Position numbers and translations under genes: made by a program
The notes under the pieces: generated by a model
Seen by the model: only the letters and a program-made list of their open reading frames with translations
Database searches by the model: none
Told to the model about the DNA's origin: nothing
Shown: positions 1-64,000 of the stretch, piece after piece
How the letters are laid out: each line of letters starts with the position of its first letter
How positions within the stretch are numbered: the first letter of the stretch is position 1
DNA from: Bacteroidetes bacterium 2013_40CM_41_45
Lineage (GTDB): Bacteria; Bacteroidota; Bacteroidia; AKYH767-A; 2013-40CM-41-45
DNA: 64,000 nucleotides
Direction: 5' to 3'
NCBI GenBank assembly: GCA_002215675.1
Contig: NGFH01000004.1
Coordinates: 248,001-312,000, forward strand

Positions 1-224
1 ACAAAAGAAGAGAGATTGGAAATCAAAGCTGCTTCATGCTCACAAAAAACAAAATGCCCCCCGATAGCGGAAAACGAATGGGCAAAATTTATTTCAAGGG
101 CTTCTGCCGGCTGAACATGAACAGGCGATTCAAAATCTGTATGCGGAAAAGGGTTGGCTACTTTATGCGTAAGCGCATTCCGGATTTTCTTAAGGATTTT
201 TTCCCGCGAGGTACTTTCCAGCAT
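1..224 (-). CDS. LUD-domain protein (LutC/YkgG family), N-terminal part only
   Basis: The gene reads leftward from an ATG at 224 and leaves the window at base 1, so only about 74 residues are visible. The first residues (MLESTSREKILKKIRNAL) match the usual opening of LUD-domain proteins related to LutC/YkgG, which accompany L-lactate oxidation iron-sulfur proteins or act alone in Bacteroidota. The gene begins 34 bp after the stop of ftsH and is probably in the same transcript; from memory, this ftsH-LUD neighbourhood is common in Bacteroidota. A 65-codon open frame on the opposite strand (36-233) is its shadow. The family call rests on the N-terminus and context only, because the catalytic-domain core lies outside the window. 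Confidence 0.75.
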   Translation of the reverse strand, partial: MLESTSREKILKKIRNALTHKVANPFPHTDFESPVHVQPAEALEINFAHSFSAIGGHFVFCEHEAALISNLSSF

Positions 225-258
225 AAAGAATAGTTATGTGTTAAATCGCGAACAGGAA

Positions 259-2331
259 TTATTCTTTCGACTCCTGCGTCAATGGAACCTTATTTTCTGA
301 TGGAGCAACGACAGGAGTTCCGTTTTGATTTGCGGTTGAACCTGAAACCGGGGCACTGTCTTCAATAAGTTTGGGTTCTTCAAACGGGCGCTTTCCAAAA
401 ATATCTTCAAGGTCTTCTTTAAAGATGACTTCTTTTTCCAGCAGCCGTTTTGCCAGTGCGTCCAGCTTTGTCTTGTTGTCTTCGAGGAGCTTTTTAGTGC
501 GCAGGTAACAAAGGTCAATCATCTTTTTTACTTCCTCGTCAATTATCTCTGCGGTTTTTTCGCTGTATGGTTTGTTGAAAGTGTAATCCTGCCCACCGGT
601 GGAATCATAAAAACTCAGGTTTCCAACGCGGTCGTTCAAACCATAGATGGAAACCATGGCGTATGCCTGTTTGGTGATTTTTTCCAAATCACTGAGCGCT
701 CCTGTACTTATCGTTTTAAAAATAATTTCTTCGGCAGCACGTCCGCCAAGGGCAGCGCAGATTTCGTCAATCATTTGCTCCTTAGTGGTGATTTGCCTTT
801 CATCGGGCAGATACCATGCTGCGCCTAACGCATTTCCCCTAGGGACAATGGTCACTTTCACCAGCGGATGCGCATGTTCAAGCAGCCAGCTTACCGAAGC
901 ATGGCCGGATTCATGATATGCAATCACTCTTTTCTCATGGGGAGTGATAATTTTATTTTTCTTTTCAAGTCCGCCTACTACACGATCAATGGCATCCATA
1001 AAGTCCTGCTTCTCGATGATTATTTTTCCTTTGCGTGCTGCAATCAGTGCCGACTCGTTGCACACGTTGGCAATATCGGCTCCTGAAAATCCCGGAGTTT
1101 GTCGTGCAAGAAAATCAATATCGAGCGACTTATCAATCTTAAGGTCTTTGAGGTGAACATTGAAAATTTCTTTTCGCCCGTTCAGGTCGGGGAGCTCCAC
1201 AAAAATGGTACGGTCAAATCTTCCCGGACGCAGCAATGCGCGGTCCAGAACATCGGCACGGTTAGTTGCCGCAAGTATGATAACGCCTGAGTTACTCGCA
1301 AAACCATCCATTTCGGTGAGGAGCTGGTTAAGCGTGCTTTCTCTTTCATCGTTTGCGCTGAAAGACGGAGACCTGCCCCTGGCTCTGCCAATGGCATCTA
1401 TTTCATCTATAAAAACAATACAAGGCGCTTTTTCTTTTGCTGTCTTAAATAAATCTCTTACGCGCGATGCGCCAACGCCCACAAACATTTCCACAAAGTC
1501 TGAACCTGAAAGCGAAAAGAATGGAACCTGTGCTTCGCCGGCCATTGCTTTTGCCAATAATGTTTTCCCTGTTCCGGGAGGGCCTACCAGCAACACACCC
1601 CGGGGAATTTTTCCACCGAGTGAAGTATATTTTTTGGGGTTCTTCAGGAAGTCTACAATTTCCATCACCTCAACTTTGGCTTCCTGCAAACCGGCAACGT
1701 CATTAAATGTAACTTTAACCTGCAGGTCTTTGTCAAATAAAGTAGCTTTTGATTTTCCAATGTTAAAAATCTGTCCGCCCGGTCCGCCGGCACCCACTCT
1801 TCGCATTAAAAACATCCAGAAAAGTATTATGATTCCTAAGGGCAGAATCCAGGTAAGAATAAAATCCCAGTATCCTTTGCTTTCGGGCTCATAATCAACC
1901 GGAACCCTCTGCACATCGGCCGGAAGGTCTTTTTGCGCTTCGGATAATTTCTTGTCGAATATCTCTGCCGGTCCTGTATTAATGTAATAGTGCGGTCCGG
2001 GGTTATCGGTATTGCCCCAGGACTTGTACTTCACGTCCTTATACTTATCCAGCTTAAGCCGGTCTTTTTTAATGTAAATATTTGCAACCTGGTTGTTTAC
2101 CACTACGATTTTTTCCACGTCCTGGACTTGCAGCATATTGCGGTTAAATTCATCCCATGTTATCTTCTTAGGAGTTCCGTTAAAATTAAATATCTGCGTT
2201 GCAATAAGCACAGCAAGAATGATTCCGTATATCCAGTAAAAGTTAAAAGAAAACTTAGGCGACTTACCTTTAAGGGGAGGTGTCTGCCTGTTCTCGGTTT
2301 TTTTCTTTTCTGTATTCTTTTTTTCGCTCAT
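259..2331 (-). CDS. ftsH: ATP-dependent zinc metalloprotease FtsH
   Basis: Membrane-anchored AAA+ protease that extracts and degrades misfolded membrane proteins and short-lived regulators. At 690 residues it is a normal length for Bacteroidota. Visible parts in order: a charged N-terminal tail; a membrane segment near 32-50; a periplasmic domain; a second membrane segment near 155-176; Walker A GPPGTGKT at 250-257; Walker B FIDEID at 307-312; the second region of homology with RPGRFDR near 368-374; and the zinc motif HESGH at 473-477. The C-terminal tail is polar and low in complexity. Transcription probably runs rsfS, ftsH, LUD gene, with 71 bp after rsfS. All catalytic residues that I looked for are present. 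Confidence 0.98.
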   Translation of the reverse strand: MSEKKNTEKKKTENRQTPPLKGKSPKFSFNFYWIYGIILAVLIATQIFNFNGTPKKITWDEFNRNMLQVQDVEKIVVVNNQVANIYIKKDRLKLDKYKDVKYKSWGNTDNPGPHYYINTGPAEIFDKKLSEAQKDLPADVQRVPVDYEPESKGYWDFILTWILPLGIIILFWMFLMRRVGAGGPGGQIFNIGKSKATLFDKDLQVKVTFNDVAGLQEAKVEVMEIVDFLKNPKKYTSLGGKIPRGVLLVGPPGTGKTLLAKAMAGEAQVPFFSLSGSDFVEMFVGVGASRVRDLFKTAKEKAPCIVFIDEIDAIGRARGRSPSFSANDERESTLNQLLTEMDGFASNSGVIILAATNRADVLDRALLRPGRFDRTIFVELPDLNGRKEIFNVHLKDLKIDKSLDIDFLARQTPGFSGADIANVCNESALIAARKGKIIIEKQDFMDAIDRVVGGLEKKNKIITPHEKRVIAYHESGHASVSWLLEHAHPLVKVTIVPRGNALGAAWYLPDERQITTKEQMIDEICAALGGRAAEEIIFKTISTGALSDLEKITKQAYAMVSIYGLNDRVGNLSFYDSTGGQDYTFNKPYSEKTAEIIDEEVKKMIDLCYLRTKKLLEDNKTKLDALAKRLLEKEVIFKEDLEDIFGKRPFEEPKLIEDSAPVSGSTANQNGTPVVAPSENKVPLTQESKE

Positions 2332-2402
2332 GATATTAAAGGTCTCTGCATGTTGTCAAACAACATGCCACGGTACCTGTTCTGCTGTTTTGTCTGATGG
2401 GG

Positions 2403-2807
2403 TTAGTAATTTAGTGCAACGGTTCGAATTCGTGCGTCAGCCCAAAGGCGTTCGATACCGAAGAATTCTCTTTTTTCTTTTCTGAATATGTGAACCACCA
2501 CGTTAACGTAATCAAGAAGTATCCACTCGGCATTTTCTTTTCCTTCCTTATGGGTGGGAAGTTCTCCCGAATGTTTATATACTATTTCCTCAACGCTATC
2601 GGCAATAGCCTCCACATGCGGGCGTGAATCGGCATGGCATATCACAAAAAAATCCGCTATGGCGCTTTTAAAATTTCTGATATCAATACTCACAATTTCC
2701 TGTCCTTTCTTTTCCTGCATTCCTTCTATCACCGAGCCGGCAAGTGTTTCCGACCCATCTGGCTTGGATGCCCTCTTACGCGGGCGAGTGGCTTTTTTTG
2801 TCTTCAA
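2403..2807 (-). CDS. rsfS: Ribosomal silencing factor RsfS
   Basis: RsfS (DUF143/Iojap family) binds ribosomal protein uL14 on the large subunit and blocks subunit joining in starved cells. The 134-residue product has the family core: a helix ending in IEGMQEKKGQEIVSIDIRN, then FVICHADSRPHVEAIAD, and the C-terminal WILLDYVNVVVHIFRKEKREFF segment. The start is a TTG at 2807. The only early internal ATG would remove the conserved first helix, so TTG is preferred. A TAnnTTTG promoter word lies 57-64 bp upstream. The gene is divergent from birA and leads the rsfS-ftsH-LUD transcript. The first 20 residues are basic and variable. Confidence 0.95.
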   Translation of the reverse strand: MKTKKATRPRKRASKPDGSETLAGSVIEGMQEKKGQEIVSIDIRNFKSAIADFFVICHADSRPHVEAIADSVEEIVYKHSGELPTHKEGKENAEWILLDYVNVVVHIFRKEKREFFGIERLWADARIRTVALNY

Positions 2808-2843
2808 GTATACGCGGGTAATTTTTTGTGTTTGAATTTTTGG

Positions 2844-2871
2844 TAATTTTGGTTATCTTTTCACAAAAGTA
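2844..2871. promoter_or_regulatory. Divergent promoter region between rsfS and birA
   Basis: Two exact matches to the Bacteroidota -7 word TAnnTTTG face away from each other in the 121-bp gap. TAATTTTG at 2844-2851 on the plus strand points to birA. TACTTTTG at 2871-2864 on the minus strand points to rsfS. A TTTTTTG that could serve as a -33 box lies 15 bp before the plus-strand word. No clear -33 box is visible for the minus-strand word. Assignment is by consensus only. Confidence 0.45.
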
Positions 2872-2928
2872 ACCAATTTTTCGAAGGATACAGCAGGCAG
2901 GAATGCATTCTCATCTTAAATTCAAACA

Positions 2929-3789
2929 GTGAAAACGAAAGAATTGTTAAAAACATTATTTACTGGAAAAAATACCGTCCGGCTCGAAAAAGTATCCTCC
3001 ACAAACCTGGTGGCTTCAGAGCAGATTCTGGCTCATCACCCCCCGGATGGAACCGCTGTGCTGGCAAATTTTCAGGCGGCCGGAAAGGGACAGGCGGGGA
3101 CGAATTGGGAAAGCGAAGCCGGAAAGAATTTATTGGTGAGTTATATATTCTATCCCGCTTTTATAGAACCGCGGGATTTGTTTGCCCTCAATAAAGCAAT
3201 TACCCTCGGTGTTTATGATTACATAAAATCTGTTCTCAAAGCGCATGTTTCCATCAAGTGGCCCAATGATATTTTTTACCGCGATAAAAAAATAGCCGGC
3301 ATACTTATAGAGAATTCAGTTACGTTTTCTGAAGTAAATCACTCCGTAGTTGGTATCGGCATCAATGTGAATCAGCAAAAATTCAAAAGCTATATTCCTG
3401 AGGCTGAATCCTTCAGGAACATAACAAAACAAAAATATGATGTTCAAAAATGTTTTGCGGGGCTAAGCAATTGCCTTGAGGTGCGCTACCTTCAGCTTAA
3501 GCGTGGAGGACATCGTTCCATCCATTCCGATTATATAAATGCGATGTACCGTTTTAGAGAATTTTTTTATTTCAGAAAAAAGGGAATTATTTTCAAAGCA
3601 CGAATCATCGGTGTATCGGAAGATGGAAAACTGGTTCTCGAAGACGAAAAAGGAAAACCGGAAACGTTTCGCCTCAAAGAACTCGCCTTTGTTATCCACT
3701 CACCGAACCAATGGCAAAAGAATATTACCGGGAGAAAAGAAAAAAAGAAAAAAATTCAAACACTTTTATCTGCGGCAAATAATTCCTGA
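2929..3789 (+). CDS. birA: Biotin--[acetyl-CoA-carboxylase] ligase (catalytic form without HTH)
   Basis: Activates biotin to biotinyl-AMP and attaches it to the lysine of biotin carboxyl carrier proteins in the cytoplasm. The 286 residues hold only the ligase domain and a C-terminal SH3-like domain. The N-terminal DNA-binding domain of E. coli BirA is absent, so this is a group I enzyme unlikely to be a repressor. Motifs: SSTN near 23-26, the GKGQAG form of the GRGRRG biotinyl-AMP loop at 52-57, KWPND at 110-114, KIAGILIE near 121-128 and GIGINVN near 142-148. The start is GTG at 2929; the nearby ATG at 2903 is out of frame. The basic 3' end overlaps the convergent SRPBCC gene by 34 bp. Confidence 0.95.
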   Translation: MKTKELLKTLFTGKNTVRLEKVSSTNLVASEQILAHHPPDGTAVLANFQAAGKGQAGTNWESEAGKNLLVSYIFYPAFIEPRDLFALNKAITLGVYDYIKSVLKAHVSIKWPNDIFYRDKKIAGILIENSVTFSEVNHSVVGIGINVNQQKFKSYIPEAESFRNITKQKYDVQKCFAGLSNCLEVRYLQLKRGGHRSIHSDYINAMYRFREFFYFRKKGIIFKARIIGVSEDGKLVLEDEKGKPETFRLKELAFVIHSPNQWQKNITGRKEKKKKIQTLLSAANNS

Positions 3790-4166
3790 AGCTTTGCCGC
3801 CAGCATGTTCAGAAAATTAGTCAGCGGCCTTTCTGCAAGCATCTTAAGCATAGGATTAAGTTCGGCATCAAACTCAAGCTTTACATCGCATGGCTTGTCT
3901 CCGCTAATCATACATCGTAACGTAAAATCAACGGGCGCTTTTCCGTTACGTTCAATTTCAAGAAGCGAGTTAGGTAGTTTTTGTTTGAATTTCATCCCCA
4001 GCACCGTCATACCTTTAATGGTGAAACTGCATTCTTCAGATGTGGCCTTCCAGTCAACCACCTGCTCGGGCATAAGTTTTTCAAAATTTCTGAAGTCTCT
4101 CAGAAAATTATAAACTTCTGCTGCTGGTTTGTTTATGGAAACCGTATTGCTCTCTATGGTGGTCAT
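3756..4166 (-). CDS. SRPBCC (START-like) family protein
   Basis: A 136-residue protein of the SRPBCC/polyketide-cyclase fold, a hydrophobic-pocket domain that binds lipids or other small ligands. The opening, with INKPAAEVYNFLRDFRNFEKLMPEQV, is typical of the family's first strand and helices, and the C-terminal long helix (MLKMLAERPLTNFLNMLAAKL) is also present. The open frame extends upstream to 4244, but that part would overlap the next gene and does not look like a domain, so the ATG at 4166 is chosen. It lies 25 bp downstream of the WbpM-like gene and may be co-transcribed with it. Its stop overlaps the 3' end of birA on the other strand. The ligand is unknown. Confidence 0.88.
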   Translation of the reverse strand: MTTIESNTVSINKPAAEVYNFLRDFRNFEKLMPEQVVDWKATSEECSFTIKGMTVLGMKFKQKLPNSLLEIERNGKAPVDFTLRCMISGDKPCDVKLEFDAELNPMLKMLAERPLTNFLNMLAAKLQELFAADKSV

Positions 4167-4191
4167 ATAATCCGCCGGTGAACTTGATTTA

Positions 4192-6072
4192 TTATTTGTC
4201 AAGCTCCTCGTAAATAGAATTGCGGCTGATAAATTCCGGAACAATCTGTTTCATTTTCTTCACAAGCATCTCATTGTTCTGACTGTCGAAAAGCATGATA
4301 AGCTCAGCGATTTCTTTTTCAATCACATTGAAATCGTATTCCTTCACTTTGGCAATCATAATTTTTGGATGATGCGTGGGCATAGTGTTTTCCTGGTCGT
4401 TCAAAAGCTCCTCGTAAAGTTTTTCACCGGGGCGCAGGCCGGTGTACTCTATCTGGATGTCTTTACCCAGCGTAAGGCCGGAGAGCTGAACCATTTTTTT
4501 CGCCAGGTCATCAATCTTAACTGAGTGCCCCATATCAAAAATAAAAATTTCTCCTCCTTTTCCCATAGCGCCGGCTTCAAGAACCAGGCGGCATGCTTCG
4601 GGAATGGTCATAAAAAACCTGGTGATGTCCCGATGCGTTACTGTTACCGGTCCGCCTTCTTCTATTTGTTTTCTGAAACGGGGTATTGCAGAACCGTTTG
4701 ACTCCAACACATTTCCGAAGCGCGTAGTGATGAATTTGGTTCCGCCTTTTGGAGAAGTAATTTTATTTAGAGACTGGATATAGATTTCTGCAATGCGTTT
4801 GGTTGCGCCCATCACGTTGGTAGGGTTCACCGCTTTGTCGGTAGACACAAAAACAAATTTTTCAACACCATATTGTACGGAAAGGTCTGCCAGCACGCGG
4901 GTTCCCGTTACGTTGGTATTTACCGCTTCAGAAGGGTTTTGTTCCATCATAGGCACATGCTTGTAAGCAGCAGCATGAAAAACTATCTGCGGGTTCAGCG
5001 CATCGAATAAACGTTTCATACGGTCACGGCTTCTAACGTCACCGACAACGGCTTCGTAATTTTTGAAACCGAGTTTTTCTTTCACTTCCAGCTCCAGCTC
5101 ATACAGCGGAGTTTCAGCATTGTCGAGCAGGATTAAGAGCGAAGGAGAAAAAGGCACCAGCAGCTTGGCAATTTCACTGCCGATAGAACCTGCCGCGCCT
5201 GTAACCAGTATTCTGCGCCCCGAAAAATCATGACGGATGCTGTTTTCATCCAGTTGTATTTCATCGCGGTCGAGCAGGTCTTCAATTTTTGTCCTGCGAA
5301 TCTGGCGGAAACTGAGTTCGCCATTTATCCAGCGGCTCACCGGCGGAATATCGAGCACTTTAACGTTATAAGCAAGGCACAGTTCTATAATTTCTTTTTT
5401 GCGATGAGCAGAAACGTTGCTGATGGCAAGGATGAGATGAGATGCTTCTCCTTTTGCGAGCAGTTCCTTGAATTCTTTCTCGCTGCCATAAATTTTAATT
5501 CCTTCCAGGAGCTTGCCATGCTTATTTGAATCATCATCGACAAAAGCGACAACACGGTAACGCGCGCCCGCATCTCTGTCTAATGTACGTTTGGCAATTG
5601 CTCCGAAATCGCCTGCGCCATATATAATCACATTTTTGCGGTCTCGTATGGTATTGCTTAGTTCAAGGTACAGTGTTTTTACCATGACCCGCATCGCACT
5701 CATTGCAAAAACAGTGGTAATAAAATCAATGATGACAATTGAATACGGTATAACGTTTTTTTGTGTTATGCTATATGAAATAATATTTGCCGTCACAAAA
5801 ATCACGGAGCCCGAAATAACAGCAACAAAAATGCGCTGTGCATCGCGCGTGCCTGTATAGCGTATAATCCCCGCGTAGGTGCGCCATATTAAAAAGCTGC
5901 TCGCCCGCACAAAGAGAACAAAAGGAAATACATAGTAGAACGACTGGATTTCATTTTGAGGAATTGCAAAGTTGAAGCGGAGCAAATAGGCAAGCAGGAC
6001 CGAGCAAAGGCAAATAGCCAGGTCTATGCCGAATATAATCCAGCGGGGTGTGTGCTTGCCGGGAAGTTCCAT
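4192..6072 (-). CDS. Membrane-bound UDP-sugar 4,6-dehydratase, WbpM/CapD type
   Basis: Converts a UDP-HexNAc such as UDP-GlcNAc to its 4-keto-6-deoxy form, an early step for modified sugars in O-antigen, capsule or glycoproteins. The 626-residue product has four N-terminal membrane segments (about 11-32, 46-63, 82-100, 110-128), a first Rossmann domain with YGAGDFG at 151-157, and a second NAD-binding short-chain dehydrogenase domain with TGAAGSIG at 291-298. The catalytic site reads STDK from 410 and M421-x3-K425. A methionine therefore replaces the usual YxxxK tyrosine, as described for Pseudomonas WbpM. The codon before the ATG at 6072 is TTG and could also start. A good promoter word lies 17 bp upstream. 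Confidence 0.92.
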   Translation of the reverse strand: MELPGKHTPRWIIFGIDLAICLCSVLLAYLLRFNFAIPQNEIQSFYYVFPFVLFVRASSFLIWRTYAGIIRYTGTRDAQRIFVAVISGSVIFVTANIISYSITQKNVIPYSIVIIDFITTVFAMSAMRVMVKTLYLELSNTIRDRKNVIIYGAGDFGAIAKRTLDRDAGARYRVVAFVDDDSNKHGKLLEGIKIYGSEKEFKELLAKGEASHLILAISNVSAHRKKEIIELCLAYNVKVLDIPPVSRWINGELSFRQIRRTKIEDLLDRDEIQLDENSIRHDFSGRRILVTGAAGSIGSEIAKLLVPFSPSLLILLDNAETPLYELELEVKEKLGFKNYEAVVGDVRSRDRMKRLFDALNPQIVFHAAAYKHVPMMEQNPSEAVNTNVTGTRVLADLSVQYGVEKFVFVSTDKAVNPTNVMGATKRIAEIYIQSLNKITSPKGGTKFITTRFGNVLESNGSAIPRFRKQIEEGGPVTVTHRDITRFFMTIPEACRLVLEAGAMGKGGEIFIFDMGHSVKIDDLAKKMVQLSGLTLGKDIQIEYTGLRPGEKLYEELLNDQENTMPTHHPKIMIAKVKEYDFNVIEKEIAELIMLFDSQNNEMLVKKMKQIVPEFISRNSIYEELDK

Positions 6073-6088
6073 CAATTCAAGATTCTGT

Positions 6089-6115
6089 CAAAGATATTAT
6101 TTCCGATGAAATCAA
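6089..6115 (-). promoter_or_regulatory. Promoter of the WbpM-like gene
   Basis: On the minus strand TTG (6115-6113) is followed after 16 bp by TATCTTTG (6096-6089). The second word matches the Bacteroidota -7 word TAnnTTTG exactly, and the ATG follows 16 bp later. The short leader fits this lineage. Consensus match only. Confidence 0.5.
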
Positions 6116-6159
6116 GTTTAAGGAAACATTATGAGTTGACGGCCAATGGCCGTTTTTGC

Positions 6160-6190
6160 TAATAACGTATAACATATAACTTATAACCTA
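6160..6190. repeat. Heptad-type AT-rich array (TATAAC words)
   Basis: The start of the glycosyltransferase gene is preceded by a run of TATAAC-type words about 7 nt apart (TAACGTA, TAACATA, TAACTTA, TAACCTA). The words resemble the array between mlaD and the amidase at 28851-28939. Only one arm is visible here, with no inverted partner. It may be a remnant of the same repeat family. Confidence 0.55.
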
Positions 6191-6232
6191 TATCTTGGTC
6201 GTGCAAAATTTCATATAAAATATTTTATCAGG

Positions 6233-7324
6233 ATGCCCAAGGTATTGTATATAGCTTCACACCGCAGGAACCGCTCGCCCAGCCAGCGTTTCCGCTTTGA
6301 GCAATACATGGATTATCTTAAGCAGCATGGATACGACTATCATTTTTCCTACCTCATTTCGGAACAGGATGACAAATTATTCTACCGGCCGGGCAATTTT
6401 TTCAATAAAGCCCGCATCTTTTTAAAGAGCGCCTACAAGCGGTGGAAGGATGTGATTGATGAAAACATAAGGCACTATGACATTGTGTTTATACAGCGGG
6501 AAGCATTCATGACGGGCTCTTCCTTTTTTGAAAGGAAGTTTAAGAAATCAAAAGCAAAAATAATTTTCGATTTTGACGATGCCATCTGGCACATGGATGT
6601 GAGCGAAGCCAACCGGAATTTCTCATGGCTTAAAAACCCGGGCAAAACGGTTACCATCATTGCGCTTAGCGATTTGGTGTTTGCAGGCAATAATTATTTA
6701 GCCGCTTTTGCCAGGCAGTTCAACGAAAATGTTGTAGTTATTCCTACCACGTTAGATACAAATTATCATGTTCCCGCGGTTCAACGGGAGGAAAAAAATT
6801 CCCTCTGCATCGGCTGGACGGGGAGCATCACCACCATAAAACATTTTGAACTGGCAGTACCTGTTTTGAAAGCCCTCAAAAAAAAGTACAGTGAAAAAAT
6901 TCACTTCAAAGTTATTGGTGACAGCAGCTACCGCAACGATGAGCTGGGGATTACAGGAAGAGCATGGAATCTTGAAAATGAAATCAAAGAGTTGCATGAA
7001 ATAGACATTGGTATTATGCCGCTGCCTGACGATGAATGGTCGAAGGGAAAATGCGGGTTCAAAGCATTGCAGTATATGTCATTGGAAATTCCTGCTGTGA
7101 TTTCTCCCGTGGGAGTGAATACAGAAATAGTGAGCGATGGCGAAAACGGCTTTCTCGCCTCTGATGAAAATGAATGGGTAGAAAAAATTTCACAGCTCAT
7201 TGAATCAGAAGAATTGAGAAAGAGCATTGGACAGAAAGCGCGCCAAACCGTCATAGAGCGCTACTCGGTAGAATCACAAAAAGAAAATTACCTGAAGTAT
7301 TTTAATATGCTGGCGGGGAGGTAG
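6233..7324 (+). CDS. Glycosyltransferase, GT4-like (GT-B fold)
   Basis: A 363-residue cytoplasmic or peripheral glycosyltransferase, probably transferring an activated sugar during cell-surface polysaccharide synthesis. The N-terminal Rossmann half starts VLYIASHRRNRSPSQRFRFEQYMDYL, which is typical of GT4 relatives in capsule clusters, with a DFDDAIW segment near residue 113. The C-terminal half has GWTGSITTIKH near 195, KVIGD, and the acidic donor-sugar region KCGFKALQYMSLEIPAVISPVG. The gene lies next to the WbpM-like dehydratase on the opposite strand, which fits a shared envelope-sugar role. The donor and acceptor cannot be told from the sequence. It ends 8 bp from the convergent secreted protein gene. 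Confidence 0.9.
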   Translation: MPKVLYIASHRRNRSPSQRFRFEQYMDYLKQHGYDYHFSYLISEQDDKLFYRPGNFFNKARIFLKSAYKRWKDVIDENIRHYDIVFIQREAFMTGSSFFERKFKKSKAKIIFDFDDAIWHMDVSEANRNFSWLKNPGKTVTIIALSDLVFAGNNYLAAFARQFNENVVVIPTTLDTNYHVPAVQREEKNSLCIGWTGSITTIKHFELAVPVLKALKKKYSEKIHFKVIGDSSYRNDELGITGRAWNLENEIKELHEIDIGIMPLPDDEWSKGKCGFKALQYMSLEIPAVISPVGVNTEIVSDGENGFLASDENEWVEKISQLIESEELRKSIGQKARQTVIERYSVESQKENYLKYFNMLAGR

Positions 7325-7332
7325 GGAGGTTC

Positions 7333-8757
7333 TTACATCTTAATGATTCTCCTCGTCACCATTCCTTTTTTAGTTTGAAGTGTAACGAGGTAAAGACCCA
7401 CAGGCTGGCGGCTCAAATCCATTGTTAAATAGTTTAATGGTTCAATAGCCGAATTGTAAATAACTTGTCCTTCGGAGTCGATCACACGTATTGTTCCTTC
7501 ATCGGCAGCATTAATATTAAAGATGCCATACGAAGGATTAGGATAAATATTTACTGCTGATGTTACATCATACTCCTGCGTGCCGAGCCACTGCATGAGT
7601 TGTGCCTGGCTGATGATGGCTGTGTAAAGAGAATCGTTTGTGGTCCATGCGGGGCGGATGACTCCGTTATAAGCGGAGTTCCCTATGTAATGATGATACC
7701 AGTTAGTAACCGTAGCCGGGGTAACTGAAACGGGAACATTAAAGAATGTGCTTCCACCGTCAAAAGAAAAAAGCAAACGTATGTCATGTTGCGTTGCAGG
7801 ATTATTCTGGTTGTAGTAAACAATATACAGGTAGCCGGTAACCGGGTCAACGGTTATCTGCGGCCATTTCTGGTTGGTGCTTATATCGCTGGCTATGCTT
7901 GTAATATTCCATGAGTTTCCGCCATCGGTTGATTTGGCAAAATAAATATCGGTGTCGGTTCCCGTCATGTCCAGTTCCCACCAGGTAATGTACAGGTTGC
8001 CTCCGTAAATGCTGCTGCTCACATCACAGGCAATGCTGGGCATACAGTTGTAACCATTGCCGCTGTTAAAGAAAGGGCGAAGCTGCGTATCAAAGGCAAG
8101 CCAGGTAGCTCCGTCATCGATTGATTTCTGGAAATAAACACCTGCAGAATTTTCCCACACTACATAAAGCTGGCCAGGCAGCTTTCCTACCGCCGGTGCG
8201 GCACCCCACTGAATACCCGGGTATGTTTGCGCATTCACGTAGGTAGCGGGTGTCCACGTTACGGCACCGTCAGATGATTTTGAATAGCCCACTTTGTCGG
8301 TTCCCGTTGTAGGAATATACACAGCGTAAAGTTCGTTGGTAGATGGGCGCAGGCAAACCATTTCCTTATCATACAATGCCGGAACATTATTGTCAAAACT
8401 CCAGTGCTGCCCGCCATTGAAAGATTTTTGAACGGTGATATTAGGAGGAGAAATTCCCCAGTTATGGAAATAATAAAAGTTACCGTTATAGTCGGCAACC
8501 ATGCAAGCATCATAAGCCCATTGTCCCCGGGTGATGGTATCATTCTGGCAGGTGTCCCAGCTTAAACCCGCATCAGCCGAGTAATAGCTATACGCACAGT
8601 TGGTAGCGGCAACAATTCTATTCGTGTTAGTCGGGTCAATACAAATACTTGGCTCGGTGCATCCCGTTGGAGAAATTAAAACATTGGTGAATTGTGACTG
8701 AGACTTACCATGCGAGAAAGCAAGAATGAAAAATACTATAGCTGTAATTTTTTTCAT
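7333..8757 (-). CDS. Secreted BNR/sialidase-like beta-propeller protein with T9SS type A tail
   Basis: About 474 residues. An N-terminal signal peptide (MKKITAIVFFILAFSHGKSQ) starts at the ATG at 8757; an upstream in-frame start at 8790 would bury it. The body has repeated Asp-box-like motifs (SADAGLSWDT, SFNGGQHWSF, SSDGAVTWTP, SIDDGATWLA, STDGGNSWNI, SFDGGSTFF), the SxDxGxxW signature of sialidase/exo-alpha-sialidase-like six-bladed propellers. The last 70 residues (IYPNPSYGIFNIN onward, ending GLYLVTLQTKKGMVTRRIIKM) form a T9SS type A sorting domain, so the protein should be exported through T9SS and anchored or released at the surface. The catalytic residues of true sialidases were not identified, so enzymatic activity is not assumed. 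Confidence 0.9.
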   Translation of the reverse strand: MKKITAIVFFILAFSHGKSQSQFTNVLISPTGCTEPSICIDPTNTNRIVAATNCAYSYYSADAGLSWDTCQNDTITRGQWAYDACMVADYNGNFYYFHNWGISPPNITVQKSFNGGQHWSFDNNVPALYDKEMVCLRPSTNELYAVYIPTTGTDKVGYSKSSDGAVTWTPATYVNAQTYPGIQWGAAPAVGKLPGQLYVVWENSAGVYFQKSIDDGATWLAFDTQLRPFFNSGNGYNCMPSIACDVSSSIYGGNLYITWWELDMTGTDTDIYFAKSTDGGNSWNITSIASDISTNQKWPQITVDPVTGYLYIVYYNQNNPATQHDIRLLFSFDGGSTFFNVPVSVTPATVTNWYHHYIGNSAYNGVIRPAWTTNDSLYTAIISQAQLMQWLGTQEYDVTSAVNIYPNPSYGIFNINAADEGTIRVIDSEGQVIYNSAIEPLNYLTMDLSRQPVGLYLVTLQTKKGMVTRRIIKM

Positions 8758-8806
8758 GGTAAACAGGTTGAGAATATAAAAGTAAAACAAAATTACGGAA
8801 CCTGCA

Positions 8807-9949
8807 TCAGGCCGCTTGGGGAGATGCCGTCTTCACGATTGAAAACTTATTTTTCAGTGAAAGAAAGAAGGATTCTATGTAATAATAGCTCACATGGCTA
8901 ATAAGCACTGTAATGGAAACAGCAGTGAAAATTTTAAGCAGACCAAACCTTGCATCATGCGGAAATACTGCCATCACAATGTAAATGGCAATCATGTGTG
9001 TGAGATATAAACCGTAACTGATTTTGCCCAGCCAGTTAAGTATGCGGAATGAACCTATCTTGAAAAAAGAATTGGCAGAATAATTTTGTTCAACAATTAC
9101 AAAGCCGAAAAACAAAATGGGCAAAAAGTGATTGATGTATTTGTACCAGGGAATAGAAAGCAAAAGATGCCGCTGAAAAAGCATGAGCCATATACAGGCG
9201 ATGTAAATAAAAAAAGTTGACGCTTTATTTATTATTCTGAAAAAAGCCCTCACCTGTTGTGGCTTCACGAAGCAAACCCAGGCAAGTAATCCGCCAAAGG
9301 CCAGAAAACGGAAACAGCTAAAGAGGTGAAAGTTACGCTCCGCAAATGTATCTGCATGGATAAAAAATATTTCTGATAAAATAATAATTGCGAGCAGTAA
9401 AAGCGGAAAAAACTTTTTCCGGCTGAATGCATAAAACAGCAACGGCCATGTAAGGTAAAACTGCTCTTCCACCGCTACACTCCATTGTACTCCTAGTATT
9501 CCTGCCTTTGGAAAGCCATTATAGATGTTATCGAAGTTGGCAGCAAAAACCGAATACAAAAAACCGCTCGCAGTCTCTTCAAAATTTTTTCCAGCAAGAT
9601 GCATAAGCCAGGGATAAATTAAAAACCCCACAATCAGTGTAAGGTAATACAAGGGCCAGATACGCAGCACTCTTCGTACATAAAAGTACGGCACGTTAAG
9701 CTTGCCGCGCTTTTCCCGCTCGCTGAACATTAAATACGTAATTAGAAAACCACTCAATACAAAAAAGAATTTTACTCCCAGGTGCCCTCCTTCGCCTCCG
9801 AATACCAGCAGGAATTTAAGCGCTTTGTAGAATGATGTGTCGGGATACATAAACCACCAGCCGCAATGAAAAAGTATTACGGAAAACGCAGCGATAGCTC
9901 TAAGCCCGTCCAGGTTTTTAAAATATATGGTATCGCCGGAGGTACTCAC
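8807..9949 (-). CDS. Acyltransferase family 3 (OafA/YrhL-like) membrane protein
   Basis: A 380-residue integral membrane O-acyltransferase, usually moving an acetyl or similar group onto surface sugars. The N-terminus IYFKNLDGLRAIAAFSVILFHCGWW carries the family's R/H signature (LRAIAA and FHC), and FFVLSGFLITYLM and VLRIWPLYYL are further hallmarks, as is SVAVEEQFYLTWPLL. About ten hydrophobic segments cover the protein. The start is GTG at 9949, overlapping the stop of the preceding membrane protein in a GTGA arrangement, which points to translational coupling. The substrate is probably a surface polysaccharide built by neighbours, but this is inference from context. Confidence 0.93.
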   Translation of the reverse strand: MSTSGDTIYFKNLDGLRAIAAFSVILFHCGWWFMYPDTSFYKALKFLLVFGGEGGHLGVKFFFVLSGFLITYLMFSEREKRGKLNVPYFYVRRVLRIWPLYYLTLIVGFLIYPWLMHLAGKNFEETASGFLYSVFAANFDNIYNGFPKAGILGVQWSVAVEEQFYLTWPLLFYAFSRKKFFPLLLLAIIILSEIFFIHADTFAERNFHLFSCFRFLAFGGLLAWVCFVKPQQVRAFFRIINKASTFFIYIACIWLMLFQRHLLLSIPWYKYINHFLPILFFGFVIVEQNYSANSFFKIGSFRILNWLGKISYGLYLTHMIAIYIVMAVFPHDARFGLLKIFTAVSITVLISHVSYYYIESFFLSLKNKFSIVKTASPQAA

Positions 9950-11271
9950 AGTTTAATTTCTGTTTGATTCATTTGCTCAAGCCGCTTAAATATTGCCGTC
10001 TTAAAAAAACGTGTATCTATAAACTTAATGGTGAAAGCCGCATATAAAACCAGCAGCGCAAACACAGGAACATGGAATCTTCCTAACCCATAAAAGAAAG
10101 TGCTGTACAAAAAACTCATTATCATAAAAAGTAACAGTATAAATAAATCAGCAGAGCGGAATTTGTCTTGTAATATTTTTATTCCGAAACCGACAACGGT
10201 TGCAAGCGCGTATAGCCAGTAAACAATCAGGTAAAAAGCATGCTTGTATTTACCATACCAGGGCCAGATGGCATCATCAAATAAAACTCTTAGTTGCAGA
10301 CCGGGTTTAAATTCTGTCATGCGGGTGTAAAAATCCATACTTGCGGGAATCAACCACAGCTTTAAAAACTTGAGCGGAATTATTTTCAACTGGAACCCGG
10401 CATTATTTTTCCATGAATCTTTTGCCCACGCTTTAAACAATGAATCCTGTTCGAGACAAAGGCACTTTGAATTGAGCTGCAGAGTAGCCAGGTAATTTTC
10501 TTCTTTATCGGGCGGCAGATAATTCAAGCTCTTGTTTGTGAAATGCCATGAGCCGTCACCGTTGAGGTTATTTCCTCCGTACATGGCAGAGCCCGAACCA
10601 AAGCTGAAGGGGCTTACCTTTTCAAAGAGAAAATAATTTTTCCATGCGTTTAAGAATAATGCAAGCCCAAGGAAAAATACCGTTGCAACAACCGGCCTGT
10701 AATTTTTTTTTGCGATAGGAGGTAAGAGCAGCAACGGCAATGCAAAAATGTACTCAAATTTTGTCAGTACAAGGAAACACACACCGATAACAAACAGCAC
10801 CGTGCTTGATTTTTTTTGAACCCCGTTTATAAGAGCTCCGCAGCTAAGAAGCAAAGCGCTTGCACAAAGCGATTCGGCAAGCACCATGGCGTTGGTCTGA
10901 AATATTTCGGGCGAAAAAAGCGCGAGCGCATAAGCCGTAATACACATCGCATAAGAGAAGTATCCTTTTGCAAAAAGATTAGTCAGCAAATAATAAAGCG
11001 CCATGCAGAAAGCCAGCGACTGAATTATAGCAATCATTATCTGCTTATTCCATGTGACGAGCTTTATGGCAGCCAGGAAGAGGGGATAGCCGGGAGCAGT
11101 ATTGCAATGCATGGCTGCATCCATTCCCGAAAAATTAAAAGAAGCAAAATCGTTTGCAGCCGACAAATACCGTAATCCGTCAGGACCGATGCCATACTTA
11201 TATATCATCAAATCGGTGACAACCAGCAGAAGATGGATAACTGCAATCAGCACAAAATATTTTTTCTTCAT
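9946..11271 (-). CDS. Polytopic membrane protein, possible GT-C glycosyltransferase
   Basis: About 441 residues with ten or more hydrophobic segments. The first extracytoplasmic loop has GPDGLRYLSAAND followed by APGYPLFLAAIKL. This resembles the acidic motif and the PxYP loop of lipid-linked-sugar GT-C enzymes (PMT/ArnT-like), and a long soluble loop follows later (residues near 225-300). The ATG at 11271 is preferred over a GTG at 11283. The gene is coupled to the acyltransferase downstream by a 4-bp overlap, so both probably modify the same surface glycan. Family membership is suggested by topology and the loop motif only. It could equally be described as a conserved membrane protein. Confidence 0.8.
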   Translation of the reverse strand: MKKKYFVLIAVIHLLLVVTDLMIYKYGIGPDGLRYLSAANDFASFNFSGMDAAMHCNTAPGYPLFLAAIKLVTWNKQIMIAIIQSLAFCMALYYLLTNLFAKGYFSYAMCITAYALALFSPEIFQTNAMVLAESLCASALLLSCGALINGVQKKSSTVLFVIGVCFLVLTKFEYIFALPLLLLPPIAKKNYRPVVATVFFLGLALFLNAWKNYFLFEKVSPFSFGSGSAMYGGNNLNGDGSWHFTNKSLNYLPPDKEENYLATLQLNSKCLCLEQDSLFKAWAKDSWKNNAGFQLKIIPLKFLKLWLIPASMDFYTRMTEFKPGLQLRVLFDDAIWPWYGKYKHAFYLIVYWLYALATVVGFGIKILQDKFRSADLFILLLFMIMSFLYSTFFYGLGRFHVPVFALLVLYAAFTIKFIDTRFFKTAIFKRLEQMNQTEIKL

Positions 11272-11375
11272 CAGGAAAGGCACAATTTCAGAAGTTCAAA
11301 AATAGAAAAGAGGGGATAACCTTAAATTCTCTTATTGAACTCTGACTATTCCCTATCTTAGCACGCATAATTTTT

Positions 11376-12479
11376 ATGGAGACAATAGAAGAAACTTTAA
11401 AGCAAACTGCACTTACCGAAGTGCACACCCGCCTTGGCGCCAAAATGGTTCCCTTTGCGGGATACCTTATGCCGGTGCAATATGAAGGCATCACGGCAGA
11501 GCATCAAACAGTGCGCAATGGTATAGGCGTATTTGATGTCTCTCACATGGGCGAATTTATTTTTAAAGGACCGAATGCGCTTGATTTAATTCAACGCACC
11601 ACATCGAATGATGCGTCCAGGCTTTTTGTGGGGAAAGTTCAATACTCCTGCATACCCAATGAACAAGGGGGCATTGTAGACGATTTGCTCGTGTACCGCG
11701 TAGAAGAAAATGTATACATGCTGGTGGTGAATGCATCCAATATGGAAAAGGACTGGAACTGGTTTATGAAAAATAATACCAAGGGAGTGGAGATGCACAA
11801 CATATCCGATAAGACTACGCTCCTTGCCGTGCAGGGGCCCAAGGCGGTTGATGTACTGCAGCCGCTTACAGATATGGATTTGAAGAGTATGGAATACTAT
11901 ACTTTTCAAAAAGGAAAATTTGCGGGTGTAGATAATGTGTTGGTTTCAGCAACGGGATATACAGGTGCAGGCGGATTCGAAATTTATTTTGAAACCGTCT
12001 CATCGCAGAAAATTTGGGATGCTGTTTTTGAGAGTGGAAAACCATTCCGTATAAAACCGGTTGGACTAGGCGCCCGCGATACGCTTCGTCTTGAAATGGG
12101 TTTTTGTCTTTACGGAAATGATATTGATGATACCACCTCTCCGTTGGAAGCAGGGCTGGGATGGATTACAAAATTTACCAAAGATTTCACGGCAAAAAAT
12201 ATTTTACTTCAGCAGAAAGAAAAGGGCGTGAGCCGGAAATTAGTTGGCTTCGAAATGATTGACCGCGGCATTCCACGACAGCATTATGAAATAACAGACA
12301 AAGAAGGAAATATAATCGGAGAGGTTACCTCGGGCACGCAATCACCCTCGCTGCAAAAAGCAATCGGCATGGGATATGTGAAGACAGAATATTCGAAAGA
12401 AAACACGGAAATCTTTATTCGGGTAAGAAATAACTTATTAAAGGCGGTGGTGGTAAAAATTCCTTTTTACAGAAAATAA
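11376..12479 (+). CDS. gcvT: Aminomethyltransferase (glycine cleavage T protein)
   Basis: T protein of the glycine cleavage system: takes the aminomethyl group from lipoyl H protein, releases ammonia and forms methylene-tetrahydrofolate. At 367 residues the length is typical. Seen in order: the N-terminal [45 protein letters not shown], the folate-site region [21 protein letters not shown], and the C-terminal barrel with [21 protein letters not shown]. The other gcv genes are not in the window, as is usual in Bacteroidota. A TTG...TATCTTAG promoter-like pair lies about 25 bp upstream of the ATG, one mismatch from the TAnnTTTG word. Confidence 0.97.
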
Positions 12480-12543
12480 GTTGGAATAATTTATTAGTTT
12501 CGTTGAACCAAACAAGAGCATCCTCTTTCTTAAACGAAAGACT

Positions 12544-13302
12544 ATGACAGAACCCAAACCTGACAAGCTAACTTTGGATGCCTGTTTTTCACCTTACCTA
12601 TATCCGATATACGAGGATAACCACAGCATTGTAGTCATCATTGATATTCTTCGTGCTACCTCTGCTATCTGCACGGCATTTGAGCATGGAGCGGAAAAAG
12701 TAATTCCCGTTGCCACTGTTGAGGAAGCAATGGAATACAAAAGCCATGGTTACCTGGTAGGTGCAGAACGAAATGGTGAAGTTGTTGACGGGTTCGATTT
12801 TGGTAATTCACCTTTCAGTTATATGGGAGAAAAAGTAAAAGGGCAAACTGTTGTAATTACTACTACCAACGGAACGCATGCCATACAGGTTGCCAGGCAT
12901 GCCTATAAAGTGGTTATCGGTTCGTTCCTGAATATAGATGCGCTCTGCAATTGGCTTATGGAAGAGAACAAGAATATTTTGCTTTTATGTTCAGGATGGA
13001 AAAATAAATTCAATCTCGAAGATGCTTTATTTGCGGGGGCAGTAACGGAAAAAATTTCATCGTTAAGTGAAACTTACCAGCATGGCGATGCCTGCCTTGC
13101 TCTTAAATATTTATACCAGCTTGCCGAACAGGACCCTTATAAGTTTCTGAATCATTCTTCGCATAAGGAGCGTTTGGCGCGCCTCAACCTTAAAAAAGAT
13201 ATCAAGTATTGTCTCACCCCCAATCAAACGGATGTCATACCTGTTCTTCACGGAACCACGCTGGTAAAAATGGAGCCCAAATTTTCTGAAGTTAGTGAGT
13301 GA
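12544..13302 (+). CDS. comB: 2-phosphosulfolactate phosphatase family protein
   Basis: A ComB-family phosphatase that dephosphorylates 2-phosphosulfolactate to sulfolactate in a magnesium-dependent reaction. The 252 residues carry the family signatures VVIIDILRATSAICTAFEHGA near 29-49, GAERNGEVVDGFDFGNSP, the strongly conserved TTTNGTHAI and SGWKNKFNLEDALFAGA. Coenzyme M synthesis is not expected in this lineage. In Bacteroidota the family might feed sulfolactate or sulfonolipid metabolism, but that is inference. No comA or comC is in the window. The stop codon overlaps the start of the next gene (TGATG), so the two are translationally coupled. Confidence 0.93.
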   Translation: MTEPKPDKLTLDACFSPYLYPIYEDNHSIVVIIDILRATSAICTAFEHGAEKVIPVATVEEAMEYKSHGYLVGAERNGEVVDGFDFGNSPFSYMGEKVKGQTVVITTTNGTHAIQVARHAYKVVIGSFLNIDALCNWLMEENKNILLLCSGWKNKFNLEDALFAGAVTEKISSLSETYQHGDACLALKYLYQLAEQDPYKFLNHSSHKERLARLNLKKDIKYCLTPNQTDVIPVLHGTTLVKMEPKFSEVSE

Positions 13303-14276
13303 TGAATCGGCTTCGCCTGTTTTCATTCCTCTTCCTTTTGCTTTTTCTTCTTCCGCAGGAAAATATTTTTTCGTGGGGATTCTGGGCGCACCAAAAAATA
13401 AACCACATGGCTGTGTTTACATTACCCCCTGATATGATTCTGTTTTACAAAAAGAATATTGATTACATCACCGACCATGCGGTAGACCCTGACAAAAGAA
13501 GAAACGCAATTCCCCGGGAAGCGGCCCGGCATTATTTTGACACTGAACATTATGGTGCCAGCGATTCTGTTCCCGGATTTTGGAAAGATGCCGTTGCAAA
13601 ATACGGAGAGGATTCGCTGAACAATTATGGAATTGTTCCCTGGTATATTGTTAAGATGACGTACATGCTGACGGATGCATTTTTAAAAAAGGATGCATAC
13701 CTTATTCTCCGCTACAGTGCGGAACTGGGACATTACGTTGCCGATGCGCATGTGCCTTTGCACACCACCGAAAATTACAACGGTCAGCTTACAGACCAGG
13801 AAGGCATTCATGGTTTCTGGGAATCACGGCTTCCGGAATTATATGGAGAGAATTATGATTACTTTACGGGAAGAGCAAAGTACATTGAACATCCGCAAAC
13901 AGAGGCATGGAACATTGTGCATGAGAGCTTTGCTGCTGTTGATTCAGTTATTGGGTTTGAAAAGTTGCTGACAAAAACCTACCCGCCCGATAAAAAATTC
14001 AGCTACGAGCAGCAAGGCACAGCAACTAAAAAAGTTTACTCGAGAGAATTTTCAGAAAAATATAATGAAATGTTGAATGGAATGGTTGAACGCCGCCTGC
14101 GGCTTGCCATTCAGAGGGTAGGCGGATACTGGTATACCGCATGGATTAACGCGGGAAGCCCCCGGCTCGATATGGACCTGACAGAGGAAATTCACAAAAA
14201 AATGCAGGATAGCACGCAAGTTGAAGGGCAGTCTGGGCAAACCGGAAAGTTGAAAACTAAGGGGCACATCGATTAG
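13302..14276 (+). CDS. Secreted zinc-dependent phospholipase C / S1-P1 nuclease-like protein
   Basis: About 324 residues with an N-terminal signal segment (RLRLFSFLFLLLFLLPQENIF). The mature protein starts SWGFWAHQKINHMAVF, where W and H near the N-terminus resemble the first zinc ligands of the phospholipase C/P1 nuclease fold. Further candidate ligands are HYFDTEHYG, the HYVADAHVPLHTTENY block (the HxxxDxHxPLH pattern of this superfamily) and GIHGFWES. It probably hydrolyses phosphate diesters outside the inner membrane; the substrate cannot be told. The ATG at 13302 shares its A with the comB stop; an adjacent GTG at 13299 is possible. The C-terminal 25 residues are polar and low in complexity. 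Confidence 0.88.
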   Translation: MNRLRLFSFLFLLLFLLPQENIFSWGFWAHQKINHMAVFTLPPDMILFYKKNIDYITDHAVDPDKRRNAIPREAARHYFDTEHYGASDSVPGFWKDAVAKYGEDSLNNYGIVPWYIVKMTYMLTDAFLKKDAYLILRYSAELGHYVADAHVPLHTTENYNGQLTDQEGIHGFWESRLPELYGENYDYFTGRAKYIEHPQTEAWNIVHESFAAVDSVIGFEKLLTKTYPPDKKFSYEQQGTATKKVYSREFSEKYNEMLNGMVERRLRLAIQRVGGYWYTAWINAGSPRLDMDLTEEIHKKMQDSTQVEGQSGQTGKLKTKGHID

Positions 14277-14443
14277 ATTATTTTCTTATTTTCGCAATGA
14301 AGAAACATGAAAACAATCCCTTCACCCAAGATTAGCGGATATCGGTCAAATATTTTTGAATCATAAATAAATTTATAGCATATTGCAACCTGAAAAGTCA
14401 TTTTTACATCTTAAATCAATATAAACTCATCAAATTATAAATC

Positions 14444-17400
14444 ATGAAAACAATCTACGCCGAGAAGGTCAGAAAATTTTTTCTGATTCTCTCCTTAAGT
14501 ACAATTTTTATTTTTTCAGGTAATGTATCCTATGCCACGCACTGTGCAGGAGGCGACATACAATTTTGTTGGGTTGGACCGGGAGTAAATGATTACCGGT
14601 TCACGTATACTTTCTATCGCAATTGCGGAAGCCCTGCTAATTGGAATCCTGCTCCTGAGCCTGCTTCAGTAACGCTGAGACTGATTTCAGCAACGTGTGG
14701 AATAAATACAGTATTTACACTGAACCAGGCGCCCCAGCCAAACGGAACAGAGGTTTCTCTTGCATGCGGCAGTGTTCTTACCTCGTGTGATACTGCTATT
14801 GGTGGTGTTCAGGGATACAGAAAGTGGGTTTATGTTGGCAATTATACTTTGCCTACCCAATGTACCGACTGGGAATTCAGCGTAGACGTAAATGCACGTA
14901 ACCAGAATATTACTACTCTCAATAATCCGGGAGGTCAAAGTTTGACGGTGCGCGCTACGTTGAACAATGTACTTGCACCATCGGATTGCTCCCCGGGTTT
15001 TTCCAATCCGCCGCTTGCATTTCTTTGCGTAAACCAGGCTATGACTTATAACCATGCTGCTATTGATGCCGATGGAGATTCTCTTGTATATAGTTTGGTC
15101 GACCCCCTTCAATCGATTGGCAACGTGATTCAGCCGGTTAATTACCTGCTGCCATTCAGCACGGCAAATCCCCTTTCAAACACCAATTTAGTTCTGAACA
15201 CGCAAACCGGTGAACTGAATGTGACACCTACTGCAAACGGAGAATTGGCTGTGCTTGCTTTCCGTGTTGATGAATACAGAAACGGCCAGTTGATAGGAAG
15301 TGTAATGAGAGATATGCAGGTTTATGTAATAGTTTGTAACAATGATATTCCTGTTGCATCCGGATTAAACAATACCATAAATTATGCTGCAACTATTTGC
15401 TCCGGTGTGCAATCATGTTTTACCATTAATTCTTCTGACAATAATCCAAACGATACCGTAACCATGACATGGAATAATGGTATTCCGAGTGCATCTTTTG
15501 TTATTGCAGGTACCCCGCATCCAATAGGAACTTTTTGCTGGACTCCTACTGCTGCTGATGCCGGACTCAATGTATTTACAGTTCAGGTTCGGGATAATGC
15601 TTGCCCTATCAGAGGCGCTCAAACATTTACATATTCAATAACAGTTGCTCTGCCTCCTGTTATCGGCTTTGCCGGTGACCCCAGTATTTGTGTGGGTGAT
15701 TCAACCACCATTACGGCAGCGGGAGCTGTTAATTATGTATGGTCCCCTAATTCATTTATCAATACTACTTCCGGTTCGGTTGTAACCGTTTATCCTCCGC
15801 AGACGCAAGTATACACCGTTCAGGCTACAAGCGCTGACGGATGTACAAGCACCAGTTCTATTTCTATTATTGTCAGCCCGAACCCAATTGTATTTACACC
15901 TTCTAACCCTGCAGTATGCCAGGGCGGAAGCATGACGGTAAACGTAACCGGAGCTTTTTATTATACATGGTCTCCTGCGACAGGTATTATCAGCTCAAAT
16001 CCTGACAGTTCTTCCGTAGTGCTTGGCCCAAGCCAAACGACTATATATACGGTTGTCGGTCACTCACAGGAAGGTTGTACCGGATCAGGCACATTCACCT
16101 TTACGGTGAATCCAAATCCTATCCCTGTTGTCGGAAGCAATTCTCCGATATGTGCCGGTGCACAGCTTAACCTTACAGCGAGTGGTGGCACAATATATTC
16201 CTGGACAGGACCTAATAGTTTCTCTTCAGCAAATCAAAATCCTTCTGTCTCAAATGCTACTGTAGGAGCAACAGGAAATTATTCGGTGATTGTTACCAAT
16301 GCCAACAATTGTTCGGCTACCGGCTCGGTAAGTGTTACTGTTAATGCTAATCCTGTTCCTGTAGTGGGAAGCAACTCACCGATATGCGCAGGTTTCCCGC
16401 TTAACCTTACCGCAAGCGGTGGTACCGGTTATTCCTGGACGGGACCTAATAGTTTCTCTTCAGGAAATCAAAACCCTACAATCTCGAATGCTACAGTGGC
16501 TGCATCAGGAAATTATTCAGTCATTGTCACTAATGCTAACAATTGTTCATCCACAGGCTCAGTAAGTGTTACTGTTCATGCTAACCCTGTTCCTGTGGTT
16601 GGAAGCAATTCACCCATATGCTCCGGTTCACAACTTAACCTGACCGCAAGCGGTGGCACAGGATATTCCTGGACAGGGCCTAATAGTTTCTCTTCAGCAA
16701 ATCAGAACCCTTCCATCTCCAATGCTTCTGTTGCTGCTACCGGAAATTATTCAGTAGTGGTAACCGATGCCAACAATTGTGTGTCTACCGGTTCTGTAAG
16801 CATTACAGTTAATGCTAATCCTGTTCCTGTGGTTGGAAGCAATTCACCCATATGCTCCGGTTCACAGCTTAATCTTACCGCAAGCGGTGGCACAGGATAT
16901 TCCTGGACAGGGCCTAATAGTTTCTCATCAGGAAATCAGAACCCTTCCATCTCCAACGCTTCTGTTGCTGCTACCGGAAATTATTCAGTAGTGGTAACTG
17001 ATGCTAACAATTGTGTATCCACCGGTTCTGTAAGCGTTACTGTTAATGCTAATCCTGTTCCTGTGGTTGGAAGCAACTCACCGATTTGTGATGGCTCACA
17101 ACTTAACCTTACGGCAAGCGGTGGCACTGGTTATTCCTGGACAGGGCCTAATAGTTTTTCATCAGGAAATCAGAACCCTTCAATTCCCGCTGCTTCAACG
17201 GCTGCAACAGGAAATTATTCAGTAGTTGTTACGGATGCCAACAATTGTGTATCCACCGGTTCTGTAGGTGTTACTGTTAATTCTAATCCTGTTCCGGTAG
17301 TTGGTAGTAACTCTCCAATCTGTGCCGGTTCACAGCTTAACCTTACTGCAAGCGGTGGCACTGGATACTCCTGGACTGGACCTAATAGTTTCTCGTCAGG

Positions 17401-18661
17401 AAATCAGAATCCTTCCATCTCCAATGCTCCTGTCGCTGCTACCGGAAGTTATTCAGTAGTGGTAACCGATGCCAACAATTGTGTGTCTACCGGTTCTGTA
17501 AATGTTACTGTTAATGCTAATCCTGTTCCCGTAATCACACCTAATGGCCCGCTTAGCTTCTGTATCGGAGGTTCTGTTACCCTCGATGCCGGAACATGGG
17601 TTTCATATTTGTGGAGCGGCCAGGGAGAGATAACTCAAACGATAAATGTAACGGTAAACAGAACGGTTGATGTAACTGTTATGGATGCCAACGGATGCTC
17701 AGCAATGTCTGCTCCTGTTACTGTTACTGTTAATCCTCTTCCTCCTGCAGTGGTAACTCCTCCGGGTCCTGTGCTGGTTTGTTCCAACAATCCCGCAACA
17801 CTTTCAGCAAATACCGGTATTGGTTATCAGTATCAATGGTTCTTTAATTCTACGGCAATTCCGGGTGCAGTCAACAGTCAATATCTTGCAGCCGGAGCCG
17901 GGCTTTATAAAGCACAAATTACAGACGCAAACGGATGCTCATCTACTTCGAACGAAGTACAGGTTATTGCCGGAGTTGGCCCTGATGTTACTATATCATC
18001 TCCGCCACCTTTTGGTTGTCAGCAAAATGCTATCTTCATTGGATATGGCCCTCAAAGCATAACCCTTACAGCGGTTGCTCCCGGGGCTGCTTCATACCTC
18101 TGGTTCCCTGATAGTCAGACAACTCAATCTATCGATGTTACTCAACCGGGTGAATACAGCGTTATTGCTTATGATGTCAATGGATGTCCGTCTCCAAGCC
18201 CGGCAGTGCTTTCACCGGCTATCCAGATGATTGATATCCGTTGCGGCCATGATTTAAAGAAAGTAATCCTTTGTCACGTTCCGGAAGGTAATTTCTATAA
18301 CCCTCAGACCATTTGCATAGGGCCGTCCGCAATTGAGCCCCACCTGAGACTGCACCGCTGGGATTGTTTAGGGCCTTGCAGCTTATACTACCCACAGCGC
18401 AGCACGGATGTAGTAGAAGATTTTTACGCGGTACCTTATCCTAATCCGTTCAATACAGCTTTCAATCTCCAGATATTCACTGCTTCTAATGAAGTAGTTT
18501 ATGTGAAAGTGATTGACGTTATGGGCAGAGTGGTTGAATCATATTCTGAAGTAGATGAGCAAACCCAAATCGGGGAAAACCTTGGAGCCGGTGTTTACAC
18601 CGCCATCGTTACCCAGGGTGAAAACAGACGGATGGTTCAGATTATTAAAACTGCGAGGTAA
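14444..18661 (+). CDS. Large secreted Ig/PKD-like repeat protein with T9SS type A sorting tail
   Basis: 1405 residues. An N-terminal hydrophobic signal (FFLILSLSTIFIFSGNVSYA) precedes an ATHCAGGDIQFCWVGPG opening that I associate with large surface proteins of Bacteroidota. About 450 residues of cadherin/Ig-like sequence follow. Next come six near-identical repeats of about 77 residues (NPVPVVGSNSPIC...LNLTASGG...SWTGPNSFSS...NYSV) and further PKD/Ig-like modules. The last 80 residues (YPNPFNTAFNLQIF to GAGVYTAIVT) are a T9SS type A sorting domain. It is probably a surface adhesin or matrix protein. No enzymatic domain was seen. A rho-independent terminator follows 22 bp after the stop. The repeats are discussed as a separate feature. 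Confidence 0.93.
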   Translation: MKTIYAEKVRKFFLILSLSTIFIFSGNVSYATHCAGGDIQFCWVGPGVNDYRFTYTFYRNCGSPANWNPAPEPASVTLRLISATCGINTVFTLNQAPQPNGTEVSLACGSVLTSCDTAIGGVQGYRKWVYVGNYTLPTQCTDWEFSVDVNARNQNITTLNNPGGQSLTVRATLNNVLAPSDCSPGFSNPPLAFLCVNQAMTYNHAAIDADGDSLVYSLVDPLQSIGNVIQPVNYLLPFSTANPLSNTNLVLNTQTGELNVTPTANGELAVLAFRVDEYRNGQLIGSVMRDMQVYVIVCNNDIPVASGLNNTINYAATICSGVQSCFTINSSDNNPNDTVTMTWNNGIPSASFVIAGTPHPIGTFCWTPTAADAGLNVFTVQVRDNACPIRGAQTFTYSITVALPPVIGFAGDPSICVGDSTTITAAGAVNYVWSPNSFINTTSGSVVTVYPPQTQVYTVQATSADGCTSTSSISIIVSPNPIVFTPSNPAVCQGGSMTVNVTGAFYYTWSPATGIISSNPDSSSVVLGPSQTTIYTVVGHSQEGCTGSGTFTFTVNPNPIPVVGSNSPICAGAQLNLTASGGTIYSWTGPNSFSSANQNPSVSNATVGATGNYSVIVTNANNCSATGSVSVTVNANPVPVVGSNSPICAGFPLNLTASGGTGYSWTGPNSFSSGNQNPTISNATVAASGNYSVIVTNANNCSSTGSVSVTVHANPVPVVGSNSPICSGSQLNLTASGGTGYSWTGPNSFSSANQNPSISNASVAATGNYSVVVTDANNCVSTGSVSITVNANPVPVVGSNSPICSGSQLNLTASGGTGYSWTGPNSFSSGNQNPSISNASVAATGNYSVVVTDANNCVSTGSVSVTVNANPVPVVGSNSPICDGSQLNLTASGGTGYSWTGPNSFSSGNQNPSIPAASTAATGNYSVVVTDANNCVSTGSVGVTVNSNPVPVVGSNSPICAGSQLNLTASGGTGYSWTGPNSFSSGNQNPSISNAPVAATGSYSVVVTDANNCVSTGSVNVTVNANPVPVITPNGPLSFCIGGSVTLDAGTWVSYLWSGQGEITQTINVTVNRTVDVTVMDANGCSAMSAPVTVTVNPLPPAVVTPPGPVLVCSNNPATLSANTGIGYQYQWFFNSTAIPGAVNSQYLAAGAGLYKAQITDANGCSSTSNEVQVIAGVGPDVTISSPPPFGCQQNAIFIGYGPQSITLTAVAPGAASYLWFPDSQTTQSIDVTQPGEYSVIAYDVNGCPSPSPAVLSPAIQMIDIRCGHDLKKVILCHVPEGNFYNPQTICIGPSAIEPHLRLHRWDCLGPCSLYYPQRSTDVVEDFYAVPYPNPFNTAFNLQIFTASNEVVYVKVIDVMGRVVESYSEVDEQTQIGENLGAGVYTAIVTQGENRRMVQIIKTAR
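16117..17530 (+). repeat. Six tandem ~231-bp coding repeats inside the Ig-like protein
   Basis: Six consecutive copies encode an Ig-like module that begins (N)P(V/I)PVVGSNSPIC and ends GSVSVTVNA. Copies 3, 4 and 6 are almost identical at the DNA level, while copies 1, 2 and 5 have diverged more (for example ICAGF, ICDGS). The similarity suggests recent duplication or gene conversion. Copy number is likely to vary between strains, and short-read assembly could collapse it. Confidence 0.9.
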
Positions 18662-18682
18662 GCCGAAAATTTAAAACATGAA

Positions 18683-18717
18683 AAAACGTCCTGCAATTTT
18701 GCGGGACGTTTTTTTTT
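18683..18717. terminator. Rho-independent terminator, probably bidirectional
   Basis: A stem of about 11 bp (AAACGTCC-GCA paired with GCGGGACGTTT, one wobble) with an ATTTT-type loop is followed by a run of nine T on the plus strand and preceded by a run of A. It sits 22 bp after the Ig-like repeat gene and 15 bp before the 3' end of the convergent small gene, so it can end both transcripts. Confidence 0.88.
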
Positions 18718-18731
18718 ATGCACGCAGCTCT

Positions 18732-19220
18732 TTAAGAGCTTATTAAATTTTTATGCCAGCTTTTTTCAAAAGGAATTTCAAAGTCTGTTTCAAGCTCTGA
18801 TTTATTTTTTACCAGCGTGTTGAAAACGGTTGTTTCGCCTGTTATTGTTCCTGTCTGCACCAGCCGTTCAAATTCATTTCTATCCGCAACGGAAACTTCA
18901 CCCGTATTATTTCTATACGCAAACAGCATACGGTTAGTCAGGGATATTCCCAGTTCACCTTCCAGTTGCAGGATAAAATGAACTGATTTATCAATGGAGC
19001 ATCCGCTTGCCATGGCCTGCTTTTCATCAACCAGCATCAGCAAAAAAATACCGTAGCGGATTTCAAAGCATGCTTTCAGCTTAGCTCCGTGCGCGGTCCA
19101 TTCATCTAAAAATAAGTTTGCTTTCTCTTCGATGGAAATAACTTCATCTTCCGAAAGTTTGCGGCCGCATTGGTAAACCCAAACACGGGAATCAGAAGGC
19201 ATATCGTTGTAGCTGGTCAT
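18732..19220 (-). CDS. Conserved Bacteroidota small protein (often named ABC transporter ATPase)
   Basis: A 162-residue cytoplasmic protein. The block DSRVWVYQCGRKLSEDE, then EEWTAHGAKLKA-like sequence, FEIRYGIFLLMLVDE and ASGCSIDKSVHFI match a family that occurs across Bacteroidota and is frequently mislabelled as an ABC transporter ATPase. No Walker A motif is present, so the name is not supported. The cysteine in SGCSID is conserved in the family as I remember it. It is the last gene of the long minus-strand run, 6 bp after the CCG-domain iron-sulfur protein, and this linkage is also common in related genomes. The function is unknown. Confidence 0.88.
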   Translation of the reverse strand: MTSYNDMPSDSRVWVYQCGRKLSEDEVISIEEKANLFLDEWTAHGAKLKACFEIRYGIFLLMLVDEKQAMASGCSIDKSVHFILQLEGELGISLTNRMLFAYRNNTGEVSVADRNEFERLVQTGTITGETTVFNTLVKNKSELETDFEIPFEKSWHKNLISS

Positions 19221-19226
19221 AATATC

Positions 19227-20027
19227 TTAAAGGTCTAGTGCGTTTGCAATCAGCTCAGCCACATCCTGGACTTTTACTTCGGCTTCTTTATCGAAATGTT
19301 TTACTCCGTCTGTCATCATGGTCATGCAGAAGGGGCATCCGGTTGCAATCACATCGGGTTTCAGGGCCAGCGCTTCTTCGGTACGTTCTACATTCACTTC
19401 TTTGTTTCCGGGTTCAGCATCTTTAAACATCTGCGCTCCACCCGCACCGCAACAGAAACCACGCTGCCGCGAACGTTTCATCTCTGATAATTCACTGTCC
19501 AGTTTCTCTATTACACTTCTTGGCGCTTCATATACTCCGTTTCCTCTGCCGAGGTAACATGGGTCGTGAAACGTAATTTTTTTTCCTGAAAATTTTCCGC
19601 CTTCTACTTTAATTTTTCCTTCGTCAAGCAGTTGCTGAAGTAATTGTGTATGATGCATCACCTCATACTTTCCTCCTAAATCCGGGTACTCATTCTTCAG
19701 CGTATTGAAACAATGCGGGCAAGCAGTAACTATTTTTTTTATGCCGTAATTATTCAGGGTTTGAATATTCATAAACGCCTGCATCTGGAAAAGAAATTCA
19801 TTGCCGGCTCGCTTTGCAGGGTCCCCCGTGCAGGATTCTTCTGTTCCGAGCACTGCATATTTTATTCCTGCCCGATATAAAATTTTGACAAATGCTCTGG
19901 TTATTTTCTGCGCTCTCTCGTCAAAGCTTCCTGCGCAGCCCACCCAAAAGAGAATATCAGGCATTTCCCCTTTGGCGGCCATTTCAGCCATGGTGGGGAC
20001 GGTGATTTTATCCCTATTTATTTCCAT
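19227..20027 (-). CDS. CCG-domain (Fe-S)-binding protein, HdrB/LldE-like
   Basis: A 266-residue soluble protein with two cysteine-rich CCG-type domains, as in heterodisulfide reductase subunit B, GlpC and LldE. Seen: WVGCAGS and TACPHCFNTLKNEYPDL with HDPCYLGRGNGVYE for the first, and GFCCGAGGAQMF with ATGCPFCMTMM for the second. Such domains hold non-cubane or cubane iron-sulfur clusters and pass electrons to a partner enzyme. Its start overlaps the end of the membrane ferredoxin gene by 14 bp, so the two subunits are almost certainly made together as one electron-transfer complex. The electron donor and acceptor are not apparent from the neighbours. Confidence 0.94.
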   Translation of the reverse strand: MEINRDKITVPTMAEMAAKGEMPDILFWVGCAGSFDERAQKITRAFVKILYRAGIKYAVLGTEESCTGDPAKRAGNEFLFQMQAFMNIQTLNNYGIKKIVTACPHCFNTLKNEYPDLGGKYEVMHHTQLLQQLLDEGKIKVEGGKFSGKKITFHDPCYLGRGNGVYEAPRSVIEKLDSELSEMKRSRQRGFCCGAGGAQMFKDAEPGNKEVNVERTEEALALKPDVIATGCPFCMTMMTDGVKHFDKEAEVKVQDVAELIANALDL

Positions 20028-21321
20028 AATAAATTTCGCTTGCCCAGTTAAACCTGTCCTCCCTCGAAAATGCCCAAGGCGCTCCGTTATTTTCTATGTT
20101 CGAAAACATAACCGCAAGTCCTGATGGAACTTTAGATTCTTCCATCACCAGGTTTCTGCGCATGTCAACAATAAACGGAACATGGTCAATATCTACCGGG
20201 CATTCTTCAATGCATGCCATGCAGGTGGTGCATGCCCACAGTTCTTCTTCAGTAATATAATCAGAGCCGATTAATGATTTTCCGTCAGAAAAATTACTTC
20301 CACTCTTGATGATGCCGGGCGCTTTGTCTTTTGCCCTTCGCCTTAAATCAATAAAAAGTTTTCGTGGCGAAAGCAGCTTGCCAGTGATATTAGCAGGGCA
20401 AACGGCCGTGCATCTTCCGCATTCGGTGCACGTGTATGCATCGAGCATTGTTTTCCATGTAACATCTTCAATATCCTTTACTCCGAATCGCTGGGGCGGA
20501 GGAGTATCAGCACTTTGTTCAGATGGATTGAGCATGAGTTTAACTTCATGTGTAACCGACTCCATAGTATTCAACTTTGCGTAGGGTTCAAGGCGGGTAA
20601 AAAAAACATTCGGCACCGATGCAATAACATGAAAGTGTTTGGAGTAGGGGAGGAAATTGAGGAAAAAATAAATAATAGTGATATGAATCCACCAGTTTGT
20701 TTTTTCAAGCGTAGTAATCTGCTCTGGCCCCAGTGATGACAGGGCAGGAGTAAAATAAAAACTCACCGGAAAGGAACCGCTATAGTCATTGGAATCTGAA
20801 GTGACATAAGCTGTATTCATCCCTATAAGCGTTACCATCAGGATCAGGATTAGTGAAAGAATAAATGTAGCGTCTGTCCGTGATGAGGGTTTCATTTCAG
20901 GAGCAATAAAACGTTTCGGCTTAGTAAAATACCTGCGGCAAAGAAAAATTATGCATGATATGATAATAAGCAGCGCAAAAATGTCACTCGAAGCAGTTAC
21001 AAAAGAATAGAATGGGCCTAGAAATGATAACGATTTTTTATTGCCTGTGATTCCGTCCATCATCATCTCCACGGAGCCGATAGTGATGACTAAAAATCCC
21101 CACCATACAAAAGCGTGAAGGATACCTGCTAACGGGCGTTTCATCATTTTACTTTGCCCGAAGGCAACAAGGAGTGTGGTAACCGTACGCTCACCTATTT
21201 TATCGAAACGGAATTCTTTTTTGGTAAGCCGGAAAATTTTAGCGAGACGGAAAATAGTAAAACCGAAAAACCCGAAAGATATCAGCGTTAGAATAATAAA
21301 AGCGCTTTGCTGTAATGACAT
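20014..21321 (-). CDS. Membrane (4Fe-4S) oxidoreductase, HdrC/NarI-like fusion
   Basis: 435 residues. The N-terminal half is a NarI-like membrane domain with about five hydrophobic segments (near 5-27, 68-90, 108-126, 150-172, 210-230), which could exchange electrons with menaquinone. The C-terminal half is a bacterial ferredoxin pair, CTECGRCTAVCP and CTTCMACIEECP, about 70 residues apart. This layout, with the CCG-domain protein encoded next, resembles the membrane and cluster subunits of heterodisulfide-reductase-like complexes. In Bacteroidota this pair has no agreed function. It lies 50 bp after maf and reads in the same direction, so it is probably part of the long operon. Confidence 0.93.
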   Translation of the reverse strand: MSLQQSAFIILTLISFGFFGFTIFRLAKIFRLTKKEFRFDKIGERTVTTLLVAFGQSKMMKRPLAGILHAFVWWGFLVITIGSVEMMMDGITGNKKSLSFLGPFYSFVTASSDIFALLIIISCIIFLCRRYFTKPKRFIAPEMKPSSRTDATFILSLILILMVTLIGMNTAYVTSDSNDYSGSFPVSFYFTPALSSLGPEQITTLEKTNWWIHITIIYFFLNFLPYSKHFHVIASVPNVFFTRLEPYAKLNTMESVTHEVKLMLNPSEQSADTPPPQRFGVKDIEDVTWKTMLDAYTCTECGRCTAVCPANITGKLLSPRKLFIDLRRRAKDKAPGIIKSGSNFSDGKSLIGSDYITEEELWACTTCMACIEECPVDIDHVPFIVDMRRNLVMEESKVPSGLAVMFSNIENNGAPWAFSREDRFNWASEIYYGNK

Positions 21322-21371
21322 GCTGTAAAAGTAAATATGTTAACGGAATTCGTAATGCGATTTTATACAAG

Positions 21372-22049
21372 TTATGCTTGCACGTTTTTCAGTTCCTCAT
21401 ATACTTCCTTTATAGGAAGTCCCATCACATTAAAAAAACCGCCTTCAATTTTTTTTATAATGCCCACCCGAGGAATGCTCTGAGATTCATTCATGATTTG
21501 CACAATCAATTCGGTTTTATGAATGCTCTCTAAAAACTCTATTTCTTCCTCTGAACATGGATTCATTCCTTGAGGCAAGCATTCCTGTGCGCCATAAGCT
21601 CCCGCCTTATCAAGCGGATTAAAGTTTTCCACGTAATATTTTATTTCACCCGGGGAAAGGTCCCTGAAATGCACCATAGACGAGACGCAAAAAATATTTT
21701 TACTTGTATGGCTTGTCAGGCAAACTGCAGTAAACACTTCATGTGTTTTTCCCGACATTTCCCTAAGCATTTCAACGGCTTCCTGTATGTCTTTTGGTTT
21801 GCCCAGCATTTTATTATCAAGCCACACAATTGTATCTGCCGTAATTAAAAGCTCATCGCCCCTAATCTCTTTCATAAATGCTTCTCCCTTTTTCTCCGCA
21901 AGAAAAAGAGCAATATTTTTTCCTCTTAAGTATTCCGGATATGTTTCGTCCACTTCTTTAATTCTGATTTCAAAATCAAAGCCGAGTGCGCGCAGCAGCG
22001 TCTGTCTTCTTGGAGAAGCCGAGCCCAGTATGAGTTTTCTTTTGGTCAC
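21372..22049 (-). CDS. maf: Maf-like nucleotide pyrophosphatase
   Basis: Maf enzymes hydrolyse non-canonical or excess nucleoside triphosphates (dTTP, UTP or modified pyrimidines) to the monophosphate. Signatures: LILGSASPRRQTLLRALG at the N-terminus, EVDETYPEYLRG, ITADTIVWLDNKMLGKPKD, SGKTHEVFTAV, DKAGAYGAQE and GGFFNVMGLPI. At 225 residues it is about 30 longer than the usual 190-200; the extra sequence is a charged stretch (GMNPCSEEEIEFLESI and following) between AYGAQE and the final FNVMGLP. The start is GTG at 22049, 3 bp after the prenyltransferase stop. Confidence 0.94.
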   Translation of the reverse strand: MTKRKLILGSASPRRQTLLRALGFDFEIRIKEVDETYPEYLRGKNIALFLAEKKGEAFMKEIRGDELLITADTIVWLDNKMLGKPKDIQEAVEMLREMSGKTHEVFTAVCLTSHTSKNIFCVSSMVHFRDLSPGEIKYYVENFNPLDKAGAYGAQECLPQGMNPCSEEEIEFLESIHKTELIVQIMNESQSIPRVGIIKKIEGGFFNVMGLPIKEVYEELKNVQA

Positions 22050-22052
22050 AAA

Positions 22053-22985
22053 TCAGGTGAGGAGGAAATAATACAGAGGAAGTATGGTAAGAATTCCAAG
22101 CAGCATTACTATTTTCAGTAGCGCGCTAAGCAATGAAAAGTCTTTTTTTTCTTTTGCCCTCAGGGTGAGTCCCAGAAGCAGGAAGAACGGCAATTCGAAT
22201 TCCGAAAATATTTTCCAGAAGTTGAAGTATTGGTAGCTGTAAAAGAAATCATATAAAATTTTGCCTGCCAGCGTTGCAGTAAGAATTATCAGTACCGATA
22301 TAATGACTTTAGATGTGGAAATACCCAATACAACCGGGATAGTTTTTCTGCCGGAAATTTTATCACCCTCCACGTCTTCCGCATCCTTCACAATTTCACG
22401 TATCAAAGAAATCATGAATGCAAATCCGGCATAAATATAAATGTAACTGAAGTTCGGATAAAAGGACGGCTCATAGAGGCCCACTATGAGAGGAACAAAT
22501 GCAGACAATAAAGCAACGGTAAGATTACCTGCCAGTATGATTTTTTTTAACACTCCCGAATAAAGAGCCAGCAACGCTACGCTTGTTGCTTGCACAAACC
22601 CCAGCCAGAAATTCAGAATGGAATCGGCAAGAAAAAATGCTATGACAATTGAAATGGCGCTTAGGATAATGAAAGTATTTATAGCCGCGGCTCGCGAGAT
22701 GCCGGCAGCAAAGCTTTTTTTCTGCGGCCTGTTTACGCGGTCTATACCGGCATCAAGGTTATCGTTTAGAATATACCCTGCGGCTGCAATAAGAATTGTT
22801 GAAAGAACGAGAAGAAAAAAATATTCTTCCGACATGTTCAGGGGAAACAACCCCGTATAATTTTTCTCTACTTCATACGCAGGCAGAATTAAATAATGAC
22901 GAATAAGATATTGCGTAAAAACAATGATGAAAAGATTGACCGGTCGGATGGATTGTATGAATGACAAAAGCTTTTTCACCGGCAT
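22053..22985 (-). CDS. UbiA-family prenyltransferase
   Basis: A 310-residue membrane enzyme with eight or nine hydrophobic segments. The first aspartate-rich motif is NDNLDAGIDRVNRP (NDxxDxxxD) near residue 73 and the second is DAEDVEGDKISGRKTIP near 190. Together these bind the polyprenyl diphosphate and magnesium. UbiA enzymes attach prenyl chains to quinone, heme or glycerol-phosphate acceptors. The sequence resembles the Bacteroidota group often annotated as geranylgeranylglycerol-phosphate geranylgeranyltransferase, but the acceptor cannot be settled here. It lies between kdsC and maf, 34 bp after the former, in the same operon. Confidence 0.93.
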   Translation of the reverse strand: MPVKKLLSFIQSIRPVNLFIIVFTQYLIRHYLILPAYEVEKNYTGLFPLNMSEEYFFLLVLSTILIAAAGYILNDNLDAGIDRVNRPQKKSFAAGISRAAAINTFIILSAISIVIAFFLADSILNFWLGFVQATSVALLALYSGVLKKIILAGNLTVALLSAFVPLIVGLYEPSFYPNFSYIYIYAGFAFMISLIREIVKDAEDVEGDKISGRKTIPVVLGISTSKVIISVLIILTATLAGKILYDFFYSYQYFNFWKIFSEFELPFFLLLGLTLRAKEKKDFSLLSALLKIVMLLGILTILPLYYFLLT

Positions 22986-23019
22986 TCAGCTTAGGCGCAG
23001 CTAACAAATTGTAAATTTA

Positions 23020-23520
23020 TTATTGCCACTTTCCCTGGACTTTCAGCGCCTGCTCAATAATATCGCGGACGCATCCCTCGCCTCCGCGAATGGGAGAAAT
23101 GTAATGACAGATTTTTTTTATTTCCTCAGCGGCATCGTTCGGACAGGCAGCCAGGCCGCAGGTTTTCATTGCCTGCAAATCGGGTATGTCATCACCGATG
23201 TAGAGAATTTCTTCTTTTTTTAAATCGTGCTCAGCCATATAATCAATCAATGCATTGAGCTTATCATCGCAGTTCATTTCAATGTCCCGCACACCAAGCC
23301 CTTTGAGCCGCGAACGGACCTCTTCAGACTTCCCTCCGGATAAAATCAAAACCTTATAACCCGACTTTAAGGCGTGCTGCACGGCATATCCGTCACGAAT
23401 GTGCATCACTCTTGCCTGTTCACCGCCCGGAACAAGAATCAGCTTACCGTTGGTAAGCACTCCGTCAACATCTAAAATAAAGCAGCTTATTTTTACGAGC
23501 TTCTCTTTATAACTTTCCAC
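23020..23520 (-). CDS. kdsC: 3-deoxy-D-manno-octulosonate 8-phosphate phosphatase (HAD-IIIA)
   Basis: Removes the phosphate from KDO-8-phosphate in the synthesis of the LPS inner-core sugar KDO. The 166-residue product has the C0-type HAD layout without a cap domain: FILDVDGVLTNGKL near 14-27, the HIRDGYAVQHALKSGYKVLILSGG segment with the SGG of motif II, and IGDDIPDLQAM for motif IV. The start is GTG at 23520. The gene partners functionally with waaA at 40.8 kb and lptD at 30.7 kb. It follows the DUF2520 gene with only 33 bp between, most of it a heptad repeat. Confidence 0.94.
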   Translation of the reverse strand: MESYKEKLVKISCFILDVDGVLTNGKLILVPGGEQARVMHIRDGYAVQHALKSGYKVLILSGGKSEEVRSRLKGLGVRDIEMNCDDKLNALIDYMAEHDLKKEEILYIGDDIPDLQAMKTCGLAACPNDAAEEIKKICHYISPIRGGEGCVRDIIEQALKVQGKWQ

Positions 23521-23522
23521 GA

Positions 23523-23563
23523 TACGAATAACGAATTTGTACGAATATACGAATTACGAATTA
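23523..23563. repeat. Heptad-type array (TACGAAT words)
   Basis: A run of TACGAAT/AACGAAT words, mostly 7-8 nt apart, fills the gap between the DUF2520 and kdsC genes. Read on the minus strand it supplies the last residues (His-Asn-Ser) and the TAA stop of the DUF2520 protein. The array has only one arm. It resembles, in style but not in word, the arrays at 26806, 28851 and 38714. Confidence 0.7.
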
Positions 23564-24324
23564 TGGACATTTTTCCTGATGCCGGAGCTTATCAACTCGT
23601 AAATAGTTTTTAATTCCGGGTCATCTTTCAGAATTTCGAGATGAGCTTTAAGGATTTCCTCATCACCCCTTTTTGCAGGGCCCGTCTGCACTTCAGAGGG
23701 GGAGCGATGCATAACATTTTCTGCAGTTGACTTGATTAACGGACGCAATAAACCGAACGAAATATTTTCCTTTTTAAGAATTTTTTCAGCAAGAGAATAC
23801 AAATGGTTGCTGAAATTATTGGCAAACACAGCAGCAACGTGAAGAACCTTTCGCCTTTGTGATAAAATGATATGAACATCCCCATCGATGGAATATGCGA
23901 GCTCTTTAATTTTTTTTAATGTCTCATCATCAGATGCTTCAATGCATATGGGAAACGGCTCTGTTGGCAGCGAAATATTTTTATTCAGAGTTTGAAGAGG
24001 ATAGAATACACCGTAATTTAAAGAAACATTTTTTAAAACATTTATCTCGTGAAATCCTGAGGTATGCATTACAATTTTATCCTTGACCCTGAATTTTTCA
24101 GAAAAAGATTTAAGAGCGTCATCGTTGATAGCGATAAGGTAAAAATCCGAGTCCGGGCTTATCTCTTCAATGGCCGAACAGGGGGTTGCCTGCACGCGTT
24201 CTGCAAGCTCATTCGCAAGTAAAATATGCGGGCTATAAACCTGTGCAATGTTGTATCCTTTGCTTTTAAACGCAATTGCAAAATAGGTTGCAACATTTCC
24301 TGAACCGATAATGGTGATTTTCAT
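23554..24324 (-). CDS. Rossmann-like and DUF2520 domain protein
   Basis: About 256 residues in two domains. The N-terminal Rossmann-like NAD(P)-binding part starts MKITIIGSGNVATYFAIAF with the GxGxxA fingerprint. The C-terminal DUF2520 all-helical domain holds HVAAVFANNFSNHLYSLAEKIL and the conserved SPSEVQTGPAKRGDEE block. The fold resembles pyrroline-5-carboxylate reductase and NADP-dependent 6-phosphogluconate dehydrogenase relatives, but no substrate is established. The ATG at 24324 is used; a GTG directly before it, abutting the ccmF stop, is also possible. The final few codons lie in a TACGAAT repeat. Confidence 0.92.
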   Translation of the reverse strand: MKITIIGSGNVATYFAIAFKSKGYNIAQVYSPHILLANELAERVQATPCSAIEEISPDSDFYLIAINDDALKSFSEKFRVKDKIVMHTSGFHEINVLKNVSLNYGVFYPLQTLNKNISLPTEPFPICIEASDDETLKKIKELAYSIDGDVHIILSQRRKVLHVAAVFANNFSNHLYSLAEKILKKENISFGLLRPLIKSTAENVMHRSPSEVQTGPAKRGDEEILKAHLEILKDDPELKTIYELISSGIRKNVHNS

Positions 24325-24327
24325 CAC

Positions 24328-26775
24328 TTAGTTATTTAAAGTTTTTTCTCCTTTCAATTTTCGAATTCTCTTTCGTATGGTGAGCAGCATGCCAAAGATA
24401 AATATAAGACATCCTGTCCATAAAATATTAATACCCGGGAAAATAATTGCTTTCATGATGATAAATTCTTTCTTATTCGATTTTTTTTCACTCACTACGA
24501 TTTCCATTTTTTCTTTTTCAGGGTCAATCCGGGTGAAGCCGAATTTCAAACCAAGCGTATCAAGTGTTGCATCTTTAGAAAACGAAACCATGTCTTTAAT
24601 CACAAACACCGGCTCGGCCTGGTAATGGTTGAAACCTATATCGGTAATGCTAAGCTGCGCACCTACAGCGAGATCTTTTTCGCCCAAGCCCAGTGACGCT
24701 TTGTCCATATTTTTATTGAGCCGTGTAAGTACAATTAAACTGTTGCTTGCTGTAATTGTATCGCCAACGCCTATCACGTGAGTTGACGGCTTCCCATATT
24801 CATCTTCTTTACCTGCAGCAGGATTGTTATTTAAATCATCCAGCGCCGCATACGTGATATGTGTGTAAATATCCCTCGACAAAAAACGTTTTGTTGATGG
24901 TTCTGAAACATTTCCCATTCTTTCATTGAGCTGAACCACCGGGTGCAATTCAAATTGCTTTTCTTTTTTTCCTGTTGCGGGATTCTCCTTAAAGTATTCA
25001 ATCGTATAGGTCAGGTTCACTCCTGCTCGCGATTTGCCTTTGTAACAAACAAAATATTCTCCCATAGGAAGCGTATCGCTGTGAAGCTCTATCAATATAT
25101 TTTCGCGATTGGGAAAATCCTTACCGAGGTTAACCCCCTTTACATTTTGAGAGATAATTTGCTTTTGAGAATTTGAAATCAGTGCACCCATAAGAATGAG
25201 CCCGATACCGATATGCGCGGTTGAAGCGCCCGCTTTCTGTACATTTCCTTTCAGCACGCGGAAAAGATAATCGGCATTGGCGGTAATGGCGAATATGGTT
25301 GCAAAAAGCATGACTACATAATACACGTTTATTGCCCTCATAAAAAGTGTACCTACTGCGGCTGCAACAATAGAAATCACCAGCGAGGGAATAATTTTTT
25401 TATAGAAATCATTCATGCCGGTCTTTTTAAATTTCAGGAACTGCCCCACGGCAATCAGAGTAGAGATAATAATGGCAAGCGGAATCTGCCATGCATTATA
25501 ATGTGAAATATTTTCTGCTGGCGGTGCAAGCTTTGCAGAAAAAATTTTATTTATGACAGGAATGGAAGTAGTAAACGTGATTTGCAGCGAGCTGATGACA
25601 AGCACCAGCGCCCCGATGTACATCCAGAATTCGCGCGATGTGATGCTGTCGTCTTCGCGGGGAGAAATTATTTTTTTACGCTCGCGGATGAGAAGAAACC
25701 CCGCAAGCAAAACAAAAAATGCCATGTAAATAACCAACTGGCCCGACATGCCCAGGTCGGTAAAGGCATGAACAGAAGTATCGCCCAGGATTCCGCTTCG
25801 CGTGAGAAACGTGGAGTAAAGCACCAGCAGAAAAGTCATTATAGTGAGAAAGAAAACCGAGAATAGCGAATGCCCTTTGTGATTGTAAATTATCATGACA
25901 TGCGCTGCAGCCACCAGTGTAATCCAGGGAACGAGCGAAGCATTTTCTACCGGGTCCCATGCCCAGAAGCCCCCAAAGCTTAGCGATTCATAAGCCCATG
26001 CAGCGCCCATCAGTATTCCTGTTCCCAAAACCATTACTGAAAAAAATGTCCACGGCATAGAGGGTTTTATCCATTCAGTAGTTTTCCTGGTTATCAATCC
26101 ACCAAGTGCATACGCGAACGGAACCACCGTTGAGGCAAAACCAAGAAACAATATCGGTGGGTGGATTACCATCCAGTAATTCTGCAACAGTGGATTCAAT
26201 CCCCGCCCGTCATTGATTTTAGAGAGATAATCGGGCAGGGCGACAAACGGAAGACTGGCAAAATCAGGATGCTCGCGCAGGAGAATAAAAGGGTTTGTTC
26301 CTATTTTGTAATCAAAAACATATACACCCAATATCATGGAGCACAGGAATACCTGCACCGACATGATGATCGCCATTACTGGGGTACCCCACGTATTTTG
26401 TTTCCGGATGAGAAAGAAAGATATGATGATATCCCAGAAAATCCAGAGAAGAAAACTTCCTTCCTGCCCCTCCCAGAAACAGGCAAGGATGTAGCGCATG
26501 GGCATGATGGTATTGGAATGCTGCCATACATAATAGTATTCGAAGTAATGATTGAAGATGAGATAAAACATGATTCCGACAACAGAAAAAATCGAAACGG
26601 CATGAATGAAAAAAGCAATTTTGCCTGTGCGTTGCCAGCGCGCTTCTCCGGGGTTTTTTATCCCGATAAAATATGAAATGCAACTCAGCAGCGCACCAGT
26701 AAATGCAAGAACTATAAATAAGTTTCCGGCCTTGCCCCATGCAAGATGTTCGCCTAAGTATTGAATGTTGTTCAT
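24328..26775 (-). CDS. ccmF: Cytochrome c heme lyase CcmF/CcsA family protein
   Basis: An 815-residue polytopic membrane protein of the heme handling protein superfamily. The tryptophan-rich WWD signature appears as GGFWAWDPVENASLVPW, with external histidines in the flanking segments, and about 15 hydrophobic segments cover the protein. The C-terminal third has a large periplasmic domain as in CcmF, ending with one more membrane segment. CcmF takes heme from CcmE and attaches it to apocytochrome c. The neighbouring ccmE 116 bp upstream supports this role. Other ccm genes (ccmABCD, ccmH) are not in the window. The gap to ccmE is filled by a 70-bp heptad repeat. Confidence 0.93.
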   Translation of the reverse strand: MNNIQYLGEHLAWGKAGNLFIVLAFTGALLSCISYFIGIKNPGEARWQRTGKIAFFIHAVSIFSVVGIMFYLIFNHYFEYYYVWQHSNTIMPMRYILACFWEGQEGSFLLWIFWDIIISFFLIRKQNTWGTPVMAIIMSVQVFLCSMILGVYVFDYKIGTNPFILLREHPDFASLPFVALPDYLSKINDGRGLNPLLQNYWMVIHPPILFLGFASTVVPFAYALGGLITRKTTEWIKPSMPWTFFSVMVLGTGILMGAAWAYESLSFGGFWAWDPVENASLVPWITLVAAAHVMIIYNHKGHSLFSVFFLTIMTFLLVLYSTFLTRSGILGDTSVHAFTDLGMSGQLVIYMAFFVLLAGFLLIRERKKIISPREDDSITSREFWMYIGALVLVISSLQITFTTSIPVINKIFSAKLAPPAENISHYNAWQIPLAIIISTLIAVGQFLKFKKTGMNDFYKKIIPSLVISIVAAAVGTLFMRAINVYYVVMLFATIFAITANADYLFRVLKGNVQKAGASTAHIGIGLILMGALISNSQKQIISQNVKGVNLGKDFPNRENILIELHSDTLPMGEYFVCYKGKSRAGVNLTYTIEYFKENPATGKKEKQFELHPVVQLNERMGNVSEPSTKRFLSRDIYTHITYAALDDLNNNPAAGKEDEYGKPSTHVIGVGDTITASNSLIVLTRLNKNMDKASLGLGEKDLAVGAQLSITDIGFNHYQAEPVFVIKDMVSFSKDATLDTLGLKFGFTRIDPEKEKMEIVVSEKKSNKKEFIIMKAIIFPGINILWTGCLIFIFGMLLTIRKRIRKLKGEKTLNN

Positions 26776-26805
26776 TGCAGCAAAACCGTTGCGAAGCTAA
26801 TTAAT

Positions 26806-26875
26806 GGATTTCGGATTGCGGATTTTAAATTGCGAATTATTGGTAATCCGAAATTTTTAATCTGAAATTCGCAAT
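26806..26875. repeat. 70-bp inverted heptad array between ccmE and ccmF
   Basis: The 70 bases divide exactly into ten heptamers. The first three have the form GGATTnn, then come AAATTGC, GAATTAT and TGGTAAT, and the last four all end in AAT and repeat the words in the inverse sense (CCGAAAT, TTTTAAT, CTGAAAT, TCGCAAT). ATTGCGAATT near the middle is the inverse of AATTCGCAAT at the right end. No coding sequence lies in it. Confidence 0.8.
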
Positions 26876-26890
26876 AGTTAAATAAAGGTA

Positions 26891-27292
26891 TTAACTGGGC
26901 TTAATCGCCTTCGCAGCGTCCTGCGGGTTGTTGTATTTGGATGGGCATTTCATCAAAATGCTTGAAGCGTGAAACGCATCGCCATTCATTTTGCCAATGA
27001 CTACAATCTGCTCGCTTTTTTCAAAGTCCTGGGGAGGGGCGGCATTAAGCAACACCTTTCTTTCAGCGCCCTCACTGTCCTTCATATAAAAAGTAAAAAG
27101 GTTTGGATTAATATGCGGGTCGTAAATTCTTTCCTTGTCATGGTTCAGTTTGCCGGCTACATGAAACACCTTTCCCTCCTTGGATTGAGCCACAGAAAAC
27201 GTTGCATACGTGCTCGATTCGGCAACCGTGGTAAGTATGGCTGCCACAGCCGCAGCAATTACAATAAGTGCAACAATATGTGATTTTTTCAT
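26891..27292 (-). CDS. ccmE: Cytochrome c maturation protein CcmE, Cys-type (CxxxY)
   Basis: A 133-residue periplasmic heme chaperone with one N-terminal membrane anchor (about 5-23) and an OB-fold body. In most CcmE proteins heme is held covalently by the histidine of an HxxxY motif. Here the motif reads CPSKY, Cys116 and Tyr120, within LMKCPSKYNN. Cys-type CcmE is known from Desulfovibrio and archaea and is linked to a different ccm gene set. The codon is clearly TGC, not a histidine codon. It is followed by ccmF in the same direction and has its own promoter word upstream, so the pair likely forms a short unit inside the longer run. Confidence 0.93.
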   Translation of the reverse strand: MKKSHIVALIVIAAAVAAILTTVAESSTYATFSVAQSKEGKVFHVAGKLNHDKERIYDPHINPNLFTFYMKDSEGAERKVLLNAAPPQDFEKSEQIVVIGKMNGDAFHASSILMKCPSKYNNPQDAAKAIKPS

Positions 27293-27318
27293 TCCTGAAA
27301 ACGGTGAATTTTAAAGGG

Positions 27319-27326
27319 CAAAGTTA
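27319..27326 (-). promoter_or_regulatory. -7 promoter element of ccmE
   Basis: On the minus strand TAACTTTG (followed by C) matches the TAnnTTTGC consensus exactly, 26 bp before the ccmE ATG. No convincing -33 box was seen at the usual distance. It lies between the ccmE start and the GxxExxY element. Confidence 0.45.
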
Positions 27327-27364
27327 GCAAGAAACCGGAAGCAGGGATGAAGGGGTAATAGACT

Positions 27365-27846
27365 GTCTGAACCAGGATTCAGGTGATTACAGGATTAGCC
27401 GGATTAAATTTTGGGTTAATCAACCGCTTAAACTGCAAACTCTTTGCGCCAAAATTCAGGAGCAAGCCTATCTCAAGATTATACGCTTCAAGATAATTTT
27501 TGGCTTGCGCCATGTGCACATCTTCTAATTGGACAAGTGCTTTCAGCTCGACACTTATTTTTTCTTCGACAAGGAAATCAGCCCTACGTGTACCGATATT
27601 TTTTCCCTTGTAGTAAATGGGCATTTCATATTCGCGCTCAAAAGAAATATGCTGTTCGTACATTTCTATTTCCAGCGCCCGTTGATAGATGACTTCCTGG
27701 AACCCATTTCCCAACTGACTATGAACTTCCATTGCACATCCAATAATTTTTCCGGTGAGCTCAGAATACTTCATTGTCTCAATCTGCGTCATGAGTTTAT
27801 TTTTTAATCCCGCGAATCTACAAATCCGCTAAATCATGGTTCAGAC
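27365..27846. mobile_element. 482-bp element: GxxExxY gene within 44-bp inverted repeats
   Basis: The left end (27365-27408) and the inverse of the right end (27846-27803) both start GTCTGAACCA and end GGATTAAA. They are 44 bp each with about 34 identities and no gaps. Inside each arm GATT recurs at steps of 9, 8 and 9 bases. The arms enclose one gene of the GxxExxY family. The right end overlaps the stop codon of mlaD (TAG then TCTGAACC), so the element abuts mlaD exactly. No transposase and no clear target duplication were found. Confidence 0.75.
27379..27792 (-). CDS. GxxExxY family protein (PDDEXK-type nuclease fold)
   Basis: A 137-residue protein with the family signature G30-x2-E33-x2-Y36 inside LGNGFQEVIYQRAL. 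A PDDEXK-like core reads ADFLV (Asp72) followed by VELKA (Glu82-x-Lys84), the arrangement of divalent-metal nucleases. The role of this widespread family is not established. The last residues (NPANPVIT and the stop) are encoded by the inverted repeat that bounds the element, and the N-terminus starts just inside the other repeat. It sits between mlaD and ccmE and probably interrupts an otherwise continuous operon. A second start at Met7 is possible. Confidence 0.88.
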   Translation of the reverse strand: MTQIETMKYSELTGKIIGCAMEVHSQLGNGFQEVIYQRALEIEMYEQHISFEREYEMPIYYKGKNIGTRRADFLVEEKISVELKALVQLEDVHMAQAKNYLEAYNLEIGLLLNFGAKSLQFKRLINPKFNPANPVIT

Positions 27847-28841
27847 TACTTTTTCTTCGGCTCTGTTTTCTTTTTACCGCCACCGAAGCTAACCACAGAA
27901 AAATTGATATAGCGTTTTGGATTTTCTTTCATGTCTTTCATCAGGGCGCTTAAGCTTGACGCGGCATTGCTAAGGTTATTGTAAAGCGAATCGTTGTTAG
28001 CAAGCAAGCCCAGGGAGCCCTCGCCCCGGTTTATTTTTCCAAGAATCTTAGCCGTCTCCTCCAGTGATTTCCTTGTGGACGCAAGCGTGCCGGCAAGGTT
28101 GGCGCGGGCAAGCGTATCGGATATGGCAGAAAAATTATTAATGGCTGCGCTTATTTTGTCATTGTTCTTGTTGATGTTGTCGGTGATGGAACGGAGGTTT
28201 TTAAGGATTCCTCCAATGTTGGTCTGCTGTGCACCAAGCAGTGTGTCGAGGTTGGATGAAATGCTCTCAACAGAACGCAGCGTTTTCGAAATGCTGGCAA
28301 ACGACTTTTTTAAGTTCTCCCTCGTGGTATCGTTGAAAACGCTTTGAAAAATCACCAGCACCGAATCCATTGAAGAAAGCAGCGTTTCTGCTTTTTCTTT
28401 TATGGGAGCTACCTGCGTACTAATATCTTCAGCAAAGCTGCTCTGGTTATCGGCAATCACGGTGTCACCATCTGCGGCAGGTATAGTTTCACTGCTTAAA
28501 ATAATGCGCACAGATTTGGCGCCCAGCAAATCGGTATTGTAAATCTGTGCGGTAGATTTTTTTGGAATGGAAACGTTTCGGTCTATGTGAAACGTTACCA
28601 GAATTCTCCCACTGTTGTCGGGTATAATATTCAGGTAACGAACGGTTCCTATTTTCAACCCGTTCAGCATAACGTTATTGGAAGGAATCAGCCCGTCAAC
28701 ATGAGTATAGATGGCATACAGGCGGGTTTCGCGGGTAAAAAAATCCTTGCCCTTCAGAAAATTAATTCCCCATACAAGGACGGCAATGCCGGAAACCACG
28801 ATGATACCTGTCTTTACTTCATTGGAGAGCTTGAACTTCAT
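27846..28841 (-). CDS. mlaD: MlaD/MCE-domain protein, phospholipid-transport substrate-binding subunit
   Basis: 331 residues: one N-terminal membrane anchor (about 12-31, TGIIVVSGIAVLVWGINFLKG), an MCE domain near 38-115 (HVDGLIPSNNVMLNGLKIGTV, then IPKKSTAQIYNTDLLGAKSVRI), and a long helical coiled C-terminal region ending in a lysine-rich tail. MCE proteins form hexameric rings that pass phospholipids between the membranes. The partner permease and ATPase are not adjacent. It follows the amidase gene, a linkage that I recall from other Bacteroidota. Its TAG stop is shared with the right end of the GxxExxY element, so the last codons could have been altered by that insertion. Confidence 0.93.
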   Translation of the reverse strand: MKFKLSNEVKTGIIVVSGIAVLVWGINFLKGKDFFTRETRLYAIYTHVDGLIPSNNVMLNGLKIGTVRYLNIIPDNSGRILVTFHIDRNVSIPKKSTAQIYNTDLLGAKSVRIILSSETIPAADGDTVIADNQSSFAEDISTQVAPIKEKAETLLSSMDSVLVIFQSVFNDTTRENLKKSFASISKTLRSVESISSNLDTLLGAQQTNIGGILKNLRSITDNINKNNDKISAAINNFSAISDTLARANLAGTLASTRKSLEETAKILGKINRGEGSLGLLANNDSLYNNLSNAASSLSALMKDMKENPKRYINFSVVSFGGGKKKTEPKKK

Positions 28842-28850
28842 GGGTTGCAG

Positions 28851-28939
28851 TTATAAGTTATACGTTATAAGTTATACGAAAAAATGTACATGCATAAAAG
28901 CATATAACATATGACATATAACGTATAACGTATAACGTC
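28851..28939. repeat. Inverted heptad array between amidase and mlaD
   Basis: The left arm is four exact heptamers (TTATAAG, TTATACG, TTATAAG, TTATACG). A core of about 22 nt rich in ATG/CAT follows. The right arm is five or more inverse heptamers (CATATAA, CATATGA, CATATAA, CGTATAA, CGTATAA). The arms could pair into a long hairpin. No reading frame lies in the core. The array occupies most of the 112-bp gap. Confidence 0.85.
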
Positions 28940-28953
28940 TTTGTGGGGCGAAA

Positions 28954-30618
28954 TTAATTCTTTTCCAACAACATCTTCGCTTCTTTCAGCGTGATGCGTG
29001 TGCCGTTATGATAGGCAACTACAAAAGCACCGTCAAAGCCGGCAGCGCGAAGCTGGTTTTGCCGCGCAATGGCTTCATTAAGTGCGGAATATTTTCCGGT
29101 CATGTATTTATACATGCCGTTTACATTTTCTGAAACAATATTTTTTTCGCCTTTAAAAAGAGGATTCGTTTCATTAAGAAGTTTTCCTGAAGTGGCAATC
29201 TGAACGGTGAAATAAACTTCAGCCGCATCGCTCACAGGTTTATGAACTTCTTTGGTTATTTCCGGCCTCGGCTGTTTTATTTTGACAACAGTATTCACAA
29301 CCGGAGGTTTAGCCACAGTAGTTTCGGCAACAGGAGTGGGAACTTTCTCTGCAAGCTTTGCCTTTGCCATCGTGTCCCTTTGCGGCTTGACAGGTATGGT
29401 CTCAGCAGAAGACACAGGAACCTTTTCTGTAAGTTTTGTTTTTGCAACTGTATCCCATTGCGGTTTAACGGCAGTAGATTCCGCCTGTACCGGAACTTTT
29501 TCTATGGGCATTTTTAATTTAGCTGCTGTATCTCTCTGCGGTTTAACGGCAGTGGTTTCAACGACAGGTGCCGGAACTTTGTCAGCGAGCTTTGCTTTAA
29601 CCACCGTATCTCTTTGTGGTTTAACGGCGGTAGATTCGGCAGCAGCTACCGGAGTCTTTTCTACAGGTGGTTTTGCCACCGATTTTTTGAGCTCTTCCCT
29701 GGGCTGGGGCGGCTTAACTGCTTCCGGCCTTGGTTCCGGTACTTTTGCTTCCTCAACGGGTGAGGTATCTGCCAGGACAGGCAGAGGAGCGCTGATTTTT
29801 TCTGAAGTATCCTTAGCAGGTTCTTTTTTCGTTTCCGAAGGAGTTGGAGCAGCAGTTCCAATACTGTTTCTATATTTTGAAAATGCATTAAAAAGCGAGA
29901 AGGCAAGCTTCTCCTGTCCTTCCTTGCTTAATAGGTAGCGCTCTTCAGCAGGGTTAGTCAAAAAGCCGGTTTCGATAAGTAAACTGGGCATGGTGGTTTT
30001 ATAAAGGACAAGAAACCCCGCCTGCTTCACCCCGCGATTATTCCGCCCGGCAAACTCAGATGTTTCCATCTGAACAAGGGTAGAAATTTTTAAACTCTGT
30101 TCCAGGAAAGCATTCTGGTACAAGGTGAAAATAATATTCCCTTCAGGCGAATCGGGGTCGAACCCATCGTATTTGGTTTTGTAATCTTTTTCCAAAAGCA
30201 CAACGGAGTTTTCCCTTTTTGAAACGGCAAGATTTTCTTCCGTCCGGTGCAGCCCCATTACGTAAGTTTCTACACCATACGCTGCCCTTGCACCTGAATT
30301 GCAATGGATGCTGATGAATAAATCTGCATGGTTGCTGTTGGCAACGGCAGCACGTTCATCCAGTCCCAGGAACACATCGGTCTTACGCGTATAGACGACC
30401 TTAATATCTTTAAAATTGTCGCTGATAAATTTTCCGAACTTTAGTGCAACAGCAAGCGTCACATCCTTTTCTTTGGCATGAGAGCCCAGGCAGCCGCTGT
30501 CGTGCCCGCCATGGCCGGCATCAATCACTACGGTTGTAATACCTTTTCCTCTTATCCGTTGATGGGTGAATGAAGTAAGAAAAACCAGCCCACACAACAG
30601 CATCAACATCCGGAACAT
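28954..30618 (-). CDS. N-acetylmuramoyl-L-alanine amidase with SPOR-like C-terminus
   Basis: About 554 residues from the ATG at 30618; a start at 30666 is possible but would move the signal peptide (MLMLLCGLVFLTSFTHQ) inward. Amidase_3 domain: VVIDAGHGGHDSGCLG (first zinc His), the KEKD glutamate, LFISIHCNSG (second His) and LLIETGFLTNPAEE (catalytic Glu). It cleaves the amide between muramic acid and the peptide in the periplasm. A long linker of Pro/Lys/Ala-rich repeats of about 26 residues follows. The last 85 residues (YFTVQIATSG to ARQNQLRAAGFDGAFVVAYHNG) resemble a SPOR-type module and share their ending with the protein at 62.5 kb. It is divergent from lptD. Confidence 0.93.
   Translation of the reverse strand: MFRMLMLLCGLVFLTSFTHQRIRGKGITTVVIDAGHGGHDSGCLGSHAKEKDVTLAVALKFGKFISDNFKDIKVVYTRKTDVFLGLDERAAVANSNHADLFISIHCNSGARAAYGVETYVMGLHRTEENLAVSKRENSVVLLEKDYKTKYDGFDPDSPEGNIIFTLYQNAFLEQSLKISTLVQMETSEFAGRNNRGVKQAGFLVLYKTTMPSLLIETGFLTNPAEERYLLSKEGQEKLAFSLFNAFSKYRNSIGTAAPTPSETKKEPAKDTSEKISAPLPVLADTSPVEEAKVPEPRPEAVKPPQPREELKKSVAKPPVEKTPVAAAESTAVKPQRDTVVKAKLADKVPAPVVETTAVKPQRDTAAKLKMPIEKVPVQAESTAVKPQWDTVAKTKLTEKVPVSSAETIPVKPQRDTMAKAKLAEKVPTPVAETTVAKPPVVNTVVKIKQPRPEITKEVHKPVSDAAEVYFTVQIATSGKLLNETNPLFKGEKNIVSENVNGMYKYMTGKYSALNEAIARQNQLRAAGFDGAFVVAYHNGTRITLKEAKMLLEKN
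29290..29690 (-). repeat. Coding repeats in the amidase linker
   Basis: Four to five copies of a roughly 26-residue unit of the form E(S/T)TAVKPQRDTVxKxKLxEKVPxP follow one another, giving DNA repeats of about 78 bp. The units have diverged by single substitutions (for example PQWDT in one copy). They form a positively charged, proline-rich spacer likely to span peptidoglycan between the catalytic and C-terminal domains. Confidence 0.8.
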
Positions 30619-30645
30619 GTTCACAACGTTTCCTGTTTTTTTATT

Positions 30646-30653
30646 TAGCTTTG
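30646..30653 (+). promoter_or_regulatory. -7 promoter element of lptD
   Basis: TAGCTTTG matches TAnnTTTG exactly and lies 35 bp before the TTG at 30689. A promoter here could not serve starts at 30566 or 30617, so it supports the downstream start for lptD. No good -33 box was found. Confidence 0.4.
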
Positions 30654-30688
30654 GACGCAACCACATAAAAAGAAAAAACTTTTTTCCA

Positions 30689-33238
30689 TTGTTTCGGAGA
30701 ATTTCCCCCTACCTGTTCCTTTTTCTTTCTTCTACTGCCTGTTGTTACGGTAAGGTTACAGCAAAGGGCATTTTATTTTCTAATAGTCAAACAATATACA
30801 CACTGGCAGGGGAATTAACACGTGAAGACACCATCCCGATGCGGGATACTCTCAAAAAAGAAAGCGATTCTGACGCACTGCGCTCGCAAGTCAAGTATTC
30901 AGCCAAAGACACTATACGGTTTGATGTTACCCAGAATAAGGTTTTTCTGTACCGCGGGGCGGAGATTACATACGAAAATATGAACCTGAAGGCGGGGCGG
31001 ATTGAAATTGACTGGGAAACCCATACTCTTTTTGCCGAGGGAATCAAAGACAGTTTGGGCAACATGACTGAACTCCCTGTTTTTACCCAGGATAACCAGA
31101 ACTTTACTGCCCATACGATGCGCTACAATTTCGATACGAAGAAGGGAAAGATAACGTATGCAAGAACAAAAGAAGGGGAGGGATACATTCACGGTGAAAC
31201 GGTTAAGCGCGATTCCACCAATGACCTTTTTATCCGCAATGGCAAATACACCACCTGCGACCTTGACACACCTCATTATTATATAGCTTCAAACAGGCTG
31301 CGCATCATCAACCAGAAAAAAGTTGTAACGGGCCCGGCCTATCTCGTCATCGAAAATGTGCCTACACCTTTGGTGATTCCATTCGGTTTTTTTCCGAACA
31401 AAAAAGGCAGAAGCTCAGGTATTATTTTTCCATCGTATGGTGAATCCGGGGCCCAGGGATTTTTTCTGCAGCACCTGGGATATTACTTCGGCTTCAGCGA
31501 TTACGTTGTTGCTGCTCTTACCAGTGATATTTACACGCAGGGAAGTTACCTGGTAAACGTCTCGTCCGATTATGCAAGGCGGTACCGCTTTCGAGGAAAC
31601 CTGCGGGCCAATTATTCAGTTACCAAAATCAGCGAACCGGAACTAAGCGATTACTCCGAGCACAAAGATTTCCTGGTCAACTGGACGCACTCGCAAGACC
31701 CCAAAGCTAATCCCGGCAGTAACTTCAGCGCCAGCGTTCAATTCGGCACCGGTACCTTTTACAGAAACAATCTTTCAAGCCCTAATAATTTTCTTGGCAA
31801 TACTTACAGTTCATCTATAAGTTATTCGCGTATTTGGGCCGGCACGCCTTTTTCTCTTTCATCGGCTTTAAGACATAGCCAAAACTCGCTGACGAGAGAC
31901 ATACAAGTAAGCGCACCGGATGTCTCATTCAATATAGCCCGCATCGAACCATTTAAAAATAAAAACAGGATAGGAGAGGAGAAGTGGTTTGAAAAAATAG
32001 GAGCCAGTTATTCCATGCATGCGCTCAACACTATCTCTACCAAAGACTCGCTGCTTTTTAAAAAAGAGTCGCTGGATAAACTGAGCAATGGCATTCAGCA
32101 CACCATCCCGGTAAGCACTTCATTCAGGGTGTTAAAGTTTTTTAACCTGGCGCCTGCCGCCAATTACACAGAGCGGTGGTATTTCCGCACCATAGAAAAG
32201 CATTTTGATGCCGACTCGATGCGCGTGGATATAGATACAGCCCGGCATTTTTCTGCAGAGCGCGATTATTCATTCTCCGCTTCCATGAGCACGCACGTTT
32301 ACGGGATGTTCCTGTTTAAAAAATCACCGGTGGCTGCCTTACGGCATGTGCTGACCCCTTCCATCGGTTTCTCTTATCACCCTGATTTTTCGGCAGAACA
32401 TTTTGGTTATTACAAAAAGGCAGTTATGGATTCTTTAGGCAATCAAAGATTGTACTCCATTTACGAGGGACAGATTTTTGGAGGCCCCGAGATGGGTAAA
32501 TCGGGCACGGTATCTTTTGCGTTGGATAATAACCTTGAGATGAAAGTGAGGACGCAAACCGATACGGGTATGGCGCTGAAAAAAATTAAGCTGCTGGAGA
32601 GCTTGTCATTTTCAACGGGATATAACCTTGCGGCTGATTCATTGCAGTGGCAGCAGATTAATGTAAACGGCAGAACTACTTTATTTGACAAGGCGAATTT
32701 AAGTTTTGGTGCATCGTTTGACCCGTATGTAGTTAATGGTAAGGGTACTCATATTAATCGTACAGAATTTGATGTTAACAAACGTATCGGACGTCTCACT
32801 TCTGCCACTGCAGCAATTTCCGCCGGCATTACTTCGGTAAAAAATGACGAGAAGAAAAAAAAGATGAAAGAGCAAAATCTCAATCCCGAAGATTATATTG
32901 ACTTTACCGTACCCTGGTCGCTCAACATAAGTTACACTCTTAACTACAGCAAACGGAGTGACTTTGAGGAAGCGTCAACGAATCAGAATGTAAGTTTTAG
33001 CGGAGACATTTCTCTTACACAACGCTGGAAAATTGGCTATTCATCGGGCTACGATTTCAAGGTGCATGAGTTTACATATTCCTCGTTTTCCTTTTACCGC
33101 GACATGCACTGCTGGGAAATGCGCCTCACCTGGATTCCTTATGGCTTTCAGCAGAGTTACAGTTTCCAGATTAATGTAAAATCGTCTATACTCCAGGATT
33201 TAAAGCTCACCAAGAGAAATGGTATTAATGACAGGTGA
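30689..33238 (+). CDS. lptD: LPS-assembly outer-membrane protein LptD
   Basis: Outer-membrane protein that receives LPS from the periplasmic Lpt bridge and inserts it in the outer leaflet. An N-terminal jellyroll (OstA/LptA-like, IRFDVTQNKVFLYRGAEITYENMNLKAGRIEIDW) is followed by a large beta-barrel rich in alternating aromatic residues, ending with SYSFQINVKSSI. The frame is open back to 30566, but the TTG at 30689 gives a clean signal peptide (RRISPYLFLFLSSTACCYG) and avoids overlap with the divergent amidase. ATG at 30617 is the alternative. The product is about 849 residues. kdsC and waaA in this window belong to the same LPS pathway. The stop touches a palindromic repeat. Confidence 0.9.
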   Translation: MFRRISPYLFLFLSSTACCYGKVTAKGILFSNSQTIYTLAGELTREDTIPMRDTLKKESDSDALRSQVKYSAKDTIRFDVTQNKVFLYRGAEITYENMNLKAGRIEIDWETHTLFAEGIKDSLGNMTELPVFTQDNQNFTAHTMRYNFDTKKGKITYARTKEGEGYIHGETVKRDSTNDLFIRNGKYTTCDLDTPHYYIASNRLRIINQKKVVTGPAYLVIENVPTPLVIPFGFFPNKKGRSSGIIFPSYGESGAQGFFLQHLGYYFGFSDYVVAALTSDIYTQGSYLVNVSSDYARRYRFRGNLRANYSVTKISEPELSDYSEHKDFLVNWTHSQDPKANPGSNFSASVQFGTGTFYRNNLSSPNNFLGNTYSSSISYSRIWAGTPFSLSSALRHSQNSLTRDIQVSAPDVSFNIARIEPFKNKNRIGEEKWFEKIGASYSMHALNTISTKDSLLFKKESLDKLSNGIQHTIPVSTSFRVLKFFNLAPAANYTERWYFRTIEKHFDADSMRVDIDTARHFSAERDYSFSASMSTHVYGMFLFKKSPVAALRHVLTPSIGFSYHPDFSAEHFGYYKKAVMDSLGNQRLYSIYEGQIFGGPEMGKSGTVSFALDNNLEMKVRTQTDTGMALKKIKLLESLSFSTGYNLAADSLQWQQINVNGRTTLFDKANLSFGASFDPYVVNGKGTHINRTEFDVNKRIGRLTSATAAISAGITSVKNDEKKKKMKEQNLNPEDYIDFTVPWSLNISYTLNYSKRSDFEEASTNQNVSFSGDISLTQRWKIGYSSGYDFKVHEFTYSSFSFYRDMHCWEMRLTWIPYGFQQSYSFQINVKSSILQDLKLTKRNGINDR

Positions 33239-33332
33239 CCCCTGACTCCTAAAGGGGAACCTGTTACTTTAGATTGTGGCAAGAAAAACTTTGCCAGCGC
33301 TAAGCCCCCTTTAGGGGATTTAGGGGTTAAAC
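33236..33332. repeat. Palindromic CCCTTTAGGGG-type repeat (noncoding copy 1)
   Basis: Between lptD and the convergent TPR gene. A short left unit (CTGACTCCTAAAGGGGAAC) and a right unit (CCCCCTTTAGGGGATTTAGGGG) can each fold, and they flank about 50 bp with AAAACTTTGCC-like sequence. The same pair of units occurs at 46468-46543, and similar single units occur inside purH. Confidence 0.75.
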
Positions 33333-33345
33333 TAGCAATGACCTA

Positions 33346-34377
33346 TTATGGAGACAGGCGCCTTATTCCTTCACCGAGTTTACTTTTATATTTAAAATCA
33401 TCGTATGACTTTTTAGAAGCGATGGCTTTGTATATCTGTGCGGCTCCGCGGTAATCTTCCATATTTTCCAATATACGGGCGTGAATAAATTGGAGGTATA
33501 AGCGGCCCTCCAAATCAATTCCGCGTGTGAGGTAGAAAAAAGTCAGCAAGTGTTCCTGCGGTGTAAGCCGCGCAAAAATGCTGTCCAGTGTTTCATCGTC
33601 AGAATAATAAGTGTCATTGACGATCTGCATCCTCTCGATGAGCGATATCGTATCTCCATTAGTCCTCATTTCGTTCACCATAGTTATGATTTCCGGTTCA
33701 TATTCCAGGCTGGTGTTGCCGTTGCGGTATGCCCACAGGGTGAGCTTGCGCAGAAATTTTCCTTCTCTTCCATCTGCCCGGGCCAATTCAAAATGCTTTT
33801 TTGCCCCGGCAATATTTTCGTTGCCGCCTTCGGGAAAAAGTATCCAGAAACCCCACATGGCATGCGCATACACATTAACGGAATCGGCTTTGAGCGCTTC
33901 CCTGAAATTTTCTTCCACGTTTACATTCCGTTGTCCATCCCTGAACTTCAGGAAATTTGCCCAACCGATGTGAGCGAGCACATCGGCTTTCTCTTTGCCT
34001 TGAGCCGTTGCTGCTCTTTGTTGAAGCGCAGGTAAAAGTTTATCTGCTACGTCTGAAACTTTATTTTCTCCCTGCATGATGCCCAGGTGGATGTTGCGCA
34101 GCCAAATCATCGCTGTGTTCGCCCGTTCTGACTGCACCTCCGGCCAGGAAGGCCTGATGACTACGGCTTTTTCAAGCATTTTCCATGCACCCTCATAATC
34201 GGCCGAATCATTCAACATGCGCGCAGCGGCAACCAGCGATTTAACTTTTTCGTTTTCATCCTGCCATCTGAGATAAAATTTAATCCCCTCGTTAATGCCG
34301 ATTATTAAACCGATAATGGCACAAGCAATGAATATCCAATTCAGGAATTTTTTTTCTGCTTTTCCAAGCCTGTTCAT
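33346..34377 (-). CDS. Membrane-anchored tetratricopeptide-like protein
   Basis: 343 residues. One N-terminal membrane segment (about 14-32, NWIFIACAIIGLIIGINEGIKF) is followed by an all-helical region. Several helix pairs look like TPR units (for example SLVAAARMLNDSADYEGAWKMLEKAVVIRPSWPEVQSERA, and later ENFREALKADSVNVYAHAMWGFW and ILENMEDYRGAAQIYKAIA). It is likely a scaffold at the membrane with its bulk in the periplasm or cytoplasm. The orientation was not determined. I do not recognise a named family. The gene is convergent with lptD across the palindromic repeat and starts about 60 bp from the end of homoserine dehydrogenase. Confidence 0.85.
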   Translation of the reverse strand: MNRLGKAEKKFLNWIFIACAIIGLIIGINEGIKFYLRWQDENEKVKSLVAAARMLNDSADYEGAWKMLEKAVVIRPSWPEVQSERANTAMIWLRNIHLGIMQGENKVSDVADKLLPALQQRAATAQGKEKADVLAHIGWANFLKFRDGQRNVNVEENFREALKADSVNVYAHAMWGFWILFPEGGNENIAGAKKHFELARADGREGKFLRKLTLWAYRNGNTSLEYEPEIITMVNEMRTNGDTISLIERMQIVNDTYYSDDETLDSIFARLTPQEHLLTFFYLTRGIDLEGRLYLQFIHARILENMEDYRGAAQIYKAIASKKSYDDFKYKSKLGEGIRRLSP

Positions 34378-34451
34378 TGCAATAAAATTAATGCTTTATT
34401 GCAAAAGCATCAAGCTTTTATCTTGTGCTGGCACGGGTTGACAATTTCAGT

Positions 34452-35726
34452 TCAATTGGAAACAAGGTTACTTAATCTTCCCAAATGTTTTCTTTTTACC
34501 GTTTCGCCAATGGCTGTTGGTATTCCGTCCCTTTTTACAATTTCAAACAGCACAATTGATGTGGCTGCATTTTTTCTTCCGGCAATTTCTTTCAAATGTT
34601 TTAATGAAATAGTGCCAACAATAAAACCTGATTCATAATTGAGATAACATTCGTTTATTTCTTCAAAATATCTTTTAAACTCATGACCATATTCCAAATC
34701 ATGCCTCAAAAATACTTTGAGGATGATTGTTGCATCTGACGCCAATGTTTCTATTTGATTAAGTTTTTTGTATTCGTAACGGTAATCGTAACTCAAAGCC
34801 GAAATATCAGACACCACGGCTGATGCAGTTGGATAAGCACCTGCGCCTTTACCTGAAAAAAATTGTGTATCACTGAAATATGATTTAGTTTTTATTCCGT
34901 TGAAAACATCATCAACCGAAAACAATTTATCATTTTTGTGAACGAACTTTGGCAGAACAAAAGCATTGATTTTTCCATTTTCTGTTTTTTCAGAGTATGC
35001 TACCAATTTTATTTTTAAACCTTTTTCACGAGCATAATTCAATTCCAACTCCCCCAGTTTGTCTATCCCGAGATTGTAAATTTCTTCTGGCTTTGTAATC
35101 ACACCGAATGCATGTGCAATTAAAATCAGTAATTTATATTTTGCATCAAACCCACCTGTGTCCAATACGGGATTGGTTTCTGCATATCCTTTTTGCTGTG
35201 CATCTTTTAGTGCTTCTTCGTAAGAAATATTTTCTTCTGCTGTTTTTGTTAGAATGTAATTGGTAGAACCATTCACGATTCCCTCAATAGATTCCAGCAA
35301 ATCGTTATCATAATATTCTTCCAGGTTGCGAATGATGGGAATACTTGCACAACAAGCAGCCTCATACAGCAAGGGCACATTGTGCTGCCTTTGCAATTGA
35401 AGTAATTCTGCAAAATGTTCGGCAATCATTTTTTTGTTTGCAGTTACCACCGCCTTACCGTTTTGCAAAGCTGCTTTTACAATTTCAAAAGCAGCATCAG
35501 CATCATCAATTAATTCTACCACGGTATTAATTTCTTCATCAAATAAAATTTCATCTTTATCAAAAGTGAAATGTTCTGAAGGAATTTGCCGCTGCTTGTT
35601 TTTATCCTTAATACAAATGCGTTTGATGTTTGCTTTTAGTCCGGGTGTTTTTTGTAAAACTTCATATAACCCATAACCCACGCATCCGAAGCCGAATAAT
35701 CCTATGTTTAAATTTTTTCTGCTCAC
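34452..35726 (-). CDS. hom: Homoserine dehydrogenase
   Basis: Reduces aspartate semialdehyde to homoserine, the branch point to methionine and threonine. The 424 residues begin with an NAD(P)-binding Rossmann motif (NIGLFGFGCVGYGLYEVL). The catalytic region has TANKKMIAEH, CCASIPIIRNLEEYY, GIVNGSTNYILTK and the GYAETNPVLDTGGFDAKYKLLILIAHAF block with the acid and lysine typical of the family. It is the single-function type without an aspartate kinase domain; the C-terminal 80 residues could be an ACT-like tail. The start is GTG at 35726. It lies 11 bp after the trans-sulfuration gene and is therefore under the SAM riboswitch, consistent with a methionine-supply role. Confidence 0.95.
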   Translation of the reverse strand: MSRKNLNIGLFGFGCVGYGLYEVLQKTPGLKANIKRICIKDKNKQRQIPSEHFTFDKDEILFDEEINTVVELIDDADAAFEIVKAALQNGKAVVTANKKMIAEHFAELLQLQRQHNVPLLYEAACCASIPIIRNLEEYYDNDLLESIEGIVNGSTNYILTKTAEENISYEEALKDAQQKGYAETNPVLDTGGFDAKYKLLILIAHAFGVITKPEEIYNLGIDKLGELELNYAREKGLKIKLVAYSEKTENGKINAFVLPKFVHKNDKLFSVDDVFNGIKTKSYFSDTQFFSGKGAGAYPTASAVVSDISALSYDYRYEYKKLNQIETLASDATIILKVFLRHDLEYGHEFKRYFEEINECYLNYESGFIVGTISLKHLKEIAGRKNAATSIVLFEIVKRDGIPTAIGETVKRKHLGRLSNLVSN

Positions 35727-35737
35727 TGTTTTATTTT

Positions 35738-36904
35738 TTAAGAAGTGAATGATAATTTTTTTGATAAAGAATGTATTGCTGTCTTTAAATCGCTGATTAA
35801 ATCATCTGCATCTTCCAGCCCAACGGACAGGCGAATTAAACTATCGGTAACTCCTGATTGATAACGAATTTCAGATGGAATGGATTTGTGTGTCATTTCG
35901 CATGGTAAGCAGATTAAACTTTTCACCCCACCCAAACTTTCAGCCAACTTGAAATATTTGGTGCTACTTACAATGTGCGTCGCGAATTCTTTATCATCAA
36001 TTTTCAAATCAAAAGTCACTACACCACCAAAATATTTTTGCTGCTCTTTTGCTATGTGATGATTTTTGTGTCGTGGCAATCCGGGATAATACACATTGTT
36101 TACAATATCCAAAGTCAATAAAAACTCCGCAATCTTTTGTGCGTTTTCTGAATGTTGTTTTACTCGTATTGGAAGTGTTTCAATGCCACGAATTACCAAC
36201 CAACTATCAAACGGAGCAAGGATTCCTCCTGATGCATTCTGTATGAATTTAATTTTTTCACCAAGTTCATCCGTATTTGTTACTACTAAACCTGCGATCA
36301 AATCACTGTGTCCTGCTAAATATTTTGTAGCAGAATGAATTACAATGTCAGCACCTAAATCAATGGGTTTTTGTGAAGCAGGTGAAGCAAAAGTGTTGTC
36401 AACACATAACAAAGCTTTATTTGCTTTTGCGATTTTAGAAATCTCCCTGATGTCGGAAATTTTTAATGTAGGATTGGTAGGCGACTCAAGCCAGATGAGT
36501 TTTGTTTTCCCTGTAACGGCATCAGCGACATTGGCCGCATCGGTTGCATCCACATACTTTACTGTGATACCAAACTTTTGATAGATATGTGTAAATAGCC
36601 GGAATGCTCCGCCATAAATATCATCAACAGCTACAATCTCATCACCTGATTTTAACAATTTTACGACTGCATCAATCGCTGCAAGTCCGCTTGCGAAAGC
36701 GTAACCTTTTTTTCCATTCTCCAAAGTTGCGATTAAATCTTCCAACACTTTTCGGGTTGGATTGTTACTGCGGGCATAGTCATAACCCTTGTGAACTCCC
36801 GGTGCTTCCTGCACATAAGTAGAAGTCTGATAAATGGGAGTTGAAATTGCTCCGGTCAATTTGTCAACCGGAATGCTGTGCAGAATTTTTGTTGTCTCTT
36901 TCAT
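35738..36904 (-). CDS. Cystathionine gamma-synthase / O-acyl-homoserine sulfhydrylase family
   Basis: A PLP enzyme of the Cys/Met metabolism family (388 residues). Motifs: YARSNNPTRKVLEDLIATLE, ASGLAAIDAVVKLL, DDIYGG, WLESPTNPTLKISDI, the PLP-aspartate in CVDNTFASP, and the PLP lysine K194 in HSATKYLAGHSD. It joins an activated homoserine with cysteine or sulfide on the way to methionine, and the exact substrate cannot be separated from related lyases by eye. The gene begins about 100 bp after the riboswitch terminator. With hom 11 bp downstream it forms a two-gene SAM-repressed unit, which argues for a biosynthetic rather than degradative role. Confidence 0.93.
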   Translation of the reverse strand: MKETTKILHSIPVDKLTGAISTPIYQTSTYVQEAPGVHKGYDYARSNNPTRKVLEDLIATLENGKKGYAFASGLAAIDAVVKLLKSGDEIVAVDDIYGGAFRLFTHIYQKFGITVKYVDATDAANVADAVTGKTKLIWLESPTNPTLKISDIREISKIAKANKALLCVDNTFASPASQKPIDLGADIVIHSATKYLAGHSDLIAGLVVTNTDELGEKIKFIQNASGGILAPFDSWLVIRGIETLPIRVKQHSENAQKIAEFLLTLDIVNNVYYPGLPRHKNHHIAKEQQKYFGGVVTFDLKIDDKEFATHIVSSTKYFKLAESLGGVKSLICLPCEMTHKSIPSEIRYQSGVTDSLIRLSVGLEDADDLISDLKTAIHSLSKKLSFTS

Positions 36905-37004
36905 TTTTGTTTTGAATTAAATTGTTAAACATTTTTTTATGTCTGTTCAAATCAACTTATCCAAAACAGTCAGAAGAAAATAACTTGCGAAAGAGCTTTA
37001 AACT

Positions 37005-37038
37005 AAAAAAGCTCTTCCGACAAGTCAGAAGAGCTTTT
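37005..37038 (-). terminator. Rho-independent terminator of the SAM riboswitch
   Basis: Read on the minus strand, AAAAGCTCTTCTGAC pairs with GTCGGAAGAGCTTTT around a short loop, followed by a T run. It lies 47 bp after the aptamer and about 100 bp before the ATG at 36904, the layout of a transcription-termination OFF switch. A second AAAGCTCTTT-like segment just downstream (36990-37000) could pair with the same arm as an alternative structure. Confidence 0.85.
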
Positions 37039-37084
37039 AATATTTTGTCCCGATGCATCGGGATATTAATTGCTGTTTTCTTAA

Positions 37085-37192
37085 CTTATCTGCCTCCGGT
37101 TACTCGGAGTTGAATTTGGCACCTTTTCCCGTCTCAGGCGGGAGGGTTGTCAAGACTTCATCGGGTCAATTCCCTCTGTCTTTCTGGATAAG
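37085..37192 (-). ncRNA. SAM-I riboswitch (S-box) aptamer
   Basis: On the minus strand the aptamer begins CTTATCCAGA and closes with GGCAGATAAG, forming stem P1. Between them lie the conserved S-box cores AGAGGGAATTGACCCGATGAAG, the CTTGACAACC strand, GGTGCCAAATTC and CTCCGAGTAACCGGAGGC. These match the four-way junction and the SAM-contacting bases of SAM-I. Length is about 108 nt. A promoter lies 24 bp upstream and a terminator 47 bp downstream, before a methionine-pathway gene pair. Between aptamer and terminator, 37048-37063 is a perfect 16-bp palindrome (TCCCGATGCATCGGGA) that may take part in the switch. High SAM should stop transcription of the trans-sulfuration gene and hom. Confidence 0.95.
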
Positions 37193-37215
37193 AATAATTT
37201 TTAAAGAACGAGCCG

Positions 37216-37243
37216 CAAAGATAATTGAATAAAAAGTTAGCAA
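37216..37243 (-). promoter_or_regulatory. Promoter of the SAM-riboswitch transcript
   Basis: TTG at 37243-37241 on the minus strand, then 17 bp, then TATCTTTGC ending at 37215. This fits the Bacteroidota TTG-N17-23-TAnnTTTG consensus fully. The transcript would start about 15 nt before the aptamer. Confidence 0.7.
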
Positions 37244-37401
37244 ACAAATTTTTTTCAAAATATTTTTAAAGTCGTTAGAAATTAGATAGTAATTACGGCT
37301 GAAGAACGAAGTTTGAACTCGCAGAGGCAGTCAAAGAGTTGCATATAACAATTAGATATACGATATGCCTGTCCGCATAAACAAACCTATAAAAACTTTC
37401 G

Positions 37402-38709
37402 CTATTCCTGCTTTCGCCCGATGCTTTCGTAATAAAAACTTTTCTCTTTCATCACAGCCGGCTCATAAAGATTGCGCCCGTCAAAAATGGCTCTCCCTTT
37501 CATGAGCGATTTCATATTTTCAAAATCAGGGGTGCGGAAAAGCTGCCATTCGGTTGCAATCACCAATGCATCGGCATCTTTCAAAGCATCGTACGGGTCA
37601 GAAGAATAAGAAATTTTATCGCCTATAGTTTGTTTCACATTTGGCATGGCTACCGGGTCAAAAGCAGTAACTGTGGCACCCTCTTTAAGTAATGCATCAA
37701 TAATTTGCAGTGATGGTGCCTCGCGGATGTCATCGGTATCGGGTTTAAAAGCAAGCCCCCACAACGCGAGTTTTTTTCCTTTCAGGTTTCCTCCGAAATA
37801 TTTTTTTATTTTTTCAACCAGTATACTTTTCTGCTTTTCATTCACCTCCATCACTGATTTCAGCAAACGAAAATCATATTTGTTTTCTTCTGCAGTGTGC
37901 GCAAGCGCTTTCACATCTTTGGGAAAGCAGCTTCCGCCATAACCGATACCCGCAAACAAAAATCTTTTGCCGATGCGCTCATCCGAGCCGATACCAATTC
38001 TCACCATATCCACATTAGCCCCAACGCGTTCGCAGAGATTTGCAATCTCGTTGATGAACGTAATCTTGGTTGCGAGAAAAGCATTGGCAGCATACTTGGT
38101 CATTTCAGACGAGCGCTCATCCATAAAATACACCGGGTTACCCTGCCGCACAAACGGAGAATAAAGTTCGGTGAGGATTTTTTTTGCTCTTTCAGATGAA
38201 GTGCCAATAACAACTCTGTCCGGCTTCATGAAATCATCCACCGCAAAACCCTCACGCAGAAATTCAGGATTGGAAACTACATCGAATTCTCCTTTATAGG
38301 TTTTGGAAATTTCAGCGCGCACTTTTTCAGCGGTGCCCACCGGCACAGTGCTTTTGTTGATGACGACTTTATAACCGGATAAGAGTGTACCTATTTCTTT
38401 TGCCACACCCAGCACATAAGACAAGTCAGCGCTGCCGTCATCGCCCGGAGGGGTAGGGAGAGCAAGAAAAATTATTTGTGCATCTTTAATTCCCTCTGCA
38501 AGATTAGTGGTGAAGCTCAAACGTTTTTGCTCCACGTTGCGGTGAAATAATGCATCGAGGTGCGGCTCATAAATTGGAACAACACTCTTTTGCATGCTTT
38601 CAACTTTCGCCTTGTTGTTGTCCACACAAATCACATGGTTGCCCGTTTCGGCAAAGCAGGTTCCTGTTACAAGTCCTACATACCCGGTGCCTATGACTGC
38701 AATGTTCAT
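37402..38709 (-). CDS. ugd: UDP-glucose 6-dehydrogenase
   Basis: Oxidises UDP-glucose (or a close UDP-sugar) to the uronic acid, a precursor for capsule and LPS sugars. The 435 residues show the GTGYVG NAD motif at 7-12, NKSTVPVGT, NPEFLREG at 147-154, and the catalytic cysteine C261 in GGSCFPKD. The C-terminal domain has LWGLAFKPDTDDIREAPS and the DPVAMPN region. The ATG at 38709 overlaps the stop of the upstream four-helix-bundle remnant (ATGA), so part of the upstream DNA comes from a repeat element. A possible relation to UDP-HexNAc dehydrogenases cannot be excluded by eye. The aminotransferase upstream may use the resulting keto-sugars. Confidence 0.94.
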   Translation of the reverse strand: MNIAVIGTGYVGLVTGTCFAETGNHVICVDNNKAKVESMQKSVVPIYEPHLDALFHRNVEQKRLSFTTNLAEGIKDAQIIFLALPTPPGDDGSADLSYVLGVAKEIGTLLSGYKVVINKSTVPVGTAEKVRAEISKTYKGEFDVVSNPEFLREGFAVDDFMKPDRVVIGTSSERAKKILTELYSPFVRQGNPVYFMDERSSEMTKYAANAFLATKITFINEIANLCERVGANVDMVRIGIGSDERIGKRFLFAGIGYGGSCFPKDVKALAHTAEENKYDFRLLKSVMEVNEKQKSILVEKIKKYFGGNLKGKKLALWGLAFKPDTDDIREAPSLQIIDALLKEGATVTAFDPVAMPNVKQTIGDKISYSSDPYDALKDADALVIATEWQLFRTPDFENMKSLMKGRAIFDGRNLYEPAVMKEKSFYYESIGRKQE

Positions 38710-38831
38710 TCTTCGTTAGACGTTAGATGTTTGATGTTAGACGCTTTTTCAGTTAGCCGGTCAACTAACTGACAAAGCGTTCGGGCAATTTGCCATATTT
38801 CTAAATCTTCAAACTTTTTTATTGTTGCCAT
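38706..38831 (-). pseudogene. Truncated four-helix-bundle (23S rRNA intervening-sequence) protein
   Basis: A 41-codon frame starts ATG at 38831 and reads MATIKKFEDLEIWQIARTL followed by CQLVDRLTEKA, the well-known N-terminus of the four-helix-bundle/S23 family (normally about 115-125 residues). After about 30 residues the family sequence stops. The remaining eleven codons are supplied by the heptad array (SNIKHLTSNEE), ending at TGA 38708-38706, which overlaps the ugd start. The helix 2-4 regions are missing, so the protein cannot fold as the family does. The frame is still open, which may allow translational coupling to ugd. Both ends lie inside inverted repeats. Confidence 0.78.
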
Positions 38832-38858
38832 AACGTCTAACGTCCAACATCTAACAAT
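38714..38858. repeat. Inverted heptad arrays flanking the four-helix-bundle remnant
   Basis: The left arm is CGTTAGA, CGTTAGA, TGTTTGA, TGTTAGA (38714-38741). The right arm is the inverse, TAACGTC, TAACGTC, CAACATC, TAACAAT (38831-38858). Both have a strict 7-nt step. The right arm encodes the last residues (LLDVGR) and the TAG stop of the DegT-family gene. The left arm leads directly into the ugd start. The element therefore fits exactly between the two genes. Confidence 0.85.
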
Positions 38859-39988
38859 TGACTTTCCAACGACTCTTTTACCCCATCACAGATATACCCC
38901 AGCATCTCCTCATCCATCTCCGTATGAATAGGAAGTGAGATTACACTGGCGCACAACTTTTCTGTTACCGGAAAATCGCCTTCTTTATAACGCGGGTCAG
39001 TGTATGCTTTTTGCAGGTGAAGCGGAACAGGGTAATACACCATGGCAGGAATATTTTTAGATGCAAGAAAATCTTTCATGGCAAAGCGGTCGATGCCTTT
39101 GGTTTGAAGTGTATACTGATGAAAAACGTGTGTGGAGTATGATGCTCTTTTCGGAGTTACCAGTTTAGAATTTCCTGAAAATGCGTTGTCGTAATATGCC
39201 GCCACGCGGTTCCGGGCTGCGGCGTATTCATCAAGATGTTTCAATTTGACGCGAAGGATAGCAGCTTGAATGCTGTCAAGCCGTGAGTTCACCCCGATAG
39301 AATCGTGGTAATATAATTTCGACTGCCCATGGTTGGCAATCATGCGGCACTTTGCAGCAAGCTCGTCATCATTAGTAAAAAGTGCACCGCCATCTCCATA
39401 ACATCCAAGATTTTTAGAGGGAAAAAATGATGTTGTGCCTATGTGCCCGAGAGCTCCTGCTTTTTGTTTTCTGCCATCAGAAAAGATATAATCTGCCCCT
39501 ATGGCCTGGGCATTGTCTTCAATAATAAAAAGATTTTTTCTTTTAGCAATGTCCAGTATTTTTTCCATGGGCGAGCACTGCCCGAACAGGTGAACCGGGA
39601 CAATAGCTTTTGTCCGACCGGTTACTGCCGCCTCAACCGCTTTTGGGTCCAAACAAAAAGTATCGGGGTCCACGTCAACAAGCACCGGTTTAAGCCTCAG
39701 GAGCGCAATGACTTCTGCAGTGGCTACATATGTAAAATCTGCAGTAATCACTTCATCTCCCGGCTGTAGCCCCAGTCCCATCATGGCAATTTGCAGCGCA
39801 TCCGTACCGTTGGCGCATGGTATCACATGCTTTACGGCAAGATATTTTTCCAAGTCTGCCTGGAACGATTTCACTTCCGGCCCGTTAATGAAAGCGGTGG
39901 AATTAATGACATCCTGAACCGCTTTATTTATTTCGTCTTGTACCTTTTCATATTGGGCGAAAAGGTCAACCATTTTGATGTTTCGCAT
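38837..39988 (-). CDS. DegT/DnrJ/EryC1 family sugar aminotransferase
   Basis: A PLP-dependent aminotransferase (383 residues) that adds an amino group to a nucleotide-linked keto-sugar. Motifs: ALQIAMMGLGLQPGDEVI, DFTYVATAEVIALL, VHLFGQ, IIEDNAQAIGA (PLP aspartate), FFPSKNLGCYGDGG with PLP lysine K192, and NHGQSKLYYHDSIGVNSRLD. This resembles the WbpE/PglE/WecE branch. The last six residues and the TAG stop come from the heptad repeat that separates it from ugd, so its native C-terminus has probably been replaced. It likely works with ugd or with the WbpM-like dehydratase at 4-6 kb in making an amino-sugar. Confidence 0.94.
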   Translation of the reverse strand: MRNIKMVDLFAQYEKVQDEINKAVQDVINSTAFINGPEVKSFQADLEKYLAVKHVIPCANGTDALQIAMMGLGLQPGDEVITADFTYVATAEVIALLRLKPVLVDVDPDTFCLDPKAVEAAVTGRTKAIVPVHLFGQCSPMEKILDIAKRKNLFIIEDNAQAIGADYIFSDGRKQKAGALGHIGTTSFFPSKNLGCYGDGGALFTNDDELAAKCRMIANHGQSKLYYHDSIGVNSRLDSIQAAILRVKLKHLDEYAAARNRVAAYYDNAFSGNSKLVTPKRASYSTHVFHQYTLQTKGIDRFAMKDFLASKNIPAMVYYPVPLHLQKAYTDPRYKEGDFPVTEKLCASVISLPIHTEMDEEMLGYICDGVKESLESQLLDVGR

Positions 39989-40059
39989 ACAATTTTTGAG
40001 ACAGCGAAGATAGATAATCCCGTTATTCTTTCATTTTCATTTGCATAACTTAGCCCGCA

Positions 40060-40824
40060 GTGAAAAACGTTTGTTTGTGGTTTTTTATTGGTAGTTCGTG
40101 GTTATTAATAGCCGGAAAGGTATCTGCACAAAAATCTTCCCCCGATTCCGCAGAAAAAGTTTTCCTGCTGGGTCCGTCATTTGCTTACCAGTTTCCGGGA
40201 GGAGACCTCGTAAAACGTTTCGGCTATAATTTTAATGTGGGAGGAAGCTTTATGATGAAATTACAAAACAGCTGGTTGTTTGGACTTGAAGGCCAGTTTA
40301 TTTTCGGAGACCAATTGAAGGAGAACAATATTCTGGACAGTATCAGCACCCAGCAGGGCTTTCTGATTGGAACCAATGGAGGATACGCTGATGTTTTCCT
40401 TTACGAGCGAGGACTGCATTTTTTTGTGAAAGCAGGAAAAATTTTTCATGCGTTTCATTCCAATCCTAATTCGGGAATCATAGCCACGATTGGCGTAGGG
40501 TTGCTTCAGCATAAAATCAGGATTGAAAATGATGACAATAATGTACCCCAGCTTCACGGTGATTATTTAAAAGGATATGACCGGCTTACAAACGGGCTTT
40601 CAATTACCGAGTCTGCCGGATGGATTTATTTAGGAAGAAATCACATTGCAAATTTTTCGGCCGGGTTTGAGTTTACGCAAGCGTTCACAAAAAACAGGCG
40701 TTCCTTTAACTTCGATGAAATGAGGCGTGATGACACGAAGCGCCTCGATTTATTATTCGGATTCAGGGTATCGTGGTTTATTCCTTTTTATAAAGGGAAG
40801 CCGAAAGAATTTTATTACAATTAG
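40060..40824 (+). CDS. Predicted outer-membrane beta-barrel protein
   Basis: 254 residues from a GTG start at 40060, giving a signal peptide (VCLWFFIGSSWLLIAGKVSAQ). The mature part alternates aromatic and polar residues in short segments (FNVGGSFMMKLQNSWLFGLEGQFIFG, HFFVKAGKIFHAF, IANFSAGFEFTQAF), as expected for a small beta-barrel, and ends near a strand with LLFGFRVSWFIPF. I do not recognise the family. It directly precedes waaA with 3 bp between them, so the two are probably co-transcribed, which hints at an envelope role. Confidence 0.85.
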   Translation: MKNVCLWFFIGSSWLLIAGKVSAQKSSPDSAEKVFLLGPSFAYQFPGGDLVKRFGYNFNVGGSFMMKLQNSWLFGLEGQFIFGDQLKENNILDSISTQQGFLIGTNGGYADVFLYERGLHFFVKAGKIFHAFHSNPNSGIIATIGVGLLQHKIRIENDDNNVPQLHGDYLKGYDRLTNGLSITESAGWIYLGRNHIANFSAGFEFTQAFTKNRRSFNFDEMRRDDTKRLDLLFGFRVSWFIPFYKGKPKEFYYN

Positions 40825-40827
40825 GGA

Positions 40828-42093
40828 ATGCCGGCCGTGTACAACATTTCAATTTTTTTCTATAAGCTGGGAATTCGTATCGCGGCATTATTTGGAAATG
40901 AAAAAGCCGGGCAGTGGATTGAAGGCAGAAGAAATGTATTCAGCAAACTCTCCGAACTCAGCACTTCCAACCACAGACTAATCTGGTTTCACTGTTCTTC
41001 GCTGGGAGAATTTGAGCAAGGAAGACCGGTAATGGAGAAATTAAAAATTAGGAACGCAGAATGCAGAATTATTTTGACTTTCTTTTCTCCTTCCGGATAT
41101 GAGGTGAGAAAAAATTATGCAGGAGCTGACTTTGTTTGTTACCTGCCGATGGACAACAGAAAAAATGCAAAGCGGTTTGCAGAGCTCTTACAACCGCATG
41201 CAGCTTACTTTGTTAAATATGAGTACTGGCATTATTATTTTCATGCACTTAAAGAAAAGAATATTCCGTTATACATGGTATCAGCCATTTTTCGCGATGA
41301 CCAGGTATTTTTCAGGTGGTATGGAAAATTTTTCAGGAACATGTTGAAATGTGTGACTCATTTTTTTGTCCAGGATAATTCCTCACTAAAAAAAATAAAT
41401 TCACTCGGATTCAACAACGCAACAGTTGCCGGCGATACACGCTTTGACCGCGTTGTTGAAATTTCAAATGATGCTAAAGAATTTCCGTTGCTTGAAAAAT
41501 TCAGTGCAGGGAAAAAAGTAATTATAGCTGGCAGCACATGGCCTAACGATGAGAGAATTCTTTTTAACCTCAAACCTCAAACCTCCTTCGGTCGCCATAG
41601 GCTTGCCGAAGGCGATGCAAACCTCAAACTTATTATCGCTCCGCATGATATTTCTGAAAGCAGAATAAAAGAGGTGGAAAATCTTTTTGCCGGAAATAAA
41701 ATCATACGCTATTCTCAAGCCAATGAACAGGATATTTCAGATAAAAGTGTTCTGATTATCGACAGCATCGGAATGCTTGCTTCACTTTACAGGTACGGTT
41801 GGGTTACTTATGTAGGCGGAGGATTTGATAAAGGCATACATAATATTCTGGAAGCAGCTGTCTACGGCAAGCCCGTTTTTTTCGGACCCCGCTATCAAAA
41901 GGCAGGCGAAGCAATTGCGCTGATAGAAAAGGGGGGAGCGTTCGCAATCGCTGACGCAAATCAAATGGTGAATGTTCTTGAGAAATTTTCGGGTGATGAA
42001 ACTGATTATTCGAATTCGTGTGAAGCCAGCAGGAGGTTTGTTTATGGAAGCACCGGGGCTACAGAAAAAATCCTGAAAAAAACTTCAGGCTGA
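40828..42093 (+). CDS. waaA: 3-deoxy-D-manno-octulosonic acid transferase
   Basis: Transfers KDO from CMP-KDO to lipid A precursor at the inner membrane. The 421 residues have a membrane-anchoring N-terminus, the catalytic-glutamate segment HCSSLGEFEQGRPVMEKL near 52-69, VCYLPMD, KYEYWHYYFHALKEKNIPLYMVSAIFR, IAGSTWPNDE, LIIAPHD and the donor site WVTYVGGGFDKGIHNILEAAVYGKPVFFGPRYQKAGEA. All of these fit the family. Between STWPNDERILFNL and LIIAPHD there are about 18 extra residues (PQTSFGRHRLAEGD and neighbours) encoded by a repeat-rich segment (41566-41630). The frame is intact and the site is a surface loop before the C-terminal domain, so the enzyme may still work. Confidence 0.93.
   Translation: MPAVYNISIFFYKLGIRIAALFGNEKAGQWIEGRRNVFSKLSELSTSNHRLIWFHCSSLGEFEQGRPVMEKLKIRNAECRIILTFFSPSGYEVRKNYAGADFVCYLPMDNRKNAKRFAELLQPHAAYFVKYEYWHYYFHALKEKNIPLYMVSAIFRDDQVFFRWYGKFFRNMLKCVTHFFVQDNSSLKKINSLGFNNATVAGDTRFDRVVEISNDAKEFPLLEKFSAGKKVIIAGSTWPNDERILFNLKPQTSFGRHRLAEGDANLKLIIAPHDISESRIKEVENLFAGNKIIRYSQANEQDISDKSVLIIDSIGMLASLYRYGWVTYVGGGFDKGIHNILEAAVYGKPVFFGPRYQKAGEAIALIEKGGAFAIADANQMVNVLEKFSGDETDYSNSCEASRRFVYGSTGATEKILKKTSG
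41566..41630 (+). repeat. In-frame heptad repeat insertion in waaA
   Basis: Three AACCTCA-type heptamers stand at the left and one or two at the right, around a core with the inverted repeat CCTTCGG/CCGAAGG. The segment sits inside the coding frame and adds about 18 residues relative to what I expect of the family. It is built like the intergenic arrays, but with its own word. Confidence 0.7.
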
Positions 42094-42099
42094 AAAACA

Positions 42100-42107
42100 T
42101 ATTTTTG
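42100..42107 (+). promoter_or_regulatory. -7 promoter element of def
   Basis: TATTTTTG matches TAnnTTTG exactly and lies only 9 bp before the def ATG. If it is active the mRNA is nearly leaderless. It lies just after the waaA stop. Confidence 0.4.
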
Positions 42108-42116
42108 CCGCCACGT

Positions 42117-42674
42117 ATGATTCTTCCCATTGCCGCATATGGAGACCCTGTGCTGAAAACTAAAGCGCAGCCGGTGAAAAAGAATTATTCTCATCTAAAG
42201 GAATTAATTGGTGATATGTTTGAGACTATGTATAATGCGAAAGGCGTGGGGCTTGCAGCTCCACAAGTGGGAATTTCAATACGGCTTTTTATTGTTGACG
42301 GCGCTCCGTTTGATGAGAATGAGGAAGTAAAAAATTTCAAGCAGGTTTTTATCAATGCGCAAATGCTCAAAGAGGAAGGCGACCGCTGGAAATTTAACGA
42401 AGGATGTTTAAGTATCCCGGGAATTCGCGAGGATGTTTTACGGAAGCCGGAAATAGAACTCGAATACGAAGACGAGAATTTTCAGAAGCACCGTAAGATA
42501 TTTACCGGCACTGTTGCCCGGATTATCCAACACGAATATGACCATATTGACGGGGTGCTGTTTACAGACAGGATTTCTGTCATGCGCAGGCGCCTGCTTA
42601 AAAATTCGCTGCTCAATATCTCAAAAGGCGAGGTGGAAGTAGACTATAAAATGAGATTTCCTTTGAAGAAATAA
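42117..42674 (+). CDS. def: Peptide deformylase
   Basis: Removes the formyl group from the initiator methionine of new proteins, using a bound iron or nickel. The ATG at 42117 is preferred over a TTG at 42105. With this start the 185 residues show motif 1 GVGLAAPQVG at 43-52, motif 2 EGCLS at 95-99 with the metal-binding cysteine, and motif 3 HEYDH at 139-143 with both histidines and the catalytic glutamate. Length is normal for Bacteroidota. The C-terminal 30 residues are basic. It follows waaA closely, but a promoter word lies between them. Confidence 0.97.
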   Translation: MILPIAAYGDPVLKTKAQPVKKNYSHLKELIGDMFETMYNAKGVGLAAPQVGISIRLFIVDGAPFDENEEVKNFKQVFINAQMLKEEGDRWKFNEGCLSIPGIREDVLRKPEIELEYEDENFQKHRKIFTGTVARIIQHEYDHIDGVLFTDRISVMRRRLLKNSLLNISKGEVEVDYKMRFPLKK

Positions 42675-42690
42675 ATTTGATTTACTTTTG
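42662..42690 (+). promoter_or_regulatory. Promoter of the TPR lipoprotein gene
   Basis: TTTG at 42662-42665, 17 bp, then TACTTTTG at 42683-42690: a complete match to the Bacteroidota consensus. The ATG at 42711 follows 20 bp later. The -33 box lies within the last codons of def. Confidence 0.6.
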
Positions 42691-42710
42691 GGGCCGGCAA
42701 ACCACCTGAT

Positions 42711-43247
42711 ATGAAAATTAAAATACTTTTTACCGCGGCTATTTTTGTATCGTTCCTGTTTTCATGTAAACCTGAAAGCGACCGCTCGGCAGACAAAATC
42801 AAGGAGACCGAAAAGCAGCTGGTCAACGATAGCACCAGGATGCTTAACCGCGAGCTGGCCGAGGTACAGTTGAAAGCTTACGCGGACTTCACTGAAAAAT
42901 TTCCTGAAGATAACCGCAGCGAAGAATTTCTTTACAAAGCTGCAGAGCTCGCCAACAGCATGGGCAAAACCGCTGTGGCGCTTGACTATTACCATGGCTT
43001 CTGCGAAAAATATCCCCAGAGTAAAAAAGCACCCTATGCACTTTTTCTCCAGGCATTCATCTATGAAAACCAGTTAAAGAATCTGGACAAGGCAAAAGAA
43101 CTTTATAGTTCTTTTCTTACCAGTTATCCCGACCATGAGCTTTCAAAAGATGCCCGCTTTTCTCTCGATAACCTTGGCAAAAGCGAAGAGGAATTAATAA
43201 AGATGTTTGAAGAAAAAAATAAAGAAGATGCTTCAGCGAAGCACTGA
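42711..43247 (+). CDS. TPR-containing lipoprotein, YbgF/YfgL-like
   Basis: 178 residues with a lipoprotein signal (KILFTAAIFVSFLFSC) and mature Cys19 as the lipid site. The rest is helical with TPR-like units: YADFTEKFPEDNRSEEFLYKAAELANSM, ALDYYHGFCEKYPQSKKAPYALFLQAFIYENQL, and LDKAKELYSSFLTSYPDHELSKDARFSLDNL. This is the pattern of outer-membrane assembly and cell-division helper lipoproteins such as the C-terminal domain of CpoB/YbgF. The partner is not identified. The gene ends 19 bp from the convergent DUF3276 gene. Confidence 0.9.
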   Translation: MKIKILFTAAIFVSFLFSCKPESDRSADKIKETEKQLVNDSTRMLNRELAEVQLKAYADFTEKFPEDNRSEEFLYKAAELANSMGKTAVALDYYHGFCEKYPQSKKAPYALFLQAFIYENQLKNLDKAKELYSSFLTSYPDHELSKDARFSLDNLGKSEEELIKMFEEKNKEDASAKH

Positions 43248-43266
43248 CTCTTCTTGCTGAATAAAT

Positions 43267-43653
43267 TTACTCTTTAGCGGGTTCTCCCGACAAATCCTCA
43301 AACTTCAGGTCGCTGTAACCGGAATCATTATTGGAGTCATTATTGGTGGAATCATTACCATGCTCAGAAGAAGCGGGTTCATGATTCATAGCAGGAGCAA
43401 TGGTGCGTATGTGCGCTATGGTTTCAGTTAAGCCCTCAGCAAATTTATCGAAGTCCTCTTTGTACAGAAAGATTTTATGCTTCTCATACGAAGATGAGCC
43501 GTCTTCGTTAAATTTTTTCTTGCTCTCCGTGATAACCAGGTAGTAGTCATTGGCCTTCGTGGTCTTCACATCAAAAAAATAAGTCCTTCTTTTTCCGGCT
43601 CTCACCGACTTAGAATAAACTTCATTTCTTCCTTTAAATTCTTGCTCTTCCAT
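43267..43653 (-). CDS. DUF3276 PUR-alpha-like nucleic-acid-binding protein
   Basis: A 128-residue protein of the PUR domain (DUF3276) family found throughout Bacteroidota and Spirochaetes. The core is GRNEVYSKSVRAGKRRTYFFDVKTTKANDYYLVITESKKK, then SYEKHKIFLYKEDFDKFAEGLTETIAHIR. PUR domains bind single-stranded DNA or RNA. The C-terminus is acidic and asparagine-rich. The ATG at 43653 matches the family start; the open frame from 43704 adds 17 residues that do not. The function in bacteria is not established beyond nucleic-acid binding in vitro, as far as I recall. Confidence 0.93.
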   Translation of the reverse strand: MEEQEFKGRNEVYSKSVRAGKRRTYFFDVKTTKANDYYLVITESKKKFNEDGSSSYEKHKIFLYKEDFDKFAEGLTETIAHIRTIAPAMNHEPASSEHGNDSTNNDSNNDSGYSDLKFEDLSGEPAKE

Positions 43654-43729
43654 AGCGCGTTGGTTTGGTTTAGGCAAACATACGGGATTCCCTACGAATA
43701 ACAAAAACAGTCATTTTAAGAGGTGAAAT

Positions 43730-45040
43730 TCAATTCGCCCTTATGGCGTCTACCGGGTTCATTCTCGAGGCAACCCAGGCAGGAATTAATCCCGAAATTA
43801 TTCCAATTACAGCAGAAATGCTCAATCCAAAGATGACGTTTGACTGTGAAAGGAGCAGGTTAAATTCCATCATATTGGTGGCAAGAAGACTTAGCGGAAA
43901 GACGAGCAGCAACCCTGCCATGCCTCCGATAAGACAGAGAATTACCGCCTCTGCTAAGAACTGTAACAGTATGAAATAACTTTTTGCTCCGAGAGATTTT
44001 TGAATGCCGATGATGCTTGTGCGTTCTTTCACCGATACGAACATGATGTTTGCAATACCAAAGCCACCGACAAGAATCGAGAAGCCGCCAATTATCCAGC
44101 CGCCAATTCCCATGGTGCTGAACATGGCGCTGATGCCGTTAGACAGCAGCGTGGATTCGTTCAAAGCAAAATCATCTTCTTCTTTCGGCCTTAGTTTGCG
44201 TATGGCGCGCATGCCTTGTTTAAGGTCTTCTTTCATTTGCGCAAGCGTAACGAGCGGTTTTGCTTCTGCCATAATGAAAGGGTCGATGCGGTCGGAGCGC
44301 AGGTTTACCACGTTGCGCGCATTGTTTACAGGAACCATAATTACATCGTCCATGCTGTTGTCAACAATACTCTTTCCTTCTTTGGTCACCACTCCCAGCA
44401 CCTGCAGCTTGTTGCCCATCACGTCAATGCTTTCTCCCAGCGGCTCGGCGTCAGCAAAAAGTGCAGTGGCAATGTTGGCGCCTATCACCACAAACGGTTT
44501 GCCCGAGGCAAATTCTTCCTCAGAAAAATACCTACCCTTTTCCAGTTCAAACTTTCGTATGTCCATATAGTTTTCCGAGATGGCAACTATAGCAACATTT
44601 TCGGCAGAGTTGTTTTTGTACTTCACCAGCTTGGCGTTGATATAGGCAACATATGCCATGGACTTAACCGTGTGCGTTCGTTTATCAAGCTCCTCCATCT
44701 CTTTGTATCCCGGCAAGGGGCGGTTCATGTATTTCCACCAGGGATAATTATTGCCGAAAGACCAGGGCCACTTCTGGATGTACACCACATTTTGCCCGAG
44801 CGATTTTATGCTGTCGCGGATGTTATTTTCCATGGAATCAACAGCAGTGAAAACGGAAATGATGGCGAAGATGCCAATGGCAACACCTAGCAGCGAAAGA
44901 AAGCTGCGCAGCTTGTTTGTCCTTAGTGATTGTACTGCGAACAAAACGCTTTCCCTAAAAACCTGAACAAAAATGATTTGCTCTGAAAACAAACGGGAAA
45001 GGAATTTTCCTTTGGAAGAATTTTTTTTGTCTGCCGGCAT
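43730..45040 (-). CDS. ABC transporter permease, MacB/FtsX type
   Basis: A 436-residue permease. One N-terminal membrane segment (near 38-62, RTNKLRSFLSLLGVAIGIFAIISVFTAV) is followed by a large periplasmic MacB-PCD domain with the usual KPFVVIGANIATALF segment and a C-terminal FtsX domain with three membrane segments (FSILVGGFGIANIMFVSVKERTSIIGIQKSLGAK is the FtsX signature). Such permeases use mechanical coupling across the envelope to expel peptides, lipoproteins or toxins. The matching ATPase gene is not next to it. The start is divergent from the lipoprotein gene at 45.1 kb, with exact promoter words for both. Confidence 0.93.
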   Translation of the reverse strand: MPADKKNSSKGKFLSRLFSEQIIFVQVFRESVLFAVQSLRTNKLRSFLSLLGVAIGIFAIISVFTAVDSMENNIRDSIKSLGQNVVYIQKWPWSFGNNYPWWKYMNRPLPGYKEMEELDKRTHTVKSMAYVAYINAKLVKYKNNSAENVAIVAISENYMDIRKFELEKGRYFSEEEFASGKPFVVIGANIATALFADAEPLGESIDVMGNKLQVLGVVTKEGKSIVDNSMDDVIMVPVNNARNVVNLRSDRIDPFIMAEAKPLVTLAQMKEDLKQGMRAIRKLRPKEEDDFALNESTLLSNGISAMFSTMGIGGWIIGGFSILVGGFGIANIMFVSVKERTSIIGIQKSLGAKSYFILLQFLAEAVILCLIGGMAGLLLVFPLSLLATNMMEFNLLLSQSNVIFGLSISAVIGIISGLIPAWVASRMNPVDAIRAN

Positions 45041-45047
45041 CAGGATA

Positions 45048-45095
45048 CAAAAGTATCAATTAACCCAAGCCGATTAGTGAACTTTTTTACTTTTG
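45048..45095. promoter_or_regulatory. Divergent promoter pair for the ABC permease and a lipoprotein gene
   Basis: TACTTTTG at 45055-45048 on the minus strand lies 7 bp before the permease ATG, and TACTTTTG at 45088-45095 on the plus strand lies 39 bp before the lipoprotein ATG at 45135. Both match TAnnTTTG exactly. The plus-strand element supports the 45135 start over 45093. No -33 boxes at standard spacing were found. Confidence 0.5.
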
Positions 45096-45134
45096 AAGGT
45101 TGGATATTTAAATGTTATCGGCAATTTTAACGCT

Positions 45135-45755
45135 ATGAACAAACGGTGTTGCATAATCATACTAACTGCAATCCTGCTTCAAAGTTGCGGTGCGAAAAAT
45201 AACCAACAGCAAACTGAACAAAAGGCAAGCAACGAATCAGAATGGGTTTTTGATAAAGTGGATAGCAGTAAATTAGTTTTTAAAAACGGTCAAGTATTCA
45301 ATACAAAACTATTTGACTTGAATTATATCGGACAAATTCCAGTTGGAAACAATGCACCCTATCTAATTTTTTCTGGAGTTGATTGCGATCAGTGTGACGC
45401 AAATGTTTGCATTTACATTTATTCACTAAGTAATGGAGAACTTTCAGTGGGGCACGGACAAAATTGTTATTCTTATCCGGGAAGACAAACAGATTTTACG
45501 ACAGACTCTCTTGTTTATGAAGGACGAGCTTTTTACGGACAAGTTCTTAAAGATATCAAAGGAGTAATCTGGTATCAGAAGACATTGTTGGAAGATGGCA
45601 GTTGGAAAAGTTCAATTTTTCTTGTTAATGTTTCGGGCAAAACTAAAACAGACACATTATTAAATGACAGCGGACAATTGAAAGAAACAATATCTTTAGT
45701 CGATAACGGACTGTGTAAAGAAATCACGGGAATAATTTATCACACTGAACCATGA
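45135..45755 (+). CDS. Hypothetical lipoprotein
   Basis: About 206 residues from the ATG at 45135: signal peptide CCIIILTAILLQSC with a lipobox cysteine, then a polar linker (NNQQQTEQKASNES). The mature region is a single globular domain with FKNGQVFNTKLFDLNYIGQIPVGNNAPYLIFSGVDCDQCDANVCIYIYS. DCDQCDANVC is a cluster of cysteines and acids that could bind metal or form disulfides. I do not recognise a family. It is probably exposed at the outer membrane. The codon usage looks slightly more AT-rich than the neighbours, but this is only an impression. Confidence 0.85.
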   Translation: MNKRCCIIILTAILLQSCGAKNNQQQTEQKASNESEWVFDKVDSSKLVFKNGQVFNTKLFDLNYIGQIPVGNNAPYLIFSGVDCDQCDANVCIYIYSLSNGELSVGHGQNCYSYPGRQTDFTTDSLVYEGRAFYGQVLKDIKGVIWYQKTLLEDGSWKSSIFLVNVSGKTKTDTLLNDSGQLKETISLVDNGLCKEITGIIYHTEP

Positions 45756-45842
45756 GAAAAGGAAAACTGCAGATAACATTAAGATTAAAAGAAATACTTT
45801 TTTAATCCCTTCTTAGTTATCGCAACAAACAACCAATAAAAT

Positions 45843-46466
45843 ATGCCCGAACCAAACCCTAACGCGCGCTTAGAAGCTTTTTGCGATGGAGTATTTGCAA
45901 TAGCGTTAACGTTATTGATTATTGATATTAAAATCCCTTCGACAGCAGCGATTAGCAGCACCGCAGATTTCTGGCAAGCGCTTAAACATATTGCTCCGTC
46001 AATATTTTCTTTTGTTTTAAGCTTCGCTGTCATTCTTATAACCTGGGTTAATCATCACAACGGTTTAAAGCTGGTAAATAAATCGAGCGCTTCATTTATC
46101 TATGCAAATGGTTTTTTGTTGCTCACAGTTGTCTTTATTCCATTTCCAACTTCACTGATGGGCGAATATCTTTTAACAGACCATGCCGCTCCCGCAATTA
46201 TTCTTTATGATTCTGTTCTTGCGCTTCAGTCCATCGGCTGGATTTTAATAGCCGGTGCGGCATTGAAAAATCATTTAGGTAAAAGTGAAAAAGCAATCCG
46301 GGAAACCCGCAAAAATGGTACGTATGGATATTTTGCATTCGTTCTTTATACGCTTTGCGCCATCCTTGCTTTTTGGTTTCCTCTTGCCATTGCCGTGATT
46401 ACTACGCTCACCTGGATTTTTTGGTTAGCAGCAGGAATTAATATTAGGCATGAACAAATGAATTGA
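45843..46466 (+). CDS. TMEM175/DUF1211 family potassium-channel-like protein
   Basis: A 207-residue membrane protein with six hydrophobic segments in one TMEM175 repeat. The first helix holds RLEAFCDGVFAIALTLLIIDI, close to the RxxxFSDGVFAIAxTLL signature in which the conserved Phe-Ser-Asp is part of the potassium pore; here the serine is cysteine. Later segments show FSFVLSFAVILITWVNHH and FLLLTVVFIPFPTSLMG, both family hallmarks. The bacterial homologues form tetrameric potassium channels. The Ser-to-Cys change is the only notable deviation. Confidence 0.9.
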   Translation: MPEPNPNARLEAFCDGVFAIALTLLIIDIKIPSTAAISSTADFWQALKHIAPSIFSFVLSFAVILITWVNHHNGLKLVNKSSASFIYANGFLLLTVVFIPFPTSLMGEYLLTDHAAPAIILYDSVLALQSIGWILIAGAALKNHLGKSEKAIRETRKNGTYGYFAFVLYTLCAILAFWFPLAIAVITTLTWIFWLAAGINIRHEQMN

Positions 46467-46467
46467 A

Positions 46468-46543
46468 TACCCTCTGACTCCCTAAAGGGAGAACTGCTCA
46501 CTCTCTTGCGTGGGATTCCCCTTCAGGGGTTTAGGGGTAAGCA
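46468..46543. repeat. Palindromic CCCTTTAGGGG-type repeat (noncoding copy 2)
   Basis: Two units, CTGACTCCCTAAAGGGAGAAC on the left and CCCCTTCAGGGGTTTAGGGG on the right, flank about 30 bp. The layout is the same as at 33236-33332. It lies just after the TMEM175-like gene and before purH. Confidence 0.75.
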
Positions 46544-46627
46544 AAAGAGGATTTACGATGCATTACAATAAAAATTATTCTTTATCAGTATGCCAATTTC
46601 CGCTAAACTTGCGCTTCCGATTTCAAT

Positions 46628-48208
46628 ATGGCAGAGCATAAGAAAATACAAAGCGCGCTAATTTCCGTTTATCATAAGGATAACCTTGAACAAATAATCC
46701 GCTTGCTCCATGGTGCGGGAGTTAAGCTGTATGCCACGGGCGGCACGCAGGATTTTATTGAGAAGCTGAAAATTCCGGTAACTGCTGTTGAAAGCGTAAC
46801 CGATTATCCGTCCATCTTTGGCGGCAGGGTAAAAACGCTGCACCCTAAAATTTTCGGAGGCATTCTTCACCGCAGAGATAATGCAGAAGATATTTCAGAA
46901 GCAAAAAAATATAACATCCCCGCCATAGATTTGGTTATTGTTGACTTGTATCCGTTTGAGGAAACGGTAAGGCAACTAAATGCGGACTTCCTCTCCTCTG
47001 GAGAGGGTTGGGGTGAGGCGATTGAGAAGATTGACATAGGTGGCATTTCTCTTATCCGCGCTGCCGCAAAAAATTTCAGTGATGTTCTGATTATTCCTTC
47101 GCGTGAACAATATGGATTTCTTCTGGATGTTTTGCAGAATAATAATGCATCTACAACCCTGGAGCAGAGAAAACTGATGGCGGCCCATGCCTTTAATGTT
47201 ACATCGCATTACGATACGGCAATTTTTAATTTCTTCAACAGCGATAATTCTATAACTGCTTTCAAAAAAAGTATTCTCACTTCGCGTAAGCTGCGGTATG
47301 GAGAAAACCCTCACCAGCAGGGAATATTTTTCGGTGAGCTTGAAAAAATGTTTGAGCAGCTCCAGGGGAAAGAAATTTCATACAACAATCTGCTCGATAT
47401 TGATGCTGCTATTTCATTGATTACTGAATTTCACCCCTCCCCAGCCCTCCCCAAAGGGGAGAGTGAAGCGACTTTCGCTATTCTCAAACATAATAACGCG
47501 TGCGGAATAGCCACAAGAAAAAATATTCTGGACGCATGGAGAGATGCTCTTGCAGCCGACCCCGTCTCTGCCTTTGGCGGAATCCTGGTTGCAAACCGAA
47601 AGATTGAAAAAGATGCCGCTGCTGAAATCAATAGTTTATTTTTTGAAGTGCTTATTGCCCCGGAATTTTCAGCAGATGCGCTTGAAATCTTTAAGCAGAA
47701 AAAAAACCGGATCATTCTTATTCAAAAAAACGCTGAACTGCCTGCCAAACAATTCCGCAGCTTGCTTAATGGCGCTGTTGAACAGGACAGGGACATGAGG
47801 ACAGAAACAATTGCTGACATGAAAACGGTAACTAAACTTTCACCAACACCACAGCAATTTCTTGACCTTGAATTTGCGAACAAAGTGGTTAAGCACACCA
47901 AGAGTAACACGATTGTTCTTGCAAAAAATAAGCAACTTTTAGCCAGCGGAACAGGGCAAACATCCAGAGTAGATGCGCTGGAACAAGCGATTGCTAAAGC
48001 AAAAAAATTCGGTTTTGATTTAAACGGTGCGGTAATGGCAAGCGATGCGTTCTTTCCTTTCCCCGATTGCGTTGAGATTGCGGGCAAGGCAGGCATAAAA
48101 GCTGTCATTCAGCCGGGTGGTTCTGTTAAGGATAATGAGAGTATTGCTTATTGCGATGCACATCAAATGGCTATGGTGCTTACCGGCATCAGGCACTTCA
48201 GGCATTGA
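46628..48208 (+). CDS. purH: Bifunctional AICAR transformylase / IMP cyclohydrolase
   Basis: Catalyses the last two steps of purine synthesis. The 526 residues have the N-terminal cyclohydrolase domain (SVYHKDNLEQIIRLL, YATGGT, GGRVKTLHPKIFGGIL, VDLYPFEETV, IEKIDIGGISLIRAAAKNF) and the C-terminal transformylase domain (RYGENPHQQG, AILKHNNACGIA, the catalytic Lys-His in KHNN, PVSAFGGILVANR, and near the end ASDAFFPFPDCVEIAGKAGIKAVIQPGGS). Two stretches look inserted compared with relatives: FLSSGEGWGEA (121-131) and HPSPALPKGESE (269-280). Both are encoded by palindromic repeats related to those at 33.2 and 46.5 kb. The frame and catalytic residues are intact. Confidence 0.96.
   Translation: MAEHKKIQSALISVYHKDNLEQIIRLLHGAGVKLYATGGTQDFIEKLKIPVTAVESVTDYPSIFGGRVKTLHPKIFGGILHRRDNAEDISEAKKYNIPAIDLVIVDLYPFEETVRQLNADFLSSGEGWGEAIEKIDIGGISLIRAAAKNFSDVLIIPSREQYGFLLDVLQNNNASTTLEQRKLMAAHAFNVTSHYDTAIFNFFNSDNSITAFKKSILTSRKLRYGENPHQQGIFFGELEKMFEQLQGKEISYNNLLDIDAAISLITEFHPSPALPKGESEATFAILKHNNACGIATRKNILDAWRDALAADPVSAFGGILVANRKIEKDAAAEINSLFFEVLIAPEFSADALEIFKQKKNRIILIQKNAELPAKQFRSLLNGAVEQDRDMRTETIADMKTVTKLSPTPQQFLDLEFANKVVKHTKSNTIVLAKNKQLLASGTGQTSRVDALEQAIAKAKKFGFDLNGAVMASDAFFPFPDCVEIAGKAGIKAVIQPGGSVKDNESIAYCDAHQMAMVLTGIRHFRH
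46988..47018 (+). repeat. In-frame palindromic repeat 1 in purH
   Basis: CTCTCCTCTGGAGAGGG followed by TTGGGGTGAGG. This is the same design as the CCCCTTTAGGGG...TTAGGGG units outside genes. It encodes FLSSGEGWGEA between two cyclohydrolase motifs (VDLYPFEETV and IEKIDIGG), a place where relatives have a shorter link. Confidence 0.75.
47432..47465 (-). repeat. In-frame palindromic repeat 2 in purH
   Basis: On the minus strand it reads CTCTCCCCTTTGGGGAGGG followed by CTGGGGAGGGG, the same unit as in repeat 1 but in the opposite orientation. On the coding strand it gives HPSPALPKGESE, just before ATFAILKHNNACG in the transformylase domain. Confidence 0.78.
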
Positions 48209-48307
48209 ATGGGCAACCCATCCTATTCATTTATTAATTAAAAAAAGCCTATAAGCAATATTATTAGAGAATTATCAGGAGATGCTTTTTCAGTTTCAAA
48301 ATAAAAT

Positions 48308-48315
48308 TACATTTG
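48308..48315 (+). promoter_or_regulatory. -7 promoter element of the 48.3-kb secreted protein gene
   Basis: TACATTTG matches TAnnTTTG exactly and lies 29 bp before the ATG at 48345. It would lie inside the coding region if translation began at 48282, so it supports the downstream start. Confidence 0.4.
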
Positions 48316-48344
48316 CCCACCTGAAATCTCAAAAACTTACTACA

Positions 48345-50045
48345 ATGAAATCGTTTCAAAAATCATTTGTCCTGACGGTAGTATGTGTTTTCTGTGCATC
48401 GTTAGCAGGTGCGCAGGTAAAACCCAAGACCACCACCAAAGCTGCAAAAGCGCCCATCAATTATTCTGTAACATGGGGGCCCGACTTAAAACTTAAAGGC
48501 GATGCGCCCGATAAAATTCTGCTGTATGAGAACGGCAGCTTTTATGCCATCACCGATAAGAGTTATGGAATGTGGGGTTCATCGGATTACATTTCGAAGC
48601 TCAACAGCAATCTCGATTTGGTTTTGCAGAAAAAATTAGAAACCGAAAAGAGCGATAAAAATGTCTCCAAGCATGAGATGGTCAGCATCCTTGAATTCAA
48701 TAAGCAAATCTATATTGTAACCAGGGACAGAAGCAGCAAGGAAAAATCAGTAACATACTACATGGAAAAGCTTAATCTTTCCACGCTGGAAACGGATGGA
48801 GTTAAGAAAAAAATCTACGAGGTTGATTACAGCGAGGACAGCAAGCGAAGCGATGTGAGCTTATCAATTCTTCAGCACGAAAAAAGCGATGTGCTTGTAT
48901 TGTACGATAACCACAGAATTAAAAAAGACGAAAATGTACGGCTCACCGTTACCGCTATTGACAAAACAATTACTCCCATCTGGAAAAAGGATTTTGAAAT
49001 GCCGCTGATGAAGGGAAAGAATTTTGATTTCGATAAATACATCGACCCGCAGTCAAACCTGTACCTGATTGCCAAAGTGTATTTTGAGGATGAGAAAGGC
49101 AAGAGAAAAGAAAAGGATGTAGTTGACGGAGAGATCAACTTCGACTATCACATTTATATGATAGGTAAAGACATTCCCACGTTTGTAGATTATCCTTTTC
49201 AATTAAAAGATAAAGTGGTATCGCAGGTTAATCTTGATATCAATACCAAAGGCGAACTTATTGCCTGCGGTTTTTATTCTGACATTGAAAAACAAAAACG
49301 GGTAAGCTCCAAGCGCGGAGTATTCTACACCATCATAGACCCGGCAACAAAAACTATTAAAGCGCAGAGTTACAAAACTTTCGATACAGAAGTATTCACG
49401 GCAGGGCTAAGCGCCAAGAAAGCGGCCAAGATGGAAGACAAGTTGGAATCAGGGAAAGCCGATGGTTATGCCGGTTCGTATAAAATCAGGGAACTTATCC
49501 CGAGAAAAGACGGCGGAAGCACTATGATTGCCGAGAACTATTACACCTACACAGTCACGTACAGCAACGGTAGAAATACCTATACAGTTACGCACTATGT
49601 TTACGGAAATGTTATCGTAACAAAAATCAATGAAGCGGGAGAAATTGAATGGACATCGGTAATTCCTAAAATGGCAGACGTTACCGGAGGCACCATGATA
49701 TGTTCATACCTTTCTTTTGATGAAGGCAACGATTCGTATGATATATTCTTCAACGACCATAAAGATAACCTGGTTGCTGCGCAGCAAACGGCAAAGGGAA
49801 CCAAACCTATTGATGGTTCGGTAAAGAAAATGCGTTTTGTAAGAGTGGTGGTGAGCCCCGATGGAACGATGTCTAAAAAAGAAGTTGCGCTCAAGATGGA
49901 TGAGGATGATGAAAAGACAAGATTAAGCCCTACAGTTAGTGAGCAGGTGAGCGACAGCGAAATAATTCTTTATGGTGTTGACAAAGGCAAGGATAAATTT
50001 GCCAAAATCACTTATAAGAATCTCGACAAAGCATCGACCAAATAA
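48345..50045 (+). CDS. Large secreted protein of unknown function
   Basis: About 566 residues. From the ATG at 48345 the protein has a clean signal peptide (SFQKSFVLTVVCVFCASLAGAQ) cut near VKPKT. The mature part has a repeating beta-rich pattern such as KILLYENGSFYAITDKSYGMW, QIYIVTRDRSSKEKSVTYYMEKL and NLYLIAKVYFEDEKGKRKE, which could be a propeller. It ends without a T9SS tail. A lysine-rich middle segment is present. I do not recognise a domain. It is probably periplasmic or outer-membrane associated. The next gene follows 48 bp later in the same direction. Confidence 0.87.
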   Translation: MKSFQKSFVLTVVCVFCASLAGAQVKPKTTTKAAKAPINYSVTWGPDLKLKGDAPDKILLYENGSFYAITDKSYGMWGSSDYISKLNSNLDLVLQKKLETEKSDKNVSKHEMVSILEFNKQIYIVTRDRSSKEKSVTYYMEKLNLSTLETDGVKKKIYEVDYSEDSKRSDVSLSILQHEKSDVLVLYDNHRIKKDENVRLTVTAIDKTITPIWKKDFEMPLMKGKNFDFDKYIDPQSNLYLIAKVYFEDEKGKRKEKDVVDGEINFDYHIYMIGKDIPTFVDYPFQLKDKVVSQVNLDINTKGELIACGFYSDIEKQKRVSSKRGVFYTIIDPATKTIKAQSYKTFDTEVFTAGLSAKKAAKMEDKLESGKADGYAGSYKIRELIPRKDGGSTMIAENYYTYTVTYSNGRNTYTVTHYVYGNVIVTKINEAGEIEWTSVIPKMADVTGGTMICSYLSFDEGNDSYDIFFNDHKDNLVAAQQTAKGTKPIDGSVKKMRFVRVVVSPDGTMSKKEVALKMDEDDEKTRLSPTVSEQVSDSEIILYGVDKGKDKFAKITYKNLDKASTK

Positions 50046-50093
50046 AAAAACATTTTTAGCTGGCGCGCTTGCTTTGCTGAATAAAAAAGTATC

Positions 50094-51635
50094 ATGAAAA
50101 TATTCCGCCTTGTGCTGCTGCTGACTGCGGTAACCGCAAGCGGCTGTGCAACGTTGTTTGTTGAAAATATTAAGACCATTACCATAAACAGCGAGCCCGC
50201 TTCGGCCGAAGTGAAAGACAAAAGCGGAAAAGTTTTCGGTTCGACACCGTATTCATTTACTCCCTCAAAAGAAAAAAACTATTCTTTTGTTATTAGCAAA
50301 TCCGGATTTACGGATGCAGGACTCGAAATAAAACCAGTAGTAAATGATGGAGCGCTGCTTGCCGATGCACTACTGTTATGCGTACCCTGTATTGTTGATG
50401 TTCCTTCAAAAGCATACCTGCAGTTTCCCAGATCAAACTATAAGGTTGAGCTTGAACATGCACCTTCCGGAGCAGACGATGCTGCGGTAAATGGAATGGA
50501 GGGCGATATAATTTATGTCAATATCGAGGAGCCGGAAATTTCTTTCAAGAACCGCGAAGTAGTTGGAAAACTTAACGGCACTACAAAAAAATATAAGGAA
50601 GAACAACCGGAAGAATATTTGGGAAGCAGCACATTTTACACCGATGTTGTTTGCAGCGAGTTTGAAAAGTCGAATATAATGGCAATGCAATGCGGACTTA
50701 ACCGGTATGCGCTGGGTAACACATCACTCGTTCCTCCTGAAAAACAACTTCACATTGCCGCTGAGGTGCAGTCCTATAATTTCGATTTAAAATATAAATC
50801 GCATAAGTTTTACGGCACCGGTTCTCTCACTGTAACCTGGAAAATAAAAGACCCCGCAGCCGGAATGAAAACCATACGCGAGAAGAAAATTTCAGTCACC
50901 AGCGATATAGAAGAGCGGCAGGTAAAATATGTTTTCAGAAGAATGCTGGAACGTTCGGCCAACCACTTTATCACCGAAGACAGTGTTGTAGACTTTCTCA
51001 GAAACCGTGTCCTTGTTTCGCCGGAATTAATGAAGGGCGAAATGGTTTCATTGAAGAAAACAGGCAACCCATCGTTTCCCAAATTCAAAGACCTTGTAAG
51101 CTATTGCACAAAGGCAGTGGTAACCATTAAACTGAAAGATGGATTCGGAAGCGGAGTTGTTATTTCTTCATCCGGTTTCATTATAACCAATTATCATGTG
51201 GTTGATGAGAATAAAGAGGTGAAAGTAAAGCTGAACACCGGCATTTCACTTACTGCAAGAGTTATTAAAACAAATCCTGCGGCAGATTTGGCATTGCTGA
51301 AAGTGGATGCCCAGGACTTGCCTGCGCTTCCGTTTTCTTCGAGCGAGCCCGAAACGGGAGATGAAGTGATTGCCATTGGAACACCGGGGGATTTATCCCT
51401 GGAGCAAACTGTGTCGAAAGGAATTGTGAGTGGAAAAAGAACATTTGACGGAAAGAAATTTTTGCAGACCGATGTAAGCATTAATCCGGGCAACAGTGGC
51501 GGGCCGCTCATTGATGAGAAGGGAGCCATTGCAGGCATCATCACCATGAAACTGATGGGAAGAGGAATGGAAGGCCTTGGCTTTGCCCTCACTACCGAGG
51601 AAGTAATAAAAAGTTTAAACCTGAAAATAGAATAA
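50094..51635 (+). CDS. Lipoprotein with PEGA-like N-terminus and C-terminal trypsin-like protease
   Basis: 513 residues. Lipoprotein signal with lipid Cys18 (TAVTASGC). A PEGA-type beta-sandwich spans about 28-85 (TITINSEPASAEVKDKSGKVFGSTPYSFTP). A middle domain of unknown type follows (about 120-320), with an arginine-rich stretch near 275-290. A DegP-type serine protease domain covers about 340-505, with His368 (GFIITNYHVVDE), Asp398 (NPAADLALLKVD) and Ser468 in NPGNSGGPL. All three catalytic residues are present. There is no PDZ domain, unlike DegP/DegQ. It is probably anchored to a membrane facing the periplasm. The substrate is unknown. It is followed 17 bp later by a small secreted protein gene. 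Confidence 0.92.
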   Translation: MKIFRLVLLLTAVTASGCATLFVENIKTITINSEPASAEVKDKSGKVFGSTPYSFTPSKEKNYSFVISKSGFTDAGLEIKPVVNDGALLADALLLCVPCIVDVPSKAYLQFPRSNYKVELEHAPSGADDAAVNGMEGDIIYVNIEEPEISFKNREVVGKLNGTTKKYKEEQPEEYLGSSTFYTDVVCSEFEKSNIMAMQCGLNRYALGNTSLVPPEKQLHIAAEVQSYNFDLKYKSHKFYGTGSLTVTWKIKDPAAGMKTIREKKISVTSDIEERQVKYVFRRMLERSANHFITEDSVVDFLRNRVLVSPELMKGEMVSLKKTGNPSFPKFKDLVSYCTKAVVTIKLKDGFGSGVVISSSGFIITNYHVVDENKEVKVKLNTGISLTARVIKTNPAADLALLKVDAQDLPALPFSSSEPETGDEVIAIGTPGDLSLEQTVSKGIVSGKRTFDGKKFLQTDVSINPGNSGGPLIDEKGAIAGIITMKLMGRGMEGLGFALTTEEVIKSLNLKIE

Positions 51636-51652
51636 GCCGGCGCGGGAATAAA

Positions 51653-52330
51653 ATGAGGTTCCTGAAGATATCGGTTTTATTCTTTGCATTGTTCGGAAGT
51701 TTAAACGCCTGTTCCCAGCAAACCGATTTATTTATTGCGCTTCAAACCGGCACGCCGTTTCGTATCATTAACAATGAGGGCGCCCCGGTATTTTTGAATT
51801 TTAATTTCGGAGTCGAGCAATACATTATTAATAAACTTAGTGTGGCATTGTCGTACCGCAAGGCTTTTTACCTGGCGGGAAAAGACATTAGCTCCAGGGA
51901 AAAACTTATATATGATTATTACGGATGGAATTATGCATACACCGAAGAGTATGATTCGTATTCAATCGACTTTGAATCAAAATATTTTATTGATGGCCCT
52001 GCCGATGACGGTGCTTACGTAGCGTCCTGCCTATCCTTTCAGCACATAACCATGAATGTGGATGTTATTTCTGTCCTGCCCGTCAGTTATCCTACAGGCC
52101 CCCAGATGGTGCCCTACGGTAAGTTCAAAGATGAGATGAATATTTATCCCTTTGCCGTAAAAATAGGAGCGCGACAATCAGGAGATGTACTGGTGTTCGA
52201 TTATTTTATAGGAATAGCATATCTTTTCGGAGCGGCTGGCATTCATCGCATTAATGAAAATCACCTCCACTACTTTGATTTTAAAACCGTTTCTTTTCCC
52301 ATTGGAATAAAGCTGGGATTTAAGTTTTGA
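51653..52330 (+). CDS. Secreted small protein, possible outer-membrane barrel
   Basis: 225 residues with a signal peptide (FLKISVLFFALFGSLNACSQ). LNAC could be a lipobox, or cleavage could follow the Ala-Cys-Ser-Gln stretch. The mature part has short alternating strands (FLNFNFGVEQYIINKLSVALSYRKAFYLAG, later VFDYFIGIAYLFGAAG) and closes with FPIGIKLGFKF, an aromatic end typical of outer-membrane barrels. The role is not known. It is translated in the same direction as the serine protease, 17 bp after it, and may be a partner or substrate. Confidence 0.8.
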   Translation: MRFLKISVLFFALFGSLNACSQQTDLFIALQTGTPFRIINNEGAPVFLNFNFGVEQYIINKLSVALSYRKAFYLAGKDISSREKLIYDYYGWNYAYTEEYDSYSIDFESKYFIDGPADDGAYVASCLSFQHITMNVDVISVLPVSYPTGPQMVPYGKFKDEMNIYPFAVKIGARQSGDVLVFDYFIGIAYLFGAAGIHRINENHLHYFDFKTVSFPIGIKLGFKF

Positions 52331-52420
52331 AATTGAACTCAGGAATTACCCCTCAATTTAAAATTATTTTTACTCAGAGCAGGGACCATTAAAATCCTGC
52401 AAAACCTTACACACGAAAGA

Positions 52421-52440
52421 TTTGCTGCGTTAGCGGCAAA
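52421..52440 (+). other. Small stem-loop before a short membrane-protein gene
   Basis: TTTGCTGC, GTTA loop, GCGGCAAA: an 8-bp stem with one wobble and a four-base loop. It lies 44 bp before the 57-codon gene. It has no T run, so it is not a standard terminator. Its role is not known. Confidence 0.4.
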
Positions 52441-52483
52441 GTGCAGGTGAGATACCGGTGTTTATTGTGGAAAACAACTTACC

Positions 52484-52657
52484 ATGAAAAGCGTCCTTAA
52501 AGTAGACCCCACCTTCACGTTCGACCACATGCATGGCGAACCTGACGAAATTGACCAATCAAAAATCAGTGACTACCAGAAGCTAAGCTGGATAGTTGTA
52601 GGCGTTGAAATGCTCTGCATTGCAATGCTGCTTGGTTTTATGCTCGTTATGCTTTAA
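52484..52657 (+). CDS. Small single-pass membrane protein (57 residues)
   Basis: A 57-codon frame: a polar N-terminal half (VDPTFTFDHMHGEPDEIDQ) rich in acids and histidine, and a C-terminal membrane segment (WIVVGVEMLCIAMLLGFMLVML) ending at the last residue. It was found by reading the gap, because it is too short for standard prediction. It is followed 20 bp later by a strong terminator, which supports it being a transcribed unit. No known family was recognised. The HMHGE motif could bind metal, but this is speculative. The tail-anchored form suggests a small partner of a membrane complex. Confidence 0.65.
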   Translation: MKSVLKVDPTFTFDHMHGEPDEIDQSKISDYQKLSWIVVGVEMLCIAMLLGFMLVML

Positions 52658-52676
52658 ACCAGTTCGCTGATAAAAT

Positions 52677-52706
52677 AAAAAAGTCCGCCACCGGCGGACT
52701 TTTTTA
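52677..52706. terminator. Rho-independent terminator, bidirectional
   Basis: AAGTCCGCC paired with GGCGGACTT around a 3-base loop, with A and T runs on both sides. It can end the small membrane-protein transcript on the plus strand and the SprB-PorP-OmpA transcript on the minus strand. Confidence 0.9.
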
Positions 52707-52722
52707 TAATGCCTGTTACGCT

Positions 52723-54708
52723 TTACTTAACATCTTCATTGGTAATTTTAAACTCAGTCCTTCGGTTAAGCTGGTGAAGAATTTCCTGGTCAGATTTCTT
52801 TTTAACTTTCTTGATGTATTTCGGAGTCAGCTCAGTTCCTTCAGGAGCTAATTTTGATGCTTCTTGCTTCTGCACTACGTATGGTTTAGTCCAGCCATAG
52901 CCTTTTGCTACCATTCGCTTTGCATCTACGCCCTTGGAAATTATGTATGCCACAGCGCTTTCTGCGCGCCTCTGCGAAAGTTTCATGTTGTAGTCGTATT
53001 TACCCCGGATATCGCAGTGCGAGCTAAGCTCAATGGTAACTTCGGGATTATCTTTCATGATTTTTACCAGCTTGTCGAGCTCTATTGCTGCATCAGGACG
53101 GATAAATGATTTGTCCAAGTCATACAAAACGTTGCGGAGAACAAATATTTTTTTCTTTTTCAGTAAGCGAAGCCGGGCCACAATTTCTTCAGATTTTTCT
53201 TTGCCAACGGTGGTTATGTTCTTCATATCGGCAAAGTACTGGTCTTTAGTAGCCCTTACTGAATAATCGCTTTCGGGCTGAAGCACAAACCGGAAATTGC
53301 CGTCTGCGCCGGTGGCCATGCTGCCAATGACTAAGCCGGTTTTCTTATCGGTAAGCTCAACCTGGGCGCCCTCAATGGGTTCGCGTGTTACTGAGTCCAC
53401 AACAATACCTACGAGATTAAGAACCAATACGCGGCTGAAAAAATATATCTGGTCTATACCTGCATCTTTGCTTGCGCGGTTGGATGAAACGTATCCATAC
53501 AGGATAGAAGTATCTTTTATCATTACCCCGAAGTCATCGGCAGAACTGTTTACCGGTGTTTTCATATTATAGGGCTGGCTCCATTGTCCTCCTGAATAAA
53601 TGGATTTAAATACATCCAGTCCGCCCAGGGTATGATGCCCTTCAGAAGCAAAGTACAGGATGGTATCGTGCATAAGCGATGGAAACATTTCGTTCTGCTT
53701 TGTGTTGATGGTTTTACCTGCATTCACGGGAGAGCACCAGCATCCTGCGCTGTCAAGGGTTACATACCATATATCGGTTCCGCCAACACCACCGGGCATG
53801 TCAGAGGTAAAGTACATAGTCTTACCATCTGAAGTAAGCGTGGGATGCCCGCATGAATAATTATCAGAATTGAACGCCAGGCTTTTTATGTTGGTCCAAA
53901 CGGTATCCCTCTTCGATGCCTTAAATATTTTCAGGTTAACAACGTCAGTCTCCTTATCCCTGCTCACTTTTCTTTTTATATAGCTGTTGCGGGTAAAATA
54001 CATGACGCTATCACCGGGGGCCATTACAGCCGGGCCGTCATGCAAATCACCATTTACATCACCCTTCAAAGCCACAGGCGTTTCCCAGTTGCCGCCGGCA
54101 TCCTGCTTTGTTGTCATCACGTCAAGAAAAGCTCGCCCTGTCCATGCATACGTTTTATTTTTTCTGCCCGGGTTTTCAGCGGCCATCATAATTCCATCTC
54201 CGTATTTTGCCGGTGCAAACGTAGAACCCGAGGCATTGAACTTAGCCGGTTCAATAATAAACATGCTGGTATCTGTAGTGAGAGCATGCACCATATCGCA
54301 GGATTCGCGTAGCACCATAGCAGCGGTGTCTTGCGGCATTTGTTTCAGGTAAAGGTCAAGCCATTTTTTTGCGTCATCATACTTGCCGGTGCGCATCAGT
54401 ATCTGTGAATAATATAATTTGTCTTCAGGCACCGAAGCGCTGTCTGCCACAATTTTTGCGTACTGTTCTTCTGCTTTTGCATACTGGTTGGTGAGGCGGT
54501 AGCAGGCAGCGAGTTTTTCGCGCGCGCCCAGCATTTCTTTTTTGGAAAGCGCCTTCTGGTATTGCTCAATTGCCATGTTATACGCCAGACTGTTATACAT
54601 CTCATTGCCTTGCCTGTAATAATAGCTGGCGCAGCCGCTGAATAAAAACAACACAGATAGAAACAAAAGGAAATTGATACGGACAGATTTCGCAAAAAAT
54701 CTTTTCAT
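52723..54708 (-). CDS. PorE-like lipoprotein: TPR, beta-propeller, carboxypeptidase-regulatory and OmpA domains
   Basis: 661 residues. Lipoprotein signal with FLFSGC near 20-26; TPR helices about 40-140 (YYRQGNEMYNSLAYNMAIEQYQKALSK, YAKAEEQYAKIV); PD40/WD40-type propeller blades about 150-420 (SCGHPTLTSDGKTMYFTSDMPGGVGGTDIWYV); a carboxypeptidase-regulatory-like Ig domain about 435-505 (VGIVVDSVTREPIEGAQVELTD); and an OmpA peptidoglycan-binding domain about 530-655 (IELSSHCDIRGKYDYNMKLSQRRAESAVAYI). This order matches PorE, which links the T9SS to peptidoglycan. It is the last gene of the SprB-PorP-PorE set, 46 bp after PorP. Confidence 0.92.
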   Translation of the reverse strand: MKRFFAKSVRINFLLFLSVLFLFSGCASYYYRQGNEMYNSLAYNMAIEQYQKALSKKEMLGAREKLAACYRLTNQYAKAEEQYAKIVADSASVPEDKLYYSQILMRTGKYDDAKKWLDLYLKQMPQDTAAMVLRESCDMVHALTTDTSMFIIEPAKFNASGSTFAPAKYGDGIMMAAENPGRKNKTYAWTGRAFLDVMTTKQDAGGNWETPVALKGDVNGDLHDGPAVMAPGDSVMYFTRNSYIKRKVSRDKETDVVNLKIFKASKRDTVWTNIKSLAFNSDNYSCGHPTLTSDGKTMYFTSDMPGGVGGTDIWYVTLDSAGCWCSPVNAGKTINTKQNEMFPSLMHDTILYFASEGHHTLGGLDVFKSIYSGGQWSQPYNMKTPVNSSADDFGVMIKDTSILYGYVSSNRASKDAGIDQIYFFSRVLVLNLVGIVVDSVTREPIEGAQVELTDKKTGLVIGSMATGADGNFRFVLQPESDYSVRATKDQYFADMKNITTVGKEKSEEIVARLRLLKKKKIFVLRNVLYDLDKSFIRPDAAIELDKLVKIMKDNPEVTIELSSHCDIRGKYDYNMKLSQRRAESAVAYIISKGVDAKRMVAKGYGWTKPYVVQKQEASKLAPEGTELTPKYIKKVKKKSDQEILHQLNRRTEFKITNEDVK

Positions 54709-54754
54709 ATAAAAAAATATTAAAATTTAAAACGCAATCAGCAATAAACAGGCA

Positions 54755-55687
54755 TCAGAAATACCTTGGAGTCTTCATTTTAAGTATGTCGTAACCAAAG
54801 TCGTATCCAAGAGTAATTTCATGCGTGCCGTCAGAATAGTGTCGTATGTCAGTCATGGTAAAATCGTAAGCATACATAAGGCGAAGCTGCTTAGTAACGT
54901 TCAATCCCACCAGGGCGATAAATGAATCACCGGTGCGGTACGAAACACCCAGCCACAGCCGCTCCATAAGCAAAGCATTCAGGTTAATGTCAACTTGAAC
55001 CGGAACATTCCATGTATATTTTATAAGGGCGGAAGGTTTAAGAACCACATCCTCATTGATTTCAAAAACATATCCACCCGTAATGTAATAGTGGCGCACC
55101 TTGTGCTCAATAAGTTTAGCATCATCCGTATTCACAGTCAACGGACGGTTCGGGTCAAAGCTTAGCAGATTCGGGATAGCAATACCTGCATACCAAAGCC
55201 GGTGATATAAAAATGCACCCGTTCCGGCATTAGGAAGCGTATTGTGTTGTGTTTCCTGGGGGAAAACTCTGTCATTCTGGTCCCAGTATACCAAATCCTG
55301 GAGGCGTGCAGAATAAAAACTAAGCCCTCCGCGAATTCCCAAGCCAAGTTTCAGGTGGTTATTGAGTTTAAGGTGATATGCATAGCTGATATAAACATCG
55401 GTATTATTCTGAACCCCGATCTCATCGTGAGCAACACCCAATCCCAGGCCCATATTGGTCAATCCAACCGGGCCATGTATAGAAAAGGTCTGCGTTCTGG
55501 GTGAGCCGGGAAAATTAACCCACTGCCTGCGGTACAGTGCATCGGCAGAAATATAGGACTTGCTTCCCGCGTAGCCGGGATTAACTACCATCTGGTTAAA
55601 CATATACTGGCTGAGCATAATTTCCTGCTGAGCCAGCAAAACGGTTCCGCTGAACAATAACAAACAAAGTGCAATCAGTTTTTTCAT
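54755..55687 (-). CDS. PorP/SprF family T9SS membrane protein
   Basis: 310 residues with a signal peptide (KLIALCLLLFSGTVLLAQ). The mature protein begins QEIMLSQYMFNQMVVNPGYAGSK and contains RRQWVNFPGSPRTQTFSIHGP, both hallmarks of the PorP/SprF family of outer-membrane beta-barrels. PorP paralogues attach specific T9SS type B cargo at the cell surface, and in Flavobacterium johnsoniae SprF is needed for SprB secretion. The gene directly follows the SprB-like adhesin (24 bp) and precedes a PorE-like gene, so it is the likely partner of that adhesin. Confidence 0.94.
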   Translation of the reverse strand: MKKLIALCLLLFSGTVLLAQQEIMLSQYMFNQMVVNPGYAGSKSYISADALYRRQWVNFPGSPRTQTFSIHGPVGLTNMGLGLGVAHDEIGVQNNTDVYISYAYHLKLNNHLKLGLGIRGGLSFYSARLQDLVYWDQNDRVFPQETQHNTLPNAGTGAFLYHRLWYAGIAIPNLLSFDPNRPLTVNTDDAKLIEHKVRHYYITGGYVFEINEDVVLKPSALIKYTWNVPVQVDINLNALLMERLWLGVSYRTGDSFIALVGLNVTKQLRLMYAYDFTMTDIRHYSDGTHEITLGYDFGYDILKMKTPRYF

Positions 55688-55711
55688 GACAATATTTTTT
55701 CCATCAGGTGC

Positions 55712-58700
55712 CTATCGCCTTAGGTCTACATAACCATGCAATACTCTTCCCTCCGGATATCTGGTTGACTTATTAATACTCAGAATAACAAAATAAGTTC
55801 CGTCGGGCAGAGGTTTGCCAGAGTTTTCATCTCCCGTGTTGTTTTGCCCGAACCAGGAATTCTCATGATTATTGTAATTCGTCTGTTCAAAAACTAAGTT
55901 GCCCCAACGGTTGAATACTTTGAAATTATTTTCCTTGTTGAAAGAATATTCAATGCAATGTATAACAAATAAATCATTATACGAGTCACCATTGGGAGAG
56001 AATGCAGTCGGCATTTCAAGGCACGTTGAATCACATACTTCCGGAATAAGCTTGGTAATTAAAACAGTATCATCATCAATGCACGGGCCGTTGGTAATTG
56101 TCCATACAAGGGTGTTGCTGCCCCATCCAAAATTACGTGCGAAGGTGTTAGGGTCAAAAGGATTATCAAAGGTGACAGGCGAAGTAAGCGGAGGAACTTT
56201 AGACCACATTCCAACTCCGACATAACTACTGTCTGCATGCAGGCGAATGGGTTCATCATCATCGCAGATAGGAGGATAGGAGCCGGCATTTGCATTAACA
56301 TGCTCAAATGCCCTTATAGTAACGGAGTCGAACGCAAGGCATGTTGCATCACCTACCCACCAGATGAATATGTTATCGCCATAACTTAAACCGGTAACTG
56401 TAACAACCGGGCTAAGTGTGTCGGGAGAGAATGTTCCTGTTCCGGCTGCGATAGTCCACCATCCGGTGTAAATGGGCAACGGAGTATCAGCCACTAATAC
56501 TATGGTTGTATCGCAAATGTCTGTATTGGGTGTTAGAATAATAGCAATGGGCTGGTATGGGTCTGTAATGGTAACAGTATCGGTAATCACACAACCGTTA
56601 GCATCGGTAATGGTAATGGTATATAATGTTCCCGAACCGAATGCAGTGGTGTCGCAAATCGTGGAATCAGTGAAGGCAGTAAACTGCGGAGGTATGGTGC
56701 TCCACTGGTACGTGTATGCGGGAGTTCCGCCAAAAGCAAACGCATGCATCCATGCATCGCAGGCATGAGGACAGGTTGTGTTGTATGGAGGATTAAGCAA
56801 TGAAACATTTATTGAATCGGCAAGAGGCGGTGGCTGGGTAAGAGTTACGCTCGCAGATGCTGTACAGCCGTTGACATCGGTAACGGTTACAGTGTAAGTG
56901 GATGCACATAGATTAGAATCTACAGATAATGTATCGGTGAGCGGTGCTGTTGACCAGGAGAATGAGTACGGTGGAGTTCCGCCGCCGGGAGTTGCCGTAG
57001 CAACACCATCGCAGGCGCCCGCACAGCTTACGTTCCAGCCACCGTTGAAAGTATTCAATGCAACGCTTACCGTAACCGGAGGCGGTTGAGTAAGCGTGAT
57101 AGATGCTGTGGCAGTGCATCCGTTGGCATCTGTAGCGGTTACTGTATAGGTTGTTGCACATAATCCTGTAGCAGTATCATTAGCTTGGGTATTGCTCCAC
57201 AGATAAGAGTATAATGGAGTTCCACCCGATGCTGTAGCTACGGCTTGCCCATCACACGCACCATTGCAGCTAACATTCCATCCACCGGGGAAGGTGTCTG
57301 CAACAATTGCAACGGTAAGCAGAGGCGGCTCGGTAAGTGTAATACTTCCGGTCACCGTACATCCGTTGGCATCGGTAACAGTAACCGTATATGTTATTGC
57401 AGTCAATGTGTTGGTTGTGGTTTGAGTCAAATCGCCATTTGACCATACATAGGAATAGTTAGGTGTTCCACCGGAAGCATAAACAGTTGCCTGTCCTAAA
57501 GCATCTCCGTTGCAAGGTTCATTCCATCCGTTATATAATACAGCGGTGATGGAGTCGATAACAAGCGGTGGCGGTTGGGTAAGAGTTACACTTGCTGTTG
57601 CAGTACAACCATTCGTATCGGTTGCAGTTACGGTGTAAGTCGTAGCACATAACCCTGTAGCAATTTGAGTATTTTGGGTATTGCTCCACAAATAAGTATA
57701 ACCGGGTGTACCTCCTGCTGCAGTTGCCGTTGCTTGTCCGTCACAAAGGCCATTGCAGCTCACATTCCATCCGCCATTAAAAGTATCAAGTACAATGGAT
57801 ACTGTTAGCACAGGTGGTTGAGTAAGCGTAACGGATGCTGTTGCCGTGCAGTTGTTAACATCTGTTACAGTTACCGTATATGTTGTAGCACATAATCCTG
57901 TAGCGGTTTGGGTAGCTTGGGCCGGAACAGTGCTCCATACGTAAGTAAATGGGCCAGTTCCTCCGCTCGGGTTTGCCGTTGCCTGTCCGTCACAAGCGCC
58001 ATTGCAGCTTACATTCCATCCACCGGTAAAGGTTCCTGCGGTAGCTGACGCTGTCAGCAAAGGCGGTTCAGTAACCGTATAACTGGCGGTTCCGCTACAT
58101 CCGTTTGCATCGGTAACGGTTACCGTATAAGTCCCTGCACAAATGTTTACAATAGTTTGTGTTACCTGATTTCCCGGGGGAGACCAGAGGTACGAATAAG
58201 GACCTGTTCCGTTTGTTGGAGTAGCTGTTAATGTGTCGAGGCAGTTTCCGTTGCATGGTTCATCCCAACCGTTGAAATTGCTATCAGTAATTACAATATT
58301 AAGAACGACAGCCGAGCCGGAAGGAGCAATAGAAGTTGTGGCAGTGCAACCGTTAACATCCGTAACGGTCACCGTATAGGTTCCAATGCAAGCATTAAAT
58401 AAAGTGTCGGTGCCATTGGGACAAGGAGGTCCCGGTGGCGTCCAGCAATATGTATAAGGACCAATTCCACCGGCAGGAAATGCAACAATGGTATCGGTAC
58501 AACCCGCATTGCAGCTTGCTGCTGAAGAAGTCAAACTCACCGAAAGTGCTGTAGGTTCTATCAATGTAACCGTGTCAACTATAGAGCAACCGTTGATATC
58601 AGCGATTAATACTGTATAAGTTCCTGCACATAATCCTATAGCCGTTTGGGTATTTTGGACCGGACCGGTACTCCAGACGTATGAGTAAGGTGCAGTTCCT

Positions 58701-61700
58701 CCGCTTGGATTCGCTGTTGCTGAACCATCGCATGCACCGTTGCAGGTAACGTTAACGGTATCAAAGAAAGATACAATAATGGTATCCATCAGAGGCTGCG
58801 GTTCGGTAAGTGTAATGGTATCAGAATGGGCTATGCATCCGTTGTCATCGGTAACCGTAACAAAATAAATAGAGACTGAAACATCGTTGGCAACCGAATC
58901 CACATCTCCATTAGACCAATCGTAGAGGTACGGAGGACAGCCCCCGGAAGGGAAGACGCGCACGTTACCTGTAGTGTCAGCATTGCAGCAAATATTCCAG
59001 CCGCCAACGCAGGTGTCTGCCGTTAATGGAGGTATTACAAGAGGAGTAGGTTCGGTAAGTGTTACTGAAGCAGTGGCGGTACAGCCGTTATCATCCGTTA
59101 CTGTCACTGTGTATGCTATAGCGCATAGGCCTGTGCAGGTTTGGGTAGAACAAGGTGAGGACCATGTATAAGAATAAGGAGGCGTGCCGCCCACAGGATT
59201 AGCCGTTATTTCCCCGTCACACGCGCCATTACAGGAAATATTTGCTCCGCAGTTGCGCACAAGAGGAGAAAGTGAAACGCTCAATGCAGGTGGTTCAGAA
59301 AGATTAAAAGTTAAAACTGTATCGCATCCGTTACCATCTGTTACAGTTACTGCGCAAGCGCCCGCGCATAATGTTGAGTCAGTTGTTTGGGTCGTATCGC
59401 CATTGCACCACAAGTAGTGGTATGGAAGAGTGCCTCCGCTTGGATTAGCGGTTGCAAAACCATCGCACACGCCGTTACAACTTACATTCCATCCGCCGTT
59501 ATAAGTTCCAATGCTAAGTGTTGCCGTAAGCAAAGGAGGCTGTGTAATATTATTATTGTCCGATGCGCTGCAGCCATTGGTATCGGTAACTAAAATAGAA
59601 ATAGGCCCTGCGCATATAGCGTATATGGTATCACCGGCTGCGCTGAACGTGGGAACTGACAAGGGAGGATATGACCACGAATACACATAAGGAGGCGCAC
59701 CTCCGGAAGCCGTAACATAAGCAGTACCGTCACAAACGCCAAAGCAGCTTATCGGATTTCCTGCATTAAGAATTACTACCGTAATCAGGGCAAGAACAGT
59801 GTCGGGCTCGGTAACCGTTAAGGTATCGGTAAATGAACATCCGTTTACGTCAGTAACCGTCAACATATAAGAGCCTGCGCATAAGTTGACTGCAGAATCA
59901 ACGTTGGAAACATTCGGTGTCCAGTTAAATGTGTAGGGAGGGCAACCACCAACTACATTGGAATAAATTTTTCCGTTACATTCTCCATGGCATCCTATAT
60001 TAAATCCGCCCGGAGTAAGCGGGCTTACAATGGAATCATAAACAGCAGCGGGCTCAGTAAGCGTTGCTGATATAGAAGATGTGCATCCGCTTGCATCTGT
60101 AACCGTAACAGTATAAGTTCCTGCACCTATGCCGGACACATCTTCTCCTTCATCAACAGGGCAACCACCCGGAATATGGCTCCAGTCGTAGCAGAAAGGT
60201 GCCGTGCCCCCGTGGGTAGTAATGTCAAGGAATCCATCTAGTGCACCGTTGCAACTTACCTGGTACCCGCATATAAAGGATGAAATATCATCTATGGTAA
60301 GGTAGAGAGAATCTGGTTGAGTAATTAGTTTACAGGTATCTCCGGTGCAACCGTTGACATCTGTAACAGTAACACATATTAATGTACCGCCTCCCTGTCC
60401 CGTAATGCATTGGGTACTGAGCAGGCTGGGAGTCCATAAATAGGAGTAGGGAGGTGTACCTCCGGTTGGTGCAGCACAGGAAGTATCATCCGCAGCTCCA
60501 AAGCATGAAACATTATTACCATTTATATTAACGCTTGTTATCAATGGAACCAACACGGCGGGCTGGCCAACTATGGCGCATGCTGTATCGGTGCAACCAT
60601 GCAGGTCGGTACAGGTAATGCAATATGTTCCGGCAGGAATGTTGCAGATATCCTCTGTTGTAAAGCCATTCGACCAGATGCAGCTGACCGGCGCTGTTCC
60701 CCCGTTAGTATGTGAATAAATACAACCGGTAGATTCACCGTTACATCCTGCGTTTTTGACAGAATCGACCACCACAACAAAAGTGGCAGGTTGGGTAATA
60801 GTTATGGTAGATGTTGCTACGCACGCCCCGCCACCGGTAGTGACAGTAACGGTGTAGGTTCCAATGCATAAGCCGCTTCGGTCTTCAGTGGTTGGTCCGT
60901 CATTCCACACAAAGGAATAGGGAGGGCTTCCACCGGTAACCGTTACATCAATGCTTCCATCGCAAACGCCATTGCAGCTTGCATTTACATGTGTTTGAGA
61001 AATATGAATAGAATCAAGTGTAACTACTATCGTATCCACCGTAGTATTGCAATTGGCAGGTTTGAAAAGGTGGTCTGTAACAAAAAGCCTGTAGGTACCG
61101 GCGGCATTGGCGAAGAAAATAGAATCTGAATCAACAATAACGTTTGAAGAGTTTCTCCATGTGTAGGTATAGGGAGGCACTCCGCCTGTTGCGCTTCCGG
61201 TAAGGGTAATTCCCCCCTGTGCGGCACAGAATTTTGCCGGGCTCGGATTAATATTAGCAACCAGGTTGCCGAAGAAATAAACTCTCACCGTATCGCAGAA
61301 TGTTGAACTAAGGCCGGGGCAATTGCTCGCAACAGCATTTCCGCAAACCCTGTAATCTACAAATGCAGGCGGTGTGCCGGTTGGCGTGACTCTTACAGAG
61401 GTTGAACTATCAGGAAGATGAGCGAATGGAGCAGACAGGAAAGAATTATACTGGCCGGGTACGCCCGGAAAAATTGAATTCCATGAAGAGCCGGTAATCT
61501 TTACCCCGAAATATGTCAAAGTATCAAAACATCCTACGCGCACAGAATCATCAGGAATAGGAGTAGGGCGGGGTATAGACGTTAAGCAATACTGATTTAA
61601 ATTATTGCCGGGTTTGCAGAAACTTATGGTATGTAGTCCGGGAGTGGAGATGCATCCCAATGTTCTTATGTCCAAGGGTCCTCCGCAATCAATATTATAA

Positions 61701-62080
61701 TTCAATGCACCGGGAGGTTGATTTCCACCGCAAATTTCAAAACGGACAGCAGCAGTATTGGGCCCAACACAAATAATAAAGTTTACGCAACGGTCCGGTG
61801 AAGAAGTTCCGCAGCAATTACCGATTCGTGCTACGGAAGGCGTTGTAAAGGTGCTTACCTGGGTAAAATCAACGCAGAAATGAGGTACGGTTGCGCCGCA
61901 TGGTGTTGCTAAATTACGGGCGTCGCAGGTATCCGTATTGGCTAAAGGAGGACAAGATTGCGCCGAAACGGTCTGCACAGATGAATACAGCGAAAAAAAA
62001 ATAACAGCCGCACAGGCAGAAATAATTTTTTGGAAATAATGAATAAAAAATTTTTTGTCTTTTTTATTTTTCTGAATCAT
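55712..62080 (-). CDS. Giant SprB-repeat adhesin with T9SS type B / gliding C-terminal domain
   Basis: 2122 residues. A signal segment (IISACAAVIFFSLYSSVQTVSA) precedes a 300-residue cysteine-containing N-terminal region. About 18 SprB-type repeats of 75-90 residues follow, each with CNG(A/x)CDG near the start, GGTPPYSYxWS in the middle and YTVTVTDxNGCTAT near the end. They are reminiscent of SprB, the mobile surface adhesin of gliding bacteria. The last 110 residues (TAFSPNGDSYNDLFVIH, FKVFNRWGNLVFEQTNYNN, LPDGTYFVILSINKS) are the gliding-motility-associated type B sorting domain. Each repeat has paired cysteines that may form disulfides. Later repeats (13-17) are more alike than early ones, indicating recent duplication. 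Confidence 0.95.
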   Translation of the reverse strand: MIQKNKKDKKFFIHYFQKIISACAAVIFFSLYSSVQTVSAQSCPPLANTDTCDARNLATPCGATVPHFCVDFTQVSTFTTPSVARIGNCCGTSSPDRCVNFIICVGPNTAAVRFEICGGNQPPGALNYNIDCGGPLDIRTLGCISTPGLHTISFCKPGNNLNQYCLTSIPRPTPIPDDSVRVGCFDTLTYFGVKITGSSWNSIFPGVPGQYNSFLSAPFAHLPDSSTSVRVTPTGTPPAFVDYRVCGNAVASNCPGLSSTFCDTVRVYFFGNLVANINPSPAKFCAAQGGITLTGSATGGVPPYTYTWRNSSNVIVDSDSIFFANAAGTYRLFVTDHLFKPANCNTTVDTIVVTLDSIHISQTHVNASCNGVCDGSIDVTVTGGSPPYSFVWNDGPTTEDRSGLCIGTYTVTVTTGGGACVATSTITITQPATFVVVVDSVKNAGCNGESTGCIYSHTNGGTAPVSCIWSNGFTTEDICNIPAGTYCITCTDLHGCTDTACAIVGQPAVLVPLITSVNINGNNVSCFGAADDTSCAAPTGGTPPYSYLWTPSLLSTQCITGQGGGTLICVTVTDVNGCTGDTCKLITQPDSLYLTIDDISSFICGYQVSCNGALDGFLDITTHGGTAPFCYDWSHIPGGCPVDEGEDVSGIGAGTYTVTVTDASGCTSSISATLTEPAAVYDSIVSPLTPGGFNIGCHGECNGKIYSNVVGGCPPYTFNWTPNVSNVDSAVNLCAGSYMLTVTDVNGCSFTDTLTVTEPDTVLALITVVILNAGNPISCFGVCDGTAYVTASGGAPPYVYSWSYPPLSVPTFSAAGDTIYAICAGPISILVTDTNGCSASDNNNITQPPLLTATLSIGTYNGGWNVSCNGVCDGFATANPSGGTLPYHYLWCNGDTTQTTDSTLCAGACAVTVTDGNGCDTVLTFNLSEPPALSVSLSPLVRNCGANISCNGACDGEITANPVGGTPPYSYTWSSPCSTQTCTGLCAIAYTVTVTDDNGCTATASVTLTEPTPLVIPPLTADTCVGGWNICCNADTTGNVRVFPSGGCPPYLYDWSNGDVDSVANDVSVSIYFVTVTDDNGCIAHSDTITLTEPQPLMDTIIVSFFDTVNVTCNGACDGSATANPSGGTAPYSYVWSTGPVQNTQTAIGLCAGTYTVLIADINGCSIVDTVTLIEPTALSVSLTSSAASCNAGCTDTIVAFPAGGIGPYTYCWTPPGPPCPNGTDTLFNACIGTYTVTVTDVNGCTATTSIAPSGSAVVLNIVITDSNFNGWDEPCNGNCLDTLTATPTNGTGPYSYLWSPPGNQVTQTIVNICAGTYTVTVTDANGCSGTASYTVTEPPLLTASATAGTFTGGWNVSCNGACDGQATANPSGGTGPFTYVWSTVPAQATQTATGLCATTYTVTVTDVNNCTATASVTLTQPPVLTVSIVLDTFNGGWNVSCNGLCDGQATATAAGGTPGYTYLWSNTQNTQIATGLCATTYTVTATDTNGCTATASVTLTQPPPLVIDSITAVLYNGWNEPCNGDALGQATVYASGGTPNYSYVWSNGDLTQTTTNTLTAITYTVTVTDANGCTVTGSITLTEPPLLTVAIVADTFPGGWNVSCNGACDGQAVATASGGTPLYSYLWSNTQANDTATGLCATTYTVTATDANGCTATASITLTQPPPVTVSVALNTFNGGWNVSCAGACDGVATATPGGGTPPYSFSWSTAPLTDTLSVDSNLCASTYTVTVTDVNGCTASASVTLTQPPPLADSINVSLLNPPYNTTCPHACDAWMHAFAFGGTPAYTYQWSTIPPQFTAFTDSTICDTTAFGSGTLYTITITDANGCVITDTVTITDPYQPIAIILTPNTDICDTTIVLVADTPLPIYTGWWTIAAGTGTFSPDTLSPVVTVTGLSYGDNIFIWWVGDATCLAFDSVTIRAFEHVNANAGSYPPICDDDEPIRLHADSSYVGVGMWSKVPPLTSPVTFDNPFDPNTFARNFGWGSNTLVWTITNGPCIDDDTVLITKLIPEVCDSTCLEMPTAFSPNGDSYNDLFVIHCIEYSFNKENNFKVFNRWGNLVFEQTNYNNHENSWFGQNNTGDENSGKPLPDGTYFVILSINKSTRYPEGRVLHGYVDLRR

Positions 62081-62546
62081 GCGTGCATGTTTTTAACTTT
62101 GAAAAAAGAGGAGACTATCAAAGTTGAGTGCTAAAAGTACAATATTTATAGTTACAAAAAATAATTTTTTGGCAAACATATTTTTTTTGTTACGCAGACA
62201 AAACTATCCGCTACGCCAGATTAAAAATATTCATAGAGATTAATTTATCAACATAATTTTTTGAAAAAACGCAATTTCTTTTCTTCATGATTCCGCAATG
62301 TAATTTTCTGTTTTTCAAATGATAAAATGTACCGGCATTCGTATTATTACTCTGAAATCAGAGGCTAATGTTTAAAATTTCTCTCTTAAAGTTAGACATT
62401 CATTTAGGGAATTACGCTGCTTCGTTCAGCGATATTAAAGATACGTAGCCGGAATGGTGGATATTTTTTTTGATAAACGAATAAACCATTATGTTCATTA
62501 AATTATTATTGCGTACTATTTAAAACAGTCTTAACATAAAATTATA
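62081..62546. other. 466-bp AT-rich intergenic region, no gene seen
   Basis: It lies between the divergent SprB-like operon (leftward) and the SPOR-like protein gene (rightward). It is rich in A and T runs. No frame of meaningful length, known RNA or heptad array was found. Promoters for both sides are expected here, but no word matches TAnnTTTG exactly. A TACTTTTA about 50 bp upstream of the adhesin start is the nearest candidate. Confidence 0.6.
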
Positions 62547-63587
62547 ATGAGAAAAAAATTGAAAAGCATTTTGTGGGTGTTTTTATTTTTTGCTTATCCG
62601 TATTTCTTTATGCAGCCGGTTTCAGGCCAACGGTACGGCCCGGAGCAGAAAATTAAGGTGGTGCAGAATTTTCCAGCTGCGGTGCGTCCGGGAAGCGACT
62701 TTATGATAGAAATCAAAATCGAAAAAGGAAATATTGGCGGGCTTGCAAAGTTTCAGCAGTATATCGCGGCAGGAATGACAGCATCTGCTGTGGAAAATGC
62801 CGGTGCCGATTTTTCTTTCGAGTCGCAGAACGTAAAATTCATCTGGACATCGGTTCCTCAGAATGCTGAAATAACACTTCGCTATAAAATTACGGTTGCA
62901 TCAACGCTAAGCGGAAAAAAATATTTATCCGGAACATTCTCCTACGTGGAAAACGACCGCACAAAAAAAATATCGCTGGTGCCGAAAGAAATAGAAGTAA
63001 CTCCCACGGCACCCGCCATTGAACTTACAGCAGCAGAATCCAAGCCTGTGCAGAATGAAGTGCAGCCGGAAAAAAAGGAAACTTCTGCTGCAACTCTGCA
63101 TGACGAACCCGAGCCGGAAGAAAAAGAGGAATCTCCGGCAAATAAAGATAAAGCTGTGTCTTCTGAAACCACTCCGGCAATAACTGAAACAAAAAAGCAG
63201 GCAGAGGAAAAGGCCCTGGTTGAAACCACAGAGCCGGCGAAAGCTATTCCCGATACGAAGAAAGAGCAACCCGCTGCATCAATTGATAATGTAACTGCAC
63301 CTGCAAGTTCAGGAATCACTTTTAAAGTTCAGATTGCTGCCATGAATGAAAAACATTTCCGCAAGAAAAATTATTTCCAGGAAAAATTCGGGCTGCAAAT
63401 GGAAGTAACTGCCGAAGACCACGAGGGATTAAAAAAATATACGGTCGGCAATTTTGCATCGTATGCACAGGCGCATAAGCTCCGCGATGACATACTTTCC
63501 AGCGTAAGCGGTTCTTTTGTTGTCGCGTACAAAGACGGAGTAAGAATTCCGGTGCCCGAAGCCATTGAAATGCTGAAGAAGAAGTAG
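62547..63587 (+). CDS. Secreted protein with beta-sandwich N-terminus and SPOR-like C-terminus
   Basis: 346 residues. A signal peptide (ILWVFLFFAYPYFFMQPVSGQ) is followed by an Ig-like beta-sandwich (about 30-150) that begins VVQNFPAAVRPGSDFMIEIKIEKG. Next come about 110 residues rich in Glu, Lys, Pro and Ala, and a C-terminal 85-residue module (FKVQIAAMNEKHFRKK, YTVGNFASYAQAHKLRDDIL, GSFVVAYKDGVRIPVPEA). That last part resembles SPOR domains and shares its ending with the amidase at 28.9-30.6 kb, so both may bind denuded peptidoglycan strands. Its function is otherwise not known. It stands alone between the adhesin operon and another secreted protein. Confidence 0.9.
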   Translation: MRKKLKSILWVFLFFAYPYFFMQPVSGQRYGPEQKIKVVQNFPAAVRPGSDFMIEIKIEKGNIGGLAKFQQYIAAGMTASAVENAGADFSFESQNVKFIWTSVPQNAEITLRYKITVASTLSGKKYLSGTFSYVENDRTKKISLVPKEIEVTPTAPAIELTAAESKPVQNEVQPEKKETSAATLHDEPEPEEKEESPANKDKAVSSETTPAITETKKQAEEKALVETTEPAKAIPDTKKEQPAASIDNVTAPASSGITFKVQIAAMNEKHFRKKNYFQEKFGLQMEVTAEDHEGLKKYTVGNFASYAQAHKLRDDILSSVSGSFVVAYKDGVRIPVPEAIEMLKKK

Positions 63588-63595
63588 GTAGCAGT

Positions 63596-63662
63596 AATGG
63601 AGTATTGGAATTTAGCGCCATTCATTATTCCATTATTTCGTCATTCCTATTCCAATATTGAG
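63596..63662. repeat. Heptad-type array (ATTCCAT words), inverted
   Basis: The left unit TGGAGTATTGGAAT has its inverse ATTCCAATA at the right end, and ATTCATT, ATTCCAT, TATTTCG, TCATTCC, TATTCCA lie between with a step near 7 nt. It lies after the SPOR-like gene. It resembles the other arrays in style but has a different word. Confidence 0.6.
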
Positions 63663-63774
63663 GAGCACGCTTTTCACCCTGATTTTAGCCTTTTATGTAA
63701 GATAATCGGGTAAATTGTTTGTTAACATTTTAGGGCAGCAAACGTATAGAAGTAGCTTAATAATTGAATTCCCC

Positions 63775-64000
63775 ATGAAGGCTGCCCCGATATTCTGTTT
63801 GCTGTTTTGTGCATCATTTTTTGTTTCTGCACAGACGGATAATGATAATAAAAATAAGCCCAAAGAAAGCATGCTACCCACAGTGGGAGCCGGCTACGGC
63901 GTGATGATTTTTTCGGGCGATGTGGGAAAACTTTCCGTTGCCGAACCGATGTATCCACGGAATGGATTATACCTGGAGCTTCAGAAAAAATCAAAATCAA
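63775..64000 (+). CDS. Secreted protein, 5' part only (runs off the window)
   Basis: The ATG at 63775 opens a frame of about 75 residues that continues past the end of the window. It starts with a signal peptide (APIFCLLFCASFFVSAQ) followed by an Asp/Asn/Lys-rich stretch and then TVGAGYGVMIFSGDVGKLS. This is the beginning of a probable outer-membrane barrel of the porin-like type seen in other Bacteroidota. The family cannot be settled. A frame on the opposite strand is its shadow. Confidence 0.7.
   Translation, partial: MKAAPIFCLLFCASFFVSAQTDNDNKNKPKESMLPTVGAGYGVMIFSGDVGKLSVAEPMYPRNGLYLELQKKSKS

Follow-up and report, generated by a model that had tools for sequence, protein, structure and literature searches.

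The closest described relatives of the machinery considered here are the cytochrome c maturation systems of Desulfovibrio and of archaea in which CcmE carries a cysteine. A Desulfovibrio ccm operon without CcmH and CcmG is reported to make holocytochrome c in E. coli, and the cysteine-bearing CcmE of D. desulfuricans to bind heme covalently (PMC3601427); in Methanosarcina, the cysteine of the CxxxY motif is reported as required for heme attachment (PMC9084895). For D. vulgaris CcmE, ferric heme bound non-covalently through the cysteine has been described; the same paper reports a coordination provided by the conserved Tyr134 (PMC3884852). A 2025 review names either histidine or cysteine as the conserved residue used by CcmE (PMC12285233), and a Sediminibacterium CcmC was used among the System I sequences of another 2025 paper (PMC12077264).

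Here, a ccmE gene of Bacteroidetes bacterium 2013_40CM_41_45 is compared with these systems. "The window" denotes the whole stretch of DNA that was analysed, 64,000 nucleotides in length.

Results

The ccmE gene and its heme-binding motif

Two features define the gene:

26891..27292, minus strand: ccmE, 133 aa, with a membrane helix at the N-terminus (residues 3-23 of the model) and a soluble domain of OB fold
26933..26947, minus strand: C116-P-S-K-Y120 motif where E. coli CcmE has its heme-binding HxxxY, assigned from codons and alignments

The open reading frame was identified as CcmE by Pfam PF03100 (42.6 bits; cut-off 24.6) and is the only copy of this family in its genome. The codons read K115 AAA, C116 TGC (26947-26945), P117 CCA, S118 TCC, K119 AAA and Y120 TAC (26935-26933), and those from C116 to Y120 are contained in the interval 26931-26951, where the original prediction had placed a CcmE with cysteine substituted for the heme-binding histidine. 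An alignment of 18 sequences shows no variation in the columns of C, P, S, K and Y. A profile of these 18 relatives aligned C116 opposite the histidine of 'LAKHDENY' in E. coli apo-CcmE (1SR3), i.e. at the position of the heme-binding His130. The exchange of histidine for cysteine is thus borne out by the codons, the PF03100 match, the alignment to 1SR3 and the invariant columns.

Solved CcmE structures were recovered with the same profile, the best PDB match being D. vulgaris CcmE (2KCT, E 2.1e-7). The AlphaFold model calculated from the 18-sequence alignment (mean pLDDT 86.4) shows an N-terminal helix (3-23) and five strands forming an OB-type barrel, with the CPSKY motif predicted directly past the last strand (E106-115). 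Foldseek with this model returned the CcmE structures 1lm0, 1j6q and 2kct at rmsd 2.2-2.4 (2.2 for 2kct, D. vulgaris CcmE) as well as the CcmABCDE complex 8ce8. Other OB-fold proteins are also among the matches, a chain of replication protein A being ranked first.

CcmF and the remaining ccm genes

On either side of ccmE the window contains:

24328..26775, minus strand: ccmF, 815-aa heme lyase (PF01578, PF16327)
27379-27792, minus strand: gene of the GxxExxY family (TIGR04256 139 bits, PF13366 132 bits), upstream of ccmE

The ccmF gene lies 115 bp downstream of ccmE. Its product carries the heme-handling (WWD) motif GGFWAWDPVENAS, and His205, His292, His336 and His521 align opposite His173, His261, His303 and His491 of E. 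coli CcmF, which we take to be the functional histidines of that protein. The genes ccmB and ccmC and a CcmD_alt gene, which follows ccmC, are clustered at C2:399-400 kb. Of the ccm cluster originally predicted at this locus, the adjoining pair ccmE-ccmF therefore stands, whereas the remaining ccm genes are found elsewhere in the genome.

The corresponding scores are 34.1 bits for CcmB (PF03379), 62.1 bits for CcmC (PF01578) and 84.8 bits for CcmD_alt (PF20077); on the NCBIfam model, CcmB scores weakly (14.9 vs 156.2 bits). CcmC has the WWD motif TWGAWWVNDAKL and a histidine opposite E. coli His60. E. coli CcmC His184 falls opposite Asn173 in the alignment; as there is a histidine a few residues off, the correspondence at this position is uncertain. 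Since a single CcmF and a single CcmC are all that PF01578 finds in this genome, no System II CcsA was seen in that search. The genome also has five Cytochrome_CBB3 matches, four of them over the cut-off, in open reading frames with CXXCH motifs; the pathway therefore has substrates.

The search with PF03100 covered the genomes of 41 relatives and a draw of 296 genomes from across the phylum, both sets including the genome under study. A CcmE match was obtained in 38 of the 41 relatives and in 193 of the 296, amounting to 230 genomes with this genome counted once. CcmB was found in the same number of genomes of the phylum draw (193/296; 190 over the cut-off). An open reading frame beside ccmB in several phylum genomes (L269, L271, L275, L278, L282) presumably resembles DNA polymerase III delta-prime.

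The GxxExxY gene upstream of ccmE lies between 44-nt inverted repeats, 77% complementary, which delimit a unit at 27365-27846. Both outer ends of the unit bear GTCTGAACCANGATT (chance expectation 0.01 per window). With these repeats and ends, the unit resembles a small element that is, or once was, mobile. At 28850-28936, between an MlaD-domain gene and the next gene, there are short repeats of the GTTATAAGTTATAC type, both direct and inverted.

Search for CcmH

No match to PF03918 (CcmH) was found in the genome, which is 99.46% complete, by a search that works in four control genomes. This agrees with the original prediction, which had linked cysteine-type CcmE with a missing CcmH. In the phylum draw, PF03918 matched in 7 of 296 genomes at E<=0.001 and in 2 of 296 over the cut-off. 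That CcmH is present in the phylum but was missed was considered and rejected: all seven matches are partial, and the three of the seven that were inspected (L127, L131 and, within the L246 stretch, the L125 match) proved to be zinc-ribbon proteins containing CxCGxC repeats. Among the 80 loci from named genomes, which were taken with 8 kb flanks, many of them cut by contig ends, E. coli CcmH had no match, E. coli CcmG matched in the flanks of one, and ccmB-C-D-E-F form one cluster in 31.

The inspected zinc-ribbon proteins (L246 4505-5296, minus strand; L127; L131) are membrane proteins with two CxCGxC...CxC repeats and a weak PF03918 match. The one in L246 is encoded near another zinc-ribbon protein and a large efflux pump gene, presumably of the RND type (metal-efflux type), and no ccm genes are among the open reading frames listed for the 10 kb of this stretch.

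A candidate for CcmA

No protein of the genome exceeded the cut-off of the curated CcmA model TIGR01189 (best score 109 bits vs 131.6). Across the phylum draw, with about 10 ABC candidates scored per genome, just 4 of 296 genomes, from a single genus, had a protein above the cut-off of this model. CcmA-like proteins from four phylum genomes of one genus that pass the curated model served as references for the ABC proteins of nine stretches of the genome, out of 35 matches listed. Within this set, a 213-aa ABC protein (L287 2380-3021, minus strand; C2 about 674.4-675.0 kb; 91 bits on TIGR01189) matched the references at 37% identity and 140 bits, the next best scoring 93.6; in the comparison with E. 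coli CcmA itself, it is not the top-ranked protein. Its gene lies beside one that we take to be lpxA, in what resembles an lpxC/fabZ-lpxA gene row.

Among the 31 named loci holding ccmB, none showed an ABC ATPase with a match to E. coli CcmA. A system lacking CcmA was nevertheless rejected, as one phylum genome (L283) encodes a CcmA-like protein in the vicinity of ccmB and the 213-aa protein beside the presumed lpxA is its probable counterpart here. Judged from these similarities, the latter is probably a divergent CcmA, unlinked to the other ccm genes.

Proposed route of heme

We consider it very probable that this CcmE is the heme chaperone of a cysteine-type cytochrome c maturation system (System I*), its binding of heme being suggested by homology. 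CcmA, CcmB and CcmC with the alternative CcmD would load heme onto Cys116 of the membrane-anchored CcmE on the periplasmic side, CcmC/CcmD giving the heme to the cysteine. The bond formed would probably be a thioether to a heme vinyl group. The axial ligand is likely to be Tyr120; a coordination by the conserved Tyr134 is reported (PMC3884852). CcmE would then pass the heme to CcmF, which, with no help from CcmH, would attach it to CXXCH cytochromes.

Given the non-covalent binding reported for D. vulgaris CcmE (PMC3884852), the bond may not be covalent in every case. In the same manner the present CcmE might hold heme non-covalently, with the thiolate of the cysteine or the tyrosine as ligand, and shuttle it to CcmF, so that Cys116 would form no covalent bond. 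Such a shuttle would avoid the difficulty, raised in PMC3601427, that a thioether is hard to release, but it is at odds with the covalent heme on D. desulfuricans CcmE (PMC3601427) and with the cysteine needed for heme attachment in Methanosarcina (PMC9084895). We regard it as unlikely and retain covalent loading of Cys116 as the preferred reading.

Much less credible is the view that the open reading frame encodes an OB-fold paralogue without a role in cytochrome c maturation. Non-canonical copies do occur: two phylum genomes have a second, short CcmE-like protein of 112-113 aa (L157/L244 3740-4078, plus strand; L158/L245 5202-5543, minus strand) that stops immediately short of the heme-binding motif, its gene lying directly upstream of one presumed to be uvrB-like. 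The CcmE described here, however, is the sole copy in its genome, adjoins ccmF and has an invariant motif, and its relatives are located within the ccmB-C-D-E-F cluster in the 31 named loci mentioned above. A paralogue is therefore very improbable, and the assignment as heme chaperone is kept.

Cysteine is the residue found across the phylum

The motif was read in 164 of the 230 genomes with CcmE. These reads comprise 144 with one locus per genome (the repeats L061 and L138 being dropped) and 20 covering families not yet included; the genomes were taken from the best-scoring loci, with others added so as to include the class and the remaining families, and the sample is not random. Cysteine was present in 164 of 164, as CPSKY or CPSRY, and histidine in none of them. 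Several sets of these reads used a profile that ends before the motif, so that cysteine was not required for a match. A scan of named genomes, with loci from Chitinophaga, Pedobacter, Mucilaginibacter, Lewinella and Phaeodactylibacter strains among its 80, gave cysteine in 80 of 80; its pattern contains CPSKY and hence does not discriminate cysteine from histidine.

Because the same residue occurs in every one of the 164 genomes, a sequencing or assembly error at the TGC codon, or a mutation confined to this genome, is ruled out for practical purposes. On these sequences, the cysteine-type CcmE is the norm within Bacteroidota, and the gene is real and ordinary for its phylum. The survey of the phylum for cysteine or histidine and for CcmH, with which the original prediction was to be checked, has thus returned cysteine in every genome read and CcmH over the cut-off in two of 296 genomes. 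The suggestion of that prediction that the cysteine is notable within Bacteroidota is not upheld, cysteine being the sole type seen. It had also named, as a finding that would refute it, that all Bacteroidota CcmE are of this type and already described as such. The first part agrees with the reads, and the variant system as such is described (PMC3601427, PMC9084895), whereas a statement that Bacteroidota CcmE is of the cysteine type was not found in the literature searched; as most subscription papers lie outside that literature, this is weak evidence.

Discussion

The most useful result is the phylum-wide uniformity of cysteine, coupled with an almost complete lack of CcmH. This ccmE itself is routine, a further member of a variant already known. 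The survey places the cytochrome c machinery of Bacteroidota in the cysteine-type variant, and textbook descriptions based on His130 and CcmH of E. coli should not be carried over to it. Many cultured species, among them named Chitinophaga, Pedobacter and Mucilaginibacter strains, are available for testing how a heme-cysteine bond is formed and released without CcmH.

With the System I of E. coli (CcmABCDEFGH) the present system shares the OB fold of CcmE and the motifs and histidines of CcmC and CcmF. It differs in having Cys116 for His130, no CcmH match and no single ccmA-H operon; where classical System I combines an HxxxY CcmE with CcmH, this genome has the CPSKY motif and no PF03918 match.

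The comparison with Desulfovibrio and archaea made in the original prediction holds, CxxxY being accompanied by the absence of CcmH as in both (PMC3601427, PMC9084895). Methanosarcina acetivorans likewise needs CxxxY for heme attachment and is reported to have no CcmH (PMC9084895). It has two CcmF, in contrast to the one CcmF and one CcmC found here with PF01578, and archaea are without CcmD, whereas a CcmD_alt gene follows ccmC in this genome. The System I* of Desulfovibrio is similar in its CxxxY CcmE and lack of CcmH; here, in contrast, the ccm genes are scattered over three places, CcmD belongs to the CcmD_alt family (PF20077), and the probable CcmA is divergent and unlinked. It is likely, though less firmly so than the role of this one CcmE, that cysteine-type CcmE without CcmH is the rule for the whole phylum. 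Bacteroidota would then represent a third branch of System I*, and a very widespread one, in which CcmD is of the alternative kind, CcmA is divergent and unlinked, and CcmF alone completes heme attachment.

Follow-up and report, generated by a model that had tools for sequence, protein, structure and literature searches.

Heptanucleotide arrays and an in-frame hairpin module in a waaA loop: a putative case of length-neutral overwriting in conserved enzymes of a Bacteroidota class

Related repeats in other genomes

Heptamer repeats as such are already known. Two papers (PMC4679880, PMC4692102) cite Mrazek (2007) for the excess of heptanucleotide repeats and for a proposal that polymerase slippage generates them. 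Described units include TAACTGA in the Beggiatoaceae (PMC4679880) together with GGGAATC in Xanthomonas and GGGGA(C/T)T in Nostoc (PMC4692102). As of 2015, the latter paper stated, heptameric repeats had received no detailed treatment in the literature. The heptads analysed here share with heptanucleotide LSSR, cyanobacterial STRR and the Beggiatoaceae TAACTGA repeats an organisation of dispersed tandem 7-mers with several copies per site, found also in Bacteroidota, and the limit that stop codons place on orientation within genes. In those families, however, one unit dominates, and most sites are reported from intergenic DNA or from the ends of proteins, whereas the present heptads comprise many units per genome, recur at fixed internal loops of essential enzymes, are mostly length-neutral, and show unit replacement between congeners. 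The open-licence literature yielded no account of heptads that repeatedly overwrite conserved enzyme loops while leaving loop length unchanged.

Coding repeats that change in concert while function is kept are known as palindromes from nematomorph mitochondria (PMC6649704), and template switching in yeast homogenises inverted repeats, keeps coding repeats perfect, and alters proteins (PMC8604942). Both systems involve inverted repeats, whereas the present case concerns direct 7-nt repeats in bacterial chromosomal genes. The BrickBuilt MITE/minisatellite of Porphyromonas gingivalis (PMC4596501), likewise from the Bacteroidota, also joins a tandem repeat to inverted-repeat ends but, unlike the present heptads, has a 23-nt unit and is always intergenic. 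Rickettsia palindromic elements (RPEs) resemble the hairpin module described below in being dispersed, palindromic, and inserted in frame in conserved genes at a predicted loop; the heptad part of the present tract, in contrast, is not a net insertion.

The waaA tract and its hairpin module

The open reading frame that carries the tract in our window, by which we mean the whole 64,000-nt stretch analysed, is a genuine waaA and encodes an essential lipopolysaccharide enzyme (Table 1). Its product matches Pfam PF04413 (1.9e-43) and, below the curated cut-offs of those models, the NCBIfam waaA models (best 8.4e-44); the sequence also matches PDB entries 2xci and 4bfc, and a fold comparison with the predicted model ranks 2xci first (E 1e-18). 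An Rfam search of 40-43 kb of the window gave no match above threshold. As had been noted in the preliminary description, the frame stays open across the tract (41566-41629), which consists of the three consecutive parts listed in Table 1.

Table 1. Features of the waaA locus in window coordinates
Feature	Position	Strand	Basis or remark
waaA (kdtA), lipid IVA Kdo transferase	40828..42093	+	ORF, 421 aa; Pfam, NCBIfam, PDB, fold
Second, weaker heptad array, GCAGAATGCAGAAT	41052..41069	+	Loop near residue 76; period-7 score 8.5
5' heptad array part, AACCTCA AACCTCA AACCTC	41566..41585	+	Sequence; TRF period 7, 2.9 copies, 100%
33-nt hairpin module, CTTCGGTCGCCATAGGCTTGCCGAAGGCGATGC	41586..41618	+	11 codons, offset two bases from codon frame; between two heptads, in phase
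3' heptad array part, AAACCTCAAAC	41619..41629	+	Sequence; WaaA alignment

Three tandem AACCTCA heptamers and a further copy had been described here. Exact copies begin at 41566, 41573 and 41620, but the third tandem copy agrees at only 6 of 7 positions (AACCTCc, 41580-41586). The inverted core was found as described, CCTTCGG (41585-41591) facing CCGAAGG (41606-41612), with a fold z of about -3; the segment 41583-41620 folds at -16.3 kcal/mol. At the 3' end, AAACCTCAAAC followed by TT reads AAC CTC AAA CTT, or N-L-K-L, and the WaaA alignment shows that this is how the next beta strand begins in the family itself (xLKLIIAPH).

The distance between the anchors GSTWxxD and IIAPH is 27 aa in this protein and 13-20 aa, plus one of 26, in the 34 WaaA relatives measured (median 17), so that the net gain is about 10-11 residues rather than the 18 proposed previously. 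Removing the 33-nt module joins AACCTC to AAACCTC in perfect phase, leaving four AACCTCA heptads and a 16-aa spacer. Judged from these comparisons, the in-frame insertion is the RPE-like 33-nt hairpin, and the heptads occupy a loop of ordinary length without net insertion. Other WaaA proteins, against what an insertion of the whole tract had implied, have loops of equal length encoded by unrelated DNA, the exception being the 11 hairpin-encoded residues. In the predicted model, as had been anticipated, a loop spans residues 247-265 and links helix 239-246 to strand 266-272; pLDDT is < 50 at residues 251-262.

We located 8 copies of the module in the 3.38-Mb genome, none with more than one mismatch in a 27-nt core; two further copies with 3 mismatches occur in one sister genus of the same family, and a search of the remaining 59 genomes gave 0 copies. 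At up to 3 mismatches, 0 matches are expected in the window. Three of the 8 copies are flanked by AAACYTC heptads in phase, and others by CAYCCC..[TA]AACCC, after which a CTCTCC-type palindrome often follows; the association with heptads could have arisen if a single composite was copied. By eye, the three heptad-embedded copies show no target duplication. One copy lengthens a FolP-like ORF at its C-terminus, where the reading frame is the one used in waaA (FGRHRFAEGEA). Palindromes of the CTCTCCAAAGGAGAG type accompany several module copies (L005, L004, L006).

The preliminary description took the tract to show that the heptad class can enter coding sequence as RPEs do. The comparison holds for the 33-nt module, which is palindromic, folds as a hairpin, is dispersed in the genome, and adds residues in frame both in waaA (11 aa) and at the FolP-like C-terminus; it does not hold for the heptads, which are not a net insertion. 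Described RPE families are larger than the 33 nt and 8 copies of this module. The expectation that the DNA unit recurs in the genome was borne out for the hairpin and for AACCTCA units, which are dispersed. As a single word, AACCTCA shows no enrichment in the window (5 occurrences against 7.1 expected).

Heptad arrays in this genome and across the class

Tandem 7-nt arrays number 34 in 464 kb of this genome against 3 in a Markov-3 control, although genome-wide densities from this sample are not unbiased, since it was partly chosen to include known matches. Within the same 464 kb, period 7 stands far above all other periods except 14 and 21, and the arrays fall into 20 unit classes, many of the arrays lying inside genes. 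The tandem 7-nt units thus exceed other periods and a shuffled control, as in LSSR and STRR, but the number of unit classes and the recurrence at internal loops depart from the mainly intergenic, one- or few-unit pattern, which is a reported habit of some of those families and not a strict definition. Heptads also occur in ValS, a carboxyltransferase, TsaB, an ABC-F protein, IspG, and type IX secretion tails. Exact three-copy AACCTCA arrays are confined to this genome among 61, and we accordingly rejected them as a family-wide marker; a shorter AAACCTC array is found in G006.

Several further repeats were seen in passing. In TsaB (L087 7947-8675, - strand), AACCTCA heptads adjoin a different, second palindrome (CGAGACATGCATCGTCTCG), and the loop is about 12 aa longer here than in relatives, which differs from the waaA and valS pattern. 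Four proteins (L078, L074, L075, L077) carry heptads at similar loops of their type IX sorting domains or C-terminal regions, with differing units (GGTCATT, AAATCGT, AACCTCA, and ACAACAA-like). Within the window, facing arrays of GTTATAA/GTTATAC and GTATAAC form an intergenic inverted repeat at 28849-28938, and large coding tandem repeats lie at 16101-17570 and 56589-61186, with periods of 234 nt and about 246 nt; their products are probably adhesin-like surface proteins.

Among 162 waaA genes of the class, 15 arrays have period 7, compared with 11 of period 14 and 0-6 of other periods, and 14 of the 15 cluster at query residues about 48, 75-78, and 250-262, three short loops that each sit between a helix and a strand in the predicted model of the window's WaaA. 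Besides the window's gene, at least seven waaA genes have arrays in the loop near residue 76, which measures 15-16 aa with arrays against 16 (IQR 16-16) without; none of the six arrays scored there departs from the array-free modal length by more than 2 residues, and +7 intermediates are absent. For the residue-48 loop, length was anchored on a fixed 28-residue window. At exactly the loop occupied by the tract in the window, G056, from another family, has four copies of CCAACTG and a normal length. In valS (92 genes of the class), 13 of 18 period-7 arrays lie at residues 453-460, in about ten families and with nearly all units different; the anchored array loops (n=11) measure 32-34 aa against an array-free mode of 32, all 11 being within 2 residues of that mode and, again, lacking +7 intermediates. 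The clustering of the waaA arrays and that of the valS arrays were not reached in any of 20,000 random placements. Because arrays occur in only two genes at the much more length-variable ValS loop around 205-225, length tolerance alone does not predict array sites. In that loop, this genome carries AAATCCG heptads, and two other genera (L103, L107) carry the unrelated-looking inserts SPPDSYRDHPKEG... and SPPAPQRGDQSPSLGG.

Synonymous-codon shuffles within the gene leave 2.3 arrays (maximum 6) of 15 in waaA and 3.6 (maximum 7) of 18 in valS, and the amino-acid sequence alone was therefore rejected as the source of the 7-nt period. Array-free loops show no excess of residual 7-nt signal, which speaks against a native seed and favours discrete steps or fast decay; N-x-K-L codons as a seed in every native loop were rejected on this ground. 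Taken together, the alignments indicate that the same few waaA and valS loops are repeatedly rewritten as ever-different heptads, mostly without change of length.

Turnover is visible within a single genus (g38), seven species of which have perfect or decayed arrays at waaA loop 76, with no alignment gap and with differing units, such as TTCAAAG, TACAAAG, TTGAAAA, ATCAAGA and RTCAAGG. G190 and G205 differ by a T->A change that recurs, in identical phase, in each of the five copies, and a loop 7 aa longer in G098 shows that 21-nt steps occur. Units are also shared among loci: AAGTACA occurs at several other loci in G205 and G098, AAGTTCA is dispersed in G133, G206 and G162, and CCAACTG is found elsewhere in G056 as well as in other genera. 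IspG of the window's genome and that of G133 have different units at the same two loops. Read in reverse, AAGTACA heptads encode LYFVLCT (L432, L455, L437, L444, L453), a reading found in lipoprotein-like signal peptides and one membrane-like segment, and array orientation seems to match protein context.

Competing accounts and possible consequences

We think it fairly probable that the waaA loop is a composite of a heptad array and a hairpin added later in phase, the array deriving from a class-wide, length-neutral copying error in a 7-nt register. A four-copy AACCTCA array would first have occupied the ordinary-length helix-to-strand loop of WaaA, and the 33-nt hairpin would later have been inserted between two heptads, preserving the heptad phase and, as a multiple of three, adding 11 residues. 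The copying error would be linked to replication, either as misalignment and realignment or as a brief switch of template to a heptad array, whether in cis or at another place in the genome; local sequence would be overwritten with tandem 7-mers without net change of length, and the units would then be homogenised. Most products within genes would be lost, whereas those in tolerant loops would survive. Overwriting of this kind predicts equal length, mixed units, concerted change, and unit sharing within genomes, all four of which are observed. We infer the copying mechanism, the order in which its steps took place, and that the change is effectively neutral for the enzyme.

Entry into waaA of an entire RPE-like mobile element, heptads and hairpin together, would account for the dispersed and in some cases heptad-flanked hairpin copies and is compatible with the open frame. 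It would, however, have added the full tract of roughly 21 codons, of which the net gain is only half; the loop has a normal length once the hairpin is set aside; and the flanks of the module vary among its copies. Because insertion of the whole tract predicts longer loops than those seen in waaA and valS, we rejected it, and consider the element account as a whole improbable. Selection on the protein for a repeating loop peptide, with the DNA periodicity as a by-product, draws on the fact that the loops precede conserved hydrophobic-Lys-hydrophobic strand starts, which seven-residue peptides fit. We regard this as very improbable, since a 7-nt offset is not a codon offset and the period is thus the mark of a DNA-level process; moreover, the synonymous shuffles abolish most of the periodicity, and unrelated sequence suffices at these loops in other species.

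Ordinary slipped-strand mispairing, in which only 21-nt changes survive and selection restores loop length, would need no special copying step. It has precedent in the slippage proposal of Mrazek (2007), as cited in PMC4679880 and PMC4692102, and could draw on the longer G098 loop, while length neutrality could also arise from +21/-21 slippage filtered by selection on length. The absence of +7 intermediates among the near-modal valS and loop-76 arrays and the units common to unlinked loci of the same genome speak against it, however, and we regard slippage by itself as unlikely.

Returning to the composite reading and its copying error, we would propose only tentatively, and with more doubt than confidence, that 7-nt template-switch mutagenesis is active in the class, such that tandem 7-mers from a genome-specific set overwrite short pieces of coding sequence and the survivors mark tolerant loops of essential enzymes and turn over within a genus. 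The old puzzle of the 7-nt preference among bacterial tandem repeats becomes directly testable here, with the same loops in many species, known lengths, and many independent units. If the proposal is true, the process would generate clustered, parallel changes of several residues in conserved proteins, a pattern that mimics positive selection, and the surviving arrays would provide natural insertion-tolerance maps for essential enzymes.
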